Shown: piece after piece, positions 1 through 64,000 of the stretch
Layout: every line of letters begins with the position of its first letter
How positions within the stretch are numbered: position 1 is the stretch's first letter
Assembly: GCA_021818105.1 (NCBI GenBank)
Contig: JAKAFB010000010.1
Span: forward strand, 1-64,000
Direction of reading: 5' to 3'
Length of the DNA stretch: 64,000 nt
From: Acidobacteriota bacterium
Lineage (GTDB): Bacteria; Acidobacteriota; Terriglobia; Terriglobales; Acidobacteriaceae
Notes under the pieces: generated by a model
What the model saw: only the letters and a program-made list of their open reading frames with translations
What the model was told of the DNA's origin: nothing
Databases searched by the model: none
Program-made: the position numbers and the translations under genes

Positions 1-26
1 ACCCATCCCGCCAATTGCAGGTGACT

Positions 27-1277
<1,251 letters not shown>

Positions 1278-1325
1278 GCACTTTCTCTTGGCAGGTCTAG
1301 GTGGTCTGGTTCAGCCAGAGCGAGA

Positions 1326-1352
1326 AAGGCCGGGGTATCCCCGGCCTTCTTC
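1326..1352 (+). terminator. Hairpin terminator after rho
   Basis: Perfect 10-bp inverted repeat AAGGCCGGGG-TAT-CCCCGGCCTT followed by T-rich CTTC. Confidence 0.7.
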
Positions 1353-1390
1353 ATTTGCCCGATCTTTCTCCCGAATGTCATCCTCTTAGC

Positions 1391-1852
1391 ATGACGTTTC
1401 GCAAGCTTTTCCGTGTCCCGGCGCTTTTCGTCCTCGTTCTTGCGGTTCCATGCATGGCGCAGATTCAGGGATACTGGCGCGCCGCCTCTGAGACAACAGC
1501 AGCGATTACAGGAGACATTGTTCTTTCCAAAGGCAAGCTGTCGATTAACTTCAATTCATTTCCCATTGCCGAGATCCGGGAACTGAAGCCTGCGGAAATC
1601 GGCGCTGTTTTTGATGCTGATCTCAATGCGGGCGGGATCGGTACGCTCTACCGTCTCAACATCCCCGCCACACGGCGCTTCGTTCACAAGAACACTATTT
1701 GTGGGACGGAAGACACGCAATGGATGGCCGCTTATGCGGAGGGGAAGGTGCTGCGTATAGCCTTCTTTTCCGGCCCTGACGCTCCGGTCTTCACATTTGA
1801 TGCAATGCAAAACGGTACCGAGCGCTGCGCCACCTTTACCTATGTGCGCTGA
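1391..1852 (+). CDS. Small secreted hypothetical protein
   Basis: ORF with signal-peptide-like start MTFRKLFRVPALFVLVLAVPCMAQ; ATG at 1391 lies after the rho terminator. Confidence 0.6.
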   Translation: MTFRKLFRVPALFVLVLAVPCMAQIQGYWRAASETTAAITGDIVLSKGKLSINFNSFPIAEIRELKPAEIGAVFDADLNAGGIGTLYRLNIPATRRFVHKNTICGTEDTQWMAAYAEGKVLRIAFFSGPDAPVFTFDAMQNGTERCATFTYVR

Positions 1853-1974
1853 CGCTTGAGAAAGCTGAATAAATGCGCTGTCTGCCACCGGCTCTGCAAG
1901 GGGAAGAGACATTGATGGGAGCGGCTTTCTTCCCTTCCACAAACTCGGCACCGCTGGTAAGATAAAGAAGTCGT

Positions 1975-2050
1975 GGGGCTGTAGCTCAGCTGGGAGAGCG
2001 CCTCGTTCGCAACGAGGAGGCCAGCGGTTCGATCCCGCTCAGCTCCACCA
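1975..2050 (+). tRNA. tRNA-Ala(CGC)
   Basis: GGGGCTGTAGCTCAGCTGGGAGAGCGCCTCGTTCGCAACGAGG...GGTTCGATCCCGCTCAGCTCCACCA; cloverleaf, CGC anticodon, encoded CCA. Confidence 0.95.
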
Positions 2051-2281
2051 ATTCCATTTCCATCCCCCATTTCAAGGCACTGCGGTGCACGTCGGTTGCT
2101 CTCTTCTCCCGAACAGGGGCGCATGAGAGTTTGCCGCTTCTGCTGCGCCAGCCCGCCAGCCACTTGAGCGTGCGACCGTCTGGGCACCGGTGATGTACAG
2201 ACAATGGGGATATGGCTGCGATCTTTATGTGAAAAACAAGCCGGATGCCGTGTCAGGAACGCATTGAGGTTCCGGCGCTTC

Positions 2282-3406
2282 CTAGCTGAAGAGATCCTTC
2301 ATCTTGTCCAGCAAGGAAGGCGATGTGGGCTTGTTTTCCACGCTCATGGTTTCGGCCAGCTTTGCGACAAGATCACGCTGTGCGCGGTTGAGTTTCCTGG
2401 GGATCTGCACGATGACCTGCACGACGAGATCGCCGCGGCCCTTGTCATTCAGGTGTGGCACACCGCGCCCTCGAATGCGCAGCTCTTTGCCGCTTTGCGT
2501 GCCTTCAGGAATCTTAAGTGTAACTGGGCCGTCAATGGCGGGGATTTCGATCTCTGCGCCAAGCGCCGCCTGCGGGAAGCTGATGGGGATGACGCAATGC
2601 AGGTCATAACCGGATCGCTCAAAGAAGTCGTGCGGCCGGATGGAGAGCACCACATACAGATCGCCGCTGGGGCCGCCGGCACGCCCGGCATCCCCCTCTC
2701 CGCCGTAGCGGATGCGGGTTCCTTCTTCCACGCCTGCCGGAACCTTGACGTTGAGCTTGATCTCCTTGGTGACGCGCGTTTCGCCGCGGCATACGGTACA
2801 TGGGTCGGTCACAATGGAGCCCGTGCCGCCGCAGGCGCTGCAGGTGCGCGCCACAGAGAAGAAGCCCTGCTGGTAGCGAAGCTGGCCACGGCCCTGGCAT
2901 TGCGGGCACGTGCTGGGCCCTTTGCCTGAAGCGCTTCCTGTGCCATGGCAGGCCTCGCAGGACTCGCGGCGGCGGATCCGAATCTCGCGCTCGATGCCGA
3001 ACATTGCATCTTCAAATTCGATGGTCAGGTCGTAACGCAGGTCTTCCCCGCGGCGCTGGCGGCTGGCGCGCTGCTGGCCACCGCCCATGTTGAACATCTC
3101 TCCAAACAGATCGCCGAAGATGTCGCCCAGGTCCACACTGCCAGCGAAGGGTCCGCCAAAGCCGCCGCCCTGGCCAGCAGCTCCGACCCCAGCGTGCCCG
3201 TAGCGATCATAGGCAGCACGCTTTTCTGCATCGCTCAGCACCTGATAGGCTTCGCTGGCTTCCTTGAACTTTTCTTCCGCCGCGTGGTCCCCGGGATTGC
3301 GGTCAGGATGATACTTCATCGCCAGCTTGCGATAGGCGCTTTTCAGTTCCTGGTCACTGGCATCACGAGAAACGCCCAGTACCTCATAGTAGTCAGCTTT
3401 GCTCAC
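2282..3406 (-). CDS. dnaJ: Molecular chaperone DnaJ
   Basis: J domain with HPD (YHPDRNPGD), G/F region, four CxxCxGxG repeats. Confidence 0.97.
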
Positions 3407-3415
3407 GTCGGATGT

Positions 3416-4045
3416 CTACTCGCTCGTCTGTTTCGGGTTGGAGGCTACGCGCACAAGCGCCGGGCGCAGCAGACGCTCACGCATCCGGTAGCCGCGACGC
3501 ACTTCTTCCGCAACGTGCTGGTCGGGCAGGTCATCGCGCTCCACTGTACCCAACGCCTCGTGGTGCCGCGGGTCAAACGCCTCGCCCACGGCGGGTATGG
3601 GATTCACCTGCAACTGACGGAGCACATCCTCCATCTGCTTGACAATTAATTCCACGCCGGAGCGCAACTGTTCCGCTGACCCAGTGGACTTGAGAGCCAG
3701 CTCAAAATTGTCCAGCACTGGCAGAAACAGCTCAACGACGCTGCCGGTGGCAAACTCGCGGTAGTCGGCGCGCTCGCGCTCAGCGCGCTTGCGGGCGTTC
3801 TCGAACTCTGCCTGCATGCGGGCCAGGCGTTCCAAAAGCTGATCGCGTTCGGACTTTACCTTTTCCAACTCCGCCTTCAGTTGTTCAAATTCTTCCTGGT
3901 TGACCGGTGCAACTGCTGTCTCCGCCGCGGCTTCCGGCTGCGCATCGGAGGCGGAAGCGGCTTCCTTGGCCGCGGCCTCCTGCGCCGTCAACTCTGTTTC
4001 CTGTTCTGGCATACTCTTACGCGTTCTCCGAAAAATCTTTGCCAT
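3416..4045 (-). CDS. grpE: Nucleotide exchange factor GrpE
   Basis: Coiled-coil N-terminus then RMQAEFENARKRAERE...LPVLDNFELAL; adjacent to dnaJ. Confidence 0.95.
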   Translation of the reverse strand: MAKIFRRTRKSMPEQETELTAQEAAAKEAASASDAQPEAAAETAVAPVNQEEFEQLKAELEKVKSERDQLLERLARMQAEFENARKRAERERADYREFATGSVVELFLPVLDNFELALKSTGSAEQLRSGVELIVKQMEDVLRQLQVNPIPAVGEAFDPRHHEALGTVERDDLPDQHVAEEVRRGYRMRERLLRPALVRVASNPKQTSE

Positions 4046-4125
4046 CTTTATCCATGATAAATTCAGTCGCAGTTACGCGCTCGCCGTGAAGCTGGAACGG
4101 GAGCTGCGCAATGCCTGCGGCTTGA

Positions 4126-5292
4126 TTACCTTACCACGCTTCCGCCCGTGCGGAATGCCTCGGGCTTTGCCTTTTCGGCTGGCGTATCGAGCAGTCGCTC
4201 GGAGAGCTGGGCAATGTAGCGCACCGCATGGATCATCTCCTGATATTGGATGCGCGTGGGCGCGATAAGTGCCACGGTTCCCAAGTTTGCTCCACCCAGG
4301 CGGGCGGGAGCGCCAATCAACACCAGGTCCTGCATGGCAGGCGAGGTTTCGTCCAGCCCAACCACCACGCGGACTTCCTGCTTGCGGCCGTCCACATAAG
4401 CGGTCAGCAGGTCGATGAGCCGCTGCTTGGCCTCCAAGGCCAACAGCATTTGGCGCAGCCGTTCGCGGTCAACTTCAGCAGCAATCAGATTGGCCATGCC
4501 TTCCACGTAGATGGCGGGTCCAGTCTCATGGACGGCAAGTGCGCCTTTGCGGCACAGTTCTTCAACGGATGCCAGCATCTGGTCGTAGGCGGCTTGTTCG
4601 GCTTTCATGCGACGAGCCACCTCGGCACGGATACGCTCGATGGGCCAGCCCCGGAAGTTTTCATTCAGATAGCGAGCGGCAGTCTCAAGCTCCACGGGGG
4701 TAAGTTCGTGGTCCAGATTGAGCACGCGATCCTGTACTGCGCCTACTTGTGTCACCAGGACAGCCAGAACTCGTCCAGATGTAAGCCGCGTAAAATGAAT
4801 ATGTTCCAGAACCTGCTCGGCCGTCGAGTTGGCCAGAGCGACACCGAGGCCGCTGGAGACAAGTGCGAGCACGTGCGAAGTGCGTTCGAGGTATTCGCTG
4901 CCGGTGGTAACCCCGCTGAAGCCTTCTTCAATCTGGCCACGGCGGGCTTCGCTCAGCGGCGATCCCTCCTGCGTGGCTGTCATGCCAAGGACAGGCGTAC
5001 CGCCACGGGCAATCTGTGCAATTTGCGCCTCGGGACGGGTAATCTGCTCCACATAATGGCGAAAGGCAGCGGCGGTGGGCACGCGACCGGCGGAGGTGTG
5101 CGGCTGCTCCAGCAGACCGGCCTCGCCCAGAGAAGCCATGACGTGGCGGATGGTTGCGGAACTGAGGCCGTCGCGGTTTTCAAAAAAATGCGCCACGGCC
5201 TGCGAAGCCACCGGCTCGCCGGTAGCGATGTAGAGCTCGATAATGGCGGTAAGCACCAGTCGCTCACGCGGACTGACACGCACATCCGGCAT
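4126..5292 (-). CDS. hrcA: Heat-inducible transcription repressor HrcA
   Basis: SPRERLVLTAIIELYIATGEPVASQ...SSATIRHVMASLGEAGLLEQPHTSAGRVPT. Confidence 0.95.
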   Translation of the reverse strand: MPDVRVSPRERLVLTAIIELYIATGEPVASQAVAHFFENRDGLSSATIRHVMASLGEAGLLEQPHTSAGRVPTAAAFRHYVEQITRPEAQIAQIARGGTPVLGMTATQEGSPLSEARRGQIEEGFSGVTTGSEYLERTSHVLALVSSGLGVALANSTAEQVLEHIHFTRLTSGRVLAVLVTQVGAVQDRVLNLDHELTPVELETAARYLNENFRGWPIERIRAEVARRMKAEQAAYDQMLASVEELCRKGALAVHETGPAIYVEGMANLIAAEVDRERLRQMLLALEAKQRLIDLLTAYVDGRKQEVRVVVGLDETSPAMQDLVLIGAPARLGGANLGTVALIAPTRIQYQEMIHAVRYIAQLSERLLDTPAEKAKPEAFRTGGSVVR

Positions 5293-5417
5293 CTTATCTG
5301 CTCCCTTTGGGCCGGGTCCCGGCCCGCATGGCCGTTCAATCCGGCACAACTGTGATGTAGCTAAGCGCCTGCCAGATAGACGTTTAGCCGCAAATACCGT
5401 GCGGAATCCCTACAAAA

Positions 5418-5447
5418 ATCATAGGAATCCGCTGAGCACGCTGTCAA
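5418..5447 (-). promoter_or_regulatory. Sigma-70-like promoter upstream of hrcA
   Basis: Minus strand TTGACA-18 nt-TATGAT. Confidence 0.55.
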
Positions 5448-5462
5448 GGCAGATGGCCGCGT

Positions 5463-6572
5463 CTAGGGCTGGTTATAGTAGCCCGTGGTTGTCCGTACGG
5501 TCACATCCGGCCTGTCAACCTTGATTTGGAGCTGATGGTACTCGTCGGTGTGCAGGGCCTTGGGCGGATCAAACGTGAGTGTGTAGAACGTATTTGCATC
5601 CTCGAGACAGCGGTTGAGCTGTGCAGCCAAATCGTTGTCCGGGCCAAGAATCAGGCCGCCGGTTTGCACGACGAGCACCTTGAGCGCGAGATTCCCTGTA
5701 TCGGCCGTCCGCGCAGACGTTACTCCTTTAAGATAGGCCCGGTAGACGAAATCGCGACTCAGGCTGTCCGCGTTCATGTTTGCCGGCTGCACGCTGTAGA
5801 GCACGATGTGCGCCTCCCTGAGCCAAGTGGAAAGATCGACGATGGAGCGAAAGTAGAGCCGCTGGTCCCTTTCAGAGAAGTAGTCGTTGGCGGCGCTTTC
5901 CAGCATGGGCCAGCCTGGGCCGACCCAGATCAGCAACTTCCGGCCGGGTTTCTTGCCCTCGTTTATGGCGATGTTCCCCAATTGCCTGACCGAGAGTTGC
6001 AGCCGCTCCAGCGCCCCGGCCGCGCCTTGGGCGGCATCGAGCACGCGCAGGCTGCCGTTGAGGTTCCCCACAAGGTCGGCCAATGCGTTACCGTCGTTGG
6101 TGGGCCGGGGAAGGGCGTGCAATCCGCTGTCATTAAAGACAATCAGCGATGTGGGTTGCGCCAGGTGGCCATTATTTTGGCGCAGAAACTGGTCCACCTC
6201 CTTGCGCACAAACGCCACCTGTTGAAAGGGCAGGTTGACCATGTCCATCACCAGGATGACTTCAACGGGCTGGTTGGGTTTGATCAGCGTGCCATCATAG
6301 GAGCGGAAGGACTGGATTTTACCGGGCTTGCTGTTGTCGAGCAGAGTAAAGTCCCAGGGTTGCAGGCCCGCAACTGGTTTTCTCTGTGCGTTTGTGACCA
6401 CCGCGTCAATCCTGATTCTTCCGTCGCGGATGATCAGCACGCCGGGCTGTGCGGTTGGCCTCTGATGAAGGAGCGGGTCCTTCGGTTCCGGATCCTGCCG
6501 AGTGGGCGGTTGTGTGTAGGCGAGGCAAGAGATGGGCAACAGGCCAAGGCATAGCGAAATCAGTCTTTGCAT
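5463..6572 (-). CDS. VWFA-related Acidobacterial domain protein (secreted)
   Basis: RIRIDAVVTNAQRKPVAGLQPWDFTLLDN and VEVILVMDMVN typical of this family; signal peptide MQRLISLCLGLLPISCLA. Confidence 0.75.
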   Translation of the reverse strand: MQRLISLCLGLLPISCLAYTQPPTRQDPEPKDPLLHQRPTAQPGVLIIRDGRIRIDAVVTNAQRKPVAGLQPWDFTLLDNSKPGKIQSFRSYDGTLIKPNQPVEVILVMDMVNLPFQQVAFVRKEVDQFLRQNNGHLAQPTSLIVFNDSGLHALPRPTNDGNALADLVGNLNGSLRVLDAAQGAAGALERLQLSVRQLGNIAINEGKKPGRKLLIWVGPGWPMLESAANDYFSERDQRLYFRSIVDLSTWLREAHIVLYSVQPANMNADSLSRDFVYRAYLKGVTSARTADTGNLALKVLVVQTGGLILGPDNDLAAQLNRCLEDANTFYTLTFDPPKALHTDEYHQLQIKVDRPDVTVRTTTGYYNQP

Positions 6573-6691
6573 TGATTCCAACTTCCTAAAGGGCCCTATC
6601 TGCCTGTTGAGTGTGCCATAGCGTAAATATGGGTCTTCGCTTGACCCATGGCTTATAGTATGAAGCCAAGGGAGCAAAGGATGTTGCCTCA

Positions 6692-7636
6692 ATGAGACAC
6701 CGGGCCGCGCGGTTCGCATGGATCTTGTTGGCGCTGGCGGTTTGCCTGCCCCAGCCGGCAAGGCCGCAATCCGTCGTTGCAGGCGCAGAGCAGACAGAAG
6801 CATGGCGGCAGCAGGTGGAGGCCTGGCGCGCGCACTACGAGCGCGAGATCTCCGCGCCGGATGGCTGGTTGACGCTGATTGGTCTGGAGTGGCTGAAGCC
6901 CGGGGTCAACAGCTTCGGGTCGGCGGAGGGCAACACGGTACTGCTTCATGCACAGGTGCCCGCACACATGGGGATGCTGACGGTGATGGGCAAGACGGTT
7001 CAACTGCTCGCGCCTGCGGGTGGCTTTCCGGCGGACATGCAGGTGGATGGAAAGCCGGCGCTTGAAGGCGTCCTGCGCGTGAGTAATGCGAATCCGTCAA
7101 CAATTGCCTGGAAGGGCCTGACGCTTGTGGTTCTGGCCCGCGGCGACCGATTTGTTTTGCGCATTAAGGACGCTGATGCGCCGACGCGCACAGCATTTCA
7201 TGGTCTCCACTGGTACGCGCCCGACCCGCGCTATCGGGTGACCGCCCGCTGGATTCCCTACAAGCCGCCGCAAATCGAGCCGATTCCCACAGTGCTTGGC
7301 ACGACGCTCAATATGACGGCACCCGGCGTGGCGGAGTTCCTGTTGAATGGCAATGTGGTGCTATTGGAGCCTGTGCTCGAAGGCAGTGATAAGAGCAAGC
7401 TTTTCTTCATTCTGCGCGACACCACCAGCAAGACAACAACGTATGGAGGCGGACGCTTCTTGACCACTGGCCTGCCCGACCACGGACTGGACCAGCCGGG
7501 CAGCCTGACGCTCGACTTCAATGAGCTGTACAACCCGCCCTGCGCGTATACCCCCTATGCCACCTGCCCGCTACCGCCGCATAAGAATGACCTGCCTGTG
7601 CCGATTGAAGCGGGCGAGCAGCGCTACCTGCCGTAG
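6692..7636 (+). CDS. DUF1684 domain-containing secreted protein
   Basis: WRAHYEREISAPDGWLTLIGLEWLKPGVNSFGS and C-terminal LDFNELYNPPCAYTPYATCPLPP. Confidence 0.8.
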   Translation: MRHRAARFAWILLALAVCLPQPARPQSVVAGAEQTEAWRQQVEAWRAHYEREISAPDGWLTLIGLEWLKPGVNSFGSAEGNTVLLHAQVPAHMGMLTVMGKTVQLLAPAGGFPADMQVDGKPALEGVLRVSNANPSTIAWKGLTLVVLARGDRFVLRIKDADAPTRTAFHGLHWYAPDPRYRVTARWIPYKPPQIEPIPTVLGTTLNMTAPGVAEFLLNGNVVLLEPVLEGSDKSKLFFILRDTTSKTTTYGGGRFLTTGLPDHGLDQPGSLTLDFNELYNPPCAYTPYATCPLPPHKNDLPVPIEAGEQRYLP

Positions 7637-7648
7637 TTGCCGCAGAGA

Positions 7649-8209
7649 CTAGCTCGGCGGGGTTGGTGCGGGTTGTTCCGTGGGTGCGACCAAGGCTGGA
7701 GAAGGCAGCACTGGGAGCAAGACATCCTCAGCCACGCTTGCCTGCACTGTTGTGCCCTCCTTGATGACTCCAGTTCCGGATTCCAAGGCAATCAGCAATC
7801 CGGTAAGGCCAAAGAATATGGTGCTTGCGACAGCGGTGCCTTTGTCCACTTTGCCCTTATCCGAGTGCATCCCGCTCAGCGCGATGCGGCGCTCGCCGAG
7901 GCGAATGTAATCCACCTGCAGAACAACTTTGTGCGGGTTGTCTCTACCACCTTCCTTTGCCTTTCCGACGCGAACCGTGCCGAGCACGCGCGTATTTTGG
8001 GGCACCACCAGTGCTGCGCCAACAAAGACGTCTTCGGCAACCAGCAGCTCAACGCGCTCGCCGACATAGGCGTGCTTGGAAGTAAGCGTCTGCGCCATCT
8101 TCAGATCAATTGCGGTTCCCTTCGGCAAAGTCACGAATTCCTCTGACGTCTGCGCTCTGGCGCTTCCACTGAGCAGCATGAGAAGACAAAGAGCGAGGAA
8201 AGTGCTCAT
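7649..8209 (-). CDS. Secreted hypothetical protein
   Basis: ORF with signal peptide MSTFLALCLLMLLSGSARA; overlaps next ORF by ATGA. Confidence 0.55.
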   Translation of the reverse strand: MSTFLALCLLMLLSGSARAQTSEEFVTLPKGTAIDLKMAQTLTSKHAYVGERVELLVAEDVFVGAALVVPQNTRVLGTVRVGKAKEGGRDNPHKVVLQVDYIRLGERRIALSGMHSDKGKVDKGTAVASTIFFGLTGLLIALESGTGVIKEGTTVQASVAEDVLLPVLPSPALVAPTEQPAPTPPS

Positions 8210-8772
8210 GGTTCCACTTCCTTGTCTTTTGGTGCTGGTTTCGGTTCTCCGCCCGCCGAGTTGGCAACAGGCAATCCGGGGCCACCGAGGCGCTTTTCGA
8301 GGTCCTTCTCAATCCGCTCCAGAGACTTCTTGTAGCCCCCTTTGCCTGTGAGTGACCCGGCATCCGATGCTTCCTCGGTCCACAGCAGCTTCCCGTCCAG
8401 GTCATAGGACTGAAGGGTCACTTTGATCCATTTGGTGAAAGGGCGATCCACGGTGACGAATAGGAGGGAAGTGGCCCTGACCTGCCGTGCGATGTTCAAC
8501 ATGCTGCCCACCGACATGGGCGACTCCGTTTCAATGGTTCCGCGTTCCGGGTCAACCTTGATCGGCACGTTCTTCTCCTGCAGAAAGGCCTTTAGGTCCG
8601 TGGCGAACCCATGAAAAACCTCCGGCTTGGAATAGCGCACGTGCGCTGGGGTGCGGAAGACGACCAGATAAACGGATGGTTGAGGGGTTGGGGGATGCGA
8701 TTCCTGCTGTGCGCTTAGAGTCGCGGCGAGCGGAAGCAACAGCATAAACAGCGCAATCTTATGCAGATACAT
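8206..8772 (-). CDS. Secreted hypothetical protein
   Basis: ORF with signal peptide MYLHKIALFMLLLPLAATLSAQ; translationally coupled to 7649..8209. Confidence 0.55.
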   Translation of the reverse strand: MYLHKIALFMLLLPLAATLSAQQESHPPTPQPSVYLVVFRTPAHVRYSKPEVFHGFATDLKAFLQEKNVPIKVDPERGTIETESPMSVGSMLNIARQVRATSLLFVTVDRPFTKWIKVTLQSYDLDGKLLWTEEASDAGSLTGKGGYKKSLERIEKDLEKRLGGPGLPVANSAGGEPKPAPKDKEVEP

Positions 8773-8985
8773 AAGATGCCTCCTCAAGCTTCGAGCGCAT
8801 AGTAGGGCTATTCAGTGCTGAGAGGCAATGTCCTGTGTCACAGCCTCGCGTATGCCCGATGAGCGCAGGCGCTTGCTCTGCTCCCCGTTTGCGCAACAAA
8901 CTGATAAATTTTAAGGAGGGGGCAAATCGATCTCTTCTGCCGCGGCCGTTCCCCGGGTCGAGACGTACACCGCCAGGAAAGTGCC

Positions 8986-10050
8986 ATGTTTCACACAACA
9001 GAAGACTTACGCATCCAGTGGACCAAGGTTGTTCTTCCGCCCGTATTTCTTGAGGAAGAGCTGCCGATATCTGAGGCATCTTCAACAACCATCTTCAATG
9101 CCCGCAAGGAGATCACGGATATCCTGAACGGGGATGACGCGCGACTGCTGGTGCTGGCGGGCCCGTGTTCGATCCATGACCCAAAGGCCGCCCGCGAGTA
9201 TGCCGCTCTGCTGAAGGGTGCAATCGACGAATTCGCCGACGACCTGCGGATCGTCATGCGAGTGTACTTTGAGAAGCCGCGTACCACGATTGGCTGGAAG
9301 GGGCTGATCAACGACCCGTATCTCGACCAGTCCTACAAGATCAACGACGGACTGCGATTGGCGCGGCACCTTCTGCTGGACCTGACGGAGATGGGCGTCC
9401 CTGCGGGTACGGAATTTCTTGACATGATCTCGCCGCAGTACATTGCGGGCCTGGTGGCGTGGGGCGCGATTGGGGCGCGTACGACAGAGAGCCAGGTGCA
9501 TCGCCAACTGGTGTCGGGTGTCTCCTGCCCAGTGGGATTCAAGAATGCGACATCGGGCGACGTGCAGGTGGCGATTGACGCGATTCTTTCAGCCGCGCAT
9601 GCGCACACATTTCTGGGCCACACGAAGCAGGGCCAGTCAGCCATCTTTGTGACGCGCGGTAATCCGGACTGCCACATCATTCTACGAGGCGGCAGGAAGC
9701 TGGTGAATTACACGGCGGAGAGCGTGGAGCAGACGGCAGCGGCGATGGAGAAGGCCGGCGTTAAGCCACGCATCATGATCGACTGCAGCCACGCCAACAG
9801 CAACAAGGATTACACACGGCAAGGCGCAGTGTGCCGCGATGTGGCTGGGCAGGTTGCCGCGGGTGACAAGCGCATTATCGGCGTGATGCTGGAGAGCAAT
9901 CTGGTGGCAGGTGCGCAGCAACTGGAGCCGGGTAAGCCGCTGGTTTACGGGCAGAGCATCACGGACGCCTGCATTAACTGGGCGGAGACGCACACGCTGC
10001 TGAAGGAACTGGCGGCGGCGAGCCGCGCACGCCGTAAGACCGGCAAGTAG
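8986..10050 (+). CDS. 3-deoxy-7-phosphoheptulonate synthase, class I (AroG/AroF type)
   Basis: LAGPCSIHDPKAAREYA, KPRTTIGWKGLINDPYLD, GANSNKDY-like DCSHANSNKDY motifs. Confidence 0.95.
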   Translation: MFHTTEDLRIQWTKVVLPPVFLEEELPISEASSTTIFNARKEITDILNGDDARLLVLAGPCSIHDPKAAREYAALLKGAIDEFADDLRIVMRVYFEKPRTTIGWKGLINDPYLDQSYKINDGLRLARHLLLDLTEMGVPAGTEFLDMISPQYIAGLVAWGAIGARTTESQVHRQLVSGVSCPVGFKNATSGDVQVAIDAILSAAHAHTFLGHTKQGQSAIFVTRGNPDCHIILRGGRKLVNYTAESVEQTAAAMEKAGVKPRIMIDCSHANSNKDYTRQGAVCRDVAGQVAAGDKRIIGVMLESNLVAGAQQLEPGKPLVYGQSITDACINWAETHTLLKELAAASRARRKTGK

Positions 10051-10070
10051 TTTTCGCAAGGAAAGAACGA

Positions 10071-10124
10071 AGGCTGCTCCGGACCACGTATGCGAGAACA
10101 GTAACGCGTGATCCGAAGCAGCCG
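10071..10124. terminator. Bidirectional terminator-like inverted repeat between convergent genes
   Basis: ggctgctccggaccacg ... cgtgatccgaagcagcc imperfect hairpin. Confidence 0.5.
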
Positions 10125-10136
10125 GACTCTTAGTGC

Positions 10137-11180
10137 TCAGGCGTGCCCCATCACAATCGTGTGGGGACTCATCGGGATCGGGTGTCCCGAAACATTGTGG
10201 AAGCCCGCCTCGCTGTACATCGCGCTCAGCTCGCTCAGCGTGTAGGCGTCGCCGGCCGGTGTTGAAGCCAGCATCGTCATGCTGAAGGCCGCAGGCATGG
10301 GTGGGGAGACGCGGTCTTCATTCGGCACAAATTCCAATGTTGCCGCCCGCCCGCCAGGTTTGAGTGAACCGTGCACTTTGCGCAGCAGGCCTACACAGGT
10401 GGGCTTGTCAAAGTGGTGCAGAAAATTCGTGAGGAGCACGGCATCGTAGGGGCCTCCGAAGTCCACCTCGAAGGCGCTGCCCGGCAGCATGTCGTAACGT
10501 TCATGCACGCCGGCCCTGCGCGCGTTGTCTAGCGCCACGCGCAGCACGGGCGCCCAATCCAAGCCGGTGACGTGCGCCTGCGGATTTTGTTTGGCGATCT
10601 CAATGCCAAACAGGCCGTGCCCGGCTGCGATATCGAGCACGCGCATCGGGCCATTGTGACCGTCGAGCACCACTTTGCCCAGAGGGCCGGTCATGGGTGC
10701 CATCATCGGTGCCATGGTTTCGGCAAACTGCACCCAGATGGGATTGTCCGGTTCCACACTGCCATCGCCGGGCAGGCTGGTGCGGCCGACTCGGACGATC
10801 TCCGCCAGGTTGTCGTAGGGCTCTCGCATGGCTGGATTCGCGAGAAACTGTGCGATGGAGGCCAGGGAGGCCGGTGAGCGGGGGTCAAGGAAGGCGGCGC
10901 TGGTTGGCGTGTGCCGATAGTGTCCGTTCTCCTTTGCCAGCACACCATTGATGGTTAAGAAGTCGCATAGAATGCGAATACCGCGCTCAGATGCCTTGCA
11001 GTGGCGTGCGATGGATGCCGCGTCGCCCGGCCCATCGCCCACGGCTGTAAACACATCGAGATCAATGGCTGCCTTGAGCGCCGCAGTGCGCTGATGCGCC
11101 TGCAACATGTCAAATACAAGCCCCGGGGTGAGTGGGCCTTCTGCGGAATTCCCTGCTTGCATGGGTTGCCTCACTTTCAC
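10137..11180 (-). CDS. SAM-dependent O-methyltransferase family 2
   Basis: MRVLDIAAGHGLFGIEIAKQNP motif I; N-terminal dimerisation wHTH. Confidence 0.8.
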   Translation of the reverse strand: MKVRQPMQAGNSAEGPLTPGLVFDMLQAHQRTAALKAAIDLDVFTAVGDGPGDAASIARHCKASERGIRILCDFLTINGVLAKENGHYRHTPTSAAFLDPRSPASLASIAQFLANPAMREPYDNLAEIVRVGRTSLPGDGSVEPDNPIWVQFAETMAPMMAPMTGPLGKVVLDGHNGPMRVLDIAAGHGLFGIEIAKQNPQAHVTGLDWAPVLRVALDNARRAGVHERYDMLPGSAFEVDFGGPYDAVLLTNFLHHFDKPTCVGLLRKVHGSLKPGGRAATLEFVPNEDRVSPPMPAAFSMTMLASTPAGDAYTLSELSAMYSEAGFHNVSGHPIPMSPHTIVMGHA

Positions 11181-11236
11181 AGTGCCCCAGATCTTGATAG
11201 GGGAATCTCCGGGGCAAACTCAGGAAGTGTAGCACC

Positions 11237-11251
11237 TGTAAATGATTCTCA
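11237..11251 (-). promoter_or_regulatory. Candidate Fur box
   Basis: Minus strand TGAGAATCATTTACA, close to 7-1-7 consensus TGATAATNATTATCA; about 57 bp upstream of the methyltransferase ORF start. Confidence 0.4.
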
Positions 11252-11375
11252 TGCAAGTTTTCACCGTCGCTTCTAAAGATTGTGACTGACTACCAGGATC
11301 GAAGTTGGGGACGGCGGTTGCCGGGGCTTAAACCCGCTATCATGGTTGCCAGTGCGGATTGAGGCGGACGCGGCC

Positions 11376-12620
11376 ATGTCGAACTCCATCAAGATCTTTG
11401 TCTCGGCAGGCGAGGCCAGTGGAGAGCACTACGGCGCGCTGCTGATTGAGGCGCTCAAGTGTCGGCTGGAGGCAGTGGGGCAGCGTGCGGAGTTCTTTGG
11501 CATGGGCGGCCCACGCATGGTCAGCGCCGGGCTGGACTCTGTGGTCCGCGCCGAAGACATGGCCGTCATGGGCATCACGGAGGTTGTTCGGCACCTGCCG
11601 CGCATCTATCGCGAGTTCCGCCGCCTCAAGCGAACCATCCGCGACCGCCAGCCAGCAATCGCCGTGCTCATTGACTTCCCTGATATCCACTTCCGTTTGG
11701 CCGAGGAGTTCCACCGGCTCGGCGTCCCAGTGATTTACTTCGTCAGCCCGCAGCTCTGGGCGTGGAAGAAGCACCGCATCAAGCTCGTCCAGAAGTATGT
11801 GGACGAGATGCTTGTCATCTTTCCTTTTGAGGAGCCGTTTTACCGGGAGCACGGTGTACGAGCAGAATTTGTTGGGCATCCTCTGGCTGACCTGCCGATG
11901 CCTACAATCAGCCGCGAGGAGTTTGCCCGTTTGAATGGCCTTGACCCCGCGCGGATGTGGATAGGTCTGTTGCCTGGCAGCCGCGCCAAGGAGATTCGCG
12001 CCAACCTGCCGGAGATGCTGGCCGCCGCTCGGATGCTTGCCCAGCGGGGTTCCACGACGGGAGGCTCCCAGAGCCAATACGAATTTGTGGTTCCGCTAGC
12101 ACCCACCTTGAGCGCCGAACAGCGATCAGTGGTACAGGTGATGGTGAAGGAACTCGGCACCGGGTGCGATGTCCGGCTGGCCGAAGACGCGCGGGCCACG
12201 CTGTTTCACGTCCGCGCCTCGGTGGTTGCCAGTGGGACCGCGACGGTCGAGGCTGCCCTGATTGGCAATCCTTTTGTCGTGGTCTACAGGGTGTCTCCAC
12301 TTACCTATGCCATTGCCAAGCGCGTCGTAAAGGTTCCGCATGTTGCCATGACCAACCTGATTGCGGGCTCCCGTGTTGTGCCGGAATTAATCCAGGACGA
12401 CTTTCAGGCGATGAACATCATCCAACAGCTAGAGCCGTTGCTACCGGATGGGCTTGCACGTCAGTCCATGATGAAGGAGCTCAAGCGGATACGTGGCCAG
12501 CTCAGTTCCTGCCCTGTAGCAGCTGGGGGAACGCAGAGCGGAGCAATCGACCGGGCAGCAGCCATTACGCTGGAGCGGATAGGCGTGCTTTCCCCGGTCT
12601 CGCAATCCGTGCAATCCTGA
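11376..12620 (+). CDS. lpxB: Lipid-A-disaccharide synthase
   Basis: IFVSAGEASGEHYGALLIEAL, YFVSPQLWAWKKHRIK, FVGHPLAD. Confidence 0.95.
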   Translation: MSNSIKIFVSAGEASGEHYGALLIEALKCRLEAVGQRAEFFGMGGPRMVSAGLDSVVRAEDMAVMGITEVVRHLPRIYREFRRLKRTIRDRQPAIAVLIDFPDIHFRLAEEFHRLGVPVIYFVSPQLWAWKKHRIKLVQKYVDEMLVIFPFEEPFYREHGVRAEFVGHPLADLPMPTISREEFARLNGLDPARMWIGLLPGSRAKEIRANLPEMLAAARMLAQRGSTTGGSQSQYEFVVPLAPTLSAEQRSVVQVMVKELGTGCDVRLAEDARATLFHVRASVVASGTATVEAALIGNPFVVVYRVSPLTYAIAKRVVKVPHVAMTNLIAGSRVVPELIQDDFQAMNIIQQLEPLLPDGLARQSMMKELKRIRGQLSSCPVAAGGTQSGAIDRAAAITLERIGVLSPVSQSVQS

Positions 12621-12623
12621 AGT

Positions 12624-14702
12624 GTGCTGGAATTTGACCCGGGCAACTGCTGCCCGCTGGACGGCTGCAAAGCGATGATGACTGCTATGCACTCAAAAAT
12701 GCGATTGATGCTCGTTGAGTTTGGCCTGCGCCGTCTTTTCCTGGTGCTGGGCGTCCTTGCCTTGGGCGTACTTTCAATCCGGCCTGCTCTGCCCCAAGCG
12801 CCCGAGCGGCAGGGGCTCGACATTTCCGGCTACGTGATTGATGCTGAGCTGGACACAGCGACGCACCACCTGACGGCGAAGACCGTTGTCACCTTTACGG
12901 CGCCGGTCAATGCGCAGCAGGTAAGTTTTGGCTTTCATCCGGCGCTCAAGGTCACGAGCATAACCGATGACACCGGCAAGATCCTCACAGGCGAACGCCT
13001 GGCGGATGGAACAATCCGCGTGACGCCTGCCTCACCGCTGGTTTCCGGCCAGCCTTCACACTGGACCTTCCAGTACGACGGCGTCATTACCGGCAACGAA
13101 GACGGGCCGGTCGAAGGTTTGAAGCTGGCCGCGATTCAGGAACCTATCACATATCTTCTGTACCCGGCGCGCTGGTTCCCCATGGCGGGCTATATGACCG
13201 ACCGGTTCACCGCAGAGATTCATATGCGTGTGCCGCAGGGTATGCGCGTGTTTGCCAGCGGAGCGCAGGGTCCTTCGCATCCTGTGACACTGGCGAGTGG
13301 GAAGCCGGGCGACCAGTACGACTTCAAGTGGGACAAGCCGGGCTTTCCGGGCACGGTGATTGCCGGGCGCTTCCTGGGACCATTCACCGCCGGCAGCGTG
13401 AATGTCTACCTTACGGTGAGCCATCAGTCAGCGGGCAATGAGCTGGCGCAGACGGCATCCAAGGAGTTCGATTTCTTTACGGAAAGCTTTGGCATGCCTG
13501 AGTCCAGTCGGCTCAACGTCGTCGAACTTCCCGATGACACCCTGCCCATCGCCTGGGGGCCGGAGTTGGCGGCGATGATGGGTTCTCGCGTTGCTGACAA
13601 GTCGGGCGTCCGTCTGCTGGCCAACACGATCGCGCACCAGTGGTGGGGCTCTGAATTGAGCCCCCGCACACTCAACGATGCCTGGATTACCAATGGGATG
13701 GCGCGTTACGGCGAGTTGATGTACCTGGAAAATGAGAGCGGCAAGAATGCATTAAGGTCCGCACTGGAGGATGTAGCAGCAGGTGCTCTGGCCTATGACA
13801 CGATCCCGCTCTCAAGTGCAGGCAGGCTGAGCCCATTCTCTCCGGAGTTCCAGTCGATGACGCTCGAAAAAGGCGCCATGATCTTCCACATGCTCCGTGG
13901 CGAGATTGGTGACCAGGCATTTTTGGCCACGCTGAAGGGCGTCCTCAGCCAGTATACGGACCAGTCCATTCGCAGCAGCGACTTCGAGAAGGTGGCCGAA
14001 GCCCAGAGCCAGAAGCAACTTACGTCCTTCTTCTCGCAGTGGGTGGATGGTACGGGCGCCCCGACCTTTGTGAACAAATACACTGTTTATCGGCTGGGCA
14101 ATAACAAGGGATTTCGCACGATCGGGGACATTACGCAGGACCTCGACCTCTTCAACATGCCCGTGGATGTCCGTGTTGAGACGGACGGCAAGACGGTGAA
14201 CCAGAAGATCGACGTAGTCGGCACTGACTCGCAGTTTGTCATTGACACCTTTGGCCGGCCGCGGCGCATTACCATCGATCCTGATAACTGGGTGCTCAAG
14301 TCCACGCCGGACTTGCAGGTACGCATCGCGATTCTCAAAGGCCAGCAATTGGTAGCGCAGGGTGACCTGACCGGCGCTCTCGCGGCGTACCAGAAGGCAC
14401 TCGCCGCCAACCCGCAGAGCTCCCTTGCCAACTATCGCATCGGCGAAGTGCTCTTTACACAGCGGAACTTCCAGGCCAGCGTCAATGCCTATCGCGAAGC
14501 TCTGCGCGGTGATGATGTTCCCCCATGGACGGAGGTCTGGAGCCATATTCAGATTGGCAAGATCTTTGACATCACGGGCCAACGCGACCGGGCTGTAAAC
14601 GAGTACCGTCTTGCCATTCAGACCAATGACAATACCCAGGGCGCGCTGAACGAGGCCCGCCTCTACCTGCAAAAGCCCTACAAGCTACCCAATACTAACT
14701 AG
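12624..14702 (+). CDS. M1 aminopeptidase-fold protein with C-terminal TPR; zinc motif degenerate
   Basis: M1-like N-terminal beta domain; LANTIAHQWWG in place of AHExxHQWWG; C-terminal TPR-like repeats (DLTGALAAYQKALAANPQSSLANYRIGEVLF). Confidence 0.75.
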   Translation: MLEFDPGNCCPLDGCKAMMTAMHSKMRLMLVEFGLRRLFLVLGVLALGVLSIRPALPQAPERQGLDISGYVIDAELDTATHHLTAKTVVTFTAPVNAQQVSFGFHPALKVTSITDDTGKILTGERLADGTIRVTPASPLVSGQPSHWTFQYDGVITGNEDGPVEGLKLAAIQEPITYLLYPARWFPMAGYMTDRFTAEIHMRVPQGMRVFASGAQGPSHPVTLASGKPGDQYDFKWDKPGFPGTVIAGRFLGPFTAGSVNVYLTVSHQSAGNELAQTASKEFDFFTESFGMPESSRLNVVELPDDTLPIAWGPELAAMMGSRVADKSGVRLLANTIAHQWWGSELSPRTLNDAWITNGMARYGELMYLENESGKNALRSALEDVAAGALAYDTIPLSSAGRLSPFSPEFQSMTLEKGAMIFHMLRGEIGDQAFLATLKGVLSQYTDQSIRSSDFEKVAEAQSQKQLTSFFSQWVDGTGAPTFVNKYTVYRLGNNKGFRTIGDITQDLDLFNMPVDVRVETDGKTVNQKIDVVGTDSQFVIDTFGRPRRITIDPDNWVLKSTPDLQVRIAILKGQQLVAQGDLTGALAAYQKALAANPQSSLANYRIGEVLFTQRNFQASVNAYREALRGDDVPPWTEVWSHIQIGKIFDITGQRDRAVNEYRLAIQTNDNTQGALNEARLYLQKPYKLPNTN

Positions 14703-14723
14703 CCGGAACGCAGGGCAAAACGC

Positions 14724-14747
14724 ACGGCCAGCCCAAGGGCTGGCCGT
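14724..14747. terminator. Hairpin between convergent genes
   Basis: Perfect 11-bp inverted repeat ACGGCCAGCCC-AA-GGGCTGGCCGT. Confidence 0.55.
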
Positions 14748-14771
14748 CGTAGTTTCCACAGAAAGTGGGAG

Positions 14772-15323
14772 TTAGTCGTTGTTCGGTTCGGCACCGGCGG
14801 AAAGAACCTCGATCTTCACCGGAGCGAGTCCTGCCTTGGTCATGTGCAGCTTTCGAGCAGCGCCATAGGAGAGGTCGATGACCCGGCCCGGCTCAAGATC
14901 GCCGCGATCTGTGATTCGGACGATGACCGAGCGGTGGTTTTCCGTGTCTGTGACACGGACCCGTGTGCCAAAGGGGAGTGTCTTATGGCAGGCGGTCATC
15001 GCATACATGTTGAACCGTTCCCCACTCGCAGTGATGCGCCCATCGAAGGTCGATCCATACCAGGAGGCGATGCCTTGCAGTCTCCCGGCTTCCCGGTTGC
15101 CTGCTGCCTCTTGTGGCTCGCTCAGCTCGGGTGTGGAGTTGTTAGCCGCGGAAGCAGACGGCGCGGTCGCCGAAGGCGCGGACAGAAGCGCGGTCGCTTG
15201 CACGGTCTTTGCCGGAAGGGTAAGGACCATGCCAGCCAGCGCAACACAGGAGACACCCACCAGCAGCCAGAACTGCGGCGGATTTTCCCGGTTCACGTTG
15301 CTTGCGTTTCGTCGTATAACCAT
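14772..15323 (-). CDS. rlpA: RlpA-like septal ring lytic transglycosylase
   Basis: GIASWYGSTFDGRITASGERFNMYAMTACHKTLPFGTRVRVTDTENHRSVIVRITDRG. Confidence 0.9.
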   Translation of the reverse strand: MVIRRNASNVNRENPPQFWLLVGVSCVALAGMVLTLPAKTVQATALLSAPSATAPSASAANNSTPELSEPQEAAGNREAGRLQGIASWYGSTFDGRITASGERFNMYAMTACHKTLPFGTRVRVTDTENHRSVIVRITDRGDLEPGRVIDLSYGAARKLHMTKAGLAPVKIEVLSAGAEPNND

Positions 15324-15478
15324 CCCCTCATTTTACCGGTTTTGCTCCAGCATCCTCAACCATCTACAAGAGATACGCTCAATATTATGCGCATCTGTCA
15401 GCCCAGTTCTCTAAGACGCCAGCTAAACACCTGGGCCCATAGGAGTTACAAGTTGCACTAGAAAAGGTGCAAAAATAC

Positions 15479-15600
15479 ACCGGTTTCGCTCTACGGAACT
15501 GCTTCTATGTATCTTCGCCTTCGAGGCGGAGGACGTGAACAGCCTGTTTTAGGGCGAAACTAAGCCGCAGAGCGGAAATACTAGCACGAAATTGACCGGT
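15479..15600 (+). ncRNA. Candidate structured RNA (unassigned)
   Basis: Nested helices: GTTTCGC/GCGAAAC, CTGCTTC/GAACAG, ATGT/ACGT, CTTCGCC-TTCGA-GGCGGAG, CCGC-AGA-GCGG; T-G pairs read as U-G wobble only on + strand. Confidence 0.4.
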
Positions 15601-15765
15601 CGCGGGAGTGATGATGTCTGTGGATTTCCCCTATATATATGGATTGTGAATTGTCGCCAGCCAGACCCCGACTAGCCCATGCTCCTGCCATCACGTCGAT
15701 TTTGCCGATTAATTTGTGGACTTTGCTAGCGTGGAAACTGGGCAGAGGAAGAAAGGTGGGAGAAG

Positions 15766-16224
15766 ATGATGAGGCTGAGCGCGGTCGGGTTGAACTTATT
15801 GAGGCAGTCGGAGGGATTTAGTAGCCACACCTATCTGGACGTGGCTGGGTACCCGACCATTGGGTACGGCCACCGGCTGGTGCATCCGGAATCCTTTCCC
15901 AACGGCATTACTGAGGAGCAAGGTGAGAGGCTTCTGCTCTGCGACGTGGGTGAAGCGGAGCAGGCGGTGAGACGGCTGGTGAAGGTGGATTTGACCCAGG
16001 GCCAGTTTGACGCGCTGGTGGACTTTGTCTTCAATGTGGGTGCTGGGCGCCTGGAGGGATCGACCCTACTGCGAGAGCTGAATGCGGGGAAGCATGAGGA
16101 GGCAGCCGGCCAGCTTTTGCGCTGGGACCATGCAGGAGACGTGGAGGTTGCCAGCCTGAAGGCACGACGGGAGGCCGAGTTCCGCCTCTGGAACGGGCAA
16201 AGCGCTGCTCGTGAAGCGGCTTAG
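15766..16224 (+). CDS. Phage-type lysozyme (GH24, T4-like muramidase)
   Basis: LLRQSEGFSSHTYLDVAGYPTIGYGHRL (E-x-GxxTxGxGH) and QGQFDALVDFVFNVG. Confidence 0.9.
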   Translation: MMRLSAVGLNLLRQSEGFSSHTYLDVAGYPTIGYGHRLVHPESFPNGITEEQGERLLLCDVGEAEQAVRRLVKVDLTQGQFDALVDFVFNVGAGRLEGSTLLRELNAGKHEEAAGQLLRWDHAGDVEVASLKARREAEFRLWNGQSAAREAA

Positions 16225-16269
16225 AGAATTCCGAGGCCGCGAAGCGGGCAACGCGGCCTTGGCGCCATT

Positions 16270-17379
16270 GTGCATTGTGTCATGGCTCGCATAGACTGCC
16301 GGTACTGCGGTAGTGCAGTTTGGAACGTGCGGATGAAAAAGCGGACAACTCCACCAACCTTGAGTGAGGTAGCGCGGGCGGCCGGCGTTGGAACAACGAC
16401 CGTATCCCGCGTCATCAACGGGGGAGAACGAGTAAGCGCCAAGACGCTGGCACGCGTACGGCGAGTGATTGATGAGTTGGGATACATGCCGAATCAGGCG
16501 GCGCGCGTCCTGAAAGGCGACAGGACAAGGACCATCGGCCTGATTATTCCCAGCATTGCCGATCCCTTCTTTTCAAGCTGCGCCGAGGCCGCACAGGCTG
16601 TGGCGCGGGCCAACGACTCGCTGCTGATCGTGACGGCCTCGCATAACGATCCGCATACCGAACTTGAGAACGTCAACATTCTCATCAGCCATCGGGTCGA
16701 TGGACTGATACTGGCGCCTGCGAATTCGCAGGGCCAGGCGTTGCGCGAGTTACTGGACCGGCTTTCAGTGCCCGTAGTAGCCATTGACCGGCCTGTGACG
16801 AAGTCAAAGGTTGCCGCCGTGGTGTCAGACAACTTCAAGGGAGCGCGTTCGGCCACGCAACACTTGATTGACCACGGATACAGGCGCATTGTTTGCCTGA
16901 CGGGTGAAAGCACCCTGTTTACGATTCAGGAGCGCATTCGCGGCTATCGGGCCGCCGTGGAGGCTGCGGGACTGCCGTACAACCTGAACACCTCCATCAA
17001 GGACTACAAAAGCGCTGAATACGCCATCGAGAGCATGCTGGCCGGGGCAGATCCGCCGGACGCTCTCTTTACGCTGAAGAACAGTACCACGATGTTTGCA
17101 TTTGAGGTGCTGCAAAAGCTCAAGGTGCAGGTGCCGCAGAAAGTGTCACTGCTGGGATTCGATGATTTTGAGCTGGCCTCGGCTGTGCGGCCCTCCATCA
17201 GCGTGGTGCAGCAGCCCGTGGAGGAGATTGGACGCGTTGCAGCGGAACTGCTGTTTGATCAACTCATGGGTAGGAAGCATCCCAGCCTGTCAGCCCACGT
17301 CCGGCGCAGCGGGCCGGTGACACTCGAGACGCACTTAATTCGCCGCGCATCCTGCGGATGCATACCGGCTGCGGTCTGA
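16270..17379 (+). CDS. LacI-family transcriptional regulator
   Basis: PTLSEVARAAGVGTTTVSRVINGGERVSAKTLARV HTH and periplasmic-binding-like domain; true start probably near MKKRTTPPTLSEV. Confidence 0.93.
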   Translation: MHCVMARIDCRYCGSAVWNVRMKKRTTPPTLSEVARAAGVGTTTVSRVINGGERVSAKTLARVRRVIDELGYMPNQAARVLKGDRTRTIGLIIPSIADPFFSSCAEAAQAVARANDSLLIVTASHNDPHTELENVNILISHRVDGLILAPANSQGQALRELLDRLSVPVVAIDRPVTKSKVAAVVSDNFKGARSATQHLIDHGYRRIVCLTGESTLFTIQERIRGYRAAVEAAGLPYNLNTSIKDYKSAEYAIESMLAGADPPDALFTLKNSTTMFAFEVLQKLKVQVPQKVSLLGFDDFELASAVRPSISVVQQPVEEIGRVAAELLFDQLMGRKHPSLSAHVRRSGPVTLETHLIRRASCGCIPAAV

Positions 17380-17384
17380 AAAGG

Positions 17385-17423
17385 AACGAGCCCGCACCCC
17401 ACGGAACGGAGTGCGGGCTCGTT
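17385..17423. terminator. Terminator between convergent lacI-type gene and GH38 gene
   Basis: 13-bp perfect inverted repeat AACGAGCCCGCAC ... GTGCGGGCTCGTT. Confidence 0.65.
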
Positions 17424-17440
17424 GTGTCAGCAGGTCAGTC

Positions 17441-20400
17441 CTACTGGTGTTGCGGATAATCGACGCGCACCGTGAGGATCTCGTAGGGATGAATCGGCAC
17501 GGTGACCGTGTTGTTGGAGACGGAGAGCGGAGCGCCCTGCGGCTTCTCCATGAGGTTGGTGACGGTGGCGGAAGTGGCGCCCGGGGGCACGGAGATGCGC
17601 ACATTGCCTGATTTGCCGGCCCACTCGTAGACGCGGAAGATCAGGCCGTTGCTGTCCTCGGCCTTCTTGAGCGCAGTCAGCACCACATTTTCCGGCATGA
17701 CCGTGGCGTAGGAGTGCTGGGCGGGCAGGCTGCCGGTGTGGGCCTCCACCTGCTGGGCGTGGAGTGTGTAGTTGTACTCGTAGCCGTGCCGCACGGTGAG
17801 CGCCTGCTGCCAGTCACCGGCATGCGGATAGAGCGCGTAGGTGAAGTGCTGGTGGCCGCGGTCGGCTTCAGGATCAGGCCAGGTGGGCGAACGCAGCAGC
17901 GAGATGCGCAGCACGTTGTCCTTGTCGTCGTAGCCGTACTTTGAGTTGTTGATCAGGCTGAAGCCGTGCCGGCCATCGCCCAAGTCAGCCCAGCGCAGGG
18001 CCGGCACTTCGAACTGCGCCTTCTCCCAGCTGTTGTTGCGCGTGGTGGGGCGCTGGATGGCGCCGTAGGGGATTTCGTAGGTGGCCTTGTTGCTGGTGGC
18101 GGCCAGCGGGAATGCAGCCTTGAGCAGGACATGCGTCTCGTGCCAGTCGATGTCGCTGACCACGTTGACCTGGTCCGCGCCGTCGTCCAGGGTAATCTCC
18201 TGCGCGAACCTGGAGCTCTGCCAGGTGTGCGTCACACGAATCGCCGCGCGGAGCGGGCCCTTCTGCACCAGCTCAACCGAATCGGCCTTCTCGATCGGGA
18301 CAGCGTGATCGAGCGTGCCGTAGTCGATGTTCCACGCGTCGTATTCCTTGGGCAGGTCGTGGAAGGTCTGCAACTGGTTGCCGCAGGCGCCGGCGGCAAG
18401 CGACTCGAACTGCGTTTTCTTGTCGTAGAGGCTGGTGATGCAGCCGGTCTGCGGGTCAACCGTGACCTTGAGGGCCGCATTTTCCAGCGTGAGGCCACCG
18501 GCCTTCAGATCGCTGGCAAACGGCTTCTCGCCCGCAACGACGTGCAGCACCTTGTAGCCCATCGAGGGCACATCGCTGACCCGCAGCAGCAGCTGGAAGC
18601 GGTTGGTCTTCGCATCGCTCCTGAGCACCTGCGACGGGACAACATGATTCTCGGCGTCGAGCACATAGACGCCGTGTGGCGCCGGCTCGCGCATCTGTAC
18701 GTTGACGGTAACAGGGCCGGAGCGCTGCCATGCCAGCGGATTGAAGACCACGACCGGTACCCCGCTGGGCACGTTGGTGTCGATGCCGGCCGACAACGTG
18801 CGTAGCGCGTGCTGGGAGATTTCGCCGGTCGCCCAGTGCACCTGGTCGAAGTCCTGCTGCGCCTCCTTATAGATGATGCCGATGCCGGAGCCGGCCGCGA
18901 GATCGTGGAAGTCGTTAAAGGTAATCTTCTTCCAGGCTTCCGTGAGTTCATCGCCCGGATAGCGGTCGCCCTGTAGCCAGGCCAGCGCGGCATACTTCTC
19001 CGCATTCAGCGCCCATTCCTCGCTGTCGCGCATGTTGCGCTTCTGGCCGGCCTGCGTGGTCATCACGCCGCGGTGGTACTCGAAGTAAAGCTCGCTCTTC
19101 CACGTGGGAATGGCCACCTTGCCGGCCGGCGGCGTCGGCGGTGGAACATAGCCCCTGGCAATCGAGTCGTAGTCCCAGGTGCGCGATTCAGGAACCACCT
19201 TGCCCTCGAACTCCGTGAAGTAGCTCTGCGCCGTCCCGAAGCGCATCCTGGGCACAACCTTGTCAGGCTGCATCCAGTGGATGCCTTCATCGAGCATGGC
19301 GCGCGTGGGCCCGCCGCCATGATCCCCGATGCCGTACAGATCCATCATCTCCGTCAGCCCCGGCGTGTGCTCCCGCGCGATGGTGAAGTCACGCGCCAGA
19401 CGCACCGGATTCAGGTTATTGTTGGCATAGTCATGCGGAAAGTAGGTCAGCACCTTGCTGCCGTCCGGCGACTCCCACCAGAACAGCTTGAACGGGAACT
19501 GGTTGGTATCGTTCCACGCCGTCTTCTGCGTTACGAAATAGTCGATACCCGACTTCTTATAGATCTGCGGCAGCTGCCAGGTGTAGCCGAAGGAGTCCGG
19601 ATTCCAGCCGATGCGCACGTCTACGCCATATTCCATCTGGAACCAGCGCTTGCCGACAAGAATCGAGCGCACCTGCGCCTCGCCGTCGGGCATGTTCAGG
19701 TCCGGCTCCACCCACATGCCGCCCACGATCTCCCAGCGCCCTTCCTTGATACGCTTCTTGATCTCCGCGTTCATCTCCGGATACTTGTCGGCGATCCACG
19801 CGTTGTACTGCGCCGCAGACTGCGTGTAGGTGTAGTCGGGATACTCGTTCATCAGCTGCAAGGCCGTGCTGAACGTGCGCTTCACCACATCCACCGTCTC
19901 CGTCCACGGCCAGAGCCAGGCCGCATCGATATGCGAGTTGCCTGTCAGGTGCATCGTCGCCTGCTGCAGCGTCGGCCGCAGACCCTCCATGATCGCCTGA
20001 GACTGCTTGAGCGAGGCATCGAATTTGGCCTGATCCCCGCCGTCGAGCGCGGTGAGATCCACCGCGTCCAGCGCCTTCTCAAGAGTCGCCGTGTCACTGG
20101 ATACATTCCGGGAGATGCTCGGAATCATTAGCGCCGCAGAGAGATACTCCAGGCGCATGTCCTCGGGATTCGGGCGATTCTCGGCAAAATCGATCTTCAG
20201 CGTTGTGCCACCGAAGGTCTTCTTGTCCACCGTGTGCAACAGCTTCACGGCCACCAGGATCTTCTCCCCCGGCCGGGCATTATCCAACAGAACAATCGGT
20301 TCCAGATCGTCGCCCAGCGCCACGCGGCGGCCATTGAAATAAATAATCTCCGGCATCGGACCGTTGGCGTAGGCGGCAAAGTGAAACCAGATGCGCGCGC

Positions 20401-20776
20401 CCGTAAGGTCATAGCCGTGGAAGCTCTTGGGCACCTCGATCCAGTGACGGAACCAGCCCGCGTCTTCAGAGAGCTGAGTCCGCGCCTTCACCACCTGCCA
20501 CGACGAATCATCGAGATCCGCAGACTCACCATGCGCCAGATCGCCGGCATGATACCGCCACTCCTCGGCAGGCAGCGTGTTCAGCTCAGAAAGACGCTGG
20601 ACCACTGCCTGCGAATGGCCGCTCATCGACTTGACAACCTGCTCCGCCTGCTGCGCGGTCTGCGCGCGCGCCTGCAGGCAGCCGGGCATTCCAGCAATGA
20701 AGAACAAAAACAGAAGAAACACAGACCCCATACCCCATGGCCGAGCGCCCTTGCCGCAGACCGTGACTGTTCGCAT
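17441..20776 (-). CDS. Alpha-mannosidase, GH38
   Basis: GNSHIDAAWLWPWTETVDVVKRTFSTALQLMNEYPDYTYTQSAAQYNAWI, WVEPDLNMPDGE; signal peptide from MRTVTVCGK. Confidence 0.93.
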   Translation of the reverse strand: MRTVTVCGKGARPWGMGSVFLLFLFFIAGMPGCLQARAQTAQQAEQVVKSMSGHSQAVVQRLSELNTLPAEEWRYHAGDLAHGESADLDDSSWQVVKARTQLSEDAGWFRHWIEVPKSFHGYDLTGARIWFHFAAYANGPMPEIIYFNGRRVALGDDLEPIVLLDNARPGEKILVAVKLLHTVDKKTFGGTTLKIDFAENRPNPEDMRLEYLSAALMIPSISRNVSSDTATLEKALDAVDLTALDGGDQAKFDASLKQSQAIMEGLRPTLQQATMHLTGNSHIDAAWLWPWTETVDVVKRTFSTALQLMNEYPDYTYTQSAAQYNAWIADKYPEMNAEIKKRIKEGRWEIVGGMWVEPDLNMPDGEAQVRSILVGKRWFQMEYGVDVRIGWNPDSFGYTWQLPQIYKKSGIDYFVTQKTAWNDTNQFPFKLFWWESPDGSKVLTYFPHDYANNNLNPVRLARDFTIAREHTPGLTEMMDLYGIGDHGGGPTRAMLDEGIHWMQPDKVVPRMRFGTAQSYFTEFEGKVVPESRTWDYDSIARGYVPPPTPPAGKVAIPTWKSELYFEYHRGVMTTQAGQKRNMRDSEEWALNAEKYAALAWLQGDRYPGDELTEAWKKITFNDFHDLAAGSGIGIIYKEAQQDFDQVHWATGEISQHALRTLSAGIDTNVPSGVPVVVFNPLAWQRSGPVTVNVQMREPAPHGVYVLDAENHVVPSQVLRSDAKTNRFQLLLRVSDVPSMGYKVLHVVAGEKPFASDLKAGGLTLENAALKVTVDPQTGCITSLYDKKTQFESLAAGACGNQLQTFHDLPKEYDAWNIDYGTLDHAVPIEKADSVELVQKGPLRAAIRVTHTWQSSRFAQEITLDDGADQVNVVSDIDWHETHVLLKAAFPLAATSNKATYEIPYGAIQRPTTRNNSWEKAQFEVPALRWADLGDGRHGFSLINNSKYGYDDKDNVLRISLLRSPTWPDPEADRGHQHFTYALYPHAGDWQQALTVRHGYEYNYTLHAQQVEAHTGSLPAQHSYATVMPENVVLTALKKAEDSNGLIFRVYEWAGKSGNVRISVPPGATSATVTNLMEKPQGAPLSVSNNTVTVPIHPYEILTVRVDYPQHQ

Positions 20777-20992
20777 GTACCTTCTCCTCGCGCTATATGC
20801 GCCCGTCCAGGGATCGCGCGGAGAACCCCGCCCTCCCATGTACGTATCGCCGCGAATAATATCACGGATCATATAGAAGTGGAAACGATACCGTCGCTGG
20901 GCATACAACATGAAGTTGAGAAACTGAGCCAGGAGAATAGTTAGGCAGCAGGCGCCGTCTTCCTGGCAGTGCAATCGGCAATCACCGCATAG

Positions 20993-22063
20993 CTATGATT
21001 GCGCATCGCTGTACATACCGGCGCATTCCTGCAAGTCAAGGCAGAGAGCATCGATTCGGTCGAATTGCGAGTCCCAGGAGAACATGAAGCGCGCAGCGCC
21101 GCCGATGAAGGTGTAGAACTTCCAGCCGCGCTCACGAAGCGCGGTGAGCACCCGCTCCGGGGCGATGAGGAAAGCGGCATTGGCTTCAATGGGGCCGGCA
21201 AGCCGAATGCCCGTGATGGTGGAGACGCGCGTCGCGAAGTACTGTGCGCAGCGGTTGGCGTGTGCGGCATTGCGAAGCCATGCACCGCTCTCAAGCATGC
21301 CCACCCAAGGCGCAGCGAGGAAACGCATCTTCGAAGCAAGCTGGCCGGCCTGTTTGCATCGGTAGTCGAAATCTGAGGCGAGCTTGCGGTCGAAGAAAAG
21401 AACAGCCTCGCCCACAGCCATGCCGTTCTTCGTACCGCCGAAGCAGAGCACATCGACTCCGCTCTTCCAGGTCATCTCAGCGGGCGAGAACTGCAGCGCG
21501 GCACAGGCGTTGGCAAATCGGGCGCCGTCCATGTGGAGGCAGAGCCCGTGCGATTTGCACGTCTCCGCAATAGCGCCGAGCTCCGCGAGTGTATATACAC
21601 TTCCTGTCTCAGTGGATTGCGTGATGGTGACGACGCGAGGCTTTGGGTAATGAATATCCTGGCGCTTTGTGGCGAGTTCGCGGATGGCCTGCGGACTGAG
21701 TTTCCCATCCGTAGCTTGTGAAACAAGCAGCTTCGAGCCGTTGGAAAAGAACTCCGGCGCGCCGCATTCATCGGTTTCAACGTGGGAGGAGTCGCAGCAG
21801 ATGACGCCATGATAGGACTGACAAAGTGATGCGAGCGCAAGGGAATTGGCGGCAGTTCCGTTGAACACGAAGAAGACTTCGCAGTCAGTCTCGAAGAGTT
21901 TACGGAAGGCGTCGGCGGCCTTCGCCGTCCACGGGTCATCACCATAGGAGGAGACGTGGCCGTGATTCGCTGCTTCCATGGCAGCAGCCGCCTCGGGACA
22001 GACGCCGGCGTAGTTGTCACTTGCGAACTGCTGCAAGAGCTCGTCGGGATGAATTGGAGTCAT
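20993..22063 (-). CDS. Low-specificity L-threonine aldolase / beta-eliminating lyase
   Basis: FASDNYAGVCPEAAAAM, GLCLHMDGARFANA, CFGGTKNGMAVGEAVLFF. Confidence 0.9.
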   Translation of the reverse strand: MTPIHPDELLQQFASDNYAGVCPEAAAAMEAANHGHVSSYGDDPWTAKAADAFRKLFETDCEVFFVFNGTAANSLALASLCQSYHGVICCDSSHVETDECGAPEFFSNGSKLLVSQATDGKLSPQAIRELATKRQDIHYPKPRVVTITQSTETGSVYTLAELGAIAETCKSHGLCLHMDGARFANACAALQFSPAEMTWKSGVDVLCFGGTKNGMAVGEAVLFFDRKLASDFDYRCKQAGQLASKMRFLAAPWVGMLESGAWLRNAAHANRCAQYFATRVSTITGIRLAGPIEANAAFLIAPERVLTALRERGWKFYTFIGGAARFMFSWDSQFDRIDALCLDLQECAGMYSDAQS

Positions 22064-22197
22064 TGAAGTGCCTTTGAGGTGATTGGAAGGAGCTGACTCC
22101 ATGATAAGCTCCCCGAAATTGCGATGCAGGGCAGCTGGATGATGGCGAGGTAAGTTTGGACTTGCGCATCCGAGCGCTGATTTGAGAAGTTCAATCC

Positions 22198-24150
22198 ATG
22201 TCACGACTTCCACATCGCATCATCGTTGCCGCATCGGCTTGCCTGCTCGCGCCATGCGTCGCAGTTGCGCAGACGAGCAGCGCCAAGCCAGCCTATCCCA
22301 GCTATCCCAGCGAAACGCCTGCCCAGTTGGTGCCAAAGACGGACAGCTTTGACTACACGCGCCGCGAGGCCATGATTCCCATGCGTGACGGCGTTCGGCT
22401 GCATACAGTCATCCTTGTGCCCAGGGGCGCGCAACATGCACCAATCCTGTTGACGCGGACGCCGTACAACGCGAGTGAGTTGACCAGTCACATTGCCAGT
22501 TCTCACCTGGGACCGAGCCTCTACGGCTATGACAATGCCACGGATGTGATTGTCGAGGGCGGCTACATCCGCGTGGTGCAGGATATTCGTGGCAAGTACG
22601 GGTCCGAGGGTGACTACGTAATGAACCGGCCGCTGCACGGGCCGCAGAATCCCACACCCGTGGATGAGTCCACCGACACGTACGACACGATCGACTGGCT
22701 CATCAAGAACATTCCCGAGACAAACGGCAAGGTTGGTATTCTTGGCATTTCTTATGACGGCTTTCTGCCGTTGATGGCCCTTGTGCATCCGCACCCGGCG
22801 CTTAAAGTTGCGGTGCCCATGAATCCAATGGTTGATGGATGGATGGGCGACGACTGGTTCCATAATGGTGCCTTCCGAGAGCAGAACTTGCCCTACATCT
22901 ATGAGCAGGAGGGTACGCGCTCGAATACGGAAAAGTGGTGGTCATCGACCCACGACGACTATGACCTCTACATGCGGGCAGGTTCAGCGGGCGAGTTGGG
23001 TCGCGAACACGGCATGGAGCAACTGGGCTTCTGGAACAAGATTCTTGCTCATCCGGCGTACGACTCATTCTGGAGCGATCAGGCAATGGACAAGGTGCTG
23101 GCCGGGCAGCCGCTCAAGGTGCCCGTAATGCTGGTGCACAGTCTCTGGGATCAGGAGGACATTTACGGCGCAGTCGCGGTATACAAAGCCATCAAGCCGC
23201 TAGACAAGAACAATGACATGGTCTACATGGTGCTTGGTCCGTGGCACCATGGCCAGGAAATAGAGGATGCCGCTTCGCTGGGCGCCATTCGCTTTGGGTC
23301 CGATACGGGAACATGGTTCCGGCAGAATGTGCTGCGGCCATTTCTCGATCACTATTTGAAGGACGATGCGCCCGCGATGCATATCGCCCCGGTGACCGCC
23401 TTTGAGACGGGCGTCAACCGTTGGCAGCAGTTGCCTGCCTGGCCAGTCGCGCCTGCGGTGAAGCCACTCTATCTGGAGCCGGGACTGAAGCTCAGCTTCA
23501 AGGCGCCCGCAGCGGGAGGCGATCCCTATGATGAATATGTCTCTGACCCAGCCAGGCCGGTGCCTTTCCGCGCTCGGCCCAGCCAGCCGGTTGGATACGA
23601 TCTTCCTTTGACGTGGCCGCAATGGCTCGTCGACGATCAGCGCGAAGCTTCCGGTAGAACCGACGTGCTTGCGTATACCTCTGATGTGCTGACCGAACCC
23701 GTGCACATCACCGGCCAGCCCATTGCGAATCTTGTAGCCTCAACGAGCGGGACGGACTCAGATTGGGTGGTGAAGCTGATTGATGTCTACCCGGATGAGG
23801 TGGCGGGTAATCCTGACATGGGAGGCTACCAGTTGGCCGTTGCGATGGACATCTTCAGAGGGCGCTATCGCAAGAGCTTTGCCAAGCCAGAGGCTATTGA
23901 ACCCAACAAGCCCCTGACATACCGCTTTGCATTGCCGGCAACGAACCACGTCTTCCTGCCGGGGCATCGCATCATGGTGCAGGTGCAATCGAGCTGGTTC
24001 CCGCTCTATGACCGCAACCCGCAGACGTTTGTTCCAAGTATCTTCTGGGCAAAGCCGGAGGACTACAAGAAGGCGACGCAGCGCGTGTATCACGCTCCAG
24101 GAGAAGCCAGCAGCATTGAGCTGCCGGTCGTATCAGGCGATAAGCCATAG
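22198..24150 (+). CDS. CocE/NonD family hydrolase (X-Pro dipeptidyl-peptidase S15 fold)
   Basis: REAMIPMRDGVRLHTVILVP, GKVGILGISYDGF, C-terminal jelly-roll domain. Confidence 0.9.
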   Translation: MSRLPHRIIVAASACLLAPCVAVAQTSSAKPAYPSYPSETPAQLVPKTDSFDYTRREAMIPMRDGVRLHTVILVPRGAQHAPILLTRTPYNASELTSHIASSHLGPSLYGYDNATDVIVEGGYIRVVQDIRGKYGSEGDYVMNRPLHGPQNPTPVDESTDTYDTIDWLIKNIPETNGKVGILGISYDGFLPLMALVHPHPALKVAVPMNPMVDGWMGDDWFHNGAFREQNLPYIYEQEGTRSNTEKWWSSTHDDYDLYMRAGSAGELGREHGMEQLGFWNKILAHPAYDSFWSDQAMDKVLAGQPLKVPVMLVHSLWDQEDIYGAVAVYKAIKPLDKNNDMVYMVLGPWHHGQEIEDAASLGAIRFGSDTGTWFRQNVLRPFLDHYLKDDAPAMHIAPVTAFETGVNRWQQLPAWPVAPAVKPLYLEPGLKLSFKAPAAGGDPYDEYVSDPARPVPFRARPSQPVGYDLPLTWPQWLVDDQREASGRTDVLAYTSDVLTEPVHITGQPIANLVASTSGTDSDWVVKLIDVYPDEVAGNPDMGGYQLAVAMDIFRGRYRKSFAKPEAIEPNKPLTYRFALPATNHVFLPGHRIMVQVQSSWFPLYDRNPQTFVPSIFWAKPEDYKKATQRVYHAPGEASSIELPVVSGDKP

Positions 24151-24226
24151 GCTCATGCACAACAGGCAGCGCCAGTCATTTCTAATCTGCGCTGCCTGGT
24201 TATGTGCCCTTTCTTGCGCGATGTTC

Positions 24227-26041
24227 TTACTGCAACTGCGGCCCGTTCATGCTCTTGACCACATCGGATTGTGTACCCATCGCGTCGAAGAAGACGATGT
24301 CGTTCGCGCCCACATGCAGCCATGGCCCGGGAGCGTAGAGTGCGAACTGGGGGCCGATCGACCAAAAGCGGCCGAGTGCGCGGCCATTGAGCCACATCTC
24401 TCCCTTGTGCAAGCTGCTTGTGTCGAGATAGGTGTCTGCAATTTCTGAAACATCCATTCGCGTGCGATAGAAGCAGGGCCCCTCGCACGGTTCCGGCAGA
24501 AAATGCAGCTTTGCCGGGTCACTCATCGGCAAAGAATAGATTTCCCAACTCTGCGGCTGCTTGCCGCCGAGTGTCACGCTGCCGGTCAGTCCCTTGCGCT
24601 CAGTGCGGAGGACCTTTGTGAAGTTCACGCGGCCGCTGTTCTCCACCAGAATGTCGAGCGTGCCGGCCTGCTTCATCACGGGCAGCATCAGGCGGTCCGT
24701 GCCGAGCCTGCGATCCAGAGTGCCCATCAGGTTCTGATTGACGTACACCTGAGCATAGTCATGCAGTCCGTTGAGGATCAGCTCTCCTCCATCTCCGGCA
24801 TCCAGGTGAGTGCGATAAAGCAAGTAGCCATAGGATTGGTCGAGGTCCTCCATGGTCAGGAGCTTGCTGGAGTGAACGGGGCTCGGCAGATTGCGCCATA
24901 GCGAAGCGGTTTCCATATGCGTAGCGACAGGGAAGGTGCGCAGCGGTAGCGAAGCAGGCACAGCGGGCGGCTGCTTGCCGGTCACGCGGGCTATCACATC
25001 GCGGAAGGCGTAGTACTTCTGCCGCGGTGTTCCCTGTTCGTCAAGAGGTGCGTCGTAGTCGTAGCTGGTCGTGTCCGGCTCGTAGTTCTTGCCGTCGCTA
25101 TTGGCGCCATTCATCCAGCCAAAGCTGGTGCCACCATGAAACATGTACATGCTTACGGAATAGCCGTTGCGCAGCATCCACTCCAGCTCGGCAGCCTCGC
25201 GGTTTCCGTCGGTTACATGATGCTTTTCGCCCCAGTGATCGAACCAGCCAGCCCAGTACTCGCCGCTCATGCGCGGGCCATTGGGGCGCAGTTTCTGCAG
25301 GATGGAAAAACTCTTCTGCGCTTCGCCGGTTCCAAAGTTGATGACCGCGGGCAGTTCCGGCAGTGACCCGCGCGGGATTTGTTCAGGGCCATCAGCGGTG
25401 TAAAGAACGTCGGCTGCCAGACCATTCTTCTGCAAAGCAGTCTTTACAGCCTCCATGTATGCGTGGTCATCGCCAAACGAACCGTACTCATTCTCAACCT
25501 GCACAGCGATGATGGGGCCGCCATTGTGCAATAAGAGCGGCGTGATCTCTTTGCCGAGCCGCGCGAACCATGCCTGCATCGCGGCGATATATTTTGGGTC
25601 GTTACTGCGCAGGACCATTGCGCGGTCCTTGAGCAGCCAGGATGGGTATCCGCCGAGGTCCCACTCCGCGCACACATAAGGGCCGGGACGAAGGATGACG
25701 TTTAGCCCCTCTTGTTGGGCCTCGCGAATGTACTCCGCCACATCATTCTGCCCGCTGAAGTCATAAACACCGGGGCGAGGTTCGTGCACATTCCAGAAAA
25801 CGTAAGTGGTGATGGTGTTCAGCCCCATAGCACGGGCTTTGCGGAGGCGGTCATGCCAATAGGCGCGGGGAACACGCGTGTAATGCATTTCGCCGGAGAT
25901 GACCTGGTACGGCTTGCCATCAAAGAGGAACTGGTTGCCCGACACGATGAAGGTGTGCGGCTGGGCCGTTTGGCACAACATGAGCGTACCCGAAAACAGG
26001 AGTGAGAGGCTGCAAAGACTTCGAACAAGCGATCGTTTCAT
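24227..26041 (-). CDS. Beta-galactosidase, GH35
   Basis: YQVISGEMHYTRVPRAYWHDRLRKARAMGLNTITTYVFWNVHEP, GGPIIAVQVENEYGSFG. Confidence 0.95.
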   Translation of the reverse strand: MKRSLVRSLCSLSLLFSGTLMLCQTAQPHTFIVSGNQFLFDGKPYQVISGEMHYTRVPRAYWHDRLRKARAMGLNTITTYVFWNVHEPRPGVYDFSGQNDVAEYIREAQQEGLNVILRPGPYVCAEWDLGGYPSWLLKDRAMVLRSNDPKYIAAMQAWFARLGKEITPLLLHNGGPIIAVQVENEYGSFGDDHAYMEAVKTALQKNGLAADVLYTADGPEQIPRGSLPELPAVINFGTGEAQKSFSILQKLRPNGPRMSGEYWAGWFDHWGEKHHVTDGNREAAELEWMLRNGYSVSMYMFHGGTSFGWMNGANSDGKNYEPDTTSYDYDAPLDEQGTPRQKYYAFRDVIARVTGKQPPAVPASLPLRTFPVATHMETASLWRNLPSPVHSSKLLTMEDLDQSYGYLLYRTHLDAGDGGELILNGLHDYAQVYVNQNLMGTLDRRLGTDRLMLPVMKQAGTLDILVENSGRVNFTKVLRTERKGLTGSVTLGGKQPQSWEIYSLPMSDPAKLHFLPEPCEGPCFYRTRMDVSEIADTYLDTSSLHKGEMWLNGRALGRFWSIGPQFALYAPGPWLHVGANDIVFFDAMGTQSDVVKSMNGPQLQ

Positions 26042-26263
26042 ACGTGCTACCCTCTGTTGCCAGACCAGGAGAAAATGAATTCTCTGTAAGATTTTCTGAA
26101 CGCTTCTGCAATTGCTTCCTGTATTAGAAAGCGATCTGCCCCATCCTCATTCCGGCCCATTTCTCCGCCCAAATCATATATTCCAGAGGACGCTTCGCGT
26201 CGGGTGCCGCGCATCGGCATGTGCCCGGCGCTTGGGACCTAATATGCAGTATCTTGCCCCGCT

Positions 26264-26292
26264 TTGACCAGTTTTTGGGATCGGGCTAAGAT
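26264..26292 (+). promoter_or_regulatory. Sigma-70-like promoter in long intergenic region
   Basis: TTGACC-17 nt-TAAGAT. Confidence 0.4.
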
Positions 26293-26859
26293 GCAGAAAC
26301 GAGATTGGACATGGAGAGACCCTCAGGGCTGAGAACATAAGCGGGCCTCGAATCTGCCGCTGGGCTGTATCAGGGCAGCAGCCTATCGCAGAACGGGTGA
26401 ACGTGGGTCTTCGAACCTAGTTTCTTGCAAAGAATGGGCAATCGCGAGAAAACGCAGAGAGGGCAGAAATGAAAGGCAATCTGCGCGAACTGAAAGCATA
26501 TCGCCGATTGTTGGACAGTTGCAGTAGGTTGGGCTGCCGAATTCCCGATTTCACCGGACTGGGAAGTCTTGCCTGCTACTCGTGTAAGGTGAGTTCGAGG
26601 TTTGCGCGACTGCCGATAAGCTCAGTTACATATTTTTCAGGTTATACCCGGAACTGCGCGTTTCGCGTTCACTCGATGCCTGTCACTTTCGCACGAATTG
26701 GCTCGCCTCTCTTGTGGCAGATTCCGCCCGGCAGTCATAGGTGTTCAGCAGTAGTCAGGTAACCGTTTCGGGATTACCAATAGTGCTGCGTATTGTGCTG
26801 AGGTGTAAGTTCACGCAGTCTATATTTCCCGTAAACTTAGAAATCTAAGGTGATTCAAT

Positions 26860-29757
26860 ATGCCAAGAGTCGTAAGAAATGCATTAGCTCTGGTGCTCGG
26901 CATCGGGTTTTGTCTGCTGAAGGTTGCCTATGCTCAAACTGGTCAGAACAGCACGGCCCTCCTGGTTTTTCAGGGAACAAGTTCCGGCACGCCGACTGCG
27001 ACGGATCTTTCCAGCGCTACCGTAAGCACCTCCGATATGAGCGGAGTCTGGAACATAAGTGGCAGCGCATCGCAATTTCTGTATGATGCTGCTTCCGCAA
27101 AGCCTTTCGCCTCAAGCATAACCTTGACGAATAGCGGAACGTATCCGGGCAGCTCCAGCTTTGGACTGGACTTTACAACAGGACTAAGCGCAAGTTGGCG
27201 TTACTCGCCGTCAGCGGCCCCCACAACAGATAACTGGAGCTTCGGCCATTGGATCTCCACCACGCTCCCACAGAGTGATCCTGCAGGATATTTCTATTCA
27301 ATGACAGAGATTGGGGGATGGAACGCCAGCCTTCAACAAGGTGACTATGTAGACATTGCCATAACTTCCACTGGGAGCGCCTTGCTCCCGAAATGCGAAG
27401 TTGCAAATGAGGGACTTAACCCCATTACCGGTCCGGATGGGTCACAGATCATCATGGCGTCGAATACATGGTATGCGTTTATGACGCACTACTATGAAGG
27501 CGCAAACACAATGCAATGCATGGTGCTGGATGCGACGGGTCTCTTGATCGGGGTTGGTGGACACGCACCTTCTACAACCGGGATTGGAACCTTTGCTTTC
27601 TACTACGGGCCAAGCGGGAGTGAACCCGAGTCAAGTGGTTCGCATATATACATGGGATCGGGCGTGATGGACGCGGCAGGGGATTGGCCCGTTCCTGGAT
27701 ATGCCGCGACGGCAGCTGCGCCAACTTATAACAATGGCAGTGGAACTTATCTACAATCCGTCACTGTAGCAATTTCCGATATTACGCCTGACCCAACCGG
27801 CGCACAGAATTCACTCATCAAATATTGTACGGATCAGACAAATACCTGCACTCCAACGACGCCATACACGTCACCGGTCACTATCACAACAAATGGAACG
27901 TACCTGCGTTCGATGGCAGCAGGGCCTGGCTGGAATAACTCTGCGATCACCAGCGCGCTCTACACGATTACGCCTTGGTCCGGCCCCACGTGGATGCAGA
28001 GCTATTCATCATTGGCGCGAGGCGGCACCGGGCTTTGCGCGAACACTGCCACCTGTGTGACCAATACACAAACCTCAGTGACAAATGATGCCATAGGGGT
28101 ATTGGTTGTGTGGGATGGAGCTACGGCTTCTGTGTCGAGCATCACGGATAACTGCGGTACGAGCGGCGGCGGTAGCAATAGCTACTCCATGCTCAGCAGT
28201 CATACCGGCAATAGCTATTCAAATGATGCGCTGTTCTATGCGCGGGTTGGCTACGGGAAGAGTTGCGCGATCACAGCGACTATGAACAACTCTGCTGTTG
28301 CCAATTTTGCCATCGCTGGTGTTGAGGTTGGCAACGTCGATCCGTCTCAGCCGATTTATCCCAATAACTTTGCCTTGTCCAATCATGTTTATGCGCCGGG
28401 GAATTCGACTGACGCGGTGACTTCAGGCATTTTGACAGCGCCGACAAACGAGCCCAACACCCTTGAAACAGCCATGTTTCTTGGGTCGCCATCGGGGATC
28501 GAAACGATAGCAGCCGGTACAGGCTTTACCTTGCAAGACAGCAAGTGGAACAGTGCGGCGGGCATGGATTATGGCGTGGAGTGGACTGGCCTGCCAAATG
28601 CCGGCGTAAGTTCACCGGGAACTTTCACTTTAAGTCTGGGCAATGGCTACGTGCAGACTGCGGCAATAGCATGGCAGGCGCCATCGTCCACGACAGTGCA
28701 ACTATCCTCATCGTCCAATCCGTCGACTTATGGTACACAGGTAACGTTCACGGCTACGGTCCCGACCGCGGCAACAGGAACAATTACCTTCTACGATGGC
28801 AGCACTGCGATTTCGAGTCAGGTGCCTGTCAATAACGGCACTGCGAGCTACTCAACTTCTTCCCTGAGCGCCGGAGCGCACACAATCACGGCATCCTACT
28901 CAGGCGACTCGAACTATCCAGCTGCGACCTCCAATGCGTTGGTACAGACGGTGAATGCCGCGATAGCGGCAACTCCGACCTTCTCTCCTGCTGCTGGTAC
29001 GTATGGATCGGCGCAGACTGTGACAATTTCTGACGCCACCCCGGGCGCAATGATCTACTACACGACCGACGGCACAACTCCAACCACCAACTCGACGCTC
29101 TACACCGGTCCTATCACAGTTTCGGTGTCAGAGACCATCAAAGCAATTGCGGTGGCAACAAACTACGTGCAAAGTGCCGTGGCGAGTGCAGCGTACACAA
29201 TCAATCTGTCTCCTTCGTCCTTTAGCATTGCGGGGACATCGGTATCCATTGCCAAGGGTGCTACAACGGGTAATACATCCACCGTTACAGTTACTCCCCT
29301 GAATGGCTTTACAGGCAGCGTTGCATTAATAGCCTCGGTGACAAGCTCGCCAACTGGCGCTCAGTATCCTCCCACTGTCAGCTTTGGAGCTACAACGCCA
29401 GTATCGTTGAGCGGAGGGAACGCGGCGACCGCGACCCTGACAATCCAAACCACGGCAGCGAGTACGGCTGCCAATCACTCTCAGGAGTTCCCTTGGGGTG
29501 CGGGAGGTGGGGCAGCAATGGCTTTGGTCGCCTTGCTGTGGATTCCTGACCGGTGGAAGAAGTGGAGACAATTGGTTGCTTCGCTCTGCCTGCTATTCGC
29601 CCTTGGCATCGCCATTGGCTGTGGGGGCGGGAGCAGCAGTTCTAGCGGAGGCGGAAGTTCAATTGCGGGCACCACCTCTGGAACCTATGTCATCACGATC
29701 ACGGGGACTTCTGGATCCCTTACTGAGACAGGAACGGTGAATCTCACGGTGAAGTAG
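26860..29757 (+). CDS. Large secreted/surface protein with chitobiase-type C-terminal repeats, Ig-like (Big_3-type) repeat and internal [16 protein letters not shown] segment
   Basis: [39 protein letters not shown] and [22 protein letters not shown] repeats; signal peptide; hydrophobic [11 protein letters not shown]...[14 protein letters not shown]. Confidence 0.75.
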
Positions 29758-29780
29758 CTGAAGTGACCCGGCATGGAATC

Positions 29781-29814
29781 GCGCTCTCATGTGCTTTGGG
29801 GTGCATGAGAGCGC
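29781..29814 (+). terminator. Hairpin after surface protein gene
   Basis: GCGCTCTCATG ... CATGAGAGCGC 11-bp perfect stem. Confidence 0.5.
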
Positions 29815-29846
29815 CCCAGAGCATGATTCATCATGTTGTCAGTATC

Positions 29847-29893
29847 GATTGGCGTCCCCGACGGGATTTGAACCCGTGTTATCGCCGTGAAAG
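29847..29893. repeat. attL (47-bp direct repeat; tRNA-Glu 3' fragment)
   Basis: gattggcgtccccgacgggatttgaacccgtgttatcgccgtgaaag, identical to 36437..36483. Confidence 0.93.
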
Positions 29894-30012
29894 AGGGTAT
29901 TGAGCCATTTTGCACCATTTATAGTGCTTTGCATAGATTCGCGTAAATCCATGATTTCCAAAATAGATAAGCCCCATTTTGCTCGGATTCCTTTGTACTC
30001 ATTTTGCCCTCT

Positions 30013-30044
30013 TTAGTCCCCGCTTAGTCCCCGTAGCGTCCCCG
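30013..30044. repeat. Three tandem 11-bp-period repeats, putative integrase/accessory-factor arm sites
   Basis: TTAGTCCCCG-c-TTAGTCCCCG-t-AGCGTCCCCG. Confidence 0.55.
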
Positions 30045-30210
30045 CTTTTTCCGTCTGTTTGAAGGTGGAATCCCGCTGTTTCCGGTCTCAGAACTCGGCA
30101 ACCCGACGGGCAATTCCTCGGCACAGGCATCGCCCATCGTTCACCTTCCTTATGCGTTCAGTTTGTGTCGATGGATTGTATTGGTGGACACCAGTGCTAG
30201 ACTCTCGGCA

Positions 30211-30831
30211 ATGGCAAAACTACTCCCGCCCGAAGTTGAATCTCGGCTGTTGAAGGCCCTGAGCCTCAACAATCCAGACGACGCGATTGCGGTCATGCGG
30301 GAACACGAGCCGGGTTGGGGCATAGGGAAGCCGGGGGATGCGTTCGGCATGCCGTTTGACCCCGCGCTGTTCCGCTTCATCATGCTGGCAGACCCGCCGC
30401 AAATTGAGAGATTCAAGCCTGAGCAAAGAAAGCAGCTTCGCATCGCGGCTGTCATGCAGCACTTCATCGGGGACCAGCGTGGCTCCGAAAAGTGGCTTCC
30501 GCAAGATGTGGCCTGGGTGTACCGCGATGAACCGTTGACCGCAGTGCGGATGTGCTATTTCTGGGCAAGATCCGTGCAGGATGTGATTCTTGCGAAGTCG
30601 CTGGGGCATACCAGAAAGCGCGTTTTGGGAGAAGGGCAGAAAGGCGATCGGCGCTATGCCCGCTGCCCGCATTGCACGACCCTTCGTGAGCGCGGTTTCA
30701 TCGGCATTGATGAGGAATTCGAGCAGGGTATCAAGTTCCCGCCCTTTCGCGGATGCACACTGGCAAAGTACGCCTGTCGCTGCATCTTGGAATTCGCTGA
30801 AAGCGGAACGGGAAGCCCACTCGCTGCCTGA
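30211..30831 (+). CDS. Hypothetical protein of the island with Cys pairs
   Basis: ORF from ATG 30211; CPHC ... CRC; no family recognised. Confidence 0.55.
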   Translation: MAKLLPPEVESRLLKALSLNNPDDAIAVMREHEPGWGIGKPGDAFGMPFDPALFRFIMLADPPQIERFKPEQRKQLRIAAVMQHFIGDQRGSEKWLPQDVAWVYRDEPLTAVRMCYFWARSVQDVILAKSLGHTRKRVLGEGQKGDRRYARCPHCTTLRERGFIGIDEEFEQGIKFPPFRGCTLAKYACRCILEFAESGTGSPLAA

Positions 30832-30932
30832 TACTCGCCTGATAGCAGGTTCGCCCTCCAGGAACCCCGCTGATATTCCACTGTTCTCAGTGGGAACAGG
30901 TGGACAGCCGATGCAGCACCTTCCGTTGCCGG

Positions 30933-31307
30933 TCACAGTTCGGTTTCAGGCTCTCCGAGTAGCTCACGGATGCGCCGCTCCAGTGCTTCCCGCGTTTCGG
31001 GAATCTCAAATGGGAGCGGTCCACCGTCCGGCCCGGATTGCTCGATTCTCTGCCGCGCCTTGCCTTCCGTGCGGTCTGCAATCTCCCGGATCGCTTCCAG
31101 GTTCCCCGCTCTGGCAATTTCCACCAGCACACGGGCTATGGCCGTATCGTTCGGCACTCCGTCCGGGCCTGTCCGCTCCAACTCCGCTCGGAGTGCATCG
31201 GTAATGTGCAGTTTCTTGGGGCGGCCCGATGGGTTGCCGGACTGCCCCGGTTTCCAACGTGTCGCCTCATTGCCCGTTCCGCGCCTGTTCGCATCCATCT
31301 CAGTCAC
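30933..31307 (-). CDS. DUF5681-type protein
   Basis: GNEATRWKPGQSGNPSGRPKKLHITDALRAEL. Confidence 0.7.
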   Translation of the reverse strand: MTEMDANRRGTGNEATRWKPGQSGNPSGRPKKLHITDALRAELERTGPDGVPNDTAIARVLVEIARAGNLEAIREIADRTEGKARQRIEQSGPDGGPLPFEIPETREALERRIRELLGEPETEL

Positions 31308-31443
31308 GCGTTGTTCTACCCTTTCATCCGCGCTAACTCCTCAGTGATGGCTCAGTGACCACACGGTAACCGATACGGTGACCGCTCAGTGTTCTCTTCC
31401 ACCAGCACCAGGGAGCCGATGGGAAACAGCGGCCCGCTGGTGG

Positions 31444-31875
31444 TCACTGGCACGCCTCAAAGTCTTCTCGGAAGGTCAAGCCGGAGACCAGCACCACTCC
31501 GGCCACTTCGCCCACCAGAAAGCCCCGCTCTGTCAGCAACCGCTCGAATGTATCCCGTGTGCATGGAACCCCGTTCTGCCTGACTTCCCATTCGCAGTAG
31601 GCGATATGCAGACAAGCCACACCGCCAAAGCAGCGCGGCGAACGCACACAGGCAGAGTCCAACCAGCGGGCGAACGGTTTCCGCCACTCTGCCGGGTCAT
31701 GCGGCGGGATGCTGGCTGGTGTATCAAATGTTTTGGATTTGTCGAGAACAGGAACCGCCAAAACTGACAAAATAGGCTCGGGCAATGGTTTTGTCGGTTT
31801 TGTCAGTCCATGCTCTGGGGATTCCTGAAACTTTTCAGACGGATTCCAGTCTCTCCAGCGTCTACTTGCCAGCAT
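31444..31875 (-). CDS. Hypothetical island protein
   Basis: ATG at 31875 overlaps the end of the DUF3987 ORF, compatible with translational coupling. Confidence 0.5.
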   Translation of the reverse strand: MLASRRWRDWNPSEKFQESPEHGLTKPTKPLPEPILSVLAVPVLDKSKTFDTPASIPPHDPAEWRKPFARWLDSACVRSPRCFGGVACLHIAYCEWEVRQNGVPCTRDTFERLLTERGFLVGEVAGVVLVSGLTFREDFEACQ

Positions 31876-33472
31876 GAGTCCCCCCGATTCTTGGATTGAT
31901 GTGATAGGTCTCGCTGGGCCGTCCGGGAGTCTGTGAGTCTCCCATTTTCTCCCGTTGAATCCAGGCAAATTCTTCCAACACTGCCAATGCACCACGAACC
32001 TTATCCGGTGAATCCAGTCCGGCCCATCCGCTCCGGTACACGTCCCGCACGGTGAAGAATCCGTCATCACGCTTCCAGCCCTTTGCCAGCCGCTTGCTCA
32101 GGGCGATTGCCGCGTGTTGCTCTGGCCGCGCCTGTGCAGCGTACACGCGGCTTGCATGAGTCTCCAGATACTCGCACCAGTCACAGGCCAGTCTCGCTTG
32201 AGAGATCGGCACACTTTCCGTCTGCCCATCGGCAAGGGTGAACAGCAATGCAAGGGAAGGCATGAGGCTACGATACTTGGCAAGATGCGCTTGCATGGCT
32301 GGTGGCACATCCTCAGCTCGTATGCGCCGCTCCAGATCGGTCAGCCATTGCTCGAATAGCGCCTGAGCCTCATCATCAAATTGAAGCCGGAGCGGGTTTG
32401 CGGCTTCCAGCGCGGCAATGCGCCGGTAGACATTCGCTGTACGCTCCAAAGCATCCGAGTCCGGCTCACGGTCAATGTAACTCCAGTCTCGCGCTGTGTC
32501 CGGCCACACCATGAGTTGAAAGCGTTGCACCAGCCCATCGTTGGACGGCCCATCCTGTAATGCATCGGCCAGATAGTCCCGCAAGCGGGCAGGTTGGATT
32601 CCACCAAACAGCGATATGCAGGCATGGGGAACATGAACACTGCCGCGCCCTATGCGGTCAATGGTGAAGGCTGCATCTCCATTCCAGCACTCCAGAAAGA
32701 AGGCTCGCTCTTGTTCCCGTCCCTGTCTCTCCAGTCCGGCAAGCCAGCCGGTCAACTCATCCCGGAGCACGAACAGACCGGCGGGATTTTCTGACAGTAC
32801 ACAATGGAGACTCTCAAAGGTTGCGTCACTGGTGATGAGGCGGCGGAGCACAGGCTGTACCAGCGTGGATTCCGGCTTTGCGGGCCGGTGCTGATTCTTC
32901 TTCGCGGCGGCCTTGAATTGGTCCTTCCAGGCGGCCTTCATCAGTTCTTGTTCTTCCAGGGCGGTTTGATACCCCTGCTCTGCCTCTTCATGCTCTGTGC
33001 GCCATTCATTCTCGATTGCCCGCGCCGGTTGTGTCATGCAGGAAAGCACGGGTGACTTGAGCATCCCCGGCGGCGCTACAATTCCGCCCCAGAGGTTCGG
33101 TACTACTGTCCAGGTGTGGTCATTCCGCTTGGGCTGAATTACGGCCCGCCGGTTGGTTACTCCGGCAAGCGTGGCAATCGCGGCCACAGCGGGAAAGTCC
33201 AGCGGAACCTGCATCCGCTCGGCTACATCCTTCACCAGCAGGCGGAATGACTCAGGCATCAGCTCCAGATCGAACTGCATTACATCAGGCAGGACATCCG
33301 CCAAAGGTTCCGGCTCTGGCCAATCGTCCGAAGGCATGGGAGACAAGGGAAGCCCCAACACAGCGGCAATCTCCGGTCCAACGTCTGCCGCTGTGACGCT
33401 TGCGTGCGGGTCTCTCTGGGGAAATATCTCGCCCGGTCCAAACGGCAAGGCTGATTCACATTGGCTACCCAT
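31862..33472 (-). CDS. DUF3987 domain protein (YfjI-like, helicase/primase-associated)
   Basis: VPLDFPAVAAIATLAGVTNRRAVIQPK..., PNLWGGIVAPPGMLKSPVL, FVLRDELTGWLAGLERQGREQERAFFLECWNG. Confidence 0.8.
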   Translation of the reverse strand: MGSQCESALPFGPGEIFPQRDPHASVTAADVGPEIAAVLGLPLSPMPSDDWPEPEPLADVLPDVMQFDLELMPESFRLLVKDVAERMQVPLDFPAVAAIATLAGVTNRRAVIQPKRNDHTWTVVPNLWGGIVAPPGMLKSPVLSCMTQPARAIENEWRTEHEEAEQGYQTALEEQELMKAAWKDQFKAAAKKNQHRPAKPESTLVQPVLRRLITSDATFESLHCVLSENPAGLFVLRDELTGWLAGLERQGREQERAFFLECWNGDAAFTIDRIGRGSVHVPHACISLFGGIQPARLRDYLADALQDGPSNDGLVQRFQLMVWPDTARDWSYIDREPDSDALERTANVYRRIAALEAANPLRLQFDDEAQALFEQWLTDLERRIRAEDVPPAMQAHLAKYRSLMPSLALLFTLADGQTESVPISQARLACDWCEYLETHASRVYAAQARPEQHAAIALSKRLAKGWKRDDGFFTVRDVYRSGWAGLDSPDKVRGALAVLEEFAWIQREKMGDSQTPGRPSETYHINPRIGGTHAGK

Positions 33473-33968
33473 TGGTCTCTTCCTTCTCTTGCGCTCTCAC
33501 CCGGCGCATGGGATAGAACTTATCCGCCTCAGTCTCAGCTTCATGGAGCCGGTCACAGGCCGCGTGAAACAGCCTGCCCAGTTTGTCACTCTCCGGCAAC
33601 CGCACCAGTTTTTCTCCAAGCGCGTTCACCACGGCTTGCAGTTTTTCCACGCGGTCCAATGCGGCCAGCCGCGCCTTGCGTTCGGCCCTCGCGGCTCTCT
33701 GGCTGGCCTCCTGTGCGGCCCGGAGCGCGTCTTGCTGCGCTGGTGACGGCGGTGGACCCGCGAACAGATCGCGCTTGCCCAATCGCAGAGCGGCAAGAAT
33801 TGTGTCCAGAGCGCATCCCGCACGGCAGAGAACCAGCACACGGCCATCGTCCCCCTCGCGGATTGAGAGTGACGGGGAGCGATCATTGTGCGCCGGACAA
33901 TGTGCCTTCCATCGGCCCGTGCCGGTTGACTGCGCTTGCACGAGGTCTGCAAACGCAGCGGCGGTCAT
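33465..33968 (-). CDS. CHC2-type zinc finger primase-like protein
   Basis: GRWKAHCPAHNDRSPSLSIREGDDGRVLVLCRAGC. Confidence 0.75.
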   Translation of the reverse strand: MTAAAFADLVQAQSTGTGRWKAHCPAHNDRSPSLSIREGDDGRVLVLCRAGCALDTILAALRLGKRDLFAGPPPSPAQQDALRAAQEASQRAARAERKARLAALDRVEKLQAVVNALGEKLVRLPESDKLGRLFHAACDRLHEAETEADKFYPMRRVRAQEKEETNG

Positions 33969-34210
33969 TGCTGTGCGGCTTGTAGGCGTGGCCGCAACGA
34001 CTCGCTGAGAAGCTGGTCAATGGAGTCCTGAGACACCATCAGGCGCGTTCCAATCTTGTAGGAAGCAATTCTGCCCGTGTAGCACCATTGCCGAATTGTC
34101 CAGTGAGAGAGTCCAAGCATTTCCCCCGCCTTGTAGACGCTGAGGAGTAGTGGGCTTGCCGGGGTGCTTGGAGCGAGCGGTGTTGACGGGGTTTTGGTCT
34201 GTTTGGTCAT
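33965..34210 (-). CDS. AlpA/excisionase-family helix-turn-helix protein
   Basis: LLSVYKAGEMLGLSHWTIRQWCYTGRIASYKIGTRLMVSQDSIDQLL. Confidence 0.8.
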   Translation of the reverse strand: MTKQTKTPSTPLAPSTPASPLLLSVYKAGEMLGLSHWTIRQWCYTGRIASYKIGTRLMVSQDSIDQLLSESLRPRLQAAQQ

Positions 34211-34330
34211 GTAGGAGACCTTTCTGCGCTAGGCGCATTGAATTTGCTGAGGTCATCTTCCATCAGGCCGCTTATGATTAGGTGATAGATTTGTTAGCCT
34301 ATTTATGTAGTTTTGTACTAACGTAGTTTT

Positions 34331-35296
34331 ATGCAGTACAGGAAAGACTATCCGATTGAAGACATGCTCGATTTTCTTGAACCAACCTTTCCAGAGAGAG
34401 TGAACCGCTGGCAGGGGTTCGGGAAATCGGTGCTGATTTCGTTAGACAAGGAAGGTGCTGCCGCTGTGCAGCGAGAGTTCCGCCAGTACCTTGAGGAATG
34501 GATACAGACAGGATTCCAGCCGGATGGTTCGGAGTGGCCGGAGAAGCGGAACTTCGCTCCGCCTCAGTCGGCAGAGTCCTTCAGCGGCAAACCCTTTCCG
34601 CGTGCTCTGGAGTCGTTGGCTAGATTCTGGAATGGCGCATTGCTGGTGAAAACCGATAAGTCCGCCGGATGGTCCTATTTGATTGTCCCTAGCCAACAGG
34701 CAAACGCAGACAGTGACCCACCAGCGGGATTGTCCGTTGAGATTGGTCCGCAAGGCGGTTTCGGATACCAGCCAAGCATAAGCAAGAGGCGAGCGTATCC
34801 GGCAAGCGAGATCGAACAGGCAAACCCGCCCGAATTGAAGGGACTTAGGATTGCAGACCGTAGCAAGTATGTTCCCGAACCCGTCAACCCTGAGCCGGTA
34901 GCTGCGGGCCTGTTTGAGAGTTTCTACCGCTCTGAGTGGCTGTTCCGGTTGATGCAGTGCCATCACTGCCGCTCATTCGCCGTTCCGAACAAGCCACGCA
35001 AGAGCTATGTGCGGGGTTGGCATTGCCGCAAGTGCAGCAGCAAAGTCACCGCAACCAAAGCGACAGAGAGAAGCAGGAAACAACAGCGCGATAAATGGCT
35101 CAACCTGGCCGTCGATGCTTGCGCCCGGTGGGATGCAATGTCACGAAAGCCACGGGGGATAGATCGGATTCCGTGGATAACCGAGCAAGTCAACGGGAAA
35201 CTGGCGCTGGTGAACCGCATCAAACGCCAAACAATCACGCGCAATCTGAGCGAGATCGAAATGAAAGTGAGGGAGCGCAATCATGCCGAAAGCTAA
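34331..35296 (+). CDS. Hypothetical protein with CGNR/zinc-ribbon-like C-terminus
   Basis: CHHCRSFAVPNKPRKSYVRGWHCRKCSSKVTATKATERSRKQQRDKW; overlaps integrase start by 14 bp. Confidence 0.6.
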   Translation: MQYRKDYPIEDMLDFLEPTFPERVNRWQGFGKSVLISLDKEGAAAVQREFRQYLEEWIQTGFQPDGSEWPEKRNFAPPQSAESFSGKPFPRALESLARFWNGALLVKTDKSAGWSYLIVPSQQANADSDPPAGLSVEIGPQGGFGYQPSISKRRAYPASEIEQANPPELKGLRIADRSKYVPEPVNPEPVAAGLFESFYRSEWLFRLMQCHHCRSFAVPNKPRKSYVRGWHCRKCSSKVTATKATERSRKQQRDKWLNLAVDACARWDAMSRKPRGIDRIPWITEQVNGKLALVNRIKRQTITRNLSEIEMKVRERNHAES

Positions 35297-36323
35297 AGAG
35301 CGGGATGGGGTGTTTCAGCGGAAGGACCGGAGCGGCTGGTGGGTTTCATATGTGGACGGAAGCGGCACACGAAAGAAAGAGAAGGTCACAGCCGCTACGC
35401 GCACTCAGGCCATGACGGCACTCGCTCAGATCAAGACTCGCATCGAACGGGAATCCATTCTTGGGGTGAAGTCTGCCAGCGAGATCACGACGGCGGACTT
35501 GTTGGCTCGATTTAAGGCTTACCAGAAAGCCCATTTGCGCCCAACGACGTTTGCGCGGTTGGATGGAATTCTGGAGACGCTCAAGGCTGCGCTGCCCGTC
35601 CAGGCGAAAGAGATCACACGCGGAGTAGTGGCCGCCTACATTCTCAAGCGGAGCGAGACAGTCTCCGCCGGTTCGGTAGCAAAAGAGGTCTCGACTCTAA
35701 GACATGCTCTGCGCCTGGCCGTGGAATGGGAACTGCTCACAGCGAACCCGGCACAGGGCGCGAAACTGCCCAAACAATCGGAAGGCCGGACGCGGTATCT
35801 GTCTCCCACGGAATTCAAGGCCGCGCTGGAAGCCGCGCCGGAGTGGATGCGCGGTCCAATGGCTCTGGCCGCGTTCACTGGGATGCGCCGGGGCGAGATT
35901 CTCGGCTTGTGCTGGAAGGATGTTGACCTTGCCCACCAGCGCGTCTACTTGACGGAGACAAAAAACGGGACACTGCGGGTTGTGGCATTGAACGCGCTGG
36001 CCGTCCAGGTGCTTCAGAGTCTCCCGGTGGGCTGTCCCGGTCAACTGGTATTCCCCGATGTAGACGCGGCCCGCCTCAGCGTCTACACGCGGCGCGTATT
36101 CGCTTCCGTGGGCATTGCGGACGCATCGTTCCACTCGCTCCGGCACACGGCGGCAAGCTGGCTGGTCATGGAAGGCGTAGACCTGTACGCGGTGGGCCAA
36201 ATTCTCGGACACAAAACGCCGCGCATGACGCAGAGGTACGCCCATCTCTCACCCGGATACATGGCGGCGGCAGTGAACAAGTTGGACGGGGTGTTTGCCG
36301 GTGCTCTACCGGAGCCGAAGTAA
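35283..36323 (+). CDS. Tyrosine recombinase / integrase
   Basis: AAFTGMRRGEILGLCWKDVDL ... FHSLRHTAASWLVMEGVDLYAVGQILGHKTPRMTQRYAHLS. Confidence 0.95.
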   Translation: MPKAKERDGVFQRKDRSGWWVSYVDGSGTRKKEKVTAATRTQAMTALAQIKTRIERESILGVKSASEITTADLLARFKAYQKAHLRPTTFARLDGILETLKAALPVQAKEITRGVVAAYILKRSETVSAGSVAKEVSTLRHALRLAVEWELLTANPAQGAKLPKQSEGRTRYLSPTEFKAALEAAPEWMRGPMALAAFTGMRRGEILGLCWKDVDLAHQRVYLTETKNGTLRVVALNALAVQVLQSLPVGCPGQLVFPDVDAARLSVYTRRVFASVGIADASFHSLRHTAASWLVMEGVDLYAVGQILGHKTPRMTQRYAHLSPGYMAAAVNKLDGVFAGALPEPK

Positions 36324-36372
36324 ATTTGTCAGGGAATGGCTTGGGATGTTTTGGGGATTGTCTACCTTCGCG

Positions 36373-36393
36373 TTAGTCCCCGCAGCGTCCCCG
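36373..36393. repeat. Two tandem 11-bp-period repeats near the right end
   Basis: TTAGTCCCCG-c-AGCGTCCCCG, matching 30024..30044 except one base. Confidence 0.55.
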
Positions 36394-36439
36394 GCTTTCG
36401 GGATGGCCGCTCAGAATTCATTTAAGTTGTTGATTTGAT

Positions 36440-36517
36440 TGGCGTCCCCGACGGGATTTGAACCCGTGTTATCGCCGTGAAAGGGCGGTGTCCTAGGCCG
36501 GGCTAGACGACGGGGAC
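36440..36517 (-). tRNA. tRNA-Glu(UUC), integration target
   Basis: Reverse complement GTCCCCGTCGTCTAGCCCGG...CCGCCCTTTCACGGCGA...GGGTTCAAATCCCGTCGGGGACGCCA. Confidence 0.95.
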
Positions 36518-36949
36518 GCTACAGAGAGGGTTTGTAGTGCAGGCGATCCACATGAACCCTTTATGAAGGCTACCAACTTGCAAGGGCTCTGTCAAAAGGC
36601 GCTGGGGCATCGGACAGGCTTTCACGCTGCTGTTCCGCACCTTGGTCAGGTCTCCCGCCCCGGTCATCGAGTCGCGGATATAAATCGTTCCGTTACTTGA
36701 GGGTTTCAGGGGAGGGACTGCCTGCGAGCGAAGATTTTTTGCGACAATAGTAGGGCGCTTGTCGTCAGATAAGCAAGCGTCATTTTGAACGAACTAGCAG
36801 CCTGCGAGTTCTGGAACCATGCGCGCCTAAGATGCGTATGGCCAATTGATTGGCGCATCCGGCGAACGGACGTTGCCGAGCAGAACTTTGCACCGTGTCT
36901 TTCAAGATCCCGGACGCACAAGCAGGGCGCACCAAGGAAGAAGGGGTAC

Positions 36950-38047
36950 GTGAGGACTACTGCGTTGAAACGCACTCTTACATTAAGTGTTGCATTGGCG
37001 ATGGGATTGGTTGCTACCGGTTGCGAAAAGAAGCAGGCGGCGCCCGCGCCAGCCATGCAGGCGATGCCTGTGAAGACTGTCGCTGTGGCAATGGCCCCGG
37101 TGGCAGAGAGCAGCGAATATGTGGCCACGATTAAGTCGCGTCGCTCGGCCACCATGCAGCCGCAGGTGAGCGGACGCCTGATTCAAATCCAGGTACGCTC
37201 TGGTGATCATGTCCGGAACGGCCAGCCGCTTATGTCGATTGATGCACAACCGCAGTTGGCCACCGTGCAGGCGCAGCGCGCCACGGAACAGCAGAAGAAA
37301 GCCGTCTACGACTTCAACACGATTGAACTGGAACGGCAGCGCAAGCTGTTTGACGCCGGCGTGACCAGCCGCGATGCATTTGACCAGGCGCAGCAGGCTT
37401 ACAGCAACTCAAAGGCGGATTACGAGTCGGCTGTTGCGCTGCGCAAGACGCAGGAAGAGCAACTGGCCTACTACACGATCCGCGCACCCTTTGACGGGAT
37501 CGTGGGAGACATCCCCGTGCATGTGGGGGACTACGTCTCATCCAGCACTTTGCTCACCACAGTGGATGATAATGCCGATCTCGAAGCCTACATTTACGTC
37601 CCAACGGATCGCTCGTCGCTGGTGCGACTTGGATTGGAGGTCGAGCTCGCAGATACAAGCGGGAAACTGCTGGAAAAAACCAAGATCGACTTCCTCTCTC
37701 CCCAAGTGGACCCAACCCTGCAAGGCATTCTAGTGAAGGCTCCCGTGCATGCAACGCCGGAAATGGTGCGCAACGCGCAGTTGGTTAAGGCGCGCATTAT
37801 CTGGAGCACGAAGCAGATGCCTGTGGTGCCGGTTTTGGCGGTAACCCGACAGGGCACGCAGAGTTTTGTATTTGTTGCTGAGCAGAAGGATGGGCGCTTT
37901 GTTGCAAGCGAGGTGCCGGTAACCTTGGGTGAGACTGTGGGGAACAACTATGCCATCATGTCCGGCCTGAGTACCGGAGATCGCGTGATTGTGTCCAGCA
38001 CGCAATTCCTTGTGAACGGGATGCCTGTGGTGCCGCTCGGCGCCTGA
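36950..38047 (+). CDS. RND efflux periplasmic adaptor (MexA/AcrA type) lipoprotein
   Basis: GTG start, lipobox LVATGC, SGRLIQIQVRSGDHVRNGQPL, APFDGIVGDI. Confidence 0.9.
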   Translation: MRTTALKRTLTLSVALAMGLVATGCEKKQAAPAPAMQAMPVKTVAVAMAPVAESSEYVATIKSRRSATMQPQVSGRLIQIQVRSGDHVRNGQPLMSIDAQPQLATVQAQRATEQQKKAVYDFNTIELERQRKLFDAGVTSRDAFDQAQQAYSNSKADYESAVALRKTQEEQLAYYTIRAPFDGIVGDIPVHVGDYVSSSTLLTTVDDNADLEAYIYVPTDRSSLVRLGLEVELADTSGKLLEKTKIDFLSPQVDPTLQGILVKAPVHATPEMVRNAQLVKARIIWSTKQMPVVPVLAVTRQGTQSFVFVAEQKDGRFVASEVPVTLGETVGNNYAIMSGLSTGDRVIVSSTQFLVNGMPVVPLGA

Positions 38048-38137
38048 GCACAGTTCAGGCAATGCCCCTATGCTGGGGTGTGACCGGGCGCTGGAGCATG
38101 CGCGCCCGCTGGCAACGGAAAGGAAAGAGAGCTCACT

Positions 38138-41100
38138 GTGTTTGTTGATTTTTTCATTCGCCGGCCTGTTTTTGCGACTGTGTGCGCGCTCTTGATCATC
38201 TTAGTTGGAGCAATTTCCATTCCCAGCCTTCCGGTGGCCATGTATCCCACGCTGGCACCGCCGGAAGTGAACGTGATGTGCAATTACGTGGGAGCCAACG
38301 CCGACACGGTCGAAAAAGCTGTCACCATTCCTCTGGAGGAATCGATCAACGGTGTGGAGGGCATGCGCTACATCAGCTCCTCCAGCACGAACAACGGCAC
38401 AAGCGCAATCTCCGTAACCTTCAATACGGGATATGACCTCTCCATTGCTGCGGTGGACGTGCAGAATCGCGTTGCAAGCGTGACGGGTCGTTTGCCTGCG
38501 GCGGTGAATGCCACTGGCATCAGTATCAGCAAGGCGAACAGCAACTTTGTCTTTGGCGCAGGCTTTTTCACGCGCGATGGCCGATATTCGAACGAGTTTA
38601 TTTCAAACTATCTTGACGTATACGTGAAGGATGCGCTGAAGCGTGTTCCGGGCGTAGGCGATGTCAACATCTTCGGCGAGCGCAAGTATGCCATGCGCCT
38701 TTGGCTGGACCCCACGAAACTCGCTGCTCAAGGGCTTACGGCGGCAGATGTTGTGAATGCGCTTGCTGAGCAGAACGTAGAGATTCCTGCTGGACAGCTT
38801 GGCCAGCCTCCATCCAATCCCAACCAGGAATTTCAGATTCCCGTGCGTGTGGTGGGTCGCCTGTCTGACCCTGCGCAGTTCAACAACATTATTGTCAAGA
38901 ACGCGGCAAGCGGGCTGATTCTACTCAAGGATGTTGGCCACTCTGTGGTAGGCGCTGAAGATTACAGTTCAACCCTCAAGTTCAATGGTCACCCGGCTCA
39001 GGGTATTGGCGTGCAGCAGCTTTCTGATGCCAATGCACTCGAGGTGGATTCCAAAGCCAAGGCCGCCTTGAAGGAGTTGTCCAAGAGCTTTCCTCCGGGG
39101 CTCGAGTACGTGGTTGCCTTCGACTCTACAACGGTTGTAGGCGACTCGATTCGTGAGGTGATGGTGACACTGGCAGAGGCCATCGCCATCGTTATCCTCG
39201 TCATTTTTCTCTTTCTGCTGGACTGGCGGGCAACGATTATCCCGGCGGTCACGATCCCGGTGTCGCTCATTGGAACCTTCGCTTTTATCAAGGCCTTCGG
39301 GTTATCAATTAACACGCTCACACTCTTCGGCATCACGCTGGCCACGGGGCTCGTTGTGGATGACGCAATTGTCGTCATCGAAAATGTGCAGCGGCATATC
39401 GCCATGGAGCACTCCGACCCGCATGAGGCCACATCGCGTGCCATGGGTGAAGTGACCAGTGCAGTCATTGCTACGTCACTCGTGCTCATAGCCGTGTTTG
39501 TCCCCGTGTCGTTCTTCCCGGGTACAACGGGTATTCTCTACCGCCAGTTTTCGCTGACCATTGCGTTTTCCATTGCCATCTCTGCCTTCAATGCGCTTAC
39601 ACTCTCTCCGGCGCTTTCGGCCATGTTTCTGCGTGGAGAAGAGGCTCGCCCGCATCAACTGGATTTTTTGCACATCCGCATCATCTCGCGCGCATTTGCG
39701 GCGTTCATCCATGGCGCGGATGCTTTCATTTCCTGGATGGCGAGGACATATGCAAGAGTGATTCACGTGGCCCTGCAGGTTCGGTATCTCCTGTTGTTCC
39801 TCTTCTTTGTGGGGCTAGGGGCAACAGCGTGGGTGTATCAACGCGTTCCCTCGGGCTTCATCCCACAAGAGGACCAAGGGTTCCTGATGGTGATTGTGCA
39901 GGCCCCCCCTGGATCTTCGCTGGCCTACACATCTGCTTTGGCTGACCGCGCACAGGCAATTCTCTACAGCAATCCCGATATCGCAGGAGCCTTCTCTGTA
40001 ACAGGTTTCAGCTTTGCGGGCAATGCCTCGAATGCAGGCATGATGTTTGTCAGTACCAAGCCAGCCGACCAGCGGCGCGGCAAAGGGCACTCTGCGGCAG
40101 ACATAGTCGCAGACATTCAGCCCAAGCTGCAGAGCCTGATGTTCGCACCCAATGGCGGCATGGTAAACATTATTCAGCCACCGGCGGTCAGCGGTGTCGG
40201 CAGCTTTGGCGGATTCCAGTTCATTCTGGAGGATACCGGCACCAACACGCTGGCAGATCTTGACCGCGTTGCTCACCAGATTGCGAATGGCGGTCGGGCA
40301 CGCAAAGATATTACCAACCTTTTCACCAGCTTTTCTGCAAATGACCCCCAGGTGCTGGTAACGATTAATCGTGCCAAGGCGAAGGCGTTGGGAGTGCCGC
40401 TTTCCCAGATTACTGCCACACTTGGTGTCTTCATGGGTTCGCAGTACGTGAATGATTTCGACTATAACAACCGTACCTACCGCGTGTATGTGCAGGCCGA
40501 CCAGCAGTTCCGCGAGAAGGCCAGCGACCTGCACGAATTCTATGTGCGGTCCGACAGTGGACAGATGATTTCACTGGATAACCTGGTGACTGTAACGGAG
40601 AGTGCGGGACCGCCGGTAATTTCGCACTATAATCTGTTCCGCTCTGTCGAGATTGATGGTTCACCCGCTCCCGGCTATAGCTCCGGACAGGGAATACAGG
40701 GCATGGAAGAGCTGGCAAAGAGGTTTATGTTGCCGGGCATGCGCTTCGATTGGACTGGGCTGACACTGGATGAAATTGAGTCAAGTGGAAAAGCGTTGAC
40801 AATTTTCGGCCTTGGACTGCTCGTGGTCTATCTCACCCTGTCAGCGCAATACGAGAGCTTTGCGCTCCCGTTCATCATCCTGTTGGCAGTGCCCATGGCA
40901 GTGTTGGGCGCGCTGGGGCTGGTTTCGCTCCGCGGTCTCTCGAACGATGTGTACTGCCAGATAGGCCTGGTGATGCTGATCGGCCTTTCTGCCAAGAACT
41001 CCATTTTGATCGTCGAGTTCGCAGAGCAACTACGTCGCAAAGGCCGTACGATCGCCGAGGCAGCCATTGAGGCGGCGGAACTGCGCCTTCGTCCAATCCT

Positions 41101-41299
41101 GATGACATCCTTCGCGTTCATCATGGGCGTTTTGCCGCTGGTGTTTGCAACAGGTGCTGGTGCCCTTGGTCGGCGCTCTGTCGGAACCACGATCGTGGGC
41201 GGCATGCTGCTTTCCACCGTGCTGAATCTGATATTTATTCCGGTGCTCTATGTGTTGCTCAGCCGGCTTCTGAAGCGCGGTATTGAGAGCGCAGAGTAG
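38138..41299 (+). CDS. RND efflux inner-membrane transporter (HAE1, AcrB/MexB type)
   Basis: MFVDFFIRRPVFATVCALLIILVGAISIPSLPVAMYPTLAPPEV; GLVVDDAIVVIENVQR. Confidence 0.95.
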   Translation: MFVDFFIRRPVFATVCALLIILVGAISIPSLPVAMYPTLAPPEVNVMCNYVGANADTVEKAVTIPLEESINGVEGMRYISSSSTNNGTSAISVTFNTGYDLSIAAVDVQNRVASVTGRLPAAVNATGISISKANSNFVFGAGFFTRDGRYSNEFISNYLDVYVKDALKRVPGVGDVNIFGERKYAMRLWLDPTKLAAQGLTAADVVNALAEQNVEIPAGQLGQPPSNPNQEFQIPVRVVGRLSDPAQFNNIIVKNAASGLILLKDVGHSVVGAEDYSSTLKFNGHPAQGIGVQQLSDANALEVDSKAKAALKELSKSFPPGLEYVVAFDSTTVVGDSIREVMVTLAEAIAIVILVIFLFLLDWRATIIPAVTIPVSLIGTFAFIKAFGLSINTLTLFGITLATGLVVDDAIVVIENVQRHIAMEHSDPHEATSRAMGEVTSAVIATSLVLIAVFVPVSFFPGTTGILYRQFSLTIAFSIAISAFNALTLSPALSAMFLRGEEARPHQLDFLHIRIISRAFAAFIHGADAFISWMARTYARVIHVALQVRYLLLFLFFVGLGATAWVYQRVPSGFIPQEDQGFLMVIVQAPPGSSLAYTSALADRAQAILYSNPDIAGAFSVTGFSFAGNASNAGMMFVSTKPADQRRGKGHSAADIVADIQPKLQSLMFAPNGGMVNIIQPPAVSGVGSFGGFQFILEDTGTNTLADLDRVAHQIANGGRARKDITNLFTSFSANDPQVLVTINRAKAKALGVPLSQITATLGVFMGSQYVNDFDYNNRTYRVYVQADQQFREKASDLHEFYVRSDSGQMISLDNLVTVTESAGPPVISHYNLFRSVEIDGSPAPGYSSGQGIQGMEELAKRFMLPGMRFDWTGLTLDEIESSGKALTIFGLGLLVVYLTLSAQYESFALPFIILLAVPMAVLGALGLVSLRGLSNDVYCQIGLVMLIGLSAKNSILIVEFAEQLRRKGRTIAEAAIEAAELRLRPILMTSFAFIMGVLPLVFATGAGALGRRSVGTTIVGGMLLSTVLNLIFIPVLYVLLSRLLKRGIESAE

Positions 41300-41324
41300 C
41301 CTGCATAGCAGGGAAGCGGGTTGC

Positions 41325-41624
41325 TCACTGCTTTACCCGGTGAGCGACCAGGTGGTCCTTGATCCGGTAGTAGACTTGGCTGCTCAGCACCCCGCGCTCC
41401 AACAGGTCGAGCCTTGAATGGTATGGCCTGAAGCGCACAATACGTCCGGCCCAACTGCGCGCCATGCCTGGTACCGTCATCAACTCAGCCATGGAAGCAT
41501 GATTGATATCGATGCGTGCTTCCGGGATCTGGGCGTGTTGCTTGGCAGGCAGTTGTGGCAAGGCGTACATTGACGCCCAAACGATCAAGACTGCGCAGCA
41601 AGCTCCTGTTCGCAATTGATGCAT
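41325..41624 (-). CDS. ComEA-like helix-hairpin-helix protein
   Basis: RIDINHASMAELMTVPGMARSWAGRIVRFRPY. Confidence 0.6.
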   Translation of the reverse strand: MHQLRTGACCAVLIVWASMYALPQLPAKQHAQIPEARIDINHASMAELMTVPGMARSWAGRIVRFRPYHSRLDLLERGVLSSQVYYRIKDHLVAHRVKQ

Positions 41625-41794
41625 CCCCTTATTCTCTGATGCGCCAGAACTGTGCAGCAAGTCCCCGATCTCGAGCGGGCGGCTTCTCACCGCCAGTTGA
41701 CTGTCTGACCAATAAAGGGGAAAAGTCCAGATATACCTACAGCAAGCCATTATTTTCTGGCCTCGACGCGATAGATTTCTGTAAGAATTCAGGA

Positions 41795-43654
41795 ATGGCA
41801 ATATCCCCAATTGCACCCAACCCCAGCGCAGTACGAGGAAGTTTCTTCGGCAGAGCTCGCTTGATTCTGTTGGCCGGATTGGTCGCGCTGTTTGCGGCGG
41901 CTCTCTTGTTTTCCTGGTCCACGCGCGATGCCATGGCTCACCTGCCGTTCATGGGTACTTCCGGGAGCGCGTGCGTCCGCGCCAACAAGAGAAACCTGGT
42001 CGATCTCAGTCCCTGGCAAACGGCCCAGGCTATCGCGCCGTTGGCTGTATCGGCTGAAGAAGTAGAGTATGCACGTGAGGCGGAACGCCTGGCCGACCAC
42101 GATGTAGATCAGGCTTTCGCTGCCGCATTGCGGTTGGCAAACTTGCGTGACAAGAGCCGTGCTCTGACGGGCAAAGCGCTGGCGATTTCCAAGCGGATTG
42201 CCCAACTGCAGCAGATCCTCAAAGAGGATCAAGCTCTTGTGGATAGCCTGAGTGCGAAAGCGGGTCCTGGAGGGTTAAAGGTCAAGAGTGGTGGTCCACT
42301 ACCCACTAGCACTGACGAGCTTGACGTAGCCAAGGCGCAACTCGGACTTGATACGGACGAACTCGAGGATGCGGAGCGCGAACTCGAACGTGTGTCGGGC
42401 GACGAGAGTGTGCGGATACAGCAAGAGCTCAATGCCCATGAGGCATCGATGCGGCAGTACGATGAGGAAGCCAAGAACTACGCACCGATAGCCATGCTTT
42501 CGATCAAGAGGCATACAACACTGGCGGGACGAGCCAAGGCGTGGCTTGACCAGAACGATCGCTACAGTCTGCTGCAGCAGGCTTTGCAGCAGACGCAGAA
42601 TGATATCTCAAGCATGACTGCAAGCTACAACACCCTTGAGGCACAGGCCAATGCTGCGGAAACAACTACCGCGTCCGGCACCAGCACTGGCTCTGCGGCT
42701 CTGAGCAGCATTGGCGACCGTCGAGTCCTCAGGCAGGTGTTAAGCATCGATGACGATCGGCTGCAGACCAAGCAGCAGTTGGCGAATGTATACAGCAAAT
42801 GGTCGGCCCAGGTAATGTTGCAGCATCGCATCGTCCTCCACCTGATTCTGCAATCGCTCATGGTGATCCTTGCCATCACCATCTGCATTGTTGTTCTGGA
42901 TGCCATAGTGCGGCGCATAATGGCGCATCCTTCATTGGACCGCAGGCAAATACATACACTTCGCAGCGTTGTGCAGCTTGGCATTCAGGTGGTGGGCGCC
43001 GTGCTGATTCTGTTGGTTATCTTTGGCGTTCCCAAAGAAACGCCCACCATTCTTGGATTGGTTACAGCAGCCCTCACTATTGCGTTGCAGGACTTCATCA
43101 TCGCATTTTTTGGCTGGTTCGTTCTTATGGGAAAGAACGGCATTCGAGTAGGCGACTGGGTTGAAATCAACGGCGTTGGCGGCGAAGTAATTGAGGTGGG
43201 GCTATTCAATACCACACTGCTTGAGACGGGCACTCTCGCCGATAGAGGGCATCCAACAGGTCGGCGGATTACATTTATGAATAGCTTTGCGATACGTGGC
43301 CAATACTTCAACTTTTCTACCGCAGGACAATGGATGTGGGATGAAGTAACCGTCACATTGCCTGCTGCGGAAAATCCTGCTGGAGTAGTAGGCCGTATTC
43401 ATCAAGAAGTTCTGGATGACCTGAAGGAGAATACAAGGCTTGCCGAGCAGGAGTGGAATCGAGGAGTTCGTGGTGAACGTCTCAGACGCTTCAGTGCAAC
43501 TCCGGTCGTCAGTTTGCGACCATCCAGTGGAGGCATCGACCTTGAAGTTCGCTACATGACCCGAGCCTCTGAGCGGTTTGATGTGCGGAATCGCCTGAAT
43601 GAAAAATTGATTGAACTGCTTCGTCATGAGGGTCGGCCTGAACACGCTACTTGA
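41795..43654 (+). CDS. MscS-family mechanosensitive ion channel
   Basis: LTIALQDFIIAFFGWFVLMGKNGIRVGDWVEINGVGGEVIEVGLFNTTL. Confidence 0.88.
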   Translation: MAISPIAPNPSAVRGSFFGRARLILLAGLVALFAAALLFSWSTRDAMAHLPFMGTSGSACVRANKRNLVDLSPWQTAQAIAPLAVSAEEVEYAREAERLADHDVDQAFAAALRLANLRDKSRALTGKALAISKRIAQLQQILKEDQALVDSLSAKAGPGGLKVKSGGPLPTSTDELDVAKAQLGLDTDELEDAERELERVSGDESVRIQQELNAHEASMRQYDEEAKNYAPIAMLSIKRHTTLAGRAKAWLDQNDRYSLLQQALQQTQNDISSMTASYNTLEAQANAAETTTASGTSTGSAALSSIGDRRVLRQVLSIDDDRLQTKQQLANVYSKWSAQVMLQHRIVLHLILQSLMVILAITICIVVLDAIVRRIMAHPSLDRRQIHTLRSVVQLGIQVVGAVLILLVIFGVPKETPTILGLVTAALTIALQDFIIAFFGWFVLMGKNGIRVGDWVEINGVGGEVIEVGLFNTTLLETGTLADRGHPTGRRITFMNSFAIRGQYFNFSTAGQWMWDEVTVTLPAAENPAGVVGRIHQEVLDDLKENTRLAEQEWNRGVRGERLRRFSATPVVSLRPSSGGIDLEVRYMTRASERFDVRNRLNEKLIELLRHEGRPEHAT

Positions 43655-43655
43655 G

Positions 43656-43684
43656 TTGACACTCCACTAGCCAGCCGTTAGACT
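43656..43684 (+). promoter_or_regulatory. Putative his operon promoter
   Basis: TTGACA-17 nt-TAGACT, 10 bp upstream of leader ATG. Confidence 0.55.
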
Positions 43685-43693
43685 CAGAATGAG

Positions 43694-43774
43694 ATGCAGA
43701 TTCACCGCCATCACGGTCACCATCCCCACCATCATGGAAACTCCATGCCGGCGGAAGATCGTGGTCTGAAATAA
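43694..43774 (+). CDS. Histidine-rich leader peptide of the his operon
   Basis: MQIHRHHGHHPHHHGNSMPAEDRGLK*, 8 His, immediately before a terminator hairpin and hisI. Confidence 0.85.
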   Translation: MQIHRHHGHHPHHHGNSMPAEDRGLK

Positions 43775-43800
43775 GCGGTCGCTAGGATCAGACTCTACAG

Positions 43801-43833
43801 AAGCCCGCCGGCAGCCAAGCCGACGGGCTTTTT
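43801..43833 (+). terminator. his operon attenuator terminator
   Basis: AAGCCCG-c-CGGC-agccaa-GCCG-a-CGGGCTT followed by TTT. Confidence 0.85.
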
Positions 43834-43889
43834 CATCGCTTTTGAAAAGGTGAGACGAGAATCAGAAAGCCAGGAGAACCTTAAGCAAC

Positions 43890-44252
43890 ATGACAACAAC
43901 AATTGACTTTGAGAAGATGGACGGTCTCATCCCAGGCATTGTGCAGGATGCGCGGACCGGCGAAGTGCTGATGTTGGGCTTTCTGAACCCCACCAGCTAT
44001 GCCAAAACTATGGATACAGGCTTTGTAACCTTCTGGAGCCGCACGCGCCAGAAGCTGTGGATGAAGGGTGAAACAAGCGGCAATCGTTTGCGGGTTGTCT
44101 CCGTCTCCACGGACTGCGACAACGATACGCTGCTATTCCGTGTTGAAGTGGAAGGCGACGGACTGGTCTGCCATGAAGGTACCGTAAGCTGCTTTACCAG
44201 ACCCCTGGCACTGGACGCAGGCAATGCAAGCGCGGAGGTCGCCCGTGGCTAG
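43890..44252 (+). CDS. hisI: Phosphoribosyl-AMP cyclohydrolase
   Basis: [54 protein letters not shown]. Confidence 0.96.
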
Positions 44253-45120
44253 CAAACTTCGTCTTGGCTTGCCCAAAGGCAGTCTTCAGGAGGCGACGAT
44301 CTCATTGTTTCGTCGCGCGGGCTGGAACATCTACGCAGACGGGCGCTCCTATTTTCCTTCAATTGATGACAGCGAAATTGAATGTATGCTGATTCGCGCG
44401 CAGGAGATGGCACGCTATGTTGACCACGGTGTGCTGGATGCCGGACTGACCGGTATCGACTGGGTGGTTGAAAGTGGTCTCGACGTGACCAGTGTGACGA
44501 CGCTGACGTATGCCAAGCAGAGCCGCCGAAAAGTGCGCTGGGTGCTGGCAGTACCCGAGGCAAGCGGCTTTGAAAAAGCTGAGGATTTGGAAGGCAAAAT
44601 CATCGCTACCGAGCTTGTTGAGGTTACAAAGCGCTATTTCGCAAGCAAGGGTGTAAACGTGAAGGTGGAATTCAGTTGGGGAGCAACTGAGGTCAAGCCG
44701 CCAATGCTGGCCGATGCAATTGTGGAAGTCACGGAAACCGGCAGCTCGCTCAAGGCAAACCACCTGAAAATCATCGATACGGTCATGGAAAGTGAGACGC
44801 ATCTGATTGCCGGAAAGCCTGCACTGGCCGATGCATGGAAGCGAGAAAAAATTGACCAGATTGCACTGATGCTGCGCGGAGCTATTGATGCGCAATCGCA
44901 GGTTGGCCTCATGCTGAATGTTCTGCGCAACAACCTGGACGGCGTACTCGCTGTGCTCCCTGCGCTGAACTCGCCGACTGTTTCGCAGCTCAGTAATTCC
45001 GAGTGGGTTGCGGTGAACACCATCGTTGAGGAGGGGATAGCACGCGATGTGATACCACGCCTCAAAGCTGCTGGCGCTACAGGCATCGTTGAATATCCCT
45101 TGAACAAAGTAGTGTTGTAG
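44245..45120 (+). CDS. hisG: ATP phosphoribosyltransferase
   Basis: [33 protein letters not shown], long form with C-terminal regulatory domain; GTG start with GGAGG. Confidence 0.95.
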
Positions 45121-45133
45121 CCTGGGGCGAACC

Positions 45134-46417
45134 ATGCGATTGATCCGTACGAAAGGAAGAGGACGTACCCAAGCGGCTGAACTGATTGCCACCTTGGAAG
45201 CGCGTGGCGGCGCGGCATTGGACGCCGTGCTGCCGCGAGTGCAACGTATCGTGGCAGATGTACGCAGCAAGAATGACAGCGCACTGCTCCGCTACGCCAG
45301 GCAGTTTGATGGGCTTCCTGATGTCTCACAACTGCGCATCTCGCAAGCAGAGATGGAGTCTGCATGGGATGCGCTGACGCCCGATCTGCGGGATGCTTTG
45401 TCAACAGCTGCCAGTCAGATTCGTACCTTCGCGCAGCGCCAGATGCCATCCAGCTGGCGGATGTCTCCAATGCGGGGTCTCACTACCGGCCAGATCGTCA
45501 GTCCTCTTGGCGCGGTCGGATGTTATGTGCCCAGCGGCCGTCACCCTCTCCCCTCCACGCTGTTGATGACAGTGATCCCAGCGCAGGTCGCTGGTGTGCA
45601 GCGGATTATAGCAGTCTCGCCAAAGCCTGCTCAGGAGACTCTGGCAGCGGCACACATGCTTGGACTGTCGGAGTTCTACCGCTTGGGCGGCGCGCATGCA
45701 GTGGCCGCTTTGGCCTATGGGACCGCGACGATTCCGCGCGTCGACAAGATCGTTGGCCCAGGCAATCTGTATGTCACCGCCGCAAAGCGCCTTGTGGCAT
45801 TTGACTGCGCTATCGATATGCTTGCTGGCCCAACTGAAATTGTTGTCACCAGCGAGCGCGGTAAGCCAGCCGACATTGCATCCGACATTGTGGCGCAAGC
45901 CGAGCATGATCCTGACGCCCTTGCCATCTTCATCACAACTCGCTCCGAACTGGCGCAGGAAGTGGCAGCCGAAGTGAGACTTCGCAGTCGTGAGAATGCT
46001 GTCGCACGAGTTACATTGCAACGCAATGCATTTGCAATTGTTGCCGGAGATCTGCGCGAGGCGCGCGACATTACCAACAGGCTGGCTCCAGAGCACCTTA
46101 CCGTAGATGCAGCCAGCGATCTCAAGTGGGTAAGGAATGCAGGGTCGGTCTTCGTGGGACGCTGGTCTGCCCAGCCCATGGGCGATTACATCTCCGGTCC
46201 GAACCATACATTACCTACCGGCGCGATGGCGCGCGTTCGCGGCGGCCTGAGCGTCAACGACTTCGTCAAGTTGATCACTGTGCAGGAATACAACTCCAGG
46301 GCCATGCATTATCTCGGCCCCAAAGCCGCTTTACTGGCTCAGGCAGAGGGCCTCACGGGACACGCTGAAGCAATTCGCACTCGCCTGCGAGGGAAACGAA
46401 GAGAGGAGATGGCTTGA
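45134..46417 (+). CDS. hisD: Histidinol dehydrogenase
   Basis: GCYVPSGRHPLPSTLLMTVIPAQVAGV, VDKIVGPGNLYVTAAKR, GPTEIVV. Confidence 0.97.
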   Translation: MRLIRTKGRGRTQAAELIATLEARGGAALDAVLPRVQRIVADVRSKNDSALLRYARQFDGLPDVSQLRISQAEMESAWDALTPDLRDALSTAASQIRTFAQRQMPSSWRMSPMRGLTTGQIVSPLGAVGCYVPSGRHPLPSTLLMTVIPAQVAGVQRIIAVSPKPAQETLAAAHMLGLSEFYRLGGAHAVAALAYGTATIPRVDKIVGPGNLYVTAAKRLVAFDCAIDMLAGPTEIVVTSERGKPADIASDIVAQAEHDPDALAIFITTRSELAQEVAAEVRLRSRENAVARVTLQRNAFAIVAGDLREARDITNRLAPEHLTVDAASDLKWVRNAGSVFVGRWSAQPMGDYISGPNHTLPTGAMARVRGGLSVNDFVKLITVQEYNSRAMHYLGPKAALLAQAEGLTGHAEAIRTRLRGKRREEMA

Positions 46418-47508
46418 GCAATCCAAACGATCTCTGTCCGAAGCCTCGTTCACGCGTGAGTGCGATGAAGGAGTATCATCCTCCGCTCGGCAACCGTGAT
46501 GCGCTTCGCCTCGACTTTAACGAAAATACGCTGGCCTGCTCTCCCATGGTGCGCGAGGTGCTCAGCCGCATCTCAACGGGAGACTTGACGCGTTACCCCG
46601 AGCGTGAACCTGTGGAGGCAATCGTTGCCTCACACCTTGGAGTCAGTCCGCAACAGGTTGTGCTGACAAACGGTGTCGATGAAGCGATCCATGTGCTCTT
46701 CGAGACATTCCTGGACGCTGGAGATGAGCTGTTGTTGCCCGTGCCAACGTACACAATGTACGAGGTCTACGCCTCTGCAACGGATGCGGGCGTGGTAACC
46801 GTCCAGGCCGAGGGCGACCTGCAATTCCCGTTCGATCGCCTGCTTGCCGCTGTCACTCCGCGTACCAAACTCATCGCCATCGCCAATCCAAACAGCCCCT
46901 CCGGCAGTGTCGCCAAGCGCGAACAATTGCTTGAGATTGCCCGTTGTGCGCCGCATGCTGTCGTGTTGGTCGATGAAGCCTATTTTCATTTCCATGGCGA
47001 GACAGTGATGGACCAGGTTGGATCCACCCCGAATCTTGTTGTGGCCCGCACATTTTCCAAAGCTTACGGTCTAGCCGGTCTGCGCGTTGGCTTGCTAGCC
47101 GGATCCTTGCAATTGATAAGCTGGGTAAGGCGCGTCCTGTCGCCTTACAGCGTGAACTCAATTGCACTCGCTTGTCTTCCTGCCGCGCTTGAGGATGACG
47201 CCTATCTTGACTGGTATGTTGGCGAAGTCCTCCAGGCACGGAGGGAGTTTGAGGCTGCCCTGGATGCTGCCGGCCTGCGCCGTTGGCCCAGTAGCGCTAA
47301 CTTTGTCCTCGTTGACGTGGGAGAGTGTCACAGGGAATTCACAGAGCGGATGCGCAATGCAGGTGTGCTTGTCCGCGACCGCTCCAGCGATCCCGGGTGC
47401 GGTGGCTGTGTGCGTATTACCATCGGAACCCGCGAACAGATGCGGCATGCGGCGGCAGCTTTGGAATCCGCGCTGGCGGATTTGCGGCCGGGAAGAAAGA
47501 AGATATGA
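46414..47508 (+). CDS. hisC: Histidinol-phosphate aminotransferase
   Basis: [31 protein letters not shown]. Confidence 0.94.
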
Positions 47509-48134
47509 AATCCTCCAGCAGAAGAGACACATCGCATAAAAAGGCGCTGCGCCGTGCGAGCCTCGAGCGCAATACGACTGAGACGCGCATCTCCATTCGC
47601 CTCACAATTGAGGGGCGTGGGCAATACAAGATCGCCACGGGCATCCGCTTCTTTGACCACATGCTGGAGCTCTTCGCGCGGCACGGCGCGTTCGATCTGG
47701 AACTCCAATGCAAGGGTGATCTGGATGTGGACCAGCATCACACGGTGGAGGATGTTGGCATTGCACTCGGAGAAGCCTTCGATAGAGCACTGGGCGACAA
47801 ACGCGGCATTCTGCGTGCTGGCTATTTTCTTATGCCCATGGATGAGACGCTGGCGATTGCCGCGGTGGACATGAGTGGAAGGGCAGCATTTGCCGTAGAT
47901 ACACAAGTGCGCACACGGCTAGTTGGCGACCTGCAGACTGAGCTTGTTACTGATTTCTTTGAGGGCTTTGCGCGTGGTGCCCGTGCCAACGTACATGTGA
48001 AGACGATGTATGGGCGCTCGAATCACCATAAGATTGAGGCAATATTCAAGGCATTCGCAAGAGCACTTCGCGTGGCGTGTGCGCGCGACAAGCAACTCGG
48101 CGAGATGCTGCCTTCCACCAAGGGATTGCTCTAA
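47505..48134 (+). CDS. hisB: Imidazoleglycerol-phosphate dehydratase
   Basis: [41 protein letters not shown] overlap with hisC. Confidence 0.96.
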
Positions 48135-48739
48135 TGCGTGTCACAGTAATTGATTACAAGGCAGGCAACCTGACTTCTGTGCTCAAGGCGCTTCATCATC
48201 TTGGCGCTGAAACCATAGTGGCAGATGGGCCTGAGCCGATTGAAACAGCAGACCGAATCGTCCTTCCCGGGGTAGGTAACTTTGCAGCAACGGAACGCCT
48301 GGATGCAACAGGCATCACCTCTGCCATACGCAATGCGATCAACCTCTCTATACCATTTCTGGGCATTTGCGTTGGCATGCAATGGCTTTATGCAGGCTCA
48401 AGCGAGGCGCCGGAGCAGGACGGGCTTGGCTACTTTCCTGAAATGTGTACGCGCTTCAAAGAGGGTGCTGAGAAGGTTCCTCACGTAGGCTGGAATTCCT
48501 TGGATGTACGCCCTGACTCACCCCTGCTTGCAGGAATAAGCTCTGGCGAGTATGTCTATTTTACGCACTCATACAGGGCGCCTGTATCTGCGGATACATC
48601 AGCCACCACGCACTACATCGAACCATTTGCCGCAGCTGTTGAGCGTGGCCATGTGATGGGCGTGCAGTTTCATCCTGAAAAGTCCGGGGAAGCCGGTCTC
48701 AGGATTCTTCGCAATTTTCTAGCCTGGCGGAGCGCATAA
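48134..48739 (+). CDS. hisH: Imidazole glycerol phosphate synthase subunit HisH
   Basis: [37 protein letters not shown]. Confidence 0.96.
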
Positions 48740-48744
48740 GAAGC

Positions 48745-49524
48745 ATGTTGACGAAACGTATCATTGGCTGTCTCGATGTGCACGGTGGCCGTGTTGTAAA
48801 AGGTGTGCAGTTTGTGGATATCGTGGATGCAGGTGACCCGGCTGAGCTGGCCGCGCGCCATGCACGCGAGGGCGCGGATGAAATCGTCTTGCTGGACATT
48901 ACGGCGACGCACGAGCAGCGGCAGACGCTGCTGGACACAGTGCGCCGTACAGCGCGCGAGCTTTTTATACCCTTTACTGTGGGCGGTGGCATCCGCAGTG
49001 CTGATGATGCAGCGCAAGTTTTCGACGCCGGGGCAGACAAGGTGAGCGTAAATTCGGCTGCAATCGCTTCTCCCTCACTCATTGATGCGATTGGCAGAAG
49101 CTTCGGCTCGCAGGCTGTAGTCGTTGCAATCGATGCACGACGGGATCCTGACGCAGACGATCCGGTGATTGATGCCCAGGTGTTCGTCCAGGGAGGCAGA
49201 AAGCCGGCTGGGCGCCGCGTTGTGGAGTGGGCGCGTGAGGCCGAGGCGCGCGGTGCGGGCGAAATCCTGCTCACATCGATGGATGCTGACGGGACGCGCG
49301 CAGGCTTTGATTGCGATTTAACTGCTGCCGTGAGTGACGCCCTGCGGATTCCCGTGATAGCTTCCGGCGGTGCCGGAACAGTGAATCACTTTGTCGATGT
49401 CTTTGGCCGGGGCAGGGCGGATGCCGCACTGGCTGCAAGCATTTTTCACTTTGGTCTTTCAAGCGCGCGCGCGTTGAAAGAAGAACTGGCCAAGGCCGGT
49501 GTTTCCGTGAGGTTGCCATGCTGA
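48745..49524 (+). CDS. hisF: Imidazole glycerol phosphate synthase subunit HisF
   Basis: [50 protein letters not shown]. Confidence 0.97.
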
Positions 49525-50195
49525 TTCCTTCCATCGATCTCTTGGGCGGCCGTATCGTTCAACTGGTACAGGGCGAAAAATTACGGCTTGCCTTTGATGA
49601 CTTTGAATACTGGATTACGAAGTTTGCACGCTATCCCCTAGTGCAGTTGATCGATCTTGATGCAGCCATGCGCCAGGGCGACAATACAAAGCTGGTCGAG
49701 CAGATTGCGCATCGCTTGCCCTGCCAGGTTGGCGGAGGCATTCGCTCCGTTGAGCATGCCCAGCGCGTTCTCCATGCCGGTGCCCGACGCGTGATTGTGG
49801 GTTCGGCGCTCTTTACGGAGGAGGGGGAGGTCAATATCGAAGCTGCCGCTGAACTCCAAACCAATCTCGGAGCTGATCGCGTCGTTGCAGGAATCGACAC
49901 CAAGCAAGGACGCATAGCAGTGAAAGGGTGGAAGTCCCAGGTGCAGCTTACGCCCGACGAAGCAATCCCGCAATTGGACCCATTTGTCTCAGCTTTTCTT
50001 TATACTCACGTGGATGGCGAGGGTATGATGCAGGGTTTCCCTCTTGAAATTGCCGCGCGCCTGCGTAAGCTCACTAACAAACAACTGATTGTTGCCGGGG
50101 GGATCCGCAATCAACAGGAGATTGACACTCTCGATGCCCTGGGTGCGGATGCAGTGGTGGGGATGGCAGTGTACACCGAGGCCCTGGCCGTCTGA
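49518..50195 (+). CDS. hisA: Phosphoribosylformimino-5-aminoimidazole carboxamide ribotide isomerase (divergent HisA)
   Basis: [37 protein letters not shown]; last gene of his operon. Confidence 0.88.
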
Positions 50196-50309
50196 CGCAT
50201 CGCGCGGTCAGCAAAATCGGTCTCTCCTGTATCTGGTTCCGTGCAAGACGCTATCATCTATGCGCAGGCAGAATGCTTTCGTTGTGCTCGTTCGAAAGGA
50301 TACAAGGCA

Positions 50310-51482
50310 ATGACTTCACGGAAGAACGGGATTCGACTGGCCAAGCGGCTGGATGAGGTAGGATTTTCAGGCATCGTTCAGATTCGCAATCAGGTAATGG
50401 CGATGCGGGGCCAGGGGATCCAAGTACATGCCCTCCACGGGGGCGAGCCTTTCTTCGAAACCCCTGATTTCATCAAGTACGCGGCCGTCAAGGCATTGAC
50501 GGACAATCAGACGCACTATGCCCCTTCCTCGGGGCTGCTGCCGCTGCGCAACGCATTGGCGGAAAAGCTTGCCAGAAAAAACCGCCTACAGGTGAGCGCC
50601 GATGAAGTTATTGTGACTGTTGGCGGTTCCCAGGCCTTGTACGCAGCGTTTCAGAGCGTACTCGACCCTGGTGATGATGCACTGATCTTTTCTCCATATT
50701 GGACTCCCATCGGCGATCTTGTGACGGGTGCGCAAGGTCGCCCCCTGTTGGTGCCGACGGCAACAGCCCGGCGAAATGGCATACGCAAGACTCTCGAACA
50801 GTTTTCAACTCCTAAAACGCGCGCAATTTACTTCAACACACCGCAAAATCCAAGCGGACTTGTTTTCACGCACGCAGAGGCTGAGGAAGTTGCGGCATTT
50901 GCAAAAGAACGGGATCTCATTGTGATTGCCGATGAGGCTTATGAAGACCTGGTTTATGAAGGTGAGCACGTTTCCATCGCATCGTTGCCGGGCATGGCGG
51001 AAAGAACAATTACTGCGTTTACCTTCTCAAAGACCTACGCCATGACGGGTTGGCGCGCAGGATATGCGGTGGCGAAAGAGCCGTTTATGACCGCGCTACG
51101 CAAAATCGTGCTGTATTCCACGAACGGCGTTGCAACGCCTGTGCAGTATGCGATGATGCAGGCTCTTACCACGCCCGAGAGTGAGATTGCCGCACGGCGT
51201 GAGGAGTATCGAAAGCGTCGTGACTTGATTGTGAAAGCACTGAATGAGGTTGGCTGTGAATGTGAGTTACCAGCCGGCGCGTTTTACGCATTCCCAAACA
51301 TGGAAAGGATCAGCAAGAACAGCGTGAAAGCGGCTCAAATCCTGCTGGACAAGGCTCACATAGCCACGATTCCTGGCTCGGTCTTTGGTGCGCAGGGAGA
51401 AGGGCATTTGCGCTTTGGATACGCAATTCCACTGGAGCAGATCGAGGATTGCATTGCTGCGCTGCGCAAGTTTCTTGCCTAG
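50310..51482 (+). CDS. Pyridoxal phosphate-dependent aminotransferase, class I/II
   Basis: TPQNPSGLVFTHAEAEEVAAFAKERDLIVIADEAYEDLVY, TFSKTYAMTGWRAGY. Confidence 0.93.
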   Translation: MTSRKNGIRLAKRLDEVGFSGIVQIRNQVMAMRGQGIQVHALHGGEPFFETPDFIKYAAVKALTDNQTHYAPSSGLLPLRNALAEKLARKNRLQVSADEVIVTVGGSQALYAAFQSVLDPGDDALIFSPYWTPIGDLVTGAQGRPLLVPTATARRNGIRKTLEQFSTPKTRAIYFNTPQNPSGLVFTHAEAEEVAAFAKERDLIVIADEAYEDLVYEGEHVSIASLPGMAERTITAFTFSKTYAMTGWRAGYAVAKEPFMTALRKIVLYSTNGVATPVQYAMMQALTTPESEIAARREEYRKRRDLIVKALNEVGCECELPAGAFYAFPNMERISKNSVKAAQILLDKAHIATIPGSVFGAQGEGHLRFGYAIPLEQIEDCIAALRKFLA

Positions 51483-52615
51483 TCGCGTTGCGCCTCGCCG
51501 ATGGCGAGGCTGGTCTCCACACGTGCTGCGCGTAGCAGGCGCGCAATCTGCTTAAGATGCAATTGCACAGCGTAGGCGCGCAATATCTCTGCCTGAGAAA
51601 ATTGAAAGCCAGTAGGGCGTATGGCCGCCATCTGTTCCTCAAGCTTCGCAATGTCGTCTTCGAGATTCAGCCCCTGCGGCGGAATATGAAATCGCCAATC
51701 ATGTATGCACTTCGCAACGTAGTGGAATCCGTTGCGAATGTCCGTTGCTAATTGGCCCAGGGCGGGTTCCAACTGCTGTGCATAGCTATCGTGATGGCTG
51801 TCGCGCACAGCGAACTCAAGAGCTGCCAGCGCATCGAACAGCGAGCGCCCGAATTGCGCCAACATGCCGAGCCCCTCACGCCATCCGGGGCCGCCTGACG
51901 ATTCGTTGCGAGCAGCATCGAGCAGTTGATTATTACTCCGCAGGAGAGACAGAGCGTCCCCGCGCAGCGTGTTCAATGTCTTCGCTGGATCTCCGCGAAA
52001 GCCTTCGAGTATTGCTTCAAAAAGTGATCCCAGAATCAAGAATTCCTGCGCAAGACCATCTTTTAGTCGCAGCCTTGCCCTGTCAGGAAACACAAAAGTA
52101 GCAACCGCAAGCGCAACAAGGATGCCGAGGATGACTTGCATCACTCGATCCAGTGCCAATGTCCAATGCGAACCGCTAGTGTGCACAAGCATGAGGATTG
52201 TGATTGTCACGCCGGCGAGCCGTGAGCTACTCCTGAATCCCAGCACACTGCACAGCAGAATGGCTGCGAAGACGGCAGCAATATAGTTCCAGGGTAGCGA
52301 TCCGAACAAAGAGAAAGAGAATCCGAAGATGGCTCCTATCAACGTTCCCAACAATCGATCACGCGAGGCAGTGATGGTTGAGCCGAAGTTGGACTGCAGA
52401 ACAATGATTGCACTGATGGATCCCCAGTAGCCTTCGTGCAGGCCAAATCGCGCAGCCATCCACCAGCATAGCGCAGCAGCAAGAGCAGTCTTTGCCGCAT
52501 GGATGAGCATGCGCCGGTGTTCCCAGCTGATAAGGCCGCGGGAGGCGCCTTGCTGTAGTCGCAGATGAATGGCCAGGTTCTGCTGCGACTTTGTATTTGG
52601 CATTTTCAAACGCAT
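51479..52615 (-). CDS. FUSC-family membrane protein
   Basis: AAKTALAAALCWWMAARFGLHEGYWGSISAIIVLQSNFGSTITASRDRLLGTLIGA. Confidence 0.8.
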   Translation of the reverse strand: MRLKMPNTKSQQNLAIHLRLQQGASRGLISWEHRRMLIHAAKTALAAALCWWMAARFGLHEGYWGSISAIIVLQSNFGSTITASRDRLLGTLIGAIFGFSFSLFGSLPWNYIAAVFAAILLCSVLGFRSSSRLAGVTITILMLVHTSGSHWTLALDRVMQVILGILVALAVATFVFPDRARLRLKDGLAQEFLILGSLFEAILEGFRGDPAKTLNTLRGDALSLLRSNNQLLDAARNESSGGPGWREGLGMLAQFGRSLFDALAALEFAVRDSHHDSYAQQLEPALGQLATDIRNGFHYVAKCIHDWRFHIPPQGLNLEDDIAKLEEQMAAIRPTGFQFSQAEILRAYAVQLHLKQIARLLRAARVETSLAIGEAQRD

Positions 52616-52835
52616 TGATCTCTCAAGACTCCTCGCTGCTTCCTTCAGGGTGCCACAGCCGGCCTCATTTGGGTGGTGATATTCCCCACATCCCAGGTGA
52701 GGAGTGCAGTGCCCAGTCCTATGTTCCATTGTCTTTCAAGATGCAGTTGCGATGCGCAGTTGTAATAGATCTGCGTCTTCGGCGGCGCCGCCATTTAGCA
52801 TTAAGCTGGAAATTTCTATATCCGGTGAACCCGTC

Positions 52836-53813
52836 ATGCCGAAGCTACGATTAGGATATCCCGCTGCGCTCTCAGCAGATTTGTTCGCTCACTTCCCCGA
52901 AGAAGTCGAATTGGTACCACTTCCAGCGCAAATCGATTATGAAGTCGCAATCGATGTCTGGATCCCCGATCCATACCCAACGCGTGCCATGCGTGTGTGG
53001 CCGCATCTTCGCGGCGTTAAGCTTGTCCTGTCCATGATGGCGGGGACGGAGTGGATACCCGATACTGTTGGACCGCACGTCACAATCTGCAATGCGCATG
53101 GAGCGCACAACATTTCTACTGCGGAGTGGACGCTGTCGGCGATTCTCGCCTTGTTGAAATATTTCCCGCTCTATTGGGATATCCAAAAGACGGGAATGTG
53201 GAAACGCCGATTTGAGGCCAGTGCGTATTATGCTGGCATCACGGGAGACACCCGCGATCTCTATCCTCCAGTGATGCTGGAGGAGCTGACTGGGAAGAAA
53301 GTTCTACTTGTTGGCTATGGGGCGATCGGCAAGGAGATTGAACGGATGCTGGCACCGTTTCGCGTTGATCTCAAGCGCGTCGCGCGCGTAGCGCGCGCCG
53401 AGCCAGCCGTGCATTCAGTCACTGAACTCGACAATCTCATTCCATGGGCAGAGGTCATCATACTGATTCTTCCGCTCACTAAGGCATCGCGCTGTCTCAT
53501 TGGCCAGAAGCAGTTTGCTCTTATGCGCCAAGGCGCATTGCTCGTGAATGCAGCGCGCGGGCCTATTGTCCAAACGGATGCGCTTGTTGCGGCGCTGCAC
53601 TCTGGCAGAATTCGCGCGGCGTTGGACGTTACGGATCCGGAGCCTCTTCCCCCGGATCATCCGCTATGGAGTTGCCCCAACCTGTTCATCACGCCACACG
53701 TGGGTGGTTCCAGCCCGCAATTTGCACCAAGAGCATTGAAGGTCGCGGCGGATGAACTGCAACGTTACATTGAGGGAAAGCCCATGCACAATGCTGTGCA
53801 GATAGCAGTGTGA
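52836..53813 (+). CDS. D-2-hydroxyacid dehydrogenase
   Basis: LTGKKVLLVGYGAIGKEIERMLAPF, LLVNAARGPIVQTDALVAAL. Confidence 0.9.
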   Translation: MPKLRLGYPAALSADLFAHFPEEVELVPLPAQIDYEVAIDVWIPDPYPTRAMRVWPHLRGVKLVLSMMAGTEWIPDTVGPHVTICNAHGAHNISTAEWTLSAILALLKYFPLYWDIQKTGMWKRRFEASAYYAGITGDTRDLYPPVMLEELTGKKVLLVGYGAIGKEIERMLAPFRVDLKRVARVARAEPAVHSVTELDNLIPWAEVIILILPLTKASRCLIGQKQFALMRQGALLVNAARGPIVQTDALVAALHSGRIRAALDVTDPEPLPPDHPLWSCPNLFITPHVGGSSPQFAPRALKVAADELQRYIEGKPMHNAVQIAV

Positions 53814-53854
53814 AAAAGCTACAAAGGAAATCCGCAGAGAAATATCCAGCGCTC

Positions 53855-54517
53855 CTACTCTGTACGATTGACGCTTGAGGGCGAGGTAGAAAGAAGAATC
53901 ACGTTCTCCTCATTCTGTTCTGGCAGCTTGTGCGCTAGCTCGGAGCGCTTCCATTCTCGCAGGCCGAGCACAGCAAGACCTACCAGGCAAGCATAGAGAA
54001 GCGCCGTTGGCACCAGAGCCTTGTAGAGATACTCGCCAATGTAGGCGATATTCACTACGATCCAAAGCCACCAATTGGCCGTATGCTTCCGCGCCTGCCA
54101 CCAACTTGCCACAAGGCTGTAACTCGTCAATGCCGCGTCGAGGTAAGGTAGAGCCGCATGCAGTCTCTTCGCAATTTCACCCAACGCGACGCTGCCTATT
54201 GCACCGGCTGCCAGCGCCACCAACATGCTTTGCACGCTCAGCGGAACGATGCGAACCTCGCCCTCTTCTCGAACACCTCTCCACCAGTGCCACCAGCCGT
54301 AGAGCGTAAAGATGACAAAGAAGATCTGCAAGAGCGCGTCCGAAAGCAGACGCGCCTGGTAGAAGACAATCAGGTAGATCAAATCGGCTGCCAACACAAC
54401 CGGCCAGCACACAAGCCACCTGCGGGTCGTGAACCAGATGCCCAGTACCGTTGTCGCGGTACCGGCAATCTCCAGCCAGTGCAAGGCAAAGTAGTGTGCA
54501 ATCGTAGTCCAGCTCAT
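53855..54517 (-). CDS. PnuC-family transporter; thiamine importer (PnuT) by context
   Basis: HWLEIAGTATTVLGIWFTTRRWLVCWPVVLAADLIYLIVFYQARLLSDALLQIFFVIFTLYGWWHW; in operon behind TPP riboswitch. Confidence 0.8.
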   Translation of the reverse strand: MSWTTIAHYFALHWLEIAGTATTVLGIWFTTRRWLVCWPVVLAADLIYLIVFYQARLLSDALLQIFFVIFTLYGWWHWWRGVREEGEVRIVPLSVQSMLVALAAGAIGSVALGEIAKRLHAALPYLDAALTSYSLVASWWQARKHTANWWLWIVVNIAYIGEYLYKALVPTALLYACLVGLAVLGLREWKRSELAHKLPEQNEENVILLSTSPSSVNRTE

Positions 54518-55698
54518 GTCTTCGTCACCTCGCGGGCTGCCAATGCACGCTTCGCAGCCCACTGGCGCAATGCATCCGTCAGCACTTGCCCAGCGCGACT
54601 GCGAAACCATTGTGCGTGGCCCACCAGATAATCATCACTGGCCAGCTTTGCCTTTTTGGGCGCATGCAGGACGCTCAAAAAGTAGTCAGCTTCAGTTAGC
54701 GCAAACTCGGCATGACAAAGCGCTGTCATGGGAGCCAGAGCAGCTGCTTCTTGCTCACTTAGCGGGCGAATAGACTCATAGCCATCCAGCAGGGCGTACA
54801 GATGTTCCCAATGCACAGGCACTTCCGTAGCGGCAGGATGCTGCATCAGGACAAGCCATTCAACGATGTTCCGCTCAATTGCCTGCGCCAGGTCATGCAC
54901 TGCGTTGGTGTAATCCGCGAGGCCAAAGTCAATGACTGCTGTCGCGGTTGCATCATCGGTCGCATCGCTCCAGAAGAGATTGGAAGCATGCAGGTCATTG
55001 TGCGTCCATATTGGATCGAGTGCCGGCAGCAATGGGCGCAATTCCTCATGGAAAGGCGCAAGGAGATCGAGCGCAGCAGCGCATCCTGAATGTGTGAAGT
55101 CATCCGCATCGAGAACTGGTCGCGCAGCCAAATAGCGTTTCATTGCGCGCTCAGGATTGGTCGATGCGAAAATGGAGAAGCTGGCAATGAGAGGTCGAGC
55201 TTTGCGCGCAGGTTCCTTGAAGTCAGCAGCAGCGCAATGCAGCCGTGCCAGTGCCTGCCCCGCCGAGTATGCATGCTTTGGCGCTCGAAATGGCGTCCAT
55301 GACAGCGCCTCTTCATACAAGTCCATGCCCTGTGGCTTCTCATGCACCTCATAGGTCCAGTCGCCAAGTTCGACAGCGGTTCCTCCCTCGCAAGCCTTGA
55401 GCACCCGGGGCACCTTTGCGCCACTTTTCCGCAGATGCTGCATGAAGCGATGCTCTTCTCCAAGCCCCTCCACATCGCGCAAAGACCTGTGATGTCTCTT
55501 GACGAAGAATGTACCTGAGCTTGTTGCGAGCACACTGGCGGCTGAAAATGGGCGCGGGCTCGTGCTCAGAATGCGGATGGGCTCCCCGGCCTCGGGAAAC
55601 AGCATCAACACACGGCGCAGCTCATCGAGCGTCAGTGGAGCCCAGTCCGGTTCCACCAGCGTTCCGTCCATTCCGTGTGCTTTCGCAATGTTGCTCAT
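54514..55698 (-). CDS. APH-fold phosphotransferase; putative thiamine kinase by context
   Basis: PIWTHNDLHASNLFW Brenner-type motif, AVIDFGLADY; ATGA overlap with downstream PnuC-family gene. Confidence 0.75.
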   Translation of the reverse strand: MSNIAKAHGMDGTLVEPDWAPLTLDELRRVLMLFPEAGEPIRILSTSPRPFSAASVLATSSGTFFVKRHHRSLRDVEGLGEEHRFMQHLRKSGAKVPRVLKACEGGTAVELGDWTYEVHEKPQGMDLYEEALSWTPFRAPKHAYSAGQALARLHCAAADFKEPARKARPLIASFSIFASTNPERAMKRYLAARPVLDADDFTHSGCAAALDLLAPFHEELRPLLPALDPIWTHNDLHASNLFWSDATDDATATAVIDFGLADYTNAVHDLAQAIERNIVEWLVLMQHPAATEVPVHWEHLYALLDGYESIRPLSEQEAAALAPMTALCHAEFALTEADYFLSVLHAPKKAKLASDDYLVGHAQWFRSRAGQVLTDALRQWAAKRALAAREVTKT

Positions 55699-55739
55699 GC
55701 TGATGTGTCTGGTCCCTGATTACGCCCCATCCTCTGTAT

Positions 55740-58037
55740 TCAGAAAGTGTAATGGGCTGAAAGCCGAACCGTCGCGGGGGCGCCCAGGTGAATGAAGGTG
55801 TCTCCGTAGCTGGCACCCGTGTCCTTCCAGTAGCGCTGATTGAATATGTTGTCCGCATAGAGGCGGAAGGTTACGCGGCCATTTTCTCCACCTGGCGTGT
55901 ACCGTGCGCCAAGATTGAAGAGGTTATATCCGGCCACGCTCACGGCATCATCCCGGGTGGCCGCTTTGCGGCCTGTGTAGATCCAGCCCGGCGTCAAATG
56001 CAGTCCGTACAGGTGCGGCAGCAGTAAGTCCGCGGACAATGTTGTATGTACGCGGGGTACGTTCAGTACCTGCTTATTGTCAAATGCGGACGTGCCTGTG
56101 TCACTGGATAGCGCCTGCATTGCGGTAGCAGAAGCCGTGAGTTGCAGCCAACTGGTGGCCTTACCCTGCGCATTCAGTTCAATCCCGCTGTGCGTTTCGT
56201 GCCCAGCGGACTCAAAGCACATGTCGCCGGGATTCACGCTGCCGGAGCAAAAGCTGTCCGCTGCCTGAATCACACGCGGATAGAAGAATGGCTGTCGCAT
56301 TCTGAAGAGTGCGGCCGTGAGCAGAATCGTGTGTTCATACTTCACGCCAATCTCCGACTGGCGCGTGAAGTAAGGGTCGAGAAAGACGCTGGCATTATCG
56401 ACCCACCATGGTGCCTGGGGGCCCAGCGAAAGCAGAACGCCGTAATTGCCATAGAATGTGACGCTCTTGATGGGCGTATAGGTCGCGCCGTACTGGGGCA
56501 ACCAGAGCGACCGCGCCGAGGAATAGTTGAAGTCGCTCATCCGCACATAGCGCCCTCCAGCGATCAGCGCAACACCGCGAGGCAAGCGAATGTGGTCTTG
56601 AATGATGCCGGAGGCTTGCCGATTGAAGTCTGCCAGCGTTGCCGGTCCTGCCTGTTGATAAGGGCTCTCAGGCGCGTAATAAATATTGGGCTGATAGAGA
56701 TTTTCCACTCCCAATGGCGTATAGACGATGGTCGGCGAGAGATCCACGGAGCGGTGGAAGAGCGAGCCTCCGCCTACGATGTCGTGGGTTACTTTTCCCA
56801 TTGCAATGTGCCCCTGCACAAGCGCTTCGCCCACGGCGTTGATCCACAATTCGCCAGGGCTGCGATAGTCGTAGATCTCATAGCTGCCATCCGGACAGAA
56901 GAAATAGTAAGGCGAGTTAGGGCAAAGGGAGTTGCCGTTGGCGTCCAGCGCTGCGCCGTACGGCCATATCACGTTGTCATCGATAAGTGCGTGGCTGTAC
57001 GACCCGGCGAGGCGGATGCTCCAGTGTGTATTCAAGGAATGATTCAGCCTCGATCCCGCATTGAAAGTGTCAAAGGTATTGGGCTTGGACCATGGTTGGT
57101 AACCCAGCATGACAGACGGGTATACGCGCGTGGGCACCGTTGTTCCACCCAGCAGTTGATACCCGGCCTCAGAGCGTTGAATGCGGTGCTGATATTCGAA
57201 GTCAGCAAAGAGCGTTGTATCGGGGCTTAGCTTAAATTCGCTGTCCAGTGTGCCCACGCCGCGCCATCCATCCGCATGTTGCACGTAAGGGTGCATGTTC
57301 TCTCCGGCGAAGTTCATCCGCACTCCGGGAGAAAACCTGGCCTTGAAAATGTGACCAAAGTCCAGCGCGCCATAGGATGTGCCGCGATGGTCTGTGGCAA
57401 AATCGAGAGCCGGTCGTTGCGTTGCGCTCGGCTCCTTTGTGACGTAGTTGATGAGCCCACCGGCCGCAGCTACACCACTTTCAAGGCCTGCGATGCCCTT
57501 CAGGATCTCAACGCTCTCCTTATTTTCGAGAGGAACATCCTGATTGCCGGAGATCGTCAAACCGTTGATCTGTAATGCGGTGGCGAGATCGATGGGAAAG
57601 CCACGAATCTCAAAGTCACCGTAGTAGCCCACCGGCGCATAGTCTTCGCCAACGGAAGCATCGTTCTTCACCACGTCAGAGAGTACGCGTGCCATCTGGT
57701 CATTCAGCACGGCGCGACTGACCGCAGTTACAGAGAGAGGTGTCTCCTTCAGCAGGGTTCCGTCAAGGCTCCCCGCCATCACGGCCCCGGTCAAATAGTC
57801 ATCCTTCACCTCTTCACGCACCACGACGGTGGTGGTTACCGGCGCCAGCTTCTGTGAACTGGCTTTCGAGTCGTTGGCCTGGGCCTGCTTCTGGCTCTGT
57901 GAAAATGCAGCCATGGGGACGGCCAAACCGCAGAGCAGCGCAAGGGAAGAGACCACCCAAAAGCCGACGGAACTGGGCCTGCACAGTGGTGAATTGGGTT
58001 TGAAATGATTGCCGGTTTGCGTCGCGTGCGCTTGCAT
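55740..58037 (-). CDS. TonB-dependent outer-membrane receptor (siderophore-receptor-like), putative thiamine receptor
   Basis: Plug domain VVKNDASVGEDYAPVGYYGDFEIRGFPIDLATALQINGLTI; C-terminal aromatic ATVRLSAHYTF; TPP riboswitch upstream. Confidence 0.85.
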   Translation of the reverse strand: MQAHATQTGNHFKPNSPLCRPSSVGFWVVSSLALLCGLAVPMAAFSQSQKQAQANDSKASSQKLAPVTTTVVVREEVKDDYLTGAVMAGSLDGTLLKETPLSVTAVSRAVLNDQMARVLSDVVKNDASVGEDYAPVGYYGDFEIRGFPIDLATALQINGLTISGNQDVPLENKESVEILKGIAGLESGVAAAGGLINYVTKEPSATQRPALDFATDHRGTSYGALDFGHIFKARFSPGVRMNFAGENMHPYVQHADGWRGVGTLDSEFKLSPDTTLFADFEYQHRIQRSEAGYQLLGGTTVPTRVYPSVMLGYQPWSKPNTFDTFNAGSRLNHSLNTHWSIRLAGSYSHALIDDNVIWPYGAALDANGNSLCPNSPYYFFCPDGSYEIYDYRSPGELWINAVGEALVQGHIAMGKVTHDIVGGGSLFHRSVDLSPTIVYTPLGVENLYQPNIYYAPESPYQQAGPATLADFNRQASGIIQDHIRLPRGVALIAGGRYVRMSDFNYSSARSLWLPQYGATYTPIKSVTFYGNYGVLLSLGPQAPWWVDNASVFLDPYFTRQSEIGVKYEHTILLTAALFRMRQPFFYPRVIQAADSFCSGSVNPGDMCFESAGHETHSGIELNAQGKATSWLQLTASATAMQALSSDTGTSAFDNKQVLNVPRVHTTLSADLLLPHLYGLHLTPGWIYTGRKAATRDDAVSVAGYNLFNLGARYTPGGENGRVTFRLYADNIFNQRYWKDTGASYGDTFIHLGAPATVRLSAHYTF

Positions 58038-58040
58038 GGA

Positions 58041-58073
58041 TTCTCCTGAATTCAACTCCGTGAAACAGGAGAA
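58041..58073 (-). promoter_or_regulatory. SD-sequestering hairpin upstream of the TonB receptor
   Basis: Minus strand TTCTCCTG ... CAGGAGAA 8-bp perfect inverted repeat covering AGGAG 5 nt before ATG. Confidence 0.6.
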
Positions 58074-58107
58074 CTCGCGCGTCGATTGGAGAAGGCCGTT
58101 CGCTTCG

Positions 58108-58183
58108 GAAACTTCCCACGCCGGTATTATCCGGATCGGGTTCGAGGGTATTTCTCAGCCCCACACTCTGGAGCACCCCTGTT
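58108..58183 (-). ncRNA. TPP (THI element) riboswitch
   Basis: Minus strand AGGGGTGCTCCAGAGTGTGGGGCTGAGAAATACCCTCGAACCCGATCCGGATAATACCGGCGTGGGAAGT, matches conserved GGGGTGC / CTGAGA / ACCCGATCCGGATAATACCGGCG blocks. Confidence 0.95.
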
Positions 58184-58314
58184 TCAATATCTAAATTGAA
58201 GCACCGGCAGTTGGGAAAAAGCAAATCGGTCTTTCGCATTGCAGGACAAAGAAAAGCCCCGCTTCAACCAGGTTAAGCCTGGCCGAAGTGGGGCTTGCTT
58301 TGCGTGCTGACCGG

Positions 58315-60153
58315 TTACTTGCCCGTCCCCTCCTTGAGGGTGACGATGCGGTCAACGCCGGGCACAGTGAAGTGCTCCACCTTGCCGCTGGGCCAGTGCA
58401 CCTCAATGTCATCCACCTTGGTGGCTTGTCCCAGGCCGAAGTGCGGACGCGGATCGTTGTTGGAGAGATAGCTGCCGCCGCTCAAAACATCCTCGCGTTG
58501 CTTCATGCCGTTGGCCGTCACATATACCGCGGCACCAACCGCATCACGCGGACCTTTAGGTCCAGCGGTGAGCTGCAACTCTAGCCAGTGATTCGTGTCA
58601 GGGCTTACGTCTTTCAGCAACACCGGATGCCCATCCATCACATTGATCACCGCATCCAGCTTGCCGTTGTTGAACAGGTCGCCCACGGCCATCCCTCGCC
58701 CGGCAACGACTACAGCCAGCCCCGTTCCCTCCACAGCCGGAACAGGCTCAAACTTCTTGCCACCAACGTTGCGGAAGAGCAGTGGACGCTGCTTCCAGCT
58801 CGTGCCCCACGCGTATTTGTCCGCTTCGGGGTATACGTGGCCGTTGGCCATCAGCAGATCCTTCCAGCCATCGTTGTCGTAGTCCATGAAGGCGTCACCG
58901 AAGCCGAGGAACGGCACCGTGAGTTCTCCAAGACCCATCTGATAGCTGATGTCGGTCATATTGGCGTCGCCCTCGTTGTGGTAGAGCGGCTTGTAGCTGT
59001 CGGAGAATGCCGTATCGAAGACGTCGAGCATGCCGTTGTTCTCGTAGTCGCCGACGGCGATGCCCATGGATGCTGTTTCCTGCCCGGCCTCATTGACGGC
59101 GAAGCCCGACGCATAGCTCACGTCGTCGAACGTCCCGTCGCCGTTGTTGATGTAGAGATAGTTCGGGGTGGAGTCGTCACCGACCAGCAGGTCCGGCTTG
59201 CCGTCATTGTTCACATCGGCAAACACGGCGCCGAGGCCATAATAGCCGGCCTTGTCCGCCACGCCGGCCTTCTCGCTCACGTCGGTGAAGGTTCCGTCGC
59301 CGTTGTTATGGAACAGATGATCGGGCTCGCCCTTCAGTCCGCGCGGGCCGCAGGTCACAGGCTCGCCGCGGAAGGTGCAGTACATATTGATGGAACCGTT
59401 CTCGTCGCTCTTGGGCAGGTTATTGCGGTCATAGTGGACGTATCCTGCGACAAAGAGGTCGAGTTTGCCATCGCCGTCGTAGTCGCCCCATGTCACACCG
59501 GTGGACCAGTTGCCGAGTTGCACGCCTGCCTTCTCCGCCACATCGGTAAAGGTGCCGTCGTGATTGTTGTGGTAGAGCCGGTTCTTGCCCCAGTTGGAAA
59601 CGTAGATATCCGGCCAGCCGTCATTGTCATAATCACCAATGGCCACGCCGAATCCCCAGCGCTCGTTGGTCACGCCGGCTTTTTCTGCGACGTCCGTGAA
59701 GGTGCCATCGTGGTTATTGTGAAAGAGTGCTGCATGCGGAGGCGTCGCCTTGCCGTCGAGCGCGTCAAAGGTGGAACCGTTCACGACATAAATGTCGAGC
59801 CAGCCATCGTTGTCATAGTCGATGAGGCCGATGCCTGAGCCCTTGGTCTCAACCAGGTACTCCTTGGCCGGGGTGCCCGTTTTGTTGGTCCAATGGGTCA
59901 GGCCGGCCTTCTCTGAATCGTCTTCAAAGACGACGGGGCCGGTCTTTACAAAGCCACCCTCTGTAATGGGGCGGTGTTGGGCATCCAACTGGATCGGATG
60001 CGGAGAGCCGGTTGCCTGGCCGCCGGCTTCGGGCTTTTGGGTTTGCTGCCCTGGGGGAAGAGCACCGGGATCTGTGGCTTGTGCAGAAAGACACACACAA
60101 CTTCCTACCGCCAGCAGTCCGCAGACAGTGGTAGCACGCAATGCCTCAAACAT
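58315..60153 (-). CDS. CRTAC1-family FG-GAP/VCBS repeat protein (ASPIC/UnbV C-terminus)
   Basis: Repeated DYDNDGWLDIYV motifs, C-terminal HFGLGQATKVDDIEVHWPSGKVEHF. Confidence 0.92.
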   Translation of the reverse strand: MFEALRATTVCGLLAVGSCVCLSAQATDPGALPPGQQTQKPEAGGQATGSPHPIQLDAQHRPITEGGFVKTGPVVFEDDSEKAGLTHWTNKTGTPAKEYLVETKGSGIGLIDYDNDGWLDIYVVNGSTFDALDGKATPPHAALFHNNHDGTFTDVAEKAGVTNERWGFGVAIGDYDNDGWPDIYVSNWGKNRLYHNNHDGTFTDVAEKAGVQLGNWSTGVTWGDYDGDGKLDLFVAGYVHYDRNNLPKSDENGSINMYCTFRGEPVTCGPRGLKGEPDHLFHNNGDGTFTDVSEKAGVADKAGYYGLGAVFADVNNDGKPDLLVGDDSTPNYLYINNGDGTFDDVSYASGFAVNEAGQETASMGIAVGDYENNGMLDVFDTAFSDSYKPLYHNEGDANMTDISYQMGLGELTVPFLGFGDAFMDYDNDGWKDLLMANGHVYPEADKYAWGTSWKQRPLLFRNVGGKKFEPVPAVEGTGLAVVVAGRGMAVGDLFNNGKLDAVINVMDGHPVLLKDVSPDTNHWLELQLTAGPKGPRDAVGAAVYVTANGMKQREDVLSGGSYLSNNDPRPHFGLGQATKVDDIEVHWPSGKVEHFTVPGVDRIVTLKEGTGK

Positions 60154-60351
60154 GCCAGCCAGTATACGGGGCGGCAGAGGGTCCAGTATCGACCATTCGG
60201 TTGACCCCGGTTGTGTCTCGTCTTCGCCGGTTGAGGAGGTCTATCTGCTTCTATTCCAGAAGGATTACCGTGGCCCAAACACATTTTGCCGCAAATTGTA
60301 CCCTTACCGCTTTCCGTTCATGCCAGTGAAGCGATATAACCAAGTGAGCAC

Positions 60352-61674
60352 ATGGATTCCCCTTCCCCAACGCCATCAAGGCGCGGCATGGAGGCTTTTG
60401 CCTCACGTGATTTCAGGCGATATCAGCTGGCTCGCAGCGCTGTCATCCTGGGTGCTGAGGCACAGGCGGTGGCGGTCGCCTGGCAGGTCTACTCAATTAC
60501 CCATCGAGCGCTGGACCTGGGGTACACCGGACTGGCTCTTTTCTTGCCGGGGCTATTGTTCCTGTTGCCGGCGGGACATGTGGCGGACCGTTTTGACCGC
60601 AGACAAGTGATTCTTGTCTGCTACACGCTGCAGGTCTTCTGCACGCTGACGCTGGTCCTCTTTGCGCGCGCAGCCATTCATCATGTTTTCCCCATTTATG
60701 CCGTTCTGTTTCTCGTTGGCTCGGGCCGCGCCTTTTCCGGTCCGGCAAGCTCGGCATTTATTCCGCATCTCGTTCCGGAGCACCATTTTGTAAACGCTGT
60801 GACCTGGGGCGGAGCCATCTTCCAGTTCGCCAACATGACTGGACCGGCTATCGGCGGGCTGCTGTTTACTTTTCCCCTGGCAAGAATCTTCCCTGGCACC
60901 CTGCTGGAAGGCCCGGGCATCGTGTACGTTTTCTCACTGCTGACCCTGCTTTGGTTCCTGGCACTGGTGGGTAGCCTGAAAGTGCGTCCGGGGCGGCTGG
61001 AACAACGCGGCGCTTCGCTTCAGGTATTGCTGGCGGGCTTCCAATATGTGCGTCGCTCGTCGCTGTTGCTGGGCTCGTTCTCGCTGGATCTGTTCGTTGT
61101 TCTGCTGGGCGGAGCCGTAGCGCTTATGCCCATCTTTGCCAATGACATTCTGCATACCGGGCCGCGCGGGCTGGGAATACTTCGCGCCGCACCGGCGGTT
61201 GGCGCTCTGACCATGTCGCTCCTGATGACGCGCTTTCCGATCAGCCGAGGGGCTGGCAAGCGCCTGTTTACCTGCGTGGCGATTTATGGCGTGGCTATTG
61301 TGATTTTTTCGCAGTCGCGCAACCTGTGGCTCTCCCTGGCAGCGCTGGCAGCAAGCGGAGCGGCCGATATGGTCAGCGTGGTCATTCGCGGTTCGCTGCT
61401 GCAACTGGCCACGCCACCGCAGATGCGGGGTCGTGTGAGCGCAGTCAATTCGCTCTTTATTGGAGCCTCCAACGAATTCGGCGAGTTTGAGAGCGGGCTC
61501 ACGGCACACTGGTGGGGCGCAGTGCGCGCCACGCTGGTGGGCGGGCTGGGAGCGCTGGCTGTCGCCGGCATCTGGGCTGTGTTGTTCCCTGGCCTGCGCA
61601 ACGCGGATGAACTCTCCGCGGAGGCGCTGCGGCCACCCGAATCCAAGCCAAGCGAAGCCGCAGCAAGCTGCTGA
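60352..61674 (+). CDS. MFS transporter (EntS-like)
   Basis: Multi-TM ORF with LLFLLPAGHVADRFDRRQVIL motif. Confidence 0.88.
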   Translation: MDSPSPTPSRRGMEAFASRDFRRYQLARSAVILGAEAQAVAVAWQVYSITHRALDLGYTGLALFLPGLLFLLPAGHVADRFDRRQVILVCYTLQVFCTLTLVLFARAAIHHVFPIYAVLFLVGSGRAFSGPASSAFIPHLVPEHHFVNAVTWGGAIFQFANMTGPAIGGLLFTFPLARIFPGTLLEGPGIVYVFSLLTLLWFLALVGSLKVRPGRLEQRGASLQVLLAGFQYVRRSSLLLGSFSLDLFVVLLGGAVALMPIFANDILHTGPRGLGILRAAPAVGALTMSLLMTRFPISRGAGKRLFTCVAIYGVAIVIFSQSRNLWLSLAALAASGAADMVSVVIRGSLLQLATPPQMRGRVSAVNSLFIGASNEFGEFESGLTAHWWGAVRATLVGGLGALAVAGIWAVLFPGLRNADELSAEALRPPESKPSEAAASC

Positions 61675-61707
61675 GATCTACCCGGCCCGCAAGCGCCTGT
61701 TCCGGGC

Positions 61708-63282
61708 TCAGCGCTGCAGCAGGTCAATGGGCTGCGTGAAGTCCGTTACACGGATGTGCCGTGCCAGCGAGGGGTGCTGGCGCTGAAGAGCCAGATACAT
61801 CTCCCATGCCACGCGCCGGTAGCTGAAGTGCCCGGCCGGAGCGGAGCGCAGCTCGCTGATGTACTGGGCCTCAGCGAAATCCATCTTGAACAGGCTACGG
61901 ATGCGCGTGGCCAGCGGCAGCACGTAGAGAGCGGACTGTACGGCCTCTGGTGCAGAACCGGCAGCGATGCGGGCGCTGGCGGCATGGGCGGTTTCCACGG
62001 TGGCCTGATAGTCAGCCACGATACCCGCCGCGGCGAGCCCGGCCACATCGCCCTCAGCTGGTGTTTCATATCCATGCACAGAGGTAAAGGATTGAATGAT
62101 CTGCGTGGAGCGGCGGTGCCGGTGCATGTCGCGGAAGCCGCCGATATCCATCAGGATGTCAAAACGCAGGGCAGCGCCCGCATGGAAGGCGCGCAATGCC
62201 TCGTCATGCTTGCCGCGATGGCGCAGGCCAAGCTCAATGATCTCGTCCACGCGGGCCTGTGGAAGCGCGGCCACCAGGTCGCGAATCTGGCGATACGGTT
62301 GATGGGAGGCGGAGTAGAGCAGGGTCGCAGCCAGCTCGGCTTCGAGTGACTCAGTTCGTTCCACCAGGTCAACCAGCGGTGACGGTGCAATGGGATGCCC
62401 AGCCAGCAACTCTGCCGCTGCCTGTGCCAACTCAGCCTGCGTCTTCATCAGGTAGGCGTTGGGCTCAGCGTACTTGACGAGCGTGGGAGCGGTGCGGACC
62501 TCGCGGGTGAGCAGGCCGGCGGCCTTCGCTGCCAGGTCTGGGTTGGCAGCGAGCTCGGCTACAAAGGCTAATCCAGCCTGTTCATTGACATTCCACGCCG
62601 GGCCAGTAGCGGCCTCGCGCAATTTTTGCCCCAGATCGCGCACCTCAGCTACGGGATGCGACAACAGCCGTGAAACCTGCGTCTCCATCGTACGGGCGTT
62701 CACGATCTGGCCCAGCGAAGTATTGGTTGCCAGCGGAAGCAGGTAACGAGCCACATCAAAGGCGCGGGCACGGAGCGTGCGCTCATAGGCCTCGGGGGTG
62801 ATGGCGTCGGGTCGGGTCACATGCTCGCGCAGGGTTTCGAGCATGGCCGCGGAGGTGCGCTCGTAGGCGGCAAAGAGGCCTTTCACTGTGTCCGCGTAGA
62901 GCTGCCCGGAGGCCCTATCCTCACCGAAATCAGGGAAATACCAGCCTGATTTGAGGAAGTTCTGGTAGCGTGTAGAGCGCTCCTGGCCATCCCAGCGCTG
63001 CTCGTCCACAAGGACGATGGCGGCCAGCAGGCTCAGGCGCTCCACGGCAAAGGCGATGTGTGCCAGGTCGGCGATGGAGCGGTGACCATATTGGAAATAA
63101 AAGGTGTTCAGGAACTTCTCGGCACGCTGCGTGCTGATTTCCGTGAGCGATTCGCGCATGGAAAGCGCGGAGCGGGAGTACTTGGCCATTGCGTAGGCCA
63201 AGACTTCGGGGTCGGCGCCATGAACGGCGAAGACCTCAGTCTGGTTACAAGCGCCTGCGGGGAGCAAAGATTCACTAGACAT
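61708..63282 (-). CDS. thyX: FAD-dependent thymidylate synthase, long two-domain form
   Basis: FQYGHRSIADLAHIAFAVERLS ... QERSTRYQNF and FDILMDIGGFRDMHRHRRSTQI; start within 63282..63312. Confidence 0.85.
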   Translation of the reverse strand: MSSESLLPAGACNQTEVFAVHGADPEVLAYAMAKYSRSALSMRESLTEISTQRAEKFLNTFYFQYGHRSIADLAHIAFAVERLSLLAAIVLVDEQRWDGQERSTRYQNFLKSGWYFPDFGEDRASGQLYADTVKGLFAAYERTSAAMLETLREHVTRPDAITPEAYERTLRARAFDVARYLLPLATNTSLGQIVNARTMETQVSRLLSHPVAEVRDLGQKLREAATGPAWNVNEQAGLAFVAELAANPDLAAKAAGLLTREVRTAPTLVKYAEPNAYLMKTQAELAQAAAELLAGHPIAPSPLVDLVERTESLEAELAATLLYSASHQPYRQIRDLVAALPQARVDEIIELGLRHRGKHDEALRAFHAGAALRFDILMDIGGFRDMHRHRRSTQIIQSFTSVHGYETPAEGDVAGLAAAGIVADYQATVETAHAASARIAAGSAPEAVQSALYVLPLATRIRSLFKMDFAEAQYISELRSAPAGHFSYRRVAWEMYLALQRQHPSLARHIRVTDFTQPIDLLQR

Positions 63283-63385
63283 GGGCGTGGACTCGCGAAC
63301 AGAATACGTCATTGGGGTGTGGATAAGGTGAAGAGTCTCCTGCCCCGGCGAACGCGCCAGAAGGGCAGGCAGGAGAAAACGCTTC

Positions 63386-64000
63386 ATGCAGGAGATTAAG
63401 GTGCGAACGTCCCAGCGCCCGCGGCCGTTGCCTTCAGGCCGGTGGGCCATGACCCAACGGTGGAACGATCTGCTGTTTGCCCACTGGCGGGTGCCGGCGG
63501 CCGAGGTGGCGGCGCTGTTGCCCGATGGCCTGCAGGTGGATACGTACATGGGGACGGCATGGCTGGGCGTGGTGCCATTCTGGATGGATCGCATCAAGTT
63601 TCGGGGCCTGCCGGTGATTCCCGGCGCACTCAGCATGCCGGAGCTGAACCTGAGAACCTATGTGCGTGAGCCGCACAGCGGCACGCAGGGCGTTTACTTC
63701 TTCTCACTTGACGCGGCCAATCTGCTGGCCGTGGCGGCGGCACGAACCTTCTATCACTTGCCTTATTACTGGGCTGAGATGCACATTGCGCAGAAGAGCG
63801 ATCGCGAGTTTGCCTACTACAGCCGGCGGCGATTGTCGGCCAAGCCGGTAATCTTCAAGGCGCTCTATCGCGGGCTGGGACCGACGCGCAAGCTGGCGGA
63901 AAGCCGCAGCGGATCGCTTGAATACTTTCTGACGGAGCGCTACTGCCTCTTCAGCCGCAATCGCTCGGGCGCTCTAGTGCGGGCCAACATTCACCACGTG
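63386..64000 (+). CDS. YqjF-like DUF2071 protein, truncated by window end
   Basis: Open frame MQEIKVRTSQRPRPLPSGRWAMTQRWNDLLFAHWRVPAAEVAALLPDGLQVDTYMGTAWLGVVPFWMDRIKFRG with no stop before 64000. Confidence 0.75.
   Translation, partial: MQEIKVRTSQRPRPLPSGRWAMTQRWNDLLFAHWRVPAAEVAALLPDGLQVDTYMGTAWLGVVPFWMDRIKFRGLPVIPGALSMPELNLRTYVREPHSGTQGVYFFSLDAANLLAVAAARTFYHLPYYWAEMHIAQKSDREFAYYSRRRLSAKPVIFKALYRGLGPTRKLAESRSGSLEYFLTERYCLFSRNRSGALVRANIHHV

Follow-up and report, generated by a model that had tools for sequence, protein, structure and literature searches.

Phage satellites are known mainly from a few Proteobacteria and Firmicutes. A literature search found no paper on satellites in the Acidobacteria, which are a dominant group in soil.

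The described systems closest to the locus presented here are the phage-inducible chromosomal minimalist islands (PICMIs) of the Vibrionaceae, satellites of virulent phages that were described in 2024 and have an average size of 6.7 kb (PMC10803314). The model used for their detection comprises an integrase (int, PF00589), AlpA (PF05930 or PF12728), prim (PF13148 or PF19263) and fis. The early operon has the order alpA-up1-prim, and most subfamilies present a gene that overlaps int by 1, 4 or 13 nt, which the prototype needs for excision (PMC10803314). A helper phage induces them, and they are packaged in it as concatemers. PICMIs are devoid of packaging genes and occur at fis only, integration at this gene being called a hallmark, and no complete PICMI was reported by the authors outside Vibrio (PMC10803314).

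Here we describe an element of 6.6 kb encoding eight proteins in a soil acidobacterium of the family Acidobacteriaceae. It lies in a window of 64 kb, by which we mean the whole stretch of DNA that was analyzed (Table 1). The likeness to PICMIs is extensive: the PF00589, PF12728 and PF13148 classes are all present, the size is similar, capsid and relaxase genes are absent in both, one gene lies between alpA and prim, an accessory gene occupies the far end, and there is a gene overlapping int, although by 14 nt and not by 1, 4 or 13. On the other hand, the element is located in tRNA-Glu and not beside fis, with an efflux gene as its conserved neighbor; its host and its nearest relatives are Acidobacteriaceae and not Vibrionaceae; and it carries gpB and a DUF5681 gene, a candidate small terminase. 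With the three protein classes present, and with fis and a Vibrionaceae host missing, the element looks like a PICMI in its build and falls outside the definition given by those authors. Since this layout matches that of PICMIs and relatives are found in many tRNA genes, spread inside a virus particle is probable, and we read the locus, with a probability of about 0.6, as an integrated phage satellite of a minimal, PICMI-like type that would be packaged by a helper.

Results

Attachment site and tRNA target

The element is bracketed by a perfect direct repeat of 47 bp (47/47 identity), whose 28-bp core has two matches in the 64-kb window, precisely at those two sites, when none would be expected by chance. 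An earlier note on this DNA had claimed that a duplication of the 3' portion of tRNA-Glu(UUC) delimits the element, and both the position and the perfect identity of the repeats were borne out. The right repeat forms the 3' part of a tRNA-Glu gene that is intact; the element thus entered from the 3' side, leaving a fragment of the tRNA at the far end. In the host genome, a complete copy of tRNA-Glu(ttc) was matched only once. In the sister element L025 (integrase 91% identical), the same arm-type repeats lie at the same distances from the core; on the circularized element, these repeats would flank the att core on both sides, as arm-type integrase sites do. The comparison of G+C content (58.2% vs 58.0%) revealed no compositional difference.

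Table 1. Features of the tRNA-Glu element, with positions in the 64-kb window.
Feature	Position	Strand	Evidence
attL, left attachment repeat	29847..29893	-	tRNA-Glu 3' half fragment, 47/47 identity to 36437-36483
Left arm-type direct repeats, TTAGTCCCCG (two copies) and TAGCGTCCCCG, probable integrase arm sites	30013..30044	+	spacing from core as in L025
gpA, 206 aa, zinc-finger-like C-terminus	30211..30831	+	no match in Pfam, PHROG, PADLOC or NCBIfam
DUF5681 protein, GNPxGRPK motif, candidate small terminase subunit	30933..31307	-	PF18932, 57.4 bits
gpB, 143 aa	31444..31875	-	directly behind DUF3987 and overlapping it; conserved
DUF3987 (YfjI-type) replication protein, predicted MCM/AAA+ helicase	31862..33472	-	PF13148, 307.6 bits
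CHC2 zinc-finger protein without catalytic primase domain	33465..33968	-	phrog_6088 DNA primase, 5.7e-13, N-terminal part only
AlpA-like HTH_17 excisionase/regulator	33965..34210	-	PF12728, 32.1 bits (cut-off 27); phrog_66 excisionase, 8.2e-5
Divergent control region between alpA and int operon, repeated GTAGTTTT motif	34211..34330	.	sequence
Zinc-finger protein, 14-nt overlap with int; analogue of PICMI iolg	34331..35296	+	overlap kept in integrase loci
Tyrosine integrase, apparently tRNA-Glu-specific	35283..36323	+	PF00589, 96.5 bits (cut-off 27.1)
Right arm-type repeat, TTAGTCCCCGCAGCGTCCCCG (one repeat and a variant)	36373..36393	+	spacing as in L025
attR, right attachment repeat	36437..36483	-	inside the functional tRNA-Glu gene, 3' part of it
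tRNA-Glu (anticodon ttc), complete, integration target	36440..36517	-	ARAGORN

Gene content

From left to right, the genes are ordered gpA, DUF5681, gpB, DUF3987, CHC2 and the AlpA-like gene, followed by the divergent zinc-finger gene and int. Neighboring genes from alpA through CHC2 and DUF3987 to gpB overlap by a few bases, and the four would be read as a single operon. Of the 16 integrase loci examined, 11 have exactly this 14-nt overlap with int, although the overlapping proteins themselves are diverse; gpB was found with 31-74% identity in most of the Acidobacteriaceae sister loci. The families named in the earlier note (integrase, AlpA-like, DUF3987 and DUF5681) were confirmed by Pfam, in which the CHC2 zinc finger is seen at 16.5 bits, below the cut-off. 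No TOPRIM or other catalytic domain of primases was found in the CHC2 protein by Pfam, so that it is not a complete primase alone. The same note had listed three proteins without assignment, and profile searches against Pfam, PHROG, PADLOC and NCBIfam indeed gave no family for gpA, gpB or the int-overlapping protein. Nor did the Pfam and PHROG searches find within the element any gene for a relaxase, a capsid or a large terminase, which agrees with the note (for the relaxase, NCBIfam was also used). The control region showed no significant fold, and scans for promoters and terminators gave no excess over chance.

The AlphaFold model of the DUF3987 protein (pLDDT 82.6) had the MCM replicative helicases as its top folds in the PDB (E about 1e-6, partial overlap) and, among viral structures, DUF3987 and helicase proteins of tailed phages. 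Given these MCM matches, the protein is most likely an MCM-like AAA+ helicase and not itself a primase. Its distribution is patchy, with a close relative in 14 of the 249 genomes of the order, this one included. In GTDB genomes we found 382 relatives, the best of them in Acidobacteriaceae (Granulicella, Acidobacterium, Occallatibacter and metagenome bins), followed by Bryobacterales, Proteobacteria, Planctomycetota and others.

Sister elements and occupancy of the site

A tRNA repeat spanning DUF3987 was present in 20 of the best 80 of the 382 DUF3987 loci, all surveyed in named genomes. Seventeen of these repeats measured 24-64 bp and delimited elements of 5.6-10.5 kb, and their targets were nine kinds of tRNA genes (Glu, Lys, Ala, Val, Arg, Leu, Met, Thr and Pro); a further sister element, of 7.7 kb, was found in tRNA-Asn. 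At tRNA-Glu itself, Acidobacterium sp. palsa_343 (L251) has a complete sister element of 7.1 kb with the same core gene order. Integrase homologues with 42-91% identity adjoin the same tRNA-Glu att core; apparently, this integrase family is tied to tRNA-Glu.

In 59 genomes of the genus, the linkage of tRNA-Glu with the efflux gene to the right is mostly conserved; additional 3' fragments of tRNA-Glu occur in about two dozen of them. In 17 relatives, the same efflux genes follow tRNA-Glu and the opposite side is different in each. Several of the loci read in detail present other integrases beside tRNA-Glu and in several none was found (L161, L165, L168, L172 and L178 are among these varied loci); judging from these differing or absent integrases, the occupancy of tRNA-Glu is variable among relatives, and the invariance that would have spoken against an element was not observed. 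An empty site rejoined precisely between two conserved flanks could not be demonstrated, since the sequence to the left of tRNA-Glu is a different one in each relative examined. Taken with the att and arm-type repeats and the sister elements, the variable occupancy upholds the original proposal of an integrative element in tRNA-Glu with an excision and replication module, and that we are dealing with an integrative mobile element is near certain.

Exchange of modules between sisters

DNA similarity to L025 is confined to three blocks, namely the att/arm end (84%), DUF3987 with gpB (82%) and int with attR (84%). The int block starts at the start codon of int, or at most 3 bases off, in L025, L041 and L250, and in L025, L248, L249, L250 and L252 the end of the helicase block falls no more than 3 bases from position 33330. 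Replacement between these two junctions affects the int-overlapping gene together with alpA and the primase part; the helicase and int are kept. In the set formed by L025, L027, L032, L035, L036 and L037, there is one protein with a Prim-Pol and one with a PriCT-1 domain; from the junction sequence we infer that in L025 and similar elements this type of primase is fused ahead of the helicase, in place of a separate CHC2 gene. The helicase would thus serve as a constant core to which different primase/initiator and excision/regulation parts can be joined.

Genes related to packaging

On contig C27 of the host, the end of a second DUF5681 gene overlaps the beginning of a gene for a large terminase (PF17289, 63.7 bits), which is the single PF17289 TerL match in the genome and lies outside any full prophage. 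Among 20 loci fetched from relatives, the search used placed DUF5681 next to TerL in four, L078, L079, L082 and L087 (a position directly upstream of TerL is also given for L048), and the L087 protein, which adjoins TerL, is the closest to that of the element (43-46% identity). Phage MW202647 shows DUF5681 in the same position. The remaining fetched loci have the gene alone or in small elements, some of them behind a DnaB-like gene, and only a few other elements have DUF5681 near DUF3987. Since its predicted fold, from a model that was only moderate, gave no useful match in the PDB, solved terminases included, we treat the DUF5681 protein as a hypothetical small terminase subunit.

Terminase-small-like genes lie behind the replication genes in the sisters L037 (phrog_4102, 1.3e-18) and L027 (phrog_9231, 1.6e-6). 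Relatives of the L027 gene occur in four further loci, and L027 also encodes a head-morphogenesis-like protein (phrog_324, 3.4e-19). The recurrence of such genes in the sister elements favors a packaging function. In IMG/VR we found no virion-derived copy of the element; the integrase (by the search used) and the DUF5681 protein had no relatives there, so that this database provides no virion evidence, and the relatives of DUF3987 reached at most 53% identity. Of the short viral contigs with DUF3987, those examined in full had no terminal repeats. No HK97-type capsid gene was detected in the genome of the host, and a co-resident helper with an HK97 capsid was therefore rejected.

Discussion

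The features described above fit together in the following way. As the sequence shows, recombination by the integrase, across some 45 bp of the 3' half of the tRNA, brought the element into tRNA-Glu(UUC) and restored the tRNA. From what is known of these families, AlpA would direct excision, acting with the integrase and its overlapping zinc-finger partner, the alpA-CHC2-DUF3987-gpB operon would replicate the excised circle with the MCM-like helicase as its core, and the CHC2 protein would be an exchangeable primase or initiator part. By this analogy, excision by AlpA and integrase and replication by the element's own MCM-like helicase are well supported predictions. A helper phage would then trigger the operon and supply the capsid, the tail and the large terminase, and DUF5681, as small terminase subunit, would direct packaging to the element's own DNA.

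Other modes of transfer have to be considered. An integrative mobilizable element, using the machinery of a conjugative element through an oriT and having no relaxase of its own, would be of the same size range, and plasmids do carry DUF3987 relatives, as do the mobilizable elements of Bacteroides, which likewise possess HTH_17 genes; we nevertheless regard it as unlikely, because 12 of the 14 plasmids with a DUF3987 relative are rated non-mobilizable and the sisters have terminase-small-like genes instead. Mobilization based on a relaxase was rejected, given that no relaxase family was matched by the eight proteins of the element or appeared in the family tallies of 11 sister elements, in which the first 25 families of each tally were covered. 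It is also quite improbable that the locus is a self-replicating integrative plasmid without a dedicated transfer system, dispersed by natural transformation or generalized transduction. The replication and integration modules are certainly complete, with no transfer gene, and small non-mobilizable plasmids carry DUF3987 relatives, but AlpA together with an int-overlapping gene is the layout of helper-responsive satellites, and terminase-small-like genes recur behind the replication module. A decayed prophage remnant, which would explain the presence of integrase, excisionase and replication genes and the absence of structural ones, is very improbable, since all genes are intact and tightly packed, the att repeats are perfect, and sisters of 5.6-10.5 kb share the core in other tRNAs, with a structural gene set found in none of the 11 scanned.

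Within the reading as an integrated phage satellite, the element can be compared with other known systems. It shares with the phage-inducible chromosomal islands (PICIs) int, AlpA and a replication protein, and may also, like them, encode its own small terminase subunit; its gene set is, however, smaller, and no gene for capsid remodeling or interference was matched in Pfam or PHROG. Membership in the cfPICIs was rejected, as no head or capsid gene is present among the eight proteins (Pfam/PHROG). The resemblance to P4-like satellites put forward in the earlier note was not supported: the suggested HMM search for P4 and cfPICI hallmark genes matched none, and P4-like membership was discarded with psu, sid, delta and P4 alpha all unmatched (Pfam/PHROG). 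The cryptic P4-like element CP4-57 has AlpA followed by a YfjI (DUF3987) protein, and the likeness to it consists of the alpA and yfjI-type genes and a target of tRNA type. Tycheposons of Prochlorococcus are small cargo elements at tRNA genes, moved by tyrosine recombinases; our element is alike in these respects and differs in phylum.

The proposal of an uncharacterized satellite family is plausible, and it is now better founded by the PICMI-type layout and by the terminase-small-like genes of the sisters. A broader version of it, which we offer tentatively and at somewhat less than even odds, is that a large unnamed family of minimal satellites in tRNA genes extends across the Acidobacteriota, with relatives in Proteobacteria, Planctomycetota and others. 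The MCM-like DUF3987 helicase would be constant in this family, and primase, regulatory and terminase-small parts would be swapped at fixed junctions, so that one chassis could follow different helper phages. If this is true, the minimal layout of PICMIs is no speciality of Vibrio bound to fis; it would be in wide use, with many tRNA genes as targets, and the contrast between modules that stay constant and modules that are swapped would indicate which parts determine the choice of helper. Cultured relatives with sister elements exist, namely Granulicella sp. L46 (in tRNA-Asn), Occallatibacter savannae AB23 (in tRNA-Val), Granulicella sp. dw_53 (beside tRNA-Pro) and Acidobacteriaceae bacterium KBS 83, which makes direct testing possible.

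Another aspect to mention is gpA. It is a singleton among the 249 genomes of the order, without relatives in the other 248; phages gave a chance-level match only, and there was no match in the defense library. The protein may be cargo that benefits the host or the element, in line with the defense genes of a sister: the tRNA-Glu sister L128 carries the phage-defense pair AbiLi/AbiLii, which indicates that defense cargo occurs in this integrase family.

Related elements and neighbouring loci

Coordinates of the loci described
Locus	Positions	Feature	tRNA gene
Window	26860-29757	large gene for a repeat-rich protein, left of the 6.6-kb element	tRNA-Glu
L027	5088-11705	sister element, 6.6 kb	tRNA-Lys
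L128	2382-11029	element, 8.6 kb	tRNA-Glu
L164	6762-17086	integrase flanked by two complete tRNA genes, spaced 10.2 kb	tRNA-Glu
L025	13217-15918	tandem pair of different integrases adjoining a single att core	tRNA-Glu
L048 (host contig C27)	8498-14044	ParB/methyltransferase, DUF5681, terminase large, DUF2924-like and serine recombinase genes	

The IMG/VR contig L184 encodes a DUF3987 protein (51% identical) together with terminase-large ORFs and, judging by these genes, is a phage or a larger satellite with the same helicase as the element under study. The sister element in L027 encodes a terminase-small-like protein with an HGG motif and a head-morphogenesis-like protein with an N-terminal zinc ribbon, and the cargo of the L128 element is an AbiLi/AbiLii defence pair. 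The cassette on C27 belongs to the host's own genome, in which no HK97 capsid gene was found; L081 and L085 also carry a cassette of this type, with the terminase-large gene apparently absent.

As regards the integration sites, the att repeat, usually the 3' half of the tRNA gene, corresponds to the 5' half in the tRNA-Leu or tRNA-Thr elements of L036/L270, L278 and L284. The L164 element appears to include a complete copy of the tRNA, and the two integrases of L025 probably represent stacked elements. Partial relatives of the repeat-rich gene also lie to the left of tRNA-Glu in L163.

Follow-up and report, generated by a model that had tools for sequence, protein, structure and literature searches.

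Upstream of the histidine biosynthesis operon hisIGDCBHFA we found what is, with a probability of about 0.94, a ribosome-mediated transcription attenuator, and in all features testable here the predicted element is a classical his attenuator. The window (the whole 64,000-nt stretch of DNA that was analysed) comes from a genome of the Occallatibacter/Terracidiphilus group of the Acidobacteriaceae (class Terriglobia, phylum Acidobacteriota). Our assignment is based on the leader ORF, the promoter sequence, the alternative pairings, their conservation and co-evolution, and on computed switching, whereas we infer where transcription starts, that the leader is translated leaderless, that transcription terminates and that it responds to histidine.

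The gene order of the operon, proposed in the original prediction, was confirmed by NCBIfam models. All genes lie on the plus strand: hisI (phosphoribosyl-AMP cyclohydrolase, the first structural gene, 43890-44252), hisG (44224-45120), hisD (45134-46417), hisC (46414-47508), hisB (47547-48134, an approximate start, with the model match beginning at codon 75 of the ORF at 47325-48134), hisH (48077-48739, the true start of which may be near 48140), hisF (48745-49524) and hisA (49518-50195). Directly downstream of hisA, an aspartate-aminotransferase-like PLP enzyme is encoded (50241-51482, plus strand), possibly in the same operon. An MscS-like gene (41516-43654) lies upstream of the leader. Elsewhere the window holds a TPP riboswitch at 58096-58190 (minus strand), scoring above the Rfam gathering score, and two tRNA genes (1975-2047, plus strand; 36443-36517, minus strand).

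The leader ORF (43694-43774, plus strand, ATG to TAA) encodes a hisL-type peptide, MQIHRHHGHHPHHHGNSMPAEDRGLK, as read directly from its translation. Exactly as had been claimed, eight His codons, i.e. codons for the product of the operon, fall within 11 codons (43703-43735; residues 4-14 of the peptide), and this stretch also contributes the 5' arm of the protector (1:2) hairpin described below. It is the sole short ORF (8-45 aa) of the window with at least six His per 12 residues. No such His-dense short ORF occurred in 20 Markov resamples of the window; a His density of this kind is not expected by chance. Pfam and NCBIfam models gave no match to the peptide.

To follow the leader among relatives, 38 congeneric loci were read, two of which had too little upstream sequence and were left out. 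All of the remaining 36 have the His-run ORF, the promoter, the antiterminator and the terminator before hisI. Among the named genomes with this leader core are those of Terracidiphilus (now Occallatibacter) gabretensis S55 and of Occallatibacter savannae AB23. The genus consensus of the peptide is MQxxRHHGHHHHHGTxMPADCHGLx, and conservation that extends to the C-terminal MPADCHGL is what one would expect if the ORF made a functional small His-rich (e.g. metal-binding) peptide, followed by an ordinary intergenic terminator. Outside the genus, however, the His run alone is kept in the peptide, while the C-terminus varies along with the RNA pairing that the same stretch encodes. Among the congeners, codon 4 stands for any of eight residues, yet its third base is C in 36/36; this is supporting rather than decisive, because codon 3 is also mostly C-ending. 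In one congener (L006, 1898-2036, minus strand) a frameshift just past the His run leaves the RNA segments intact, with a stop still close by in the shifted frame, which is a natural hint against protein-level selection of the C-terminal peptide, or a draft-genome error. Given also that the ORF lies ahead of the first his gene, and that the terminator after it has an alternative pairing whose partners co-evolve, we regard a functional peptide as highly improbable and retain attenuation as the role of the ORF.

The promoter proposed originally, TTGACA and TAGACT separated by 17 nt, was recovered at its claimed position (43656-43684) by a promoter scan. Its -35 element (43656-43661) reads TTGAC[A/T] in all 36 congeneric loci, and the arrangement of TTGACA, a spacer of 16-18 nt and TANNNT recurs in nearly all of them. 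The -10 element (TAGACT, a TANNNT motif, 43679-43684) ends 9 nt before the leader ATG, and from this spacing transcription would start at 43690-43692, which would leave a 5' UTR of some 2-4 nt. Leaderless genes, estimated at 13% in the three Acidobacteria genomes studied, are marked according to published work by a TA-rich signal roughly 10 bp ahead of the start (PMC3160421); we took from the same work the combination of a -10 element situated some 10 nt ahead of the start codon with the lack of a Shine-Dalgarno motif as indicating a leaderless mRNA. The distance from the end of a TANNNT motif to the leader start is 7-11 nt in 108 of 126 loci, as against 3/126 with such a motif in a control stretch 22-26 nt before it, and a Shine-Dalgarno-like motif precedes the leader in one locus of the 126, but hisI in 56/107. 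Because of this spacing and the near absence of Shine-Dalgarno-like motifs, the leader ORF is predicted to be leaderless, i.e. to start at or near the 5' end of the RNA. The earlier suggestion of a nearly leaderless leader is thus borne out as a sequence feature of the whole lineage. In loci L149-L156 and others of class family f6, TTGACA is mostly absent and an extended -10 element (TGnTANNNT) is frequent; here another promoter type seems to have been adopted, with the leaderless spacing retained.

A predicted intrinsic terminator lies between the leader ORF and hisI. It consists of a 5' arm (segment 3, AGCCCGCCGGC, 43802-43812, which can pair with either segment 2 or segment 4), the loop AGCCAA, a 3' arm (segment 4, GCCGACGGGCT, 43819-43829) and the T run TTTTT (43829-43833), and folds with one mismatch at -18.8 kcal/mol. 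The hairpin and T run had been placed at 43801-43833, and we see them at 43802-43833. A generic promoter/terminator scanner listed no terminator at 43802-43833, probably due to the internal mismatch; we nevertheless accept it, because folding and its conservation in 36/36 congeners support it. Over all 126 loci, a terminator candidate is present in 121, and in 118 it is both strong and downstream of the leader stop. Throughout the class it begins 23-31 nt past the leader stop, the median distance being 24-28 nt in all class-level groups. These features also bear on the idea that the leader peptide acts on hisI translation or via Rho instead of an intrinsic terminator, for which there is the precedent that some attenuators sequester the ribosome binding site (PMC9413887). 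Here a T run follows the hairpin in nearly all loci, and the hairpin stops about 55 nt short of the hisI start, off its ribosome binding site, so that we give such a mode of action very little credence compared with transcription attenuation.

Segment 2, the 5' strand of the antiterminator, is UGCCGGCGG (43746-43754). As had been pointed out, GCCGGCGG (43747-43754) is the exact reverse complement of CCGCCGGC (43805-43812); a U-A pair between 43746 and 43813 extends the helix to 9 bp in the window. Since the antiterminator (-30.9 kcal/mol, z -3.0, from folding of the window locus) uses the 5' arm of the terminator, the two structures are mutually exclusive, as in other attenuators. Across the congeneric loci, UGCCGGCGG and CCCGCCGGC are essentially invariant, and the terminator 3' arm varies (GCCAGCGGG, GCTGGCGGG, GCCGACGGG and others). 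An invariant 5' arm beside a drifting 3' arm is to be expected, because the former serves two partners and the latter one. Antiterminator covariation is not seen within the genus because the 2:3 pairing is nearly invariant there. Around the leader stop codon (43761-43784 in the window, and in congeners; genus only), a conserved UGGCC on the 5' side and GGCCA on the 3' side could pair into a small hairpin, which would lie within the antiterminator loop; the same UGGCC also takes part in the 1:2 hairpin.

Outside the genus, we paired the post-His region of each locus with its own terminator 5' arm and with the arms of other loci (2000 permutations). Own 2:3 duplexes were stronger than permuted ones in the family (z about -3.8), in the order and class (z -6.7) and in the phylum set (z -4.1), and in none of the three did any of the 2000 permutations reach values as low as those of the own pairs. 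The permutation removes relatedness incompletely, and control regions (promoter, stop-to-terminator and post-terminator), meant to gauge what remains of it, gave z values of -1.9 to +3.8 with no comparable gain. Single-locus 2:3 shuffle tests in other classes were passed by 1/15 loci, where the pooled permutation was positive. In loci of the family, both partners have changed in two antiterminator pairs, by G-C/G-U/A-U exchanges with G-U intermediates. By these comparisons, the antiterminator partners co-evolve outside the genus.

The third pairing would protect segment 2. RNAalifold, run unprompted on the 36 congeneric sequences, returned a long His-codon hairpin and the terminator. In this 1:2 hairpin (alignment columns 33-43 with 51-61, and 14-18 with 68-72) the His codons pair with 43744-43754 and GCCAU with AUGGC; its 3' side spans 43744-43765 and pairs with 43707-43736. 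Of its cells, 96% are paired in the 36 sequences. Three congeneric loci show a compensatory change from CAT:ATG to CAC:GTG, and as many double-change cells were reached in 1/500 shuffles. Because single-locus shuffle tests for 1:2 were weak, we adopted the pooled permutation with control regions, which indicates co-evolution in the order and class (z -6.0), less so in the family (z -2.7), and does not support the pairing in the set from other classes of the phylum (z -1.3). The protector helix is thus backed by compensatory changes in the genus and by co-evolution in the class. A shorter version had been put forward, in which CCGCC (43705-43709) inside the His run pairs with GGCGG (43750-43754). 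Both motifs are there, and nearly all congeners could form this helix, but the consensus favours the longer His-codon hairpin as the 1:2 structure, with which the short helix shares bases. Both predicted versions place the His codons in the protector arm, as a stall-sensitive switch needs.

According to our proposal, RNA polymerase would start at the leader ATG or a few bases before it, and a ribosome would load on the leaderless start and translate the His run. With ample His-tRNA, the ribosome would reach the stop codon; segment 2 would be covered and then captured in the 1:2 hairpin behind the ribosome, leaving segment 3 free for the 3:4 terminator, and transcription would end near 43833. 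If His-tRNA is scarce, the ribosome would stall on the His codons and thereby occupy the 5' arm of the 1:2 hairpin, which these codons make up. Segment 2 (43746-43754), just past the leading edge of the stalled ribosome, would then pair with segment 3 (43805-43813), no terminator would form and the his genes would be transcribed. Zero translation would favour the terminator state. In masked foldings, which are equilibrium folds and not kinetic simulations, the minimum-energy fold with 43746-43840 free contains the antiterminator and lacks the terminator, and the terminator forms with no ribosome or with one at the stop codon. Leaving 43746 and what follows free represents a ribosome halted at the last His codons, given a footprint that reaches about 15 nt past the P site.

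The leader extends well beyond the genus. A His-rich leader of the same layout precedes hisI in all 25 loci from other genera of the family, in 10/10 from another family of the same order and in 36 of 42 from the remaining families of the class; outside the class it was found in at least 19 of 40 loci, before hisI or hisG, whichever leads the operon. Between families the sequence beyond the His run is not conserved, but the geometry is. The refuting outcome named beforehand, a lack of conservation of the His run or of the pairings in relatives, thus did not occur: leader ORF, antiterminator and terminator persist at the level of genus, family and class and in some other lineages of the phylum, and pairing partners co-evolve. 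Where the leader seems to be missing from class and phylum loci, hisI is in part an internal gene of the operon, a solitary gene or located at the end of a contig. Loci L160 and L161 (class family f13) and several from other classes, e.g. L187, L191 and L198-L202, had no His leader above threshold; the leader may have been lost there, or the his genes may be controlled in another way. A scan for the leader-core pattern in one genome per species (85,488 species) gave 59 matches, 56 of them in Acidobacteria. In 54 of these 56, hisI follows on the same strand 117-228 nt downstream, and the other two lie at the ends of contigs. Outside the Acidobacteria, the three matches fell inside unrelated genes and were rejected as chance. 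That the hairpin is a constitutive terminator of the MscS-like gene, with the His ORF arising by chance, would suit its position downstream of that gene and upstream of hisI, but a conserved promoter separates this gene from the hairpin, leader and pairing are kept across families and none of the 20 resampled windows held such an ORF, which makes this explanation practically negligible beside attenuation.

Consistent Trp- or Leu-rich leaders were absent before trpE and leuA in 16 relatives each (L215-L246), and by this crude test leader-peptide control looks his-specific among his, trp and leu.

The element shares with hisL of E. coli and Salmonella (Rfam RF00514, His_leader) the His-codon leader, the alternative antiterminator, the intrinsic terminator and the his biosynthesis operon. 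In contrast to hisL, it has no match to Rfam or leader-peptide protein models, its operon begins with hisI, the leader is predicted to be leaderless, and the layout is a simple 1:2/2:3/3:4 one in which the His codons form part of the 1:2 hairpin. RF00514 matched neither the window at the gathering threshold nor 43550-44050 up to E = 10, and a T-box model found nothing in the window; the Rfam matches of 43550-44050 at E up to 10 were chance hits, all on the minus strand. A leaderless attenuator has precedent for another amino acid, because the Sinorhizobium meliloti trpL attenuator RNA begins with the ATG of its leader peptide (PMC7298713); that system senses Trp, not His, belongs to the Alphaproteobacteria and has an experimental start, where ours is predicted. 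Outside the Proteobacteria, His-leader attenuators have been described in Firmicutes for hisZ/hisS* (PMC2965389) and for the his operon and transporter genes (PMC9413887). They likewise have a short ORF with a His-codon run before terminator/antiterminator hairpins, but concern another phylum and partly other genes, with three to five consecutive His codons. For Acidobacteria, attenuators were in 2010 almost all without assigned function (PMC2965389), and we found no his leader in the open-licence full-text literature, though the 2010 comparative survey by Lopatovskaya and colleagues (cited in PMC4833913) may list cases. The element is thus of a known kind, in a phylum for which we found no earlier description, and its predicted leaderless start is an interesting variant.

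We lean slightly towards the view that a leaderless His-codon attenuator, with its own start codon as the 5' end of the RNA, is an ancestral, phylum-wide control of the his operon. To our knowledge, leaderless attenuation is known for Trp and not for His. If true, ribosome loading would be synchronised with transcription, without a Shine-Dalgarno step. The attenuator would provide a concrete amino-acid-sensing RNA switch for an abundant, poorly tractable soil phylum, identify a short ORF together with the operon it controls in more than 100 genomes, and offer a natural series of leaderless attenuators for studying ribosome loading in attenuation.
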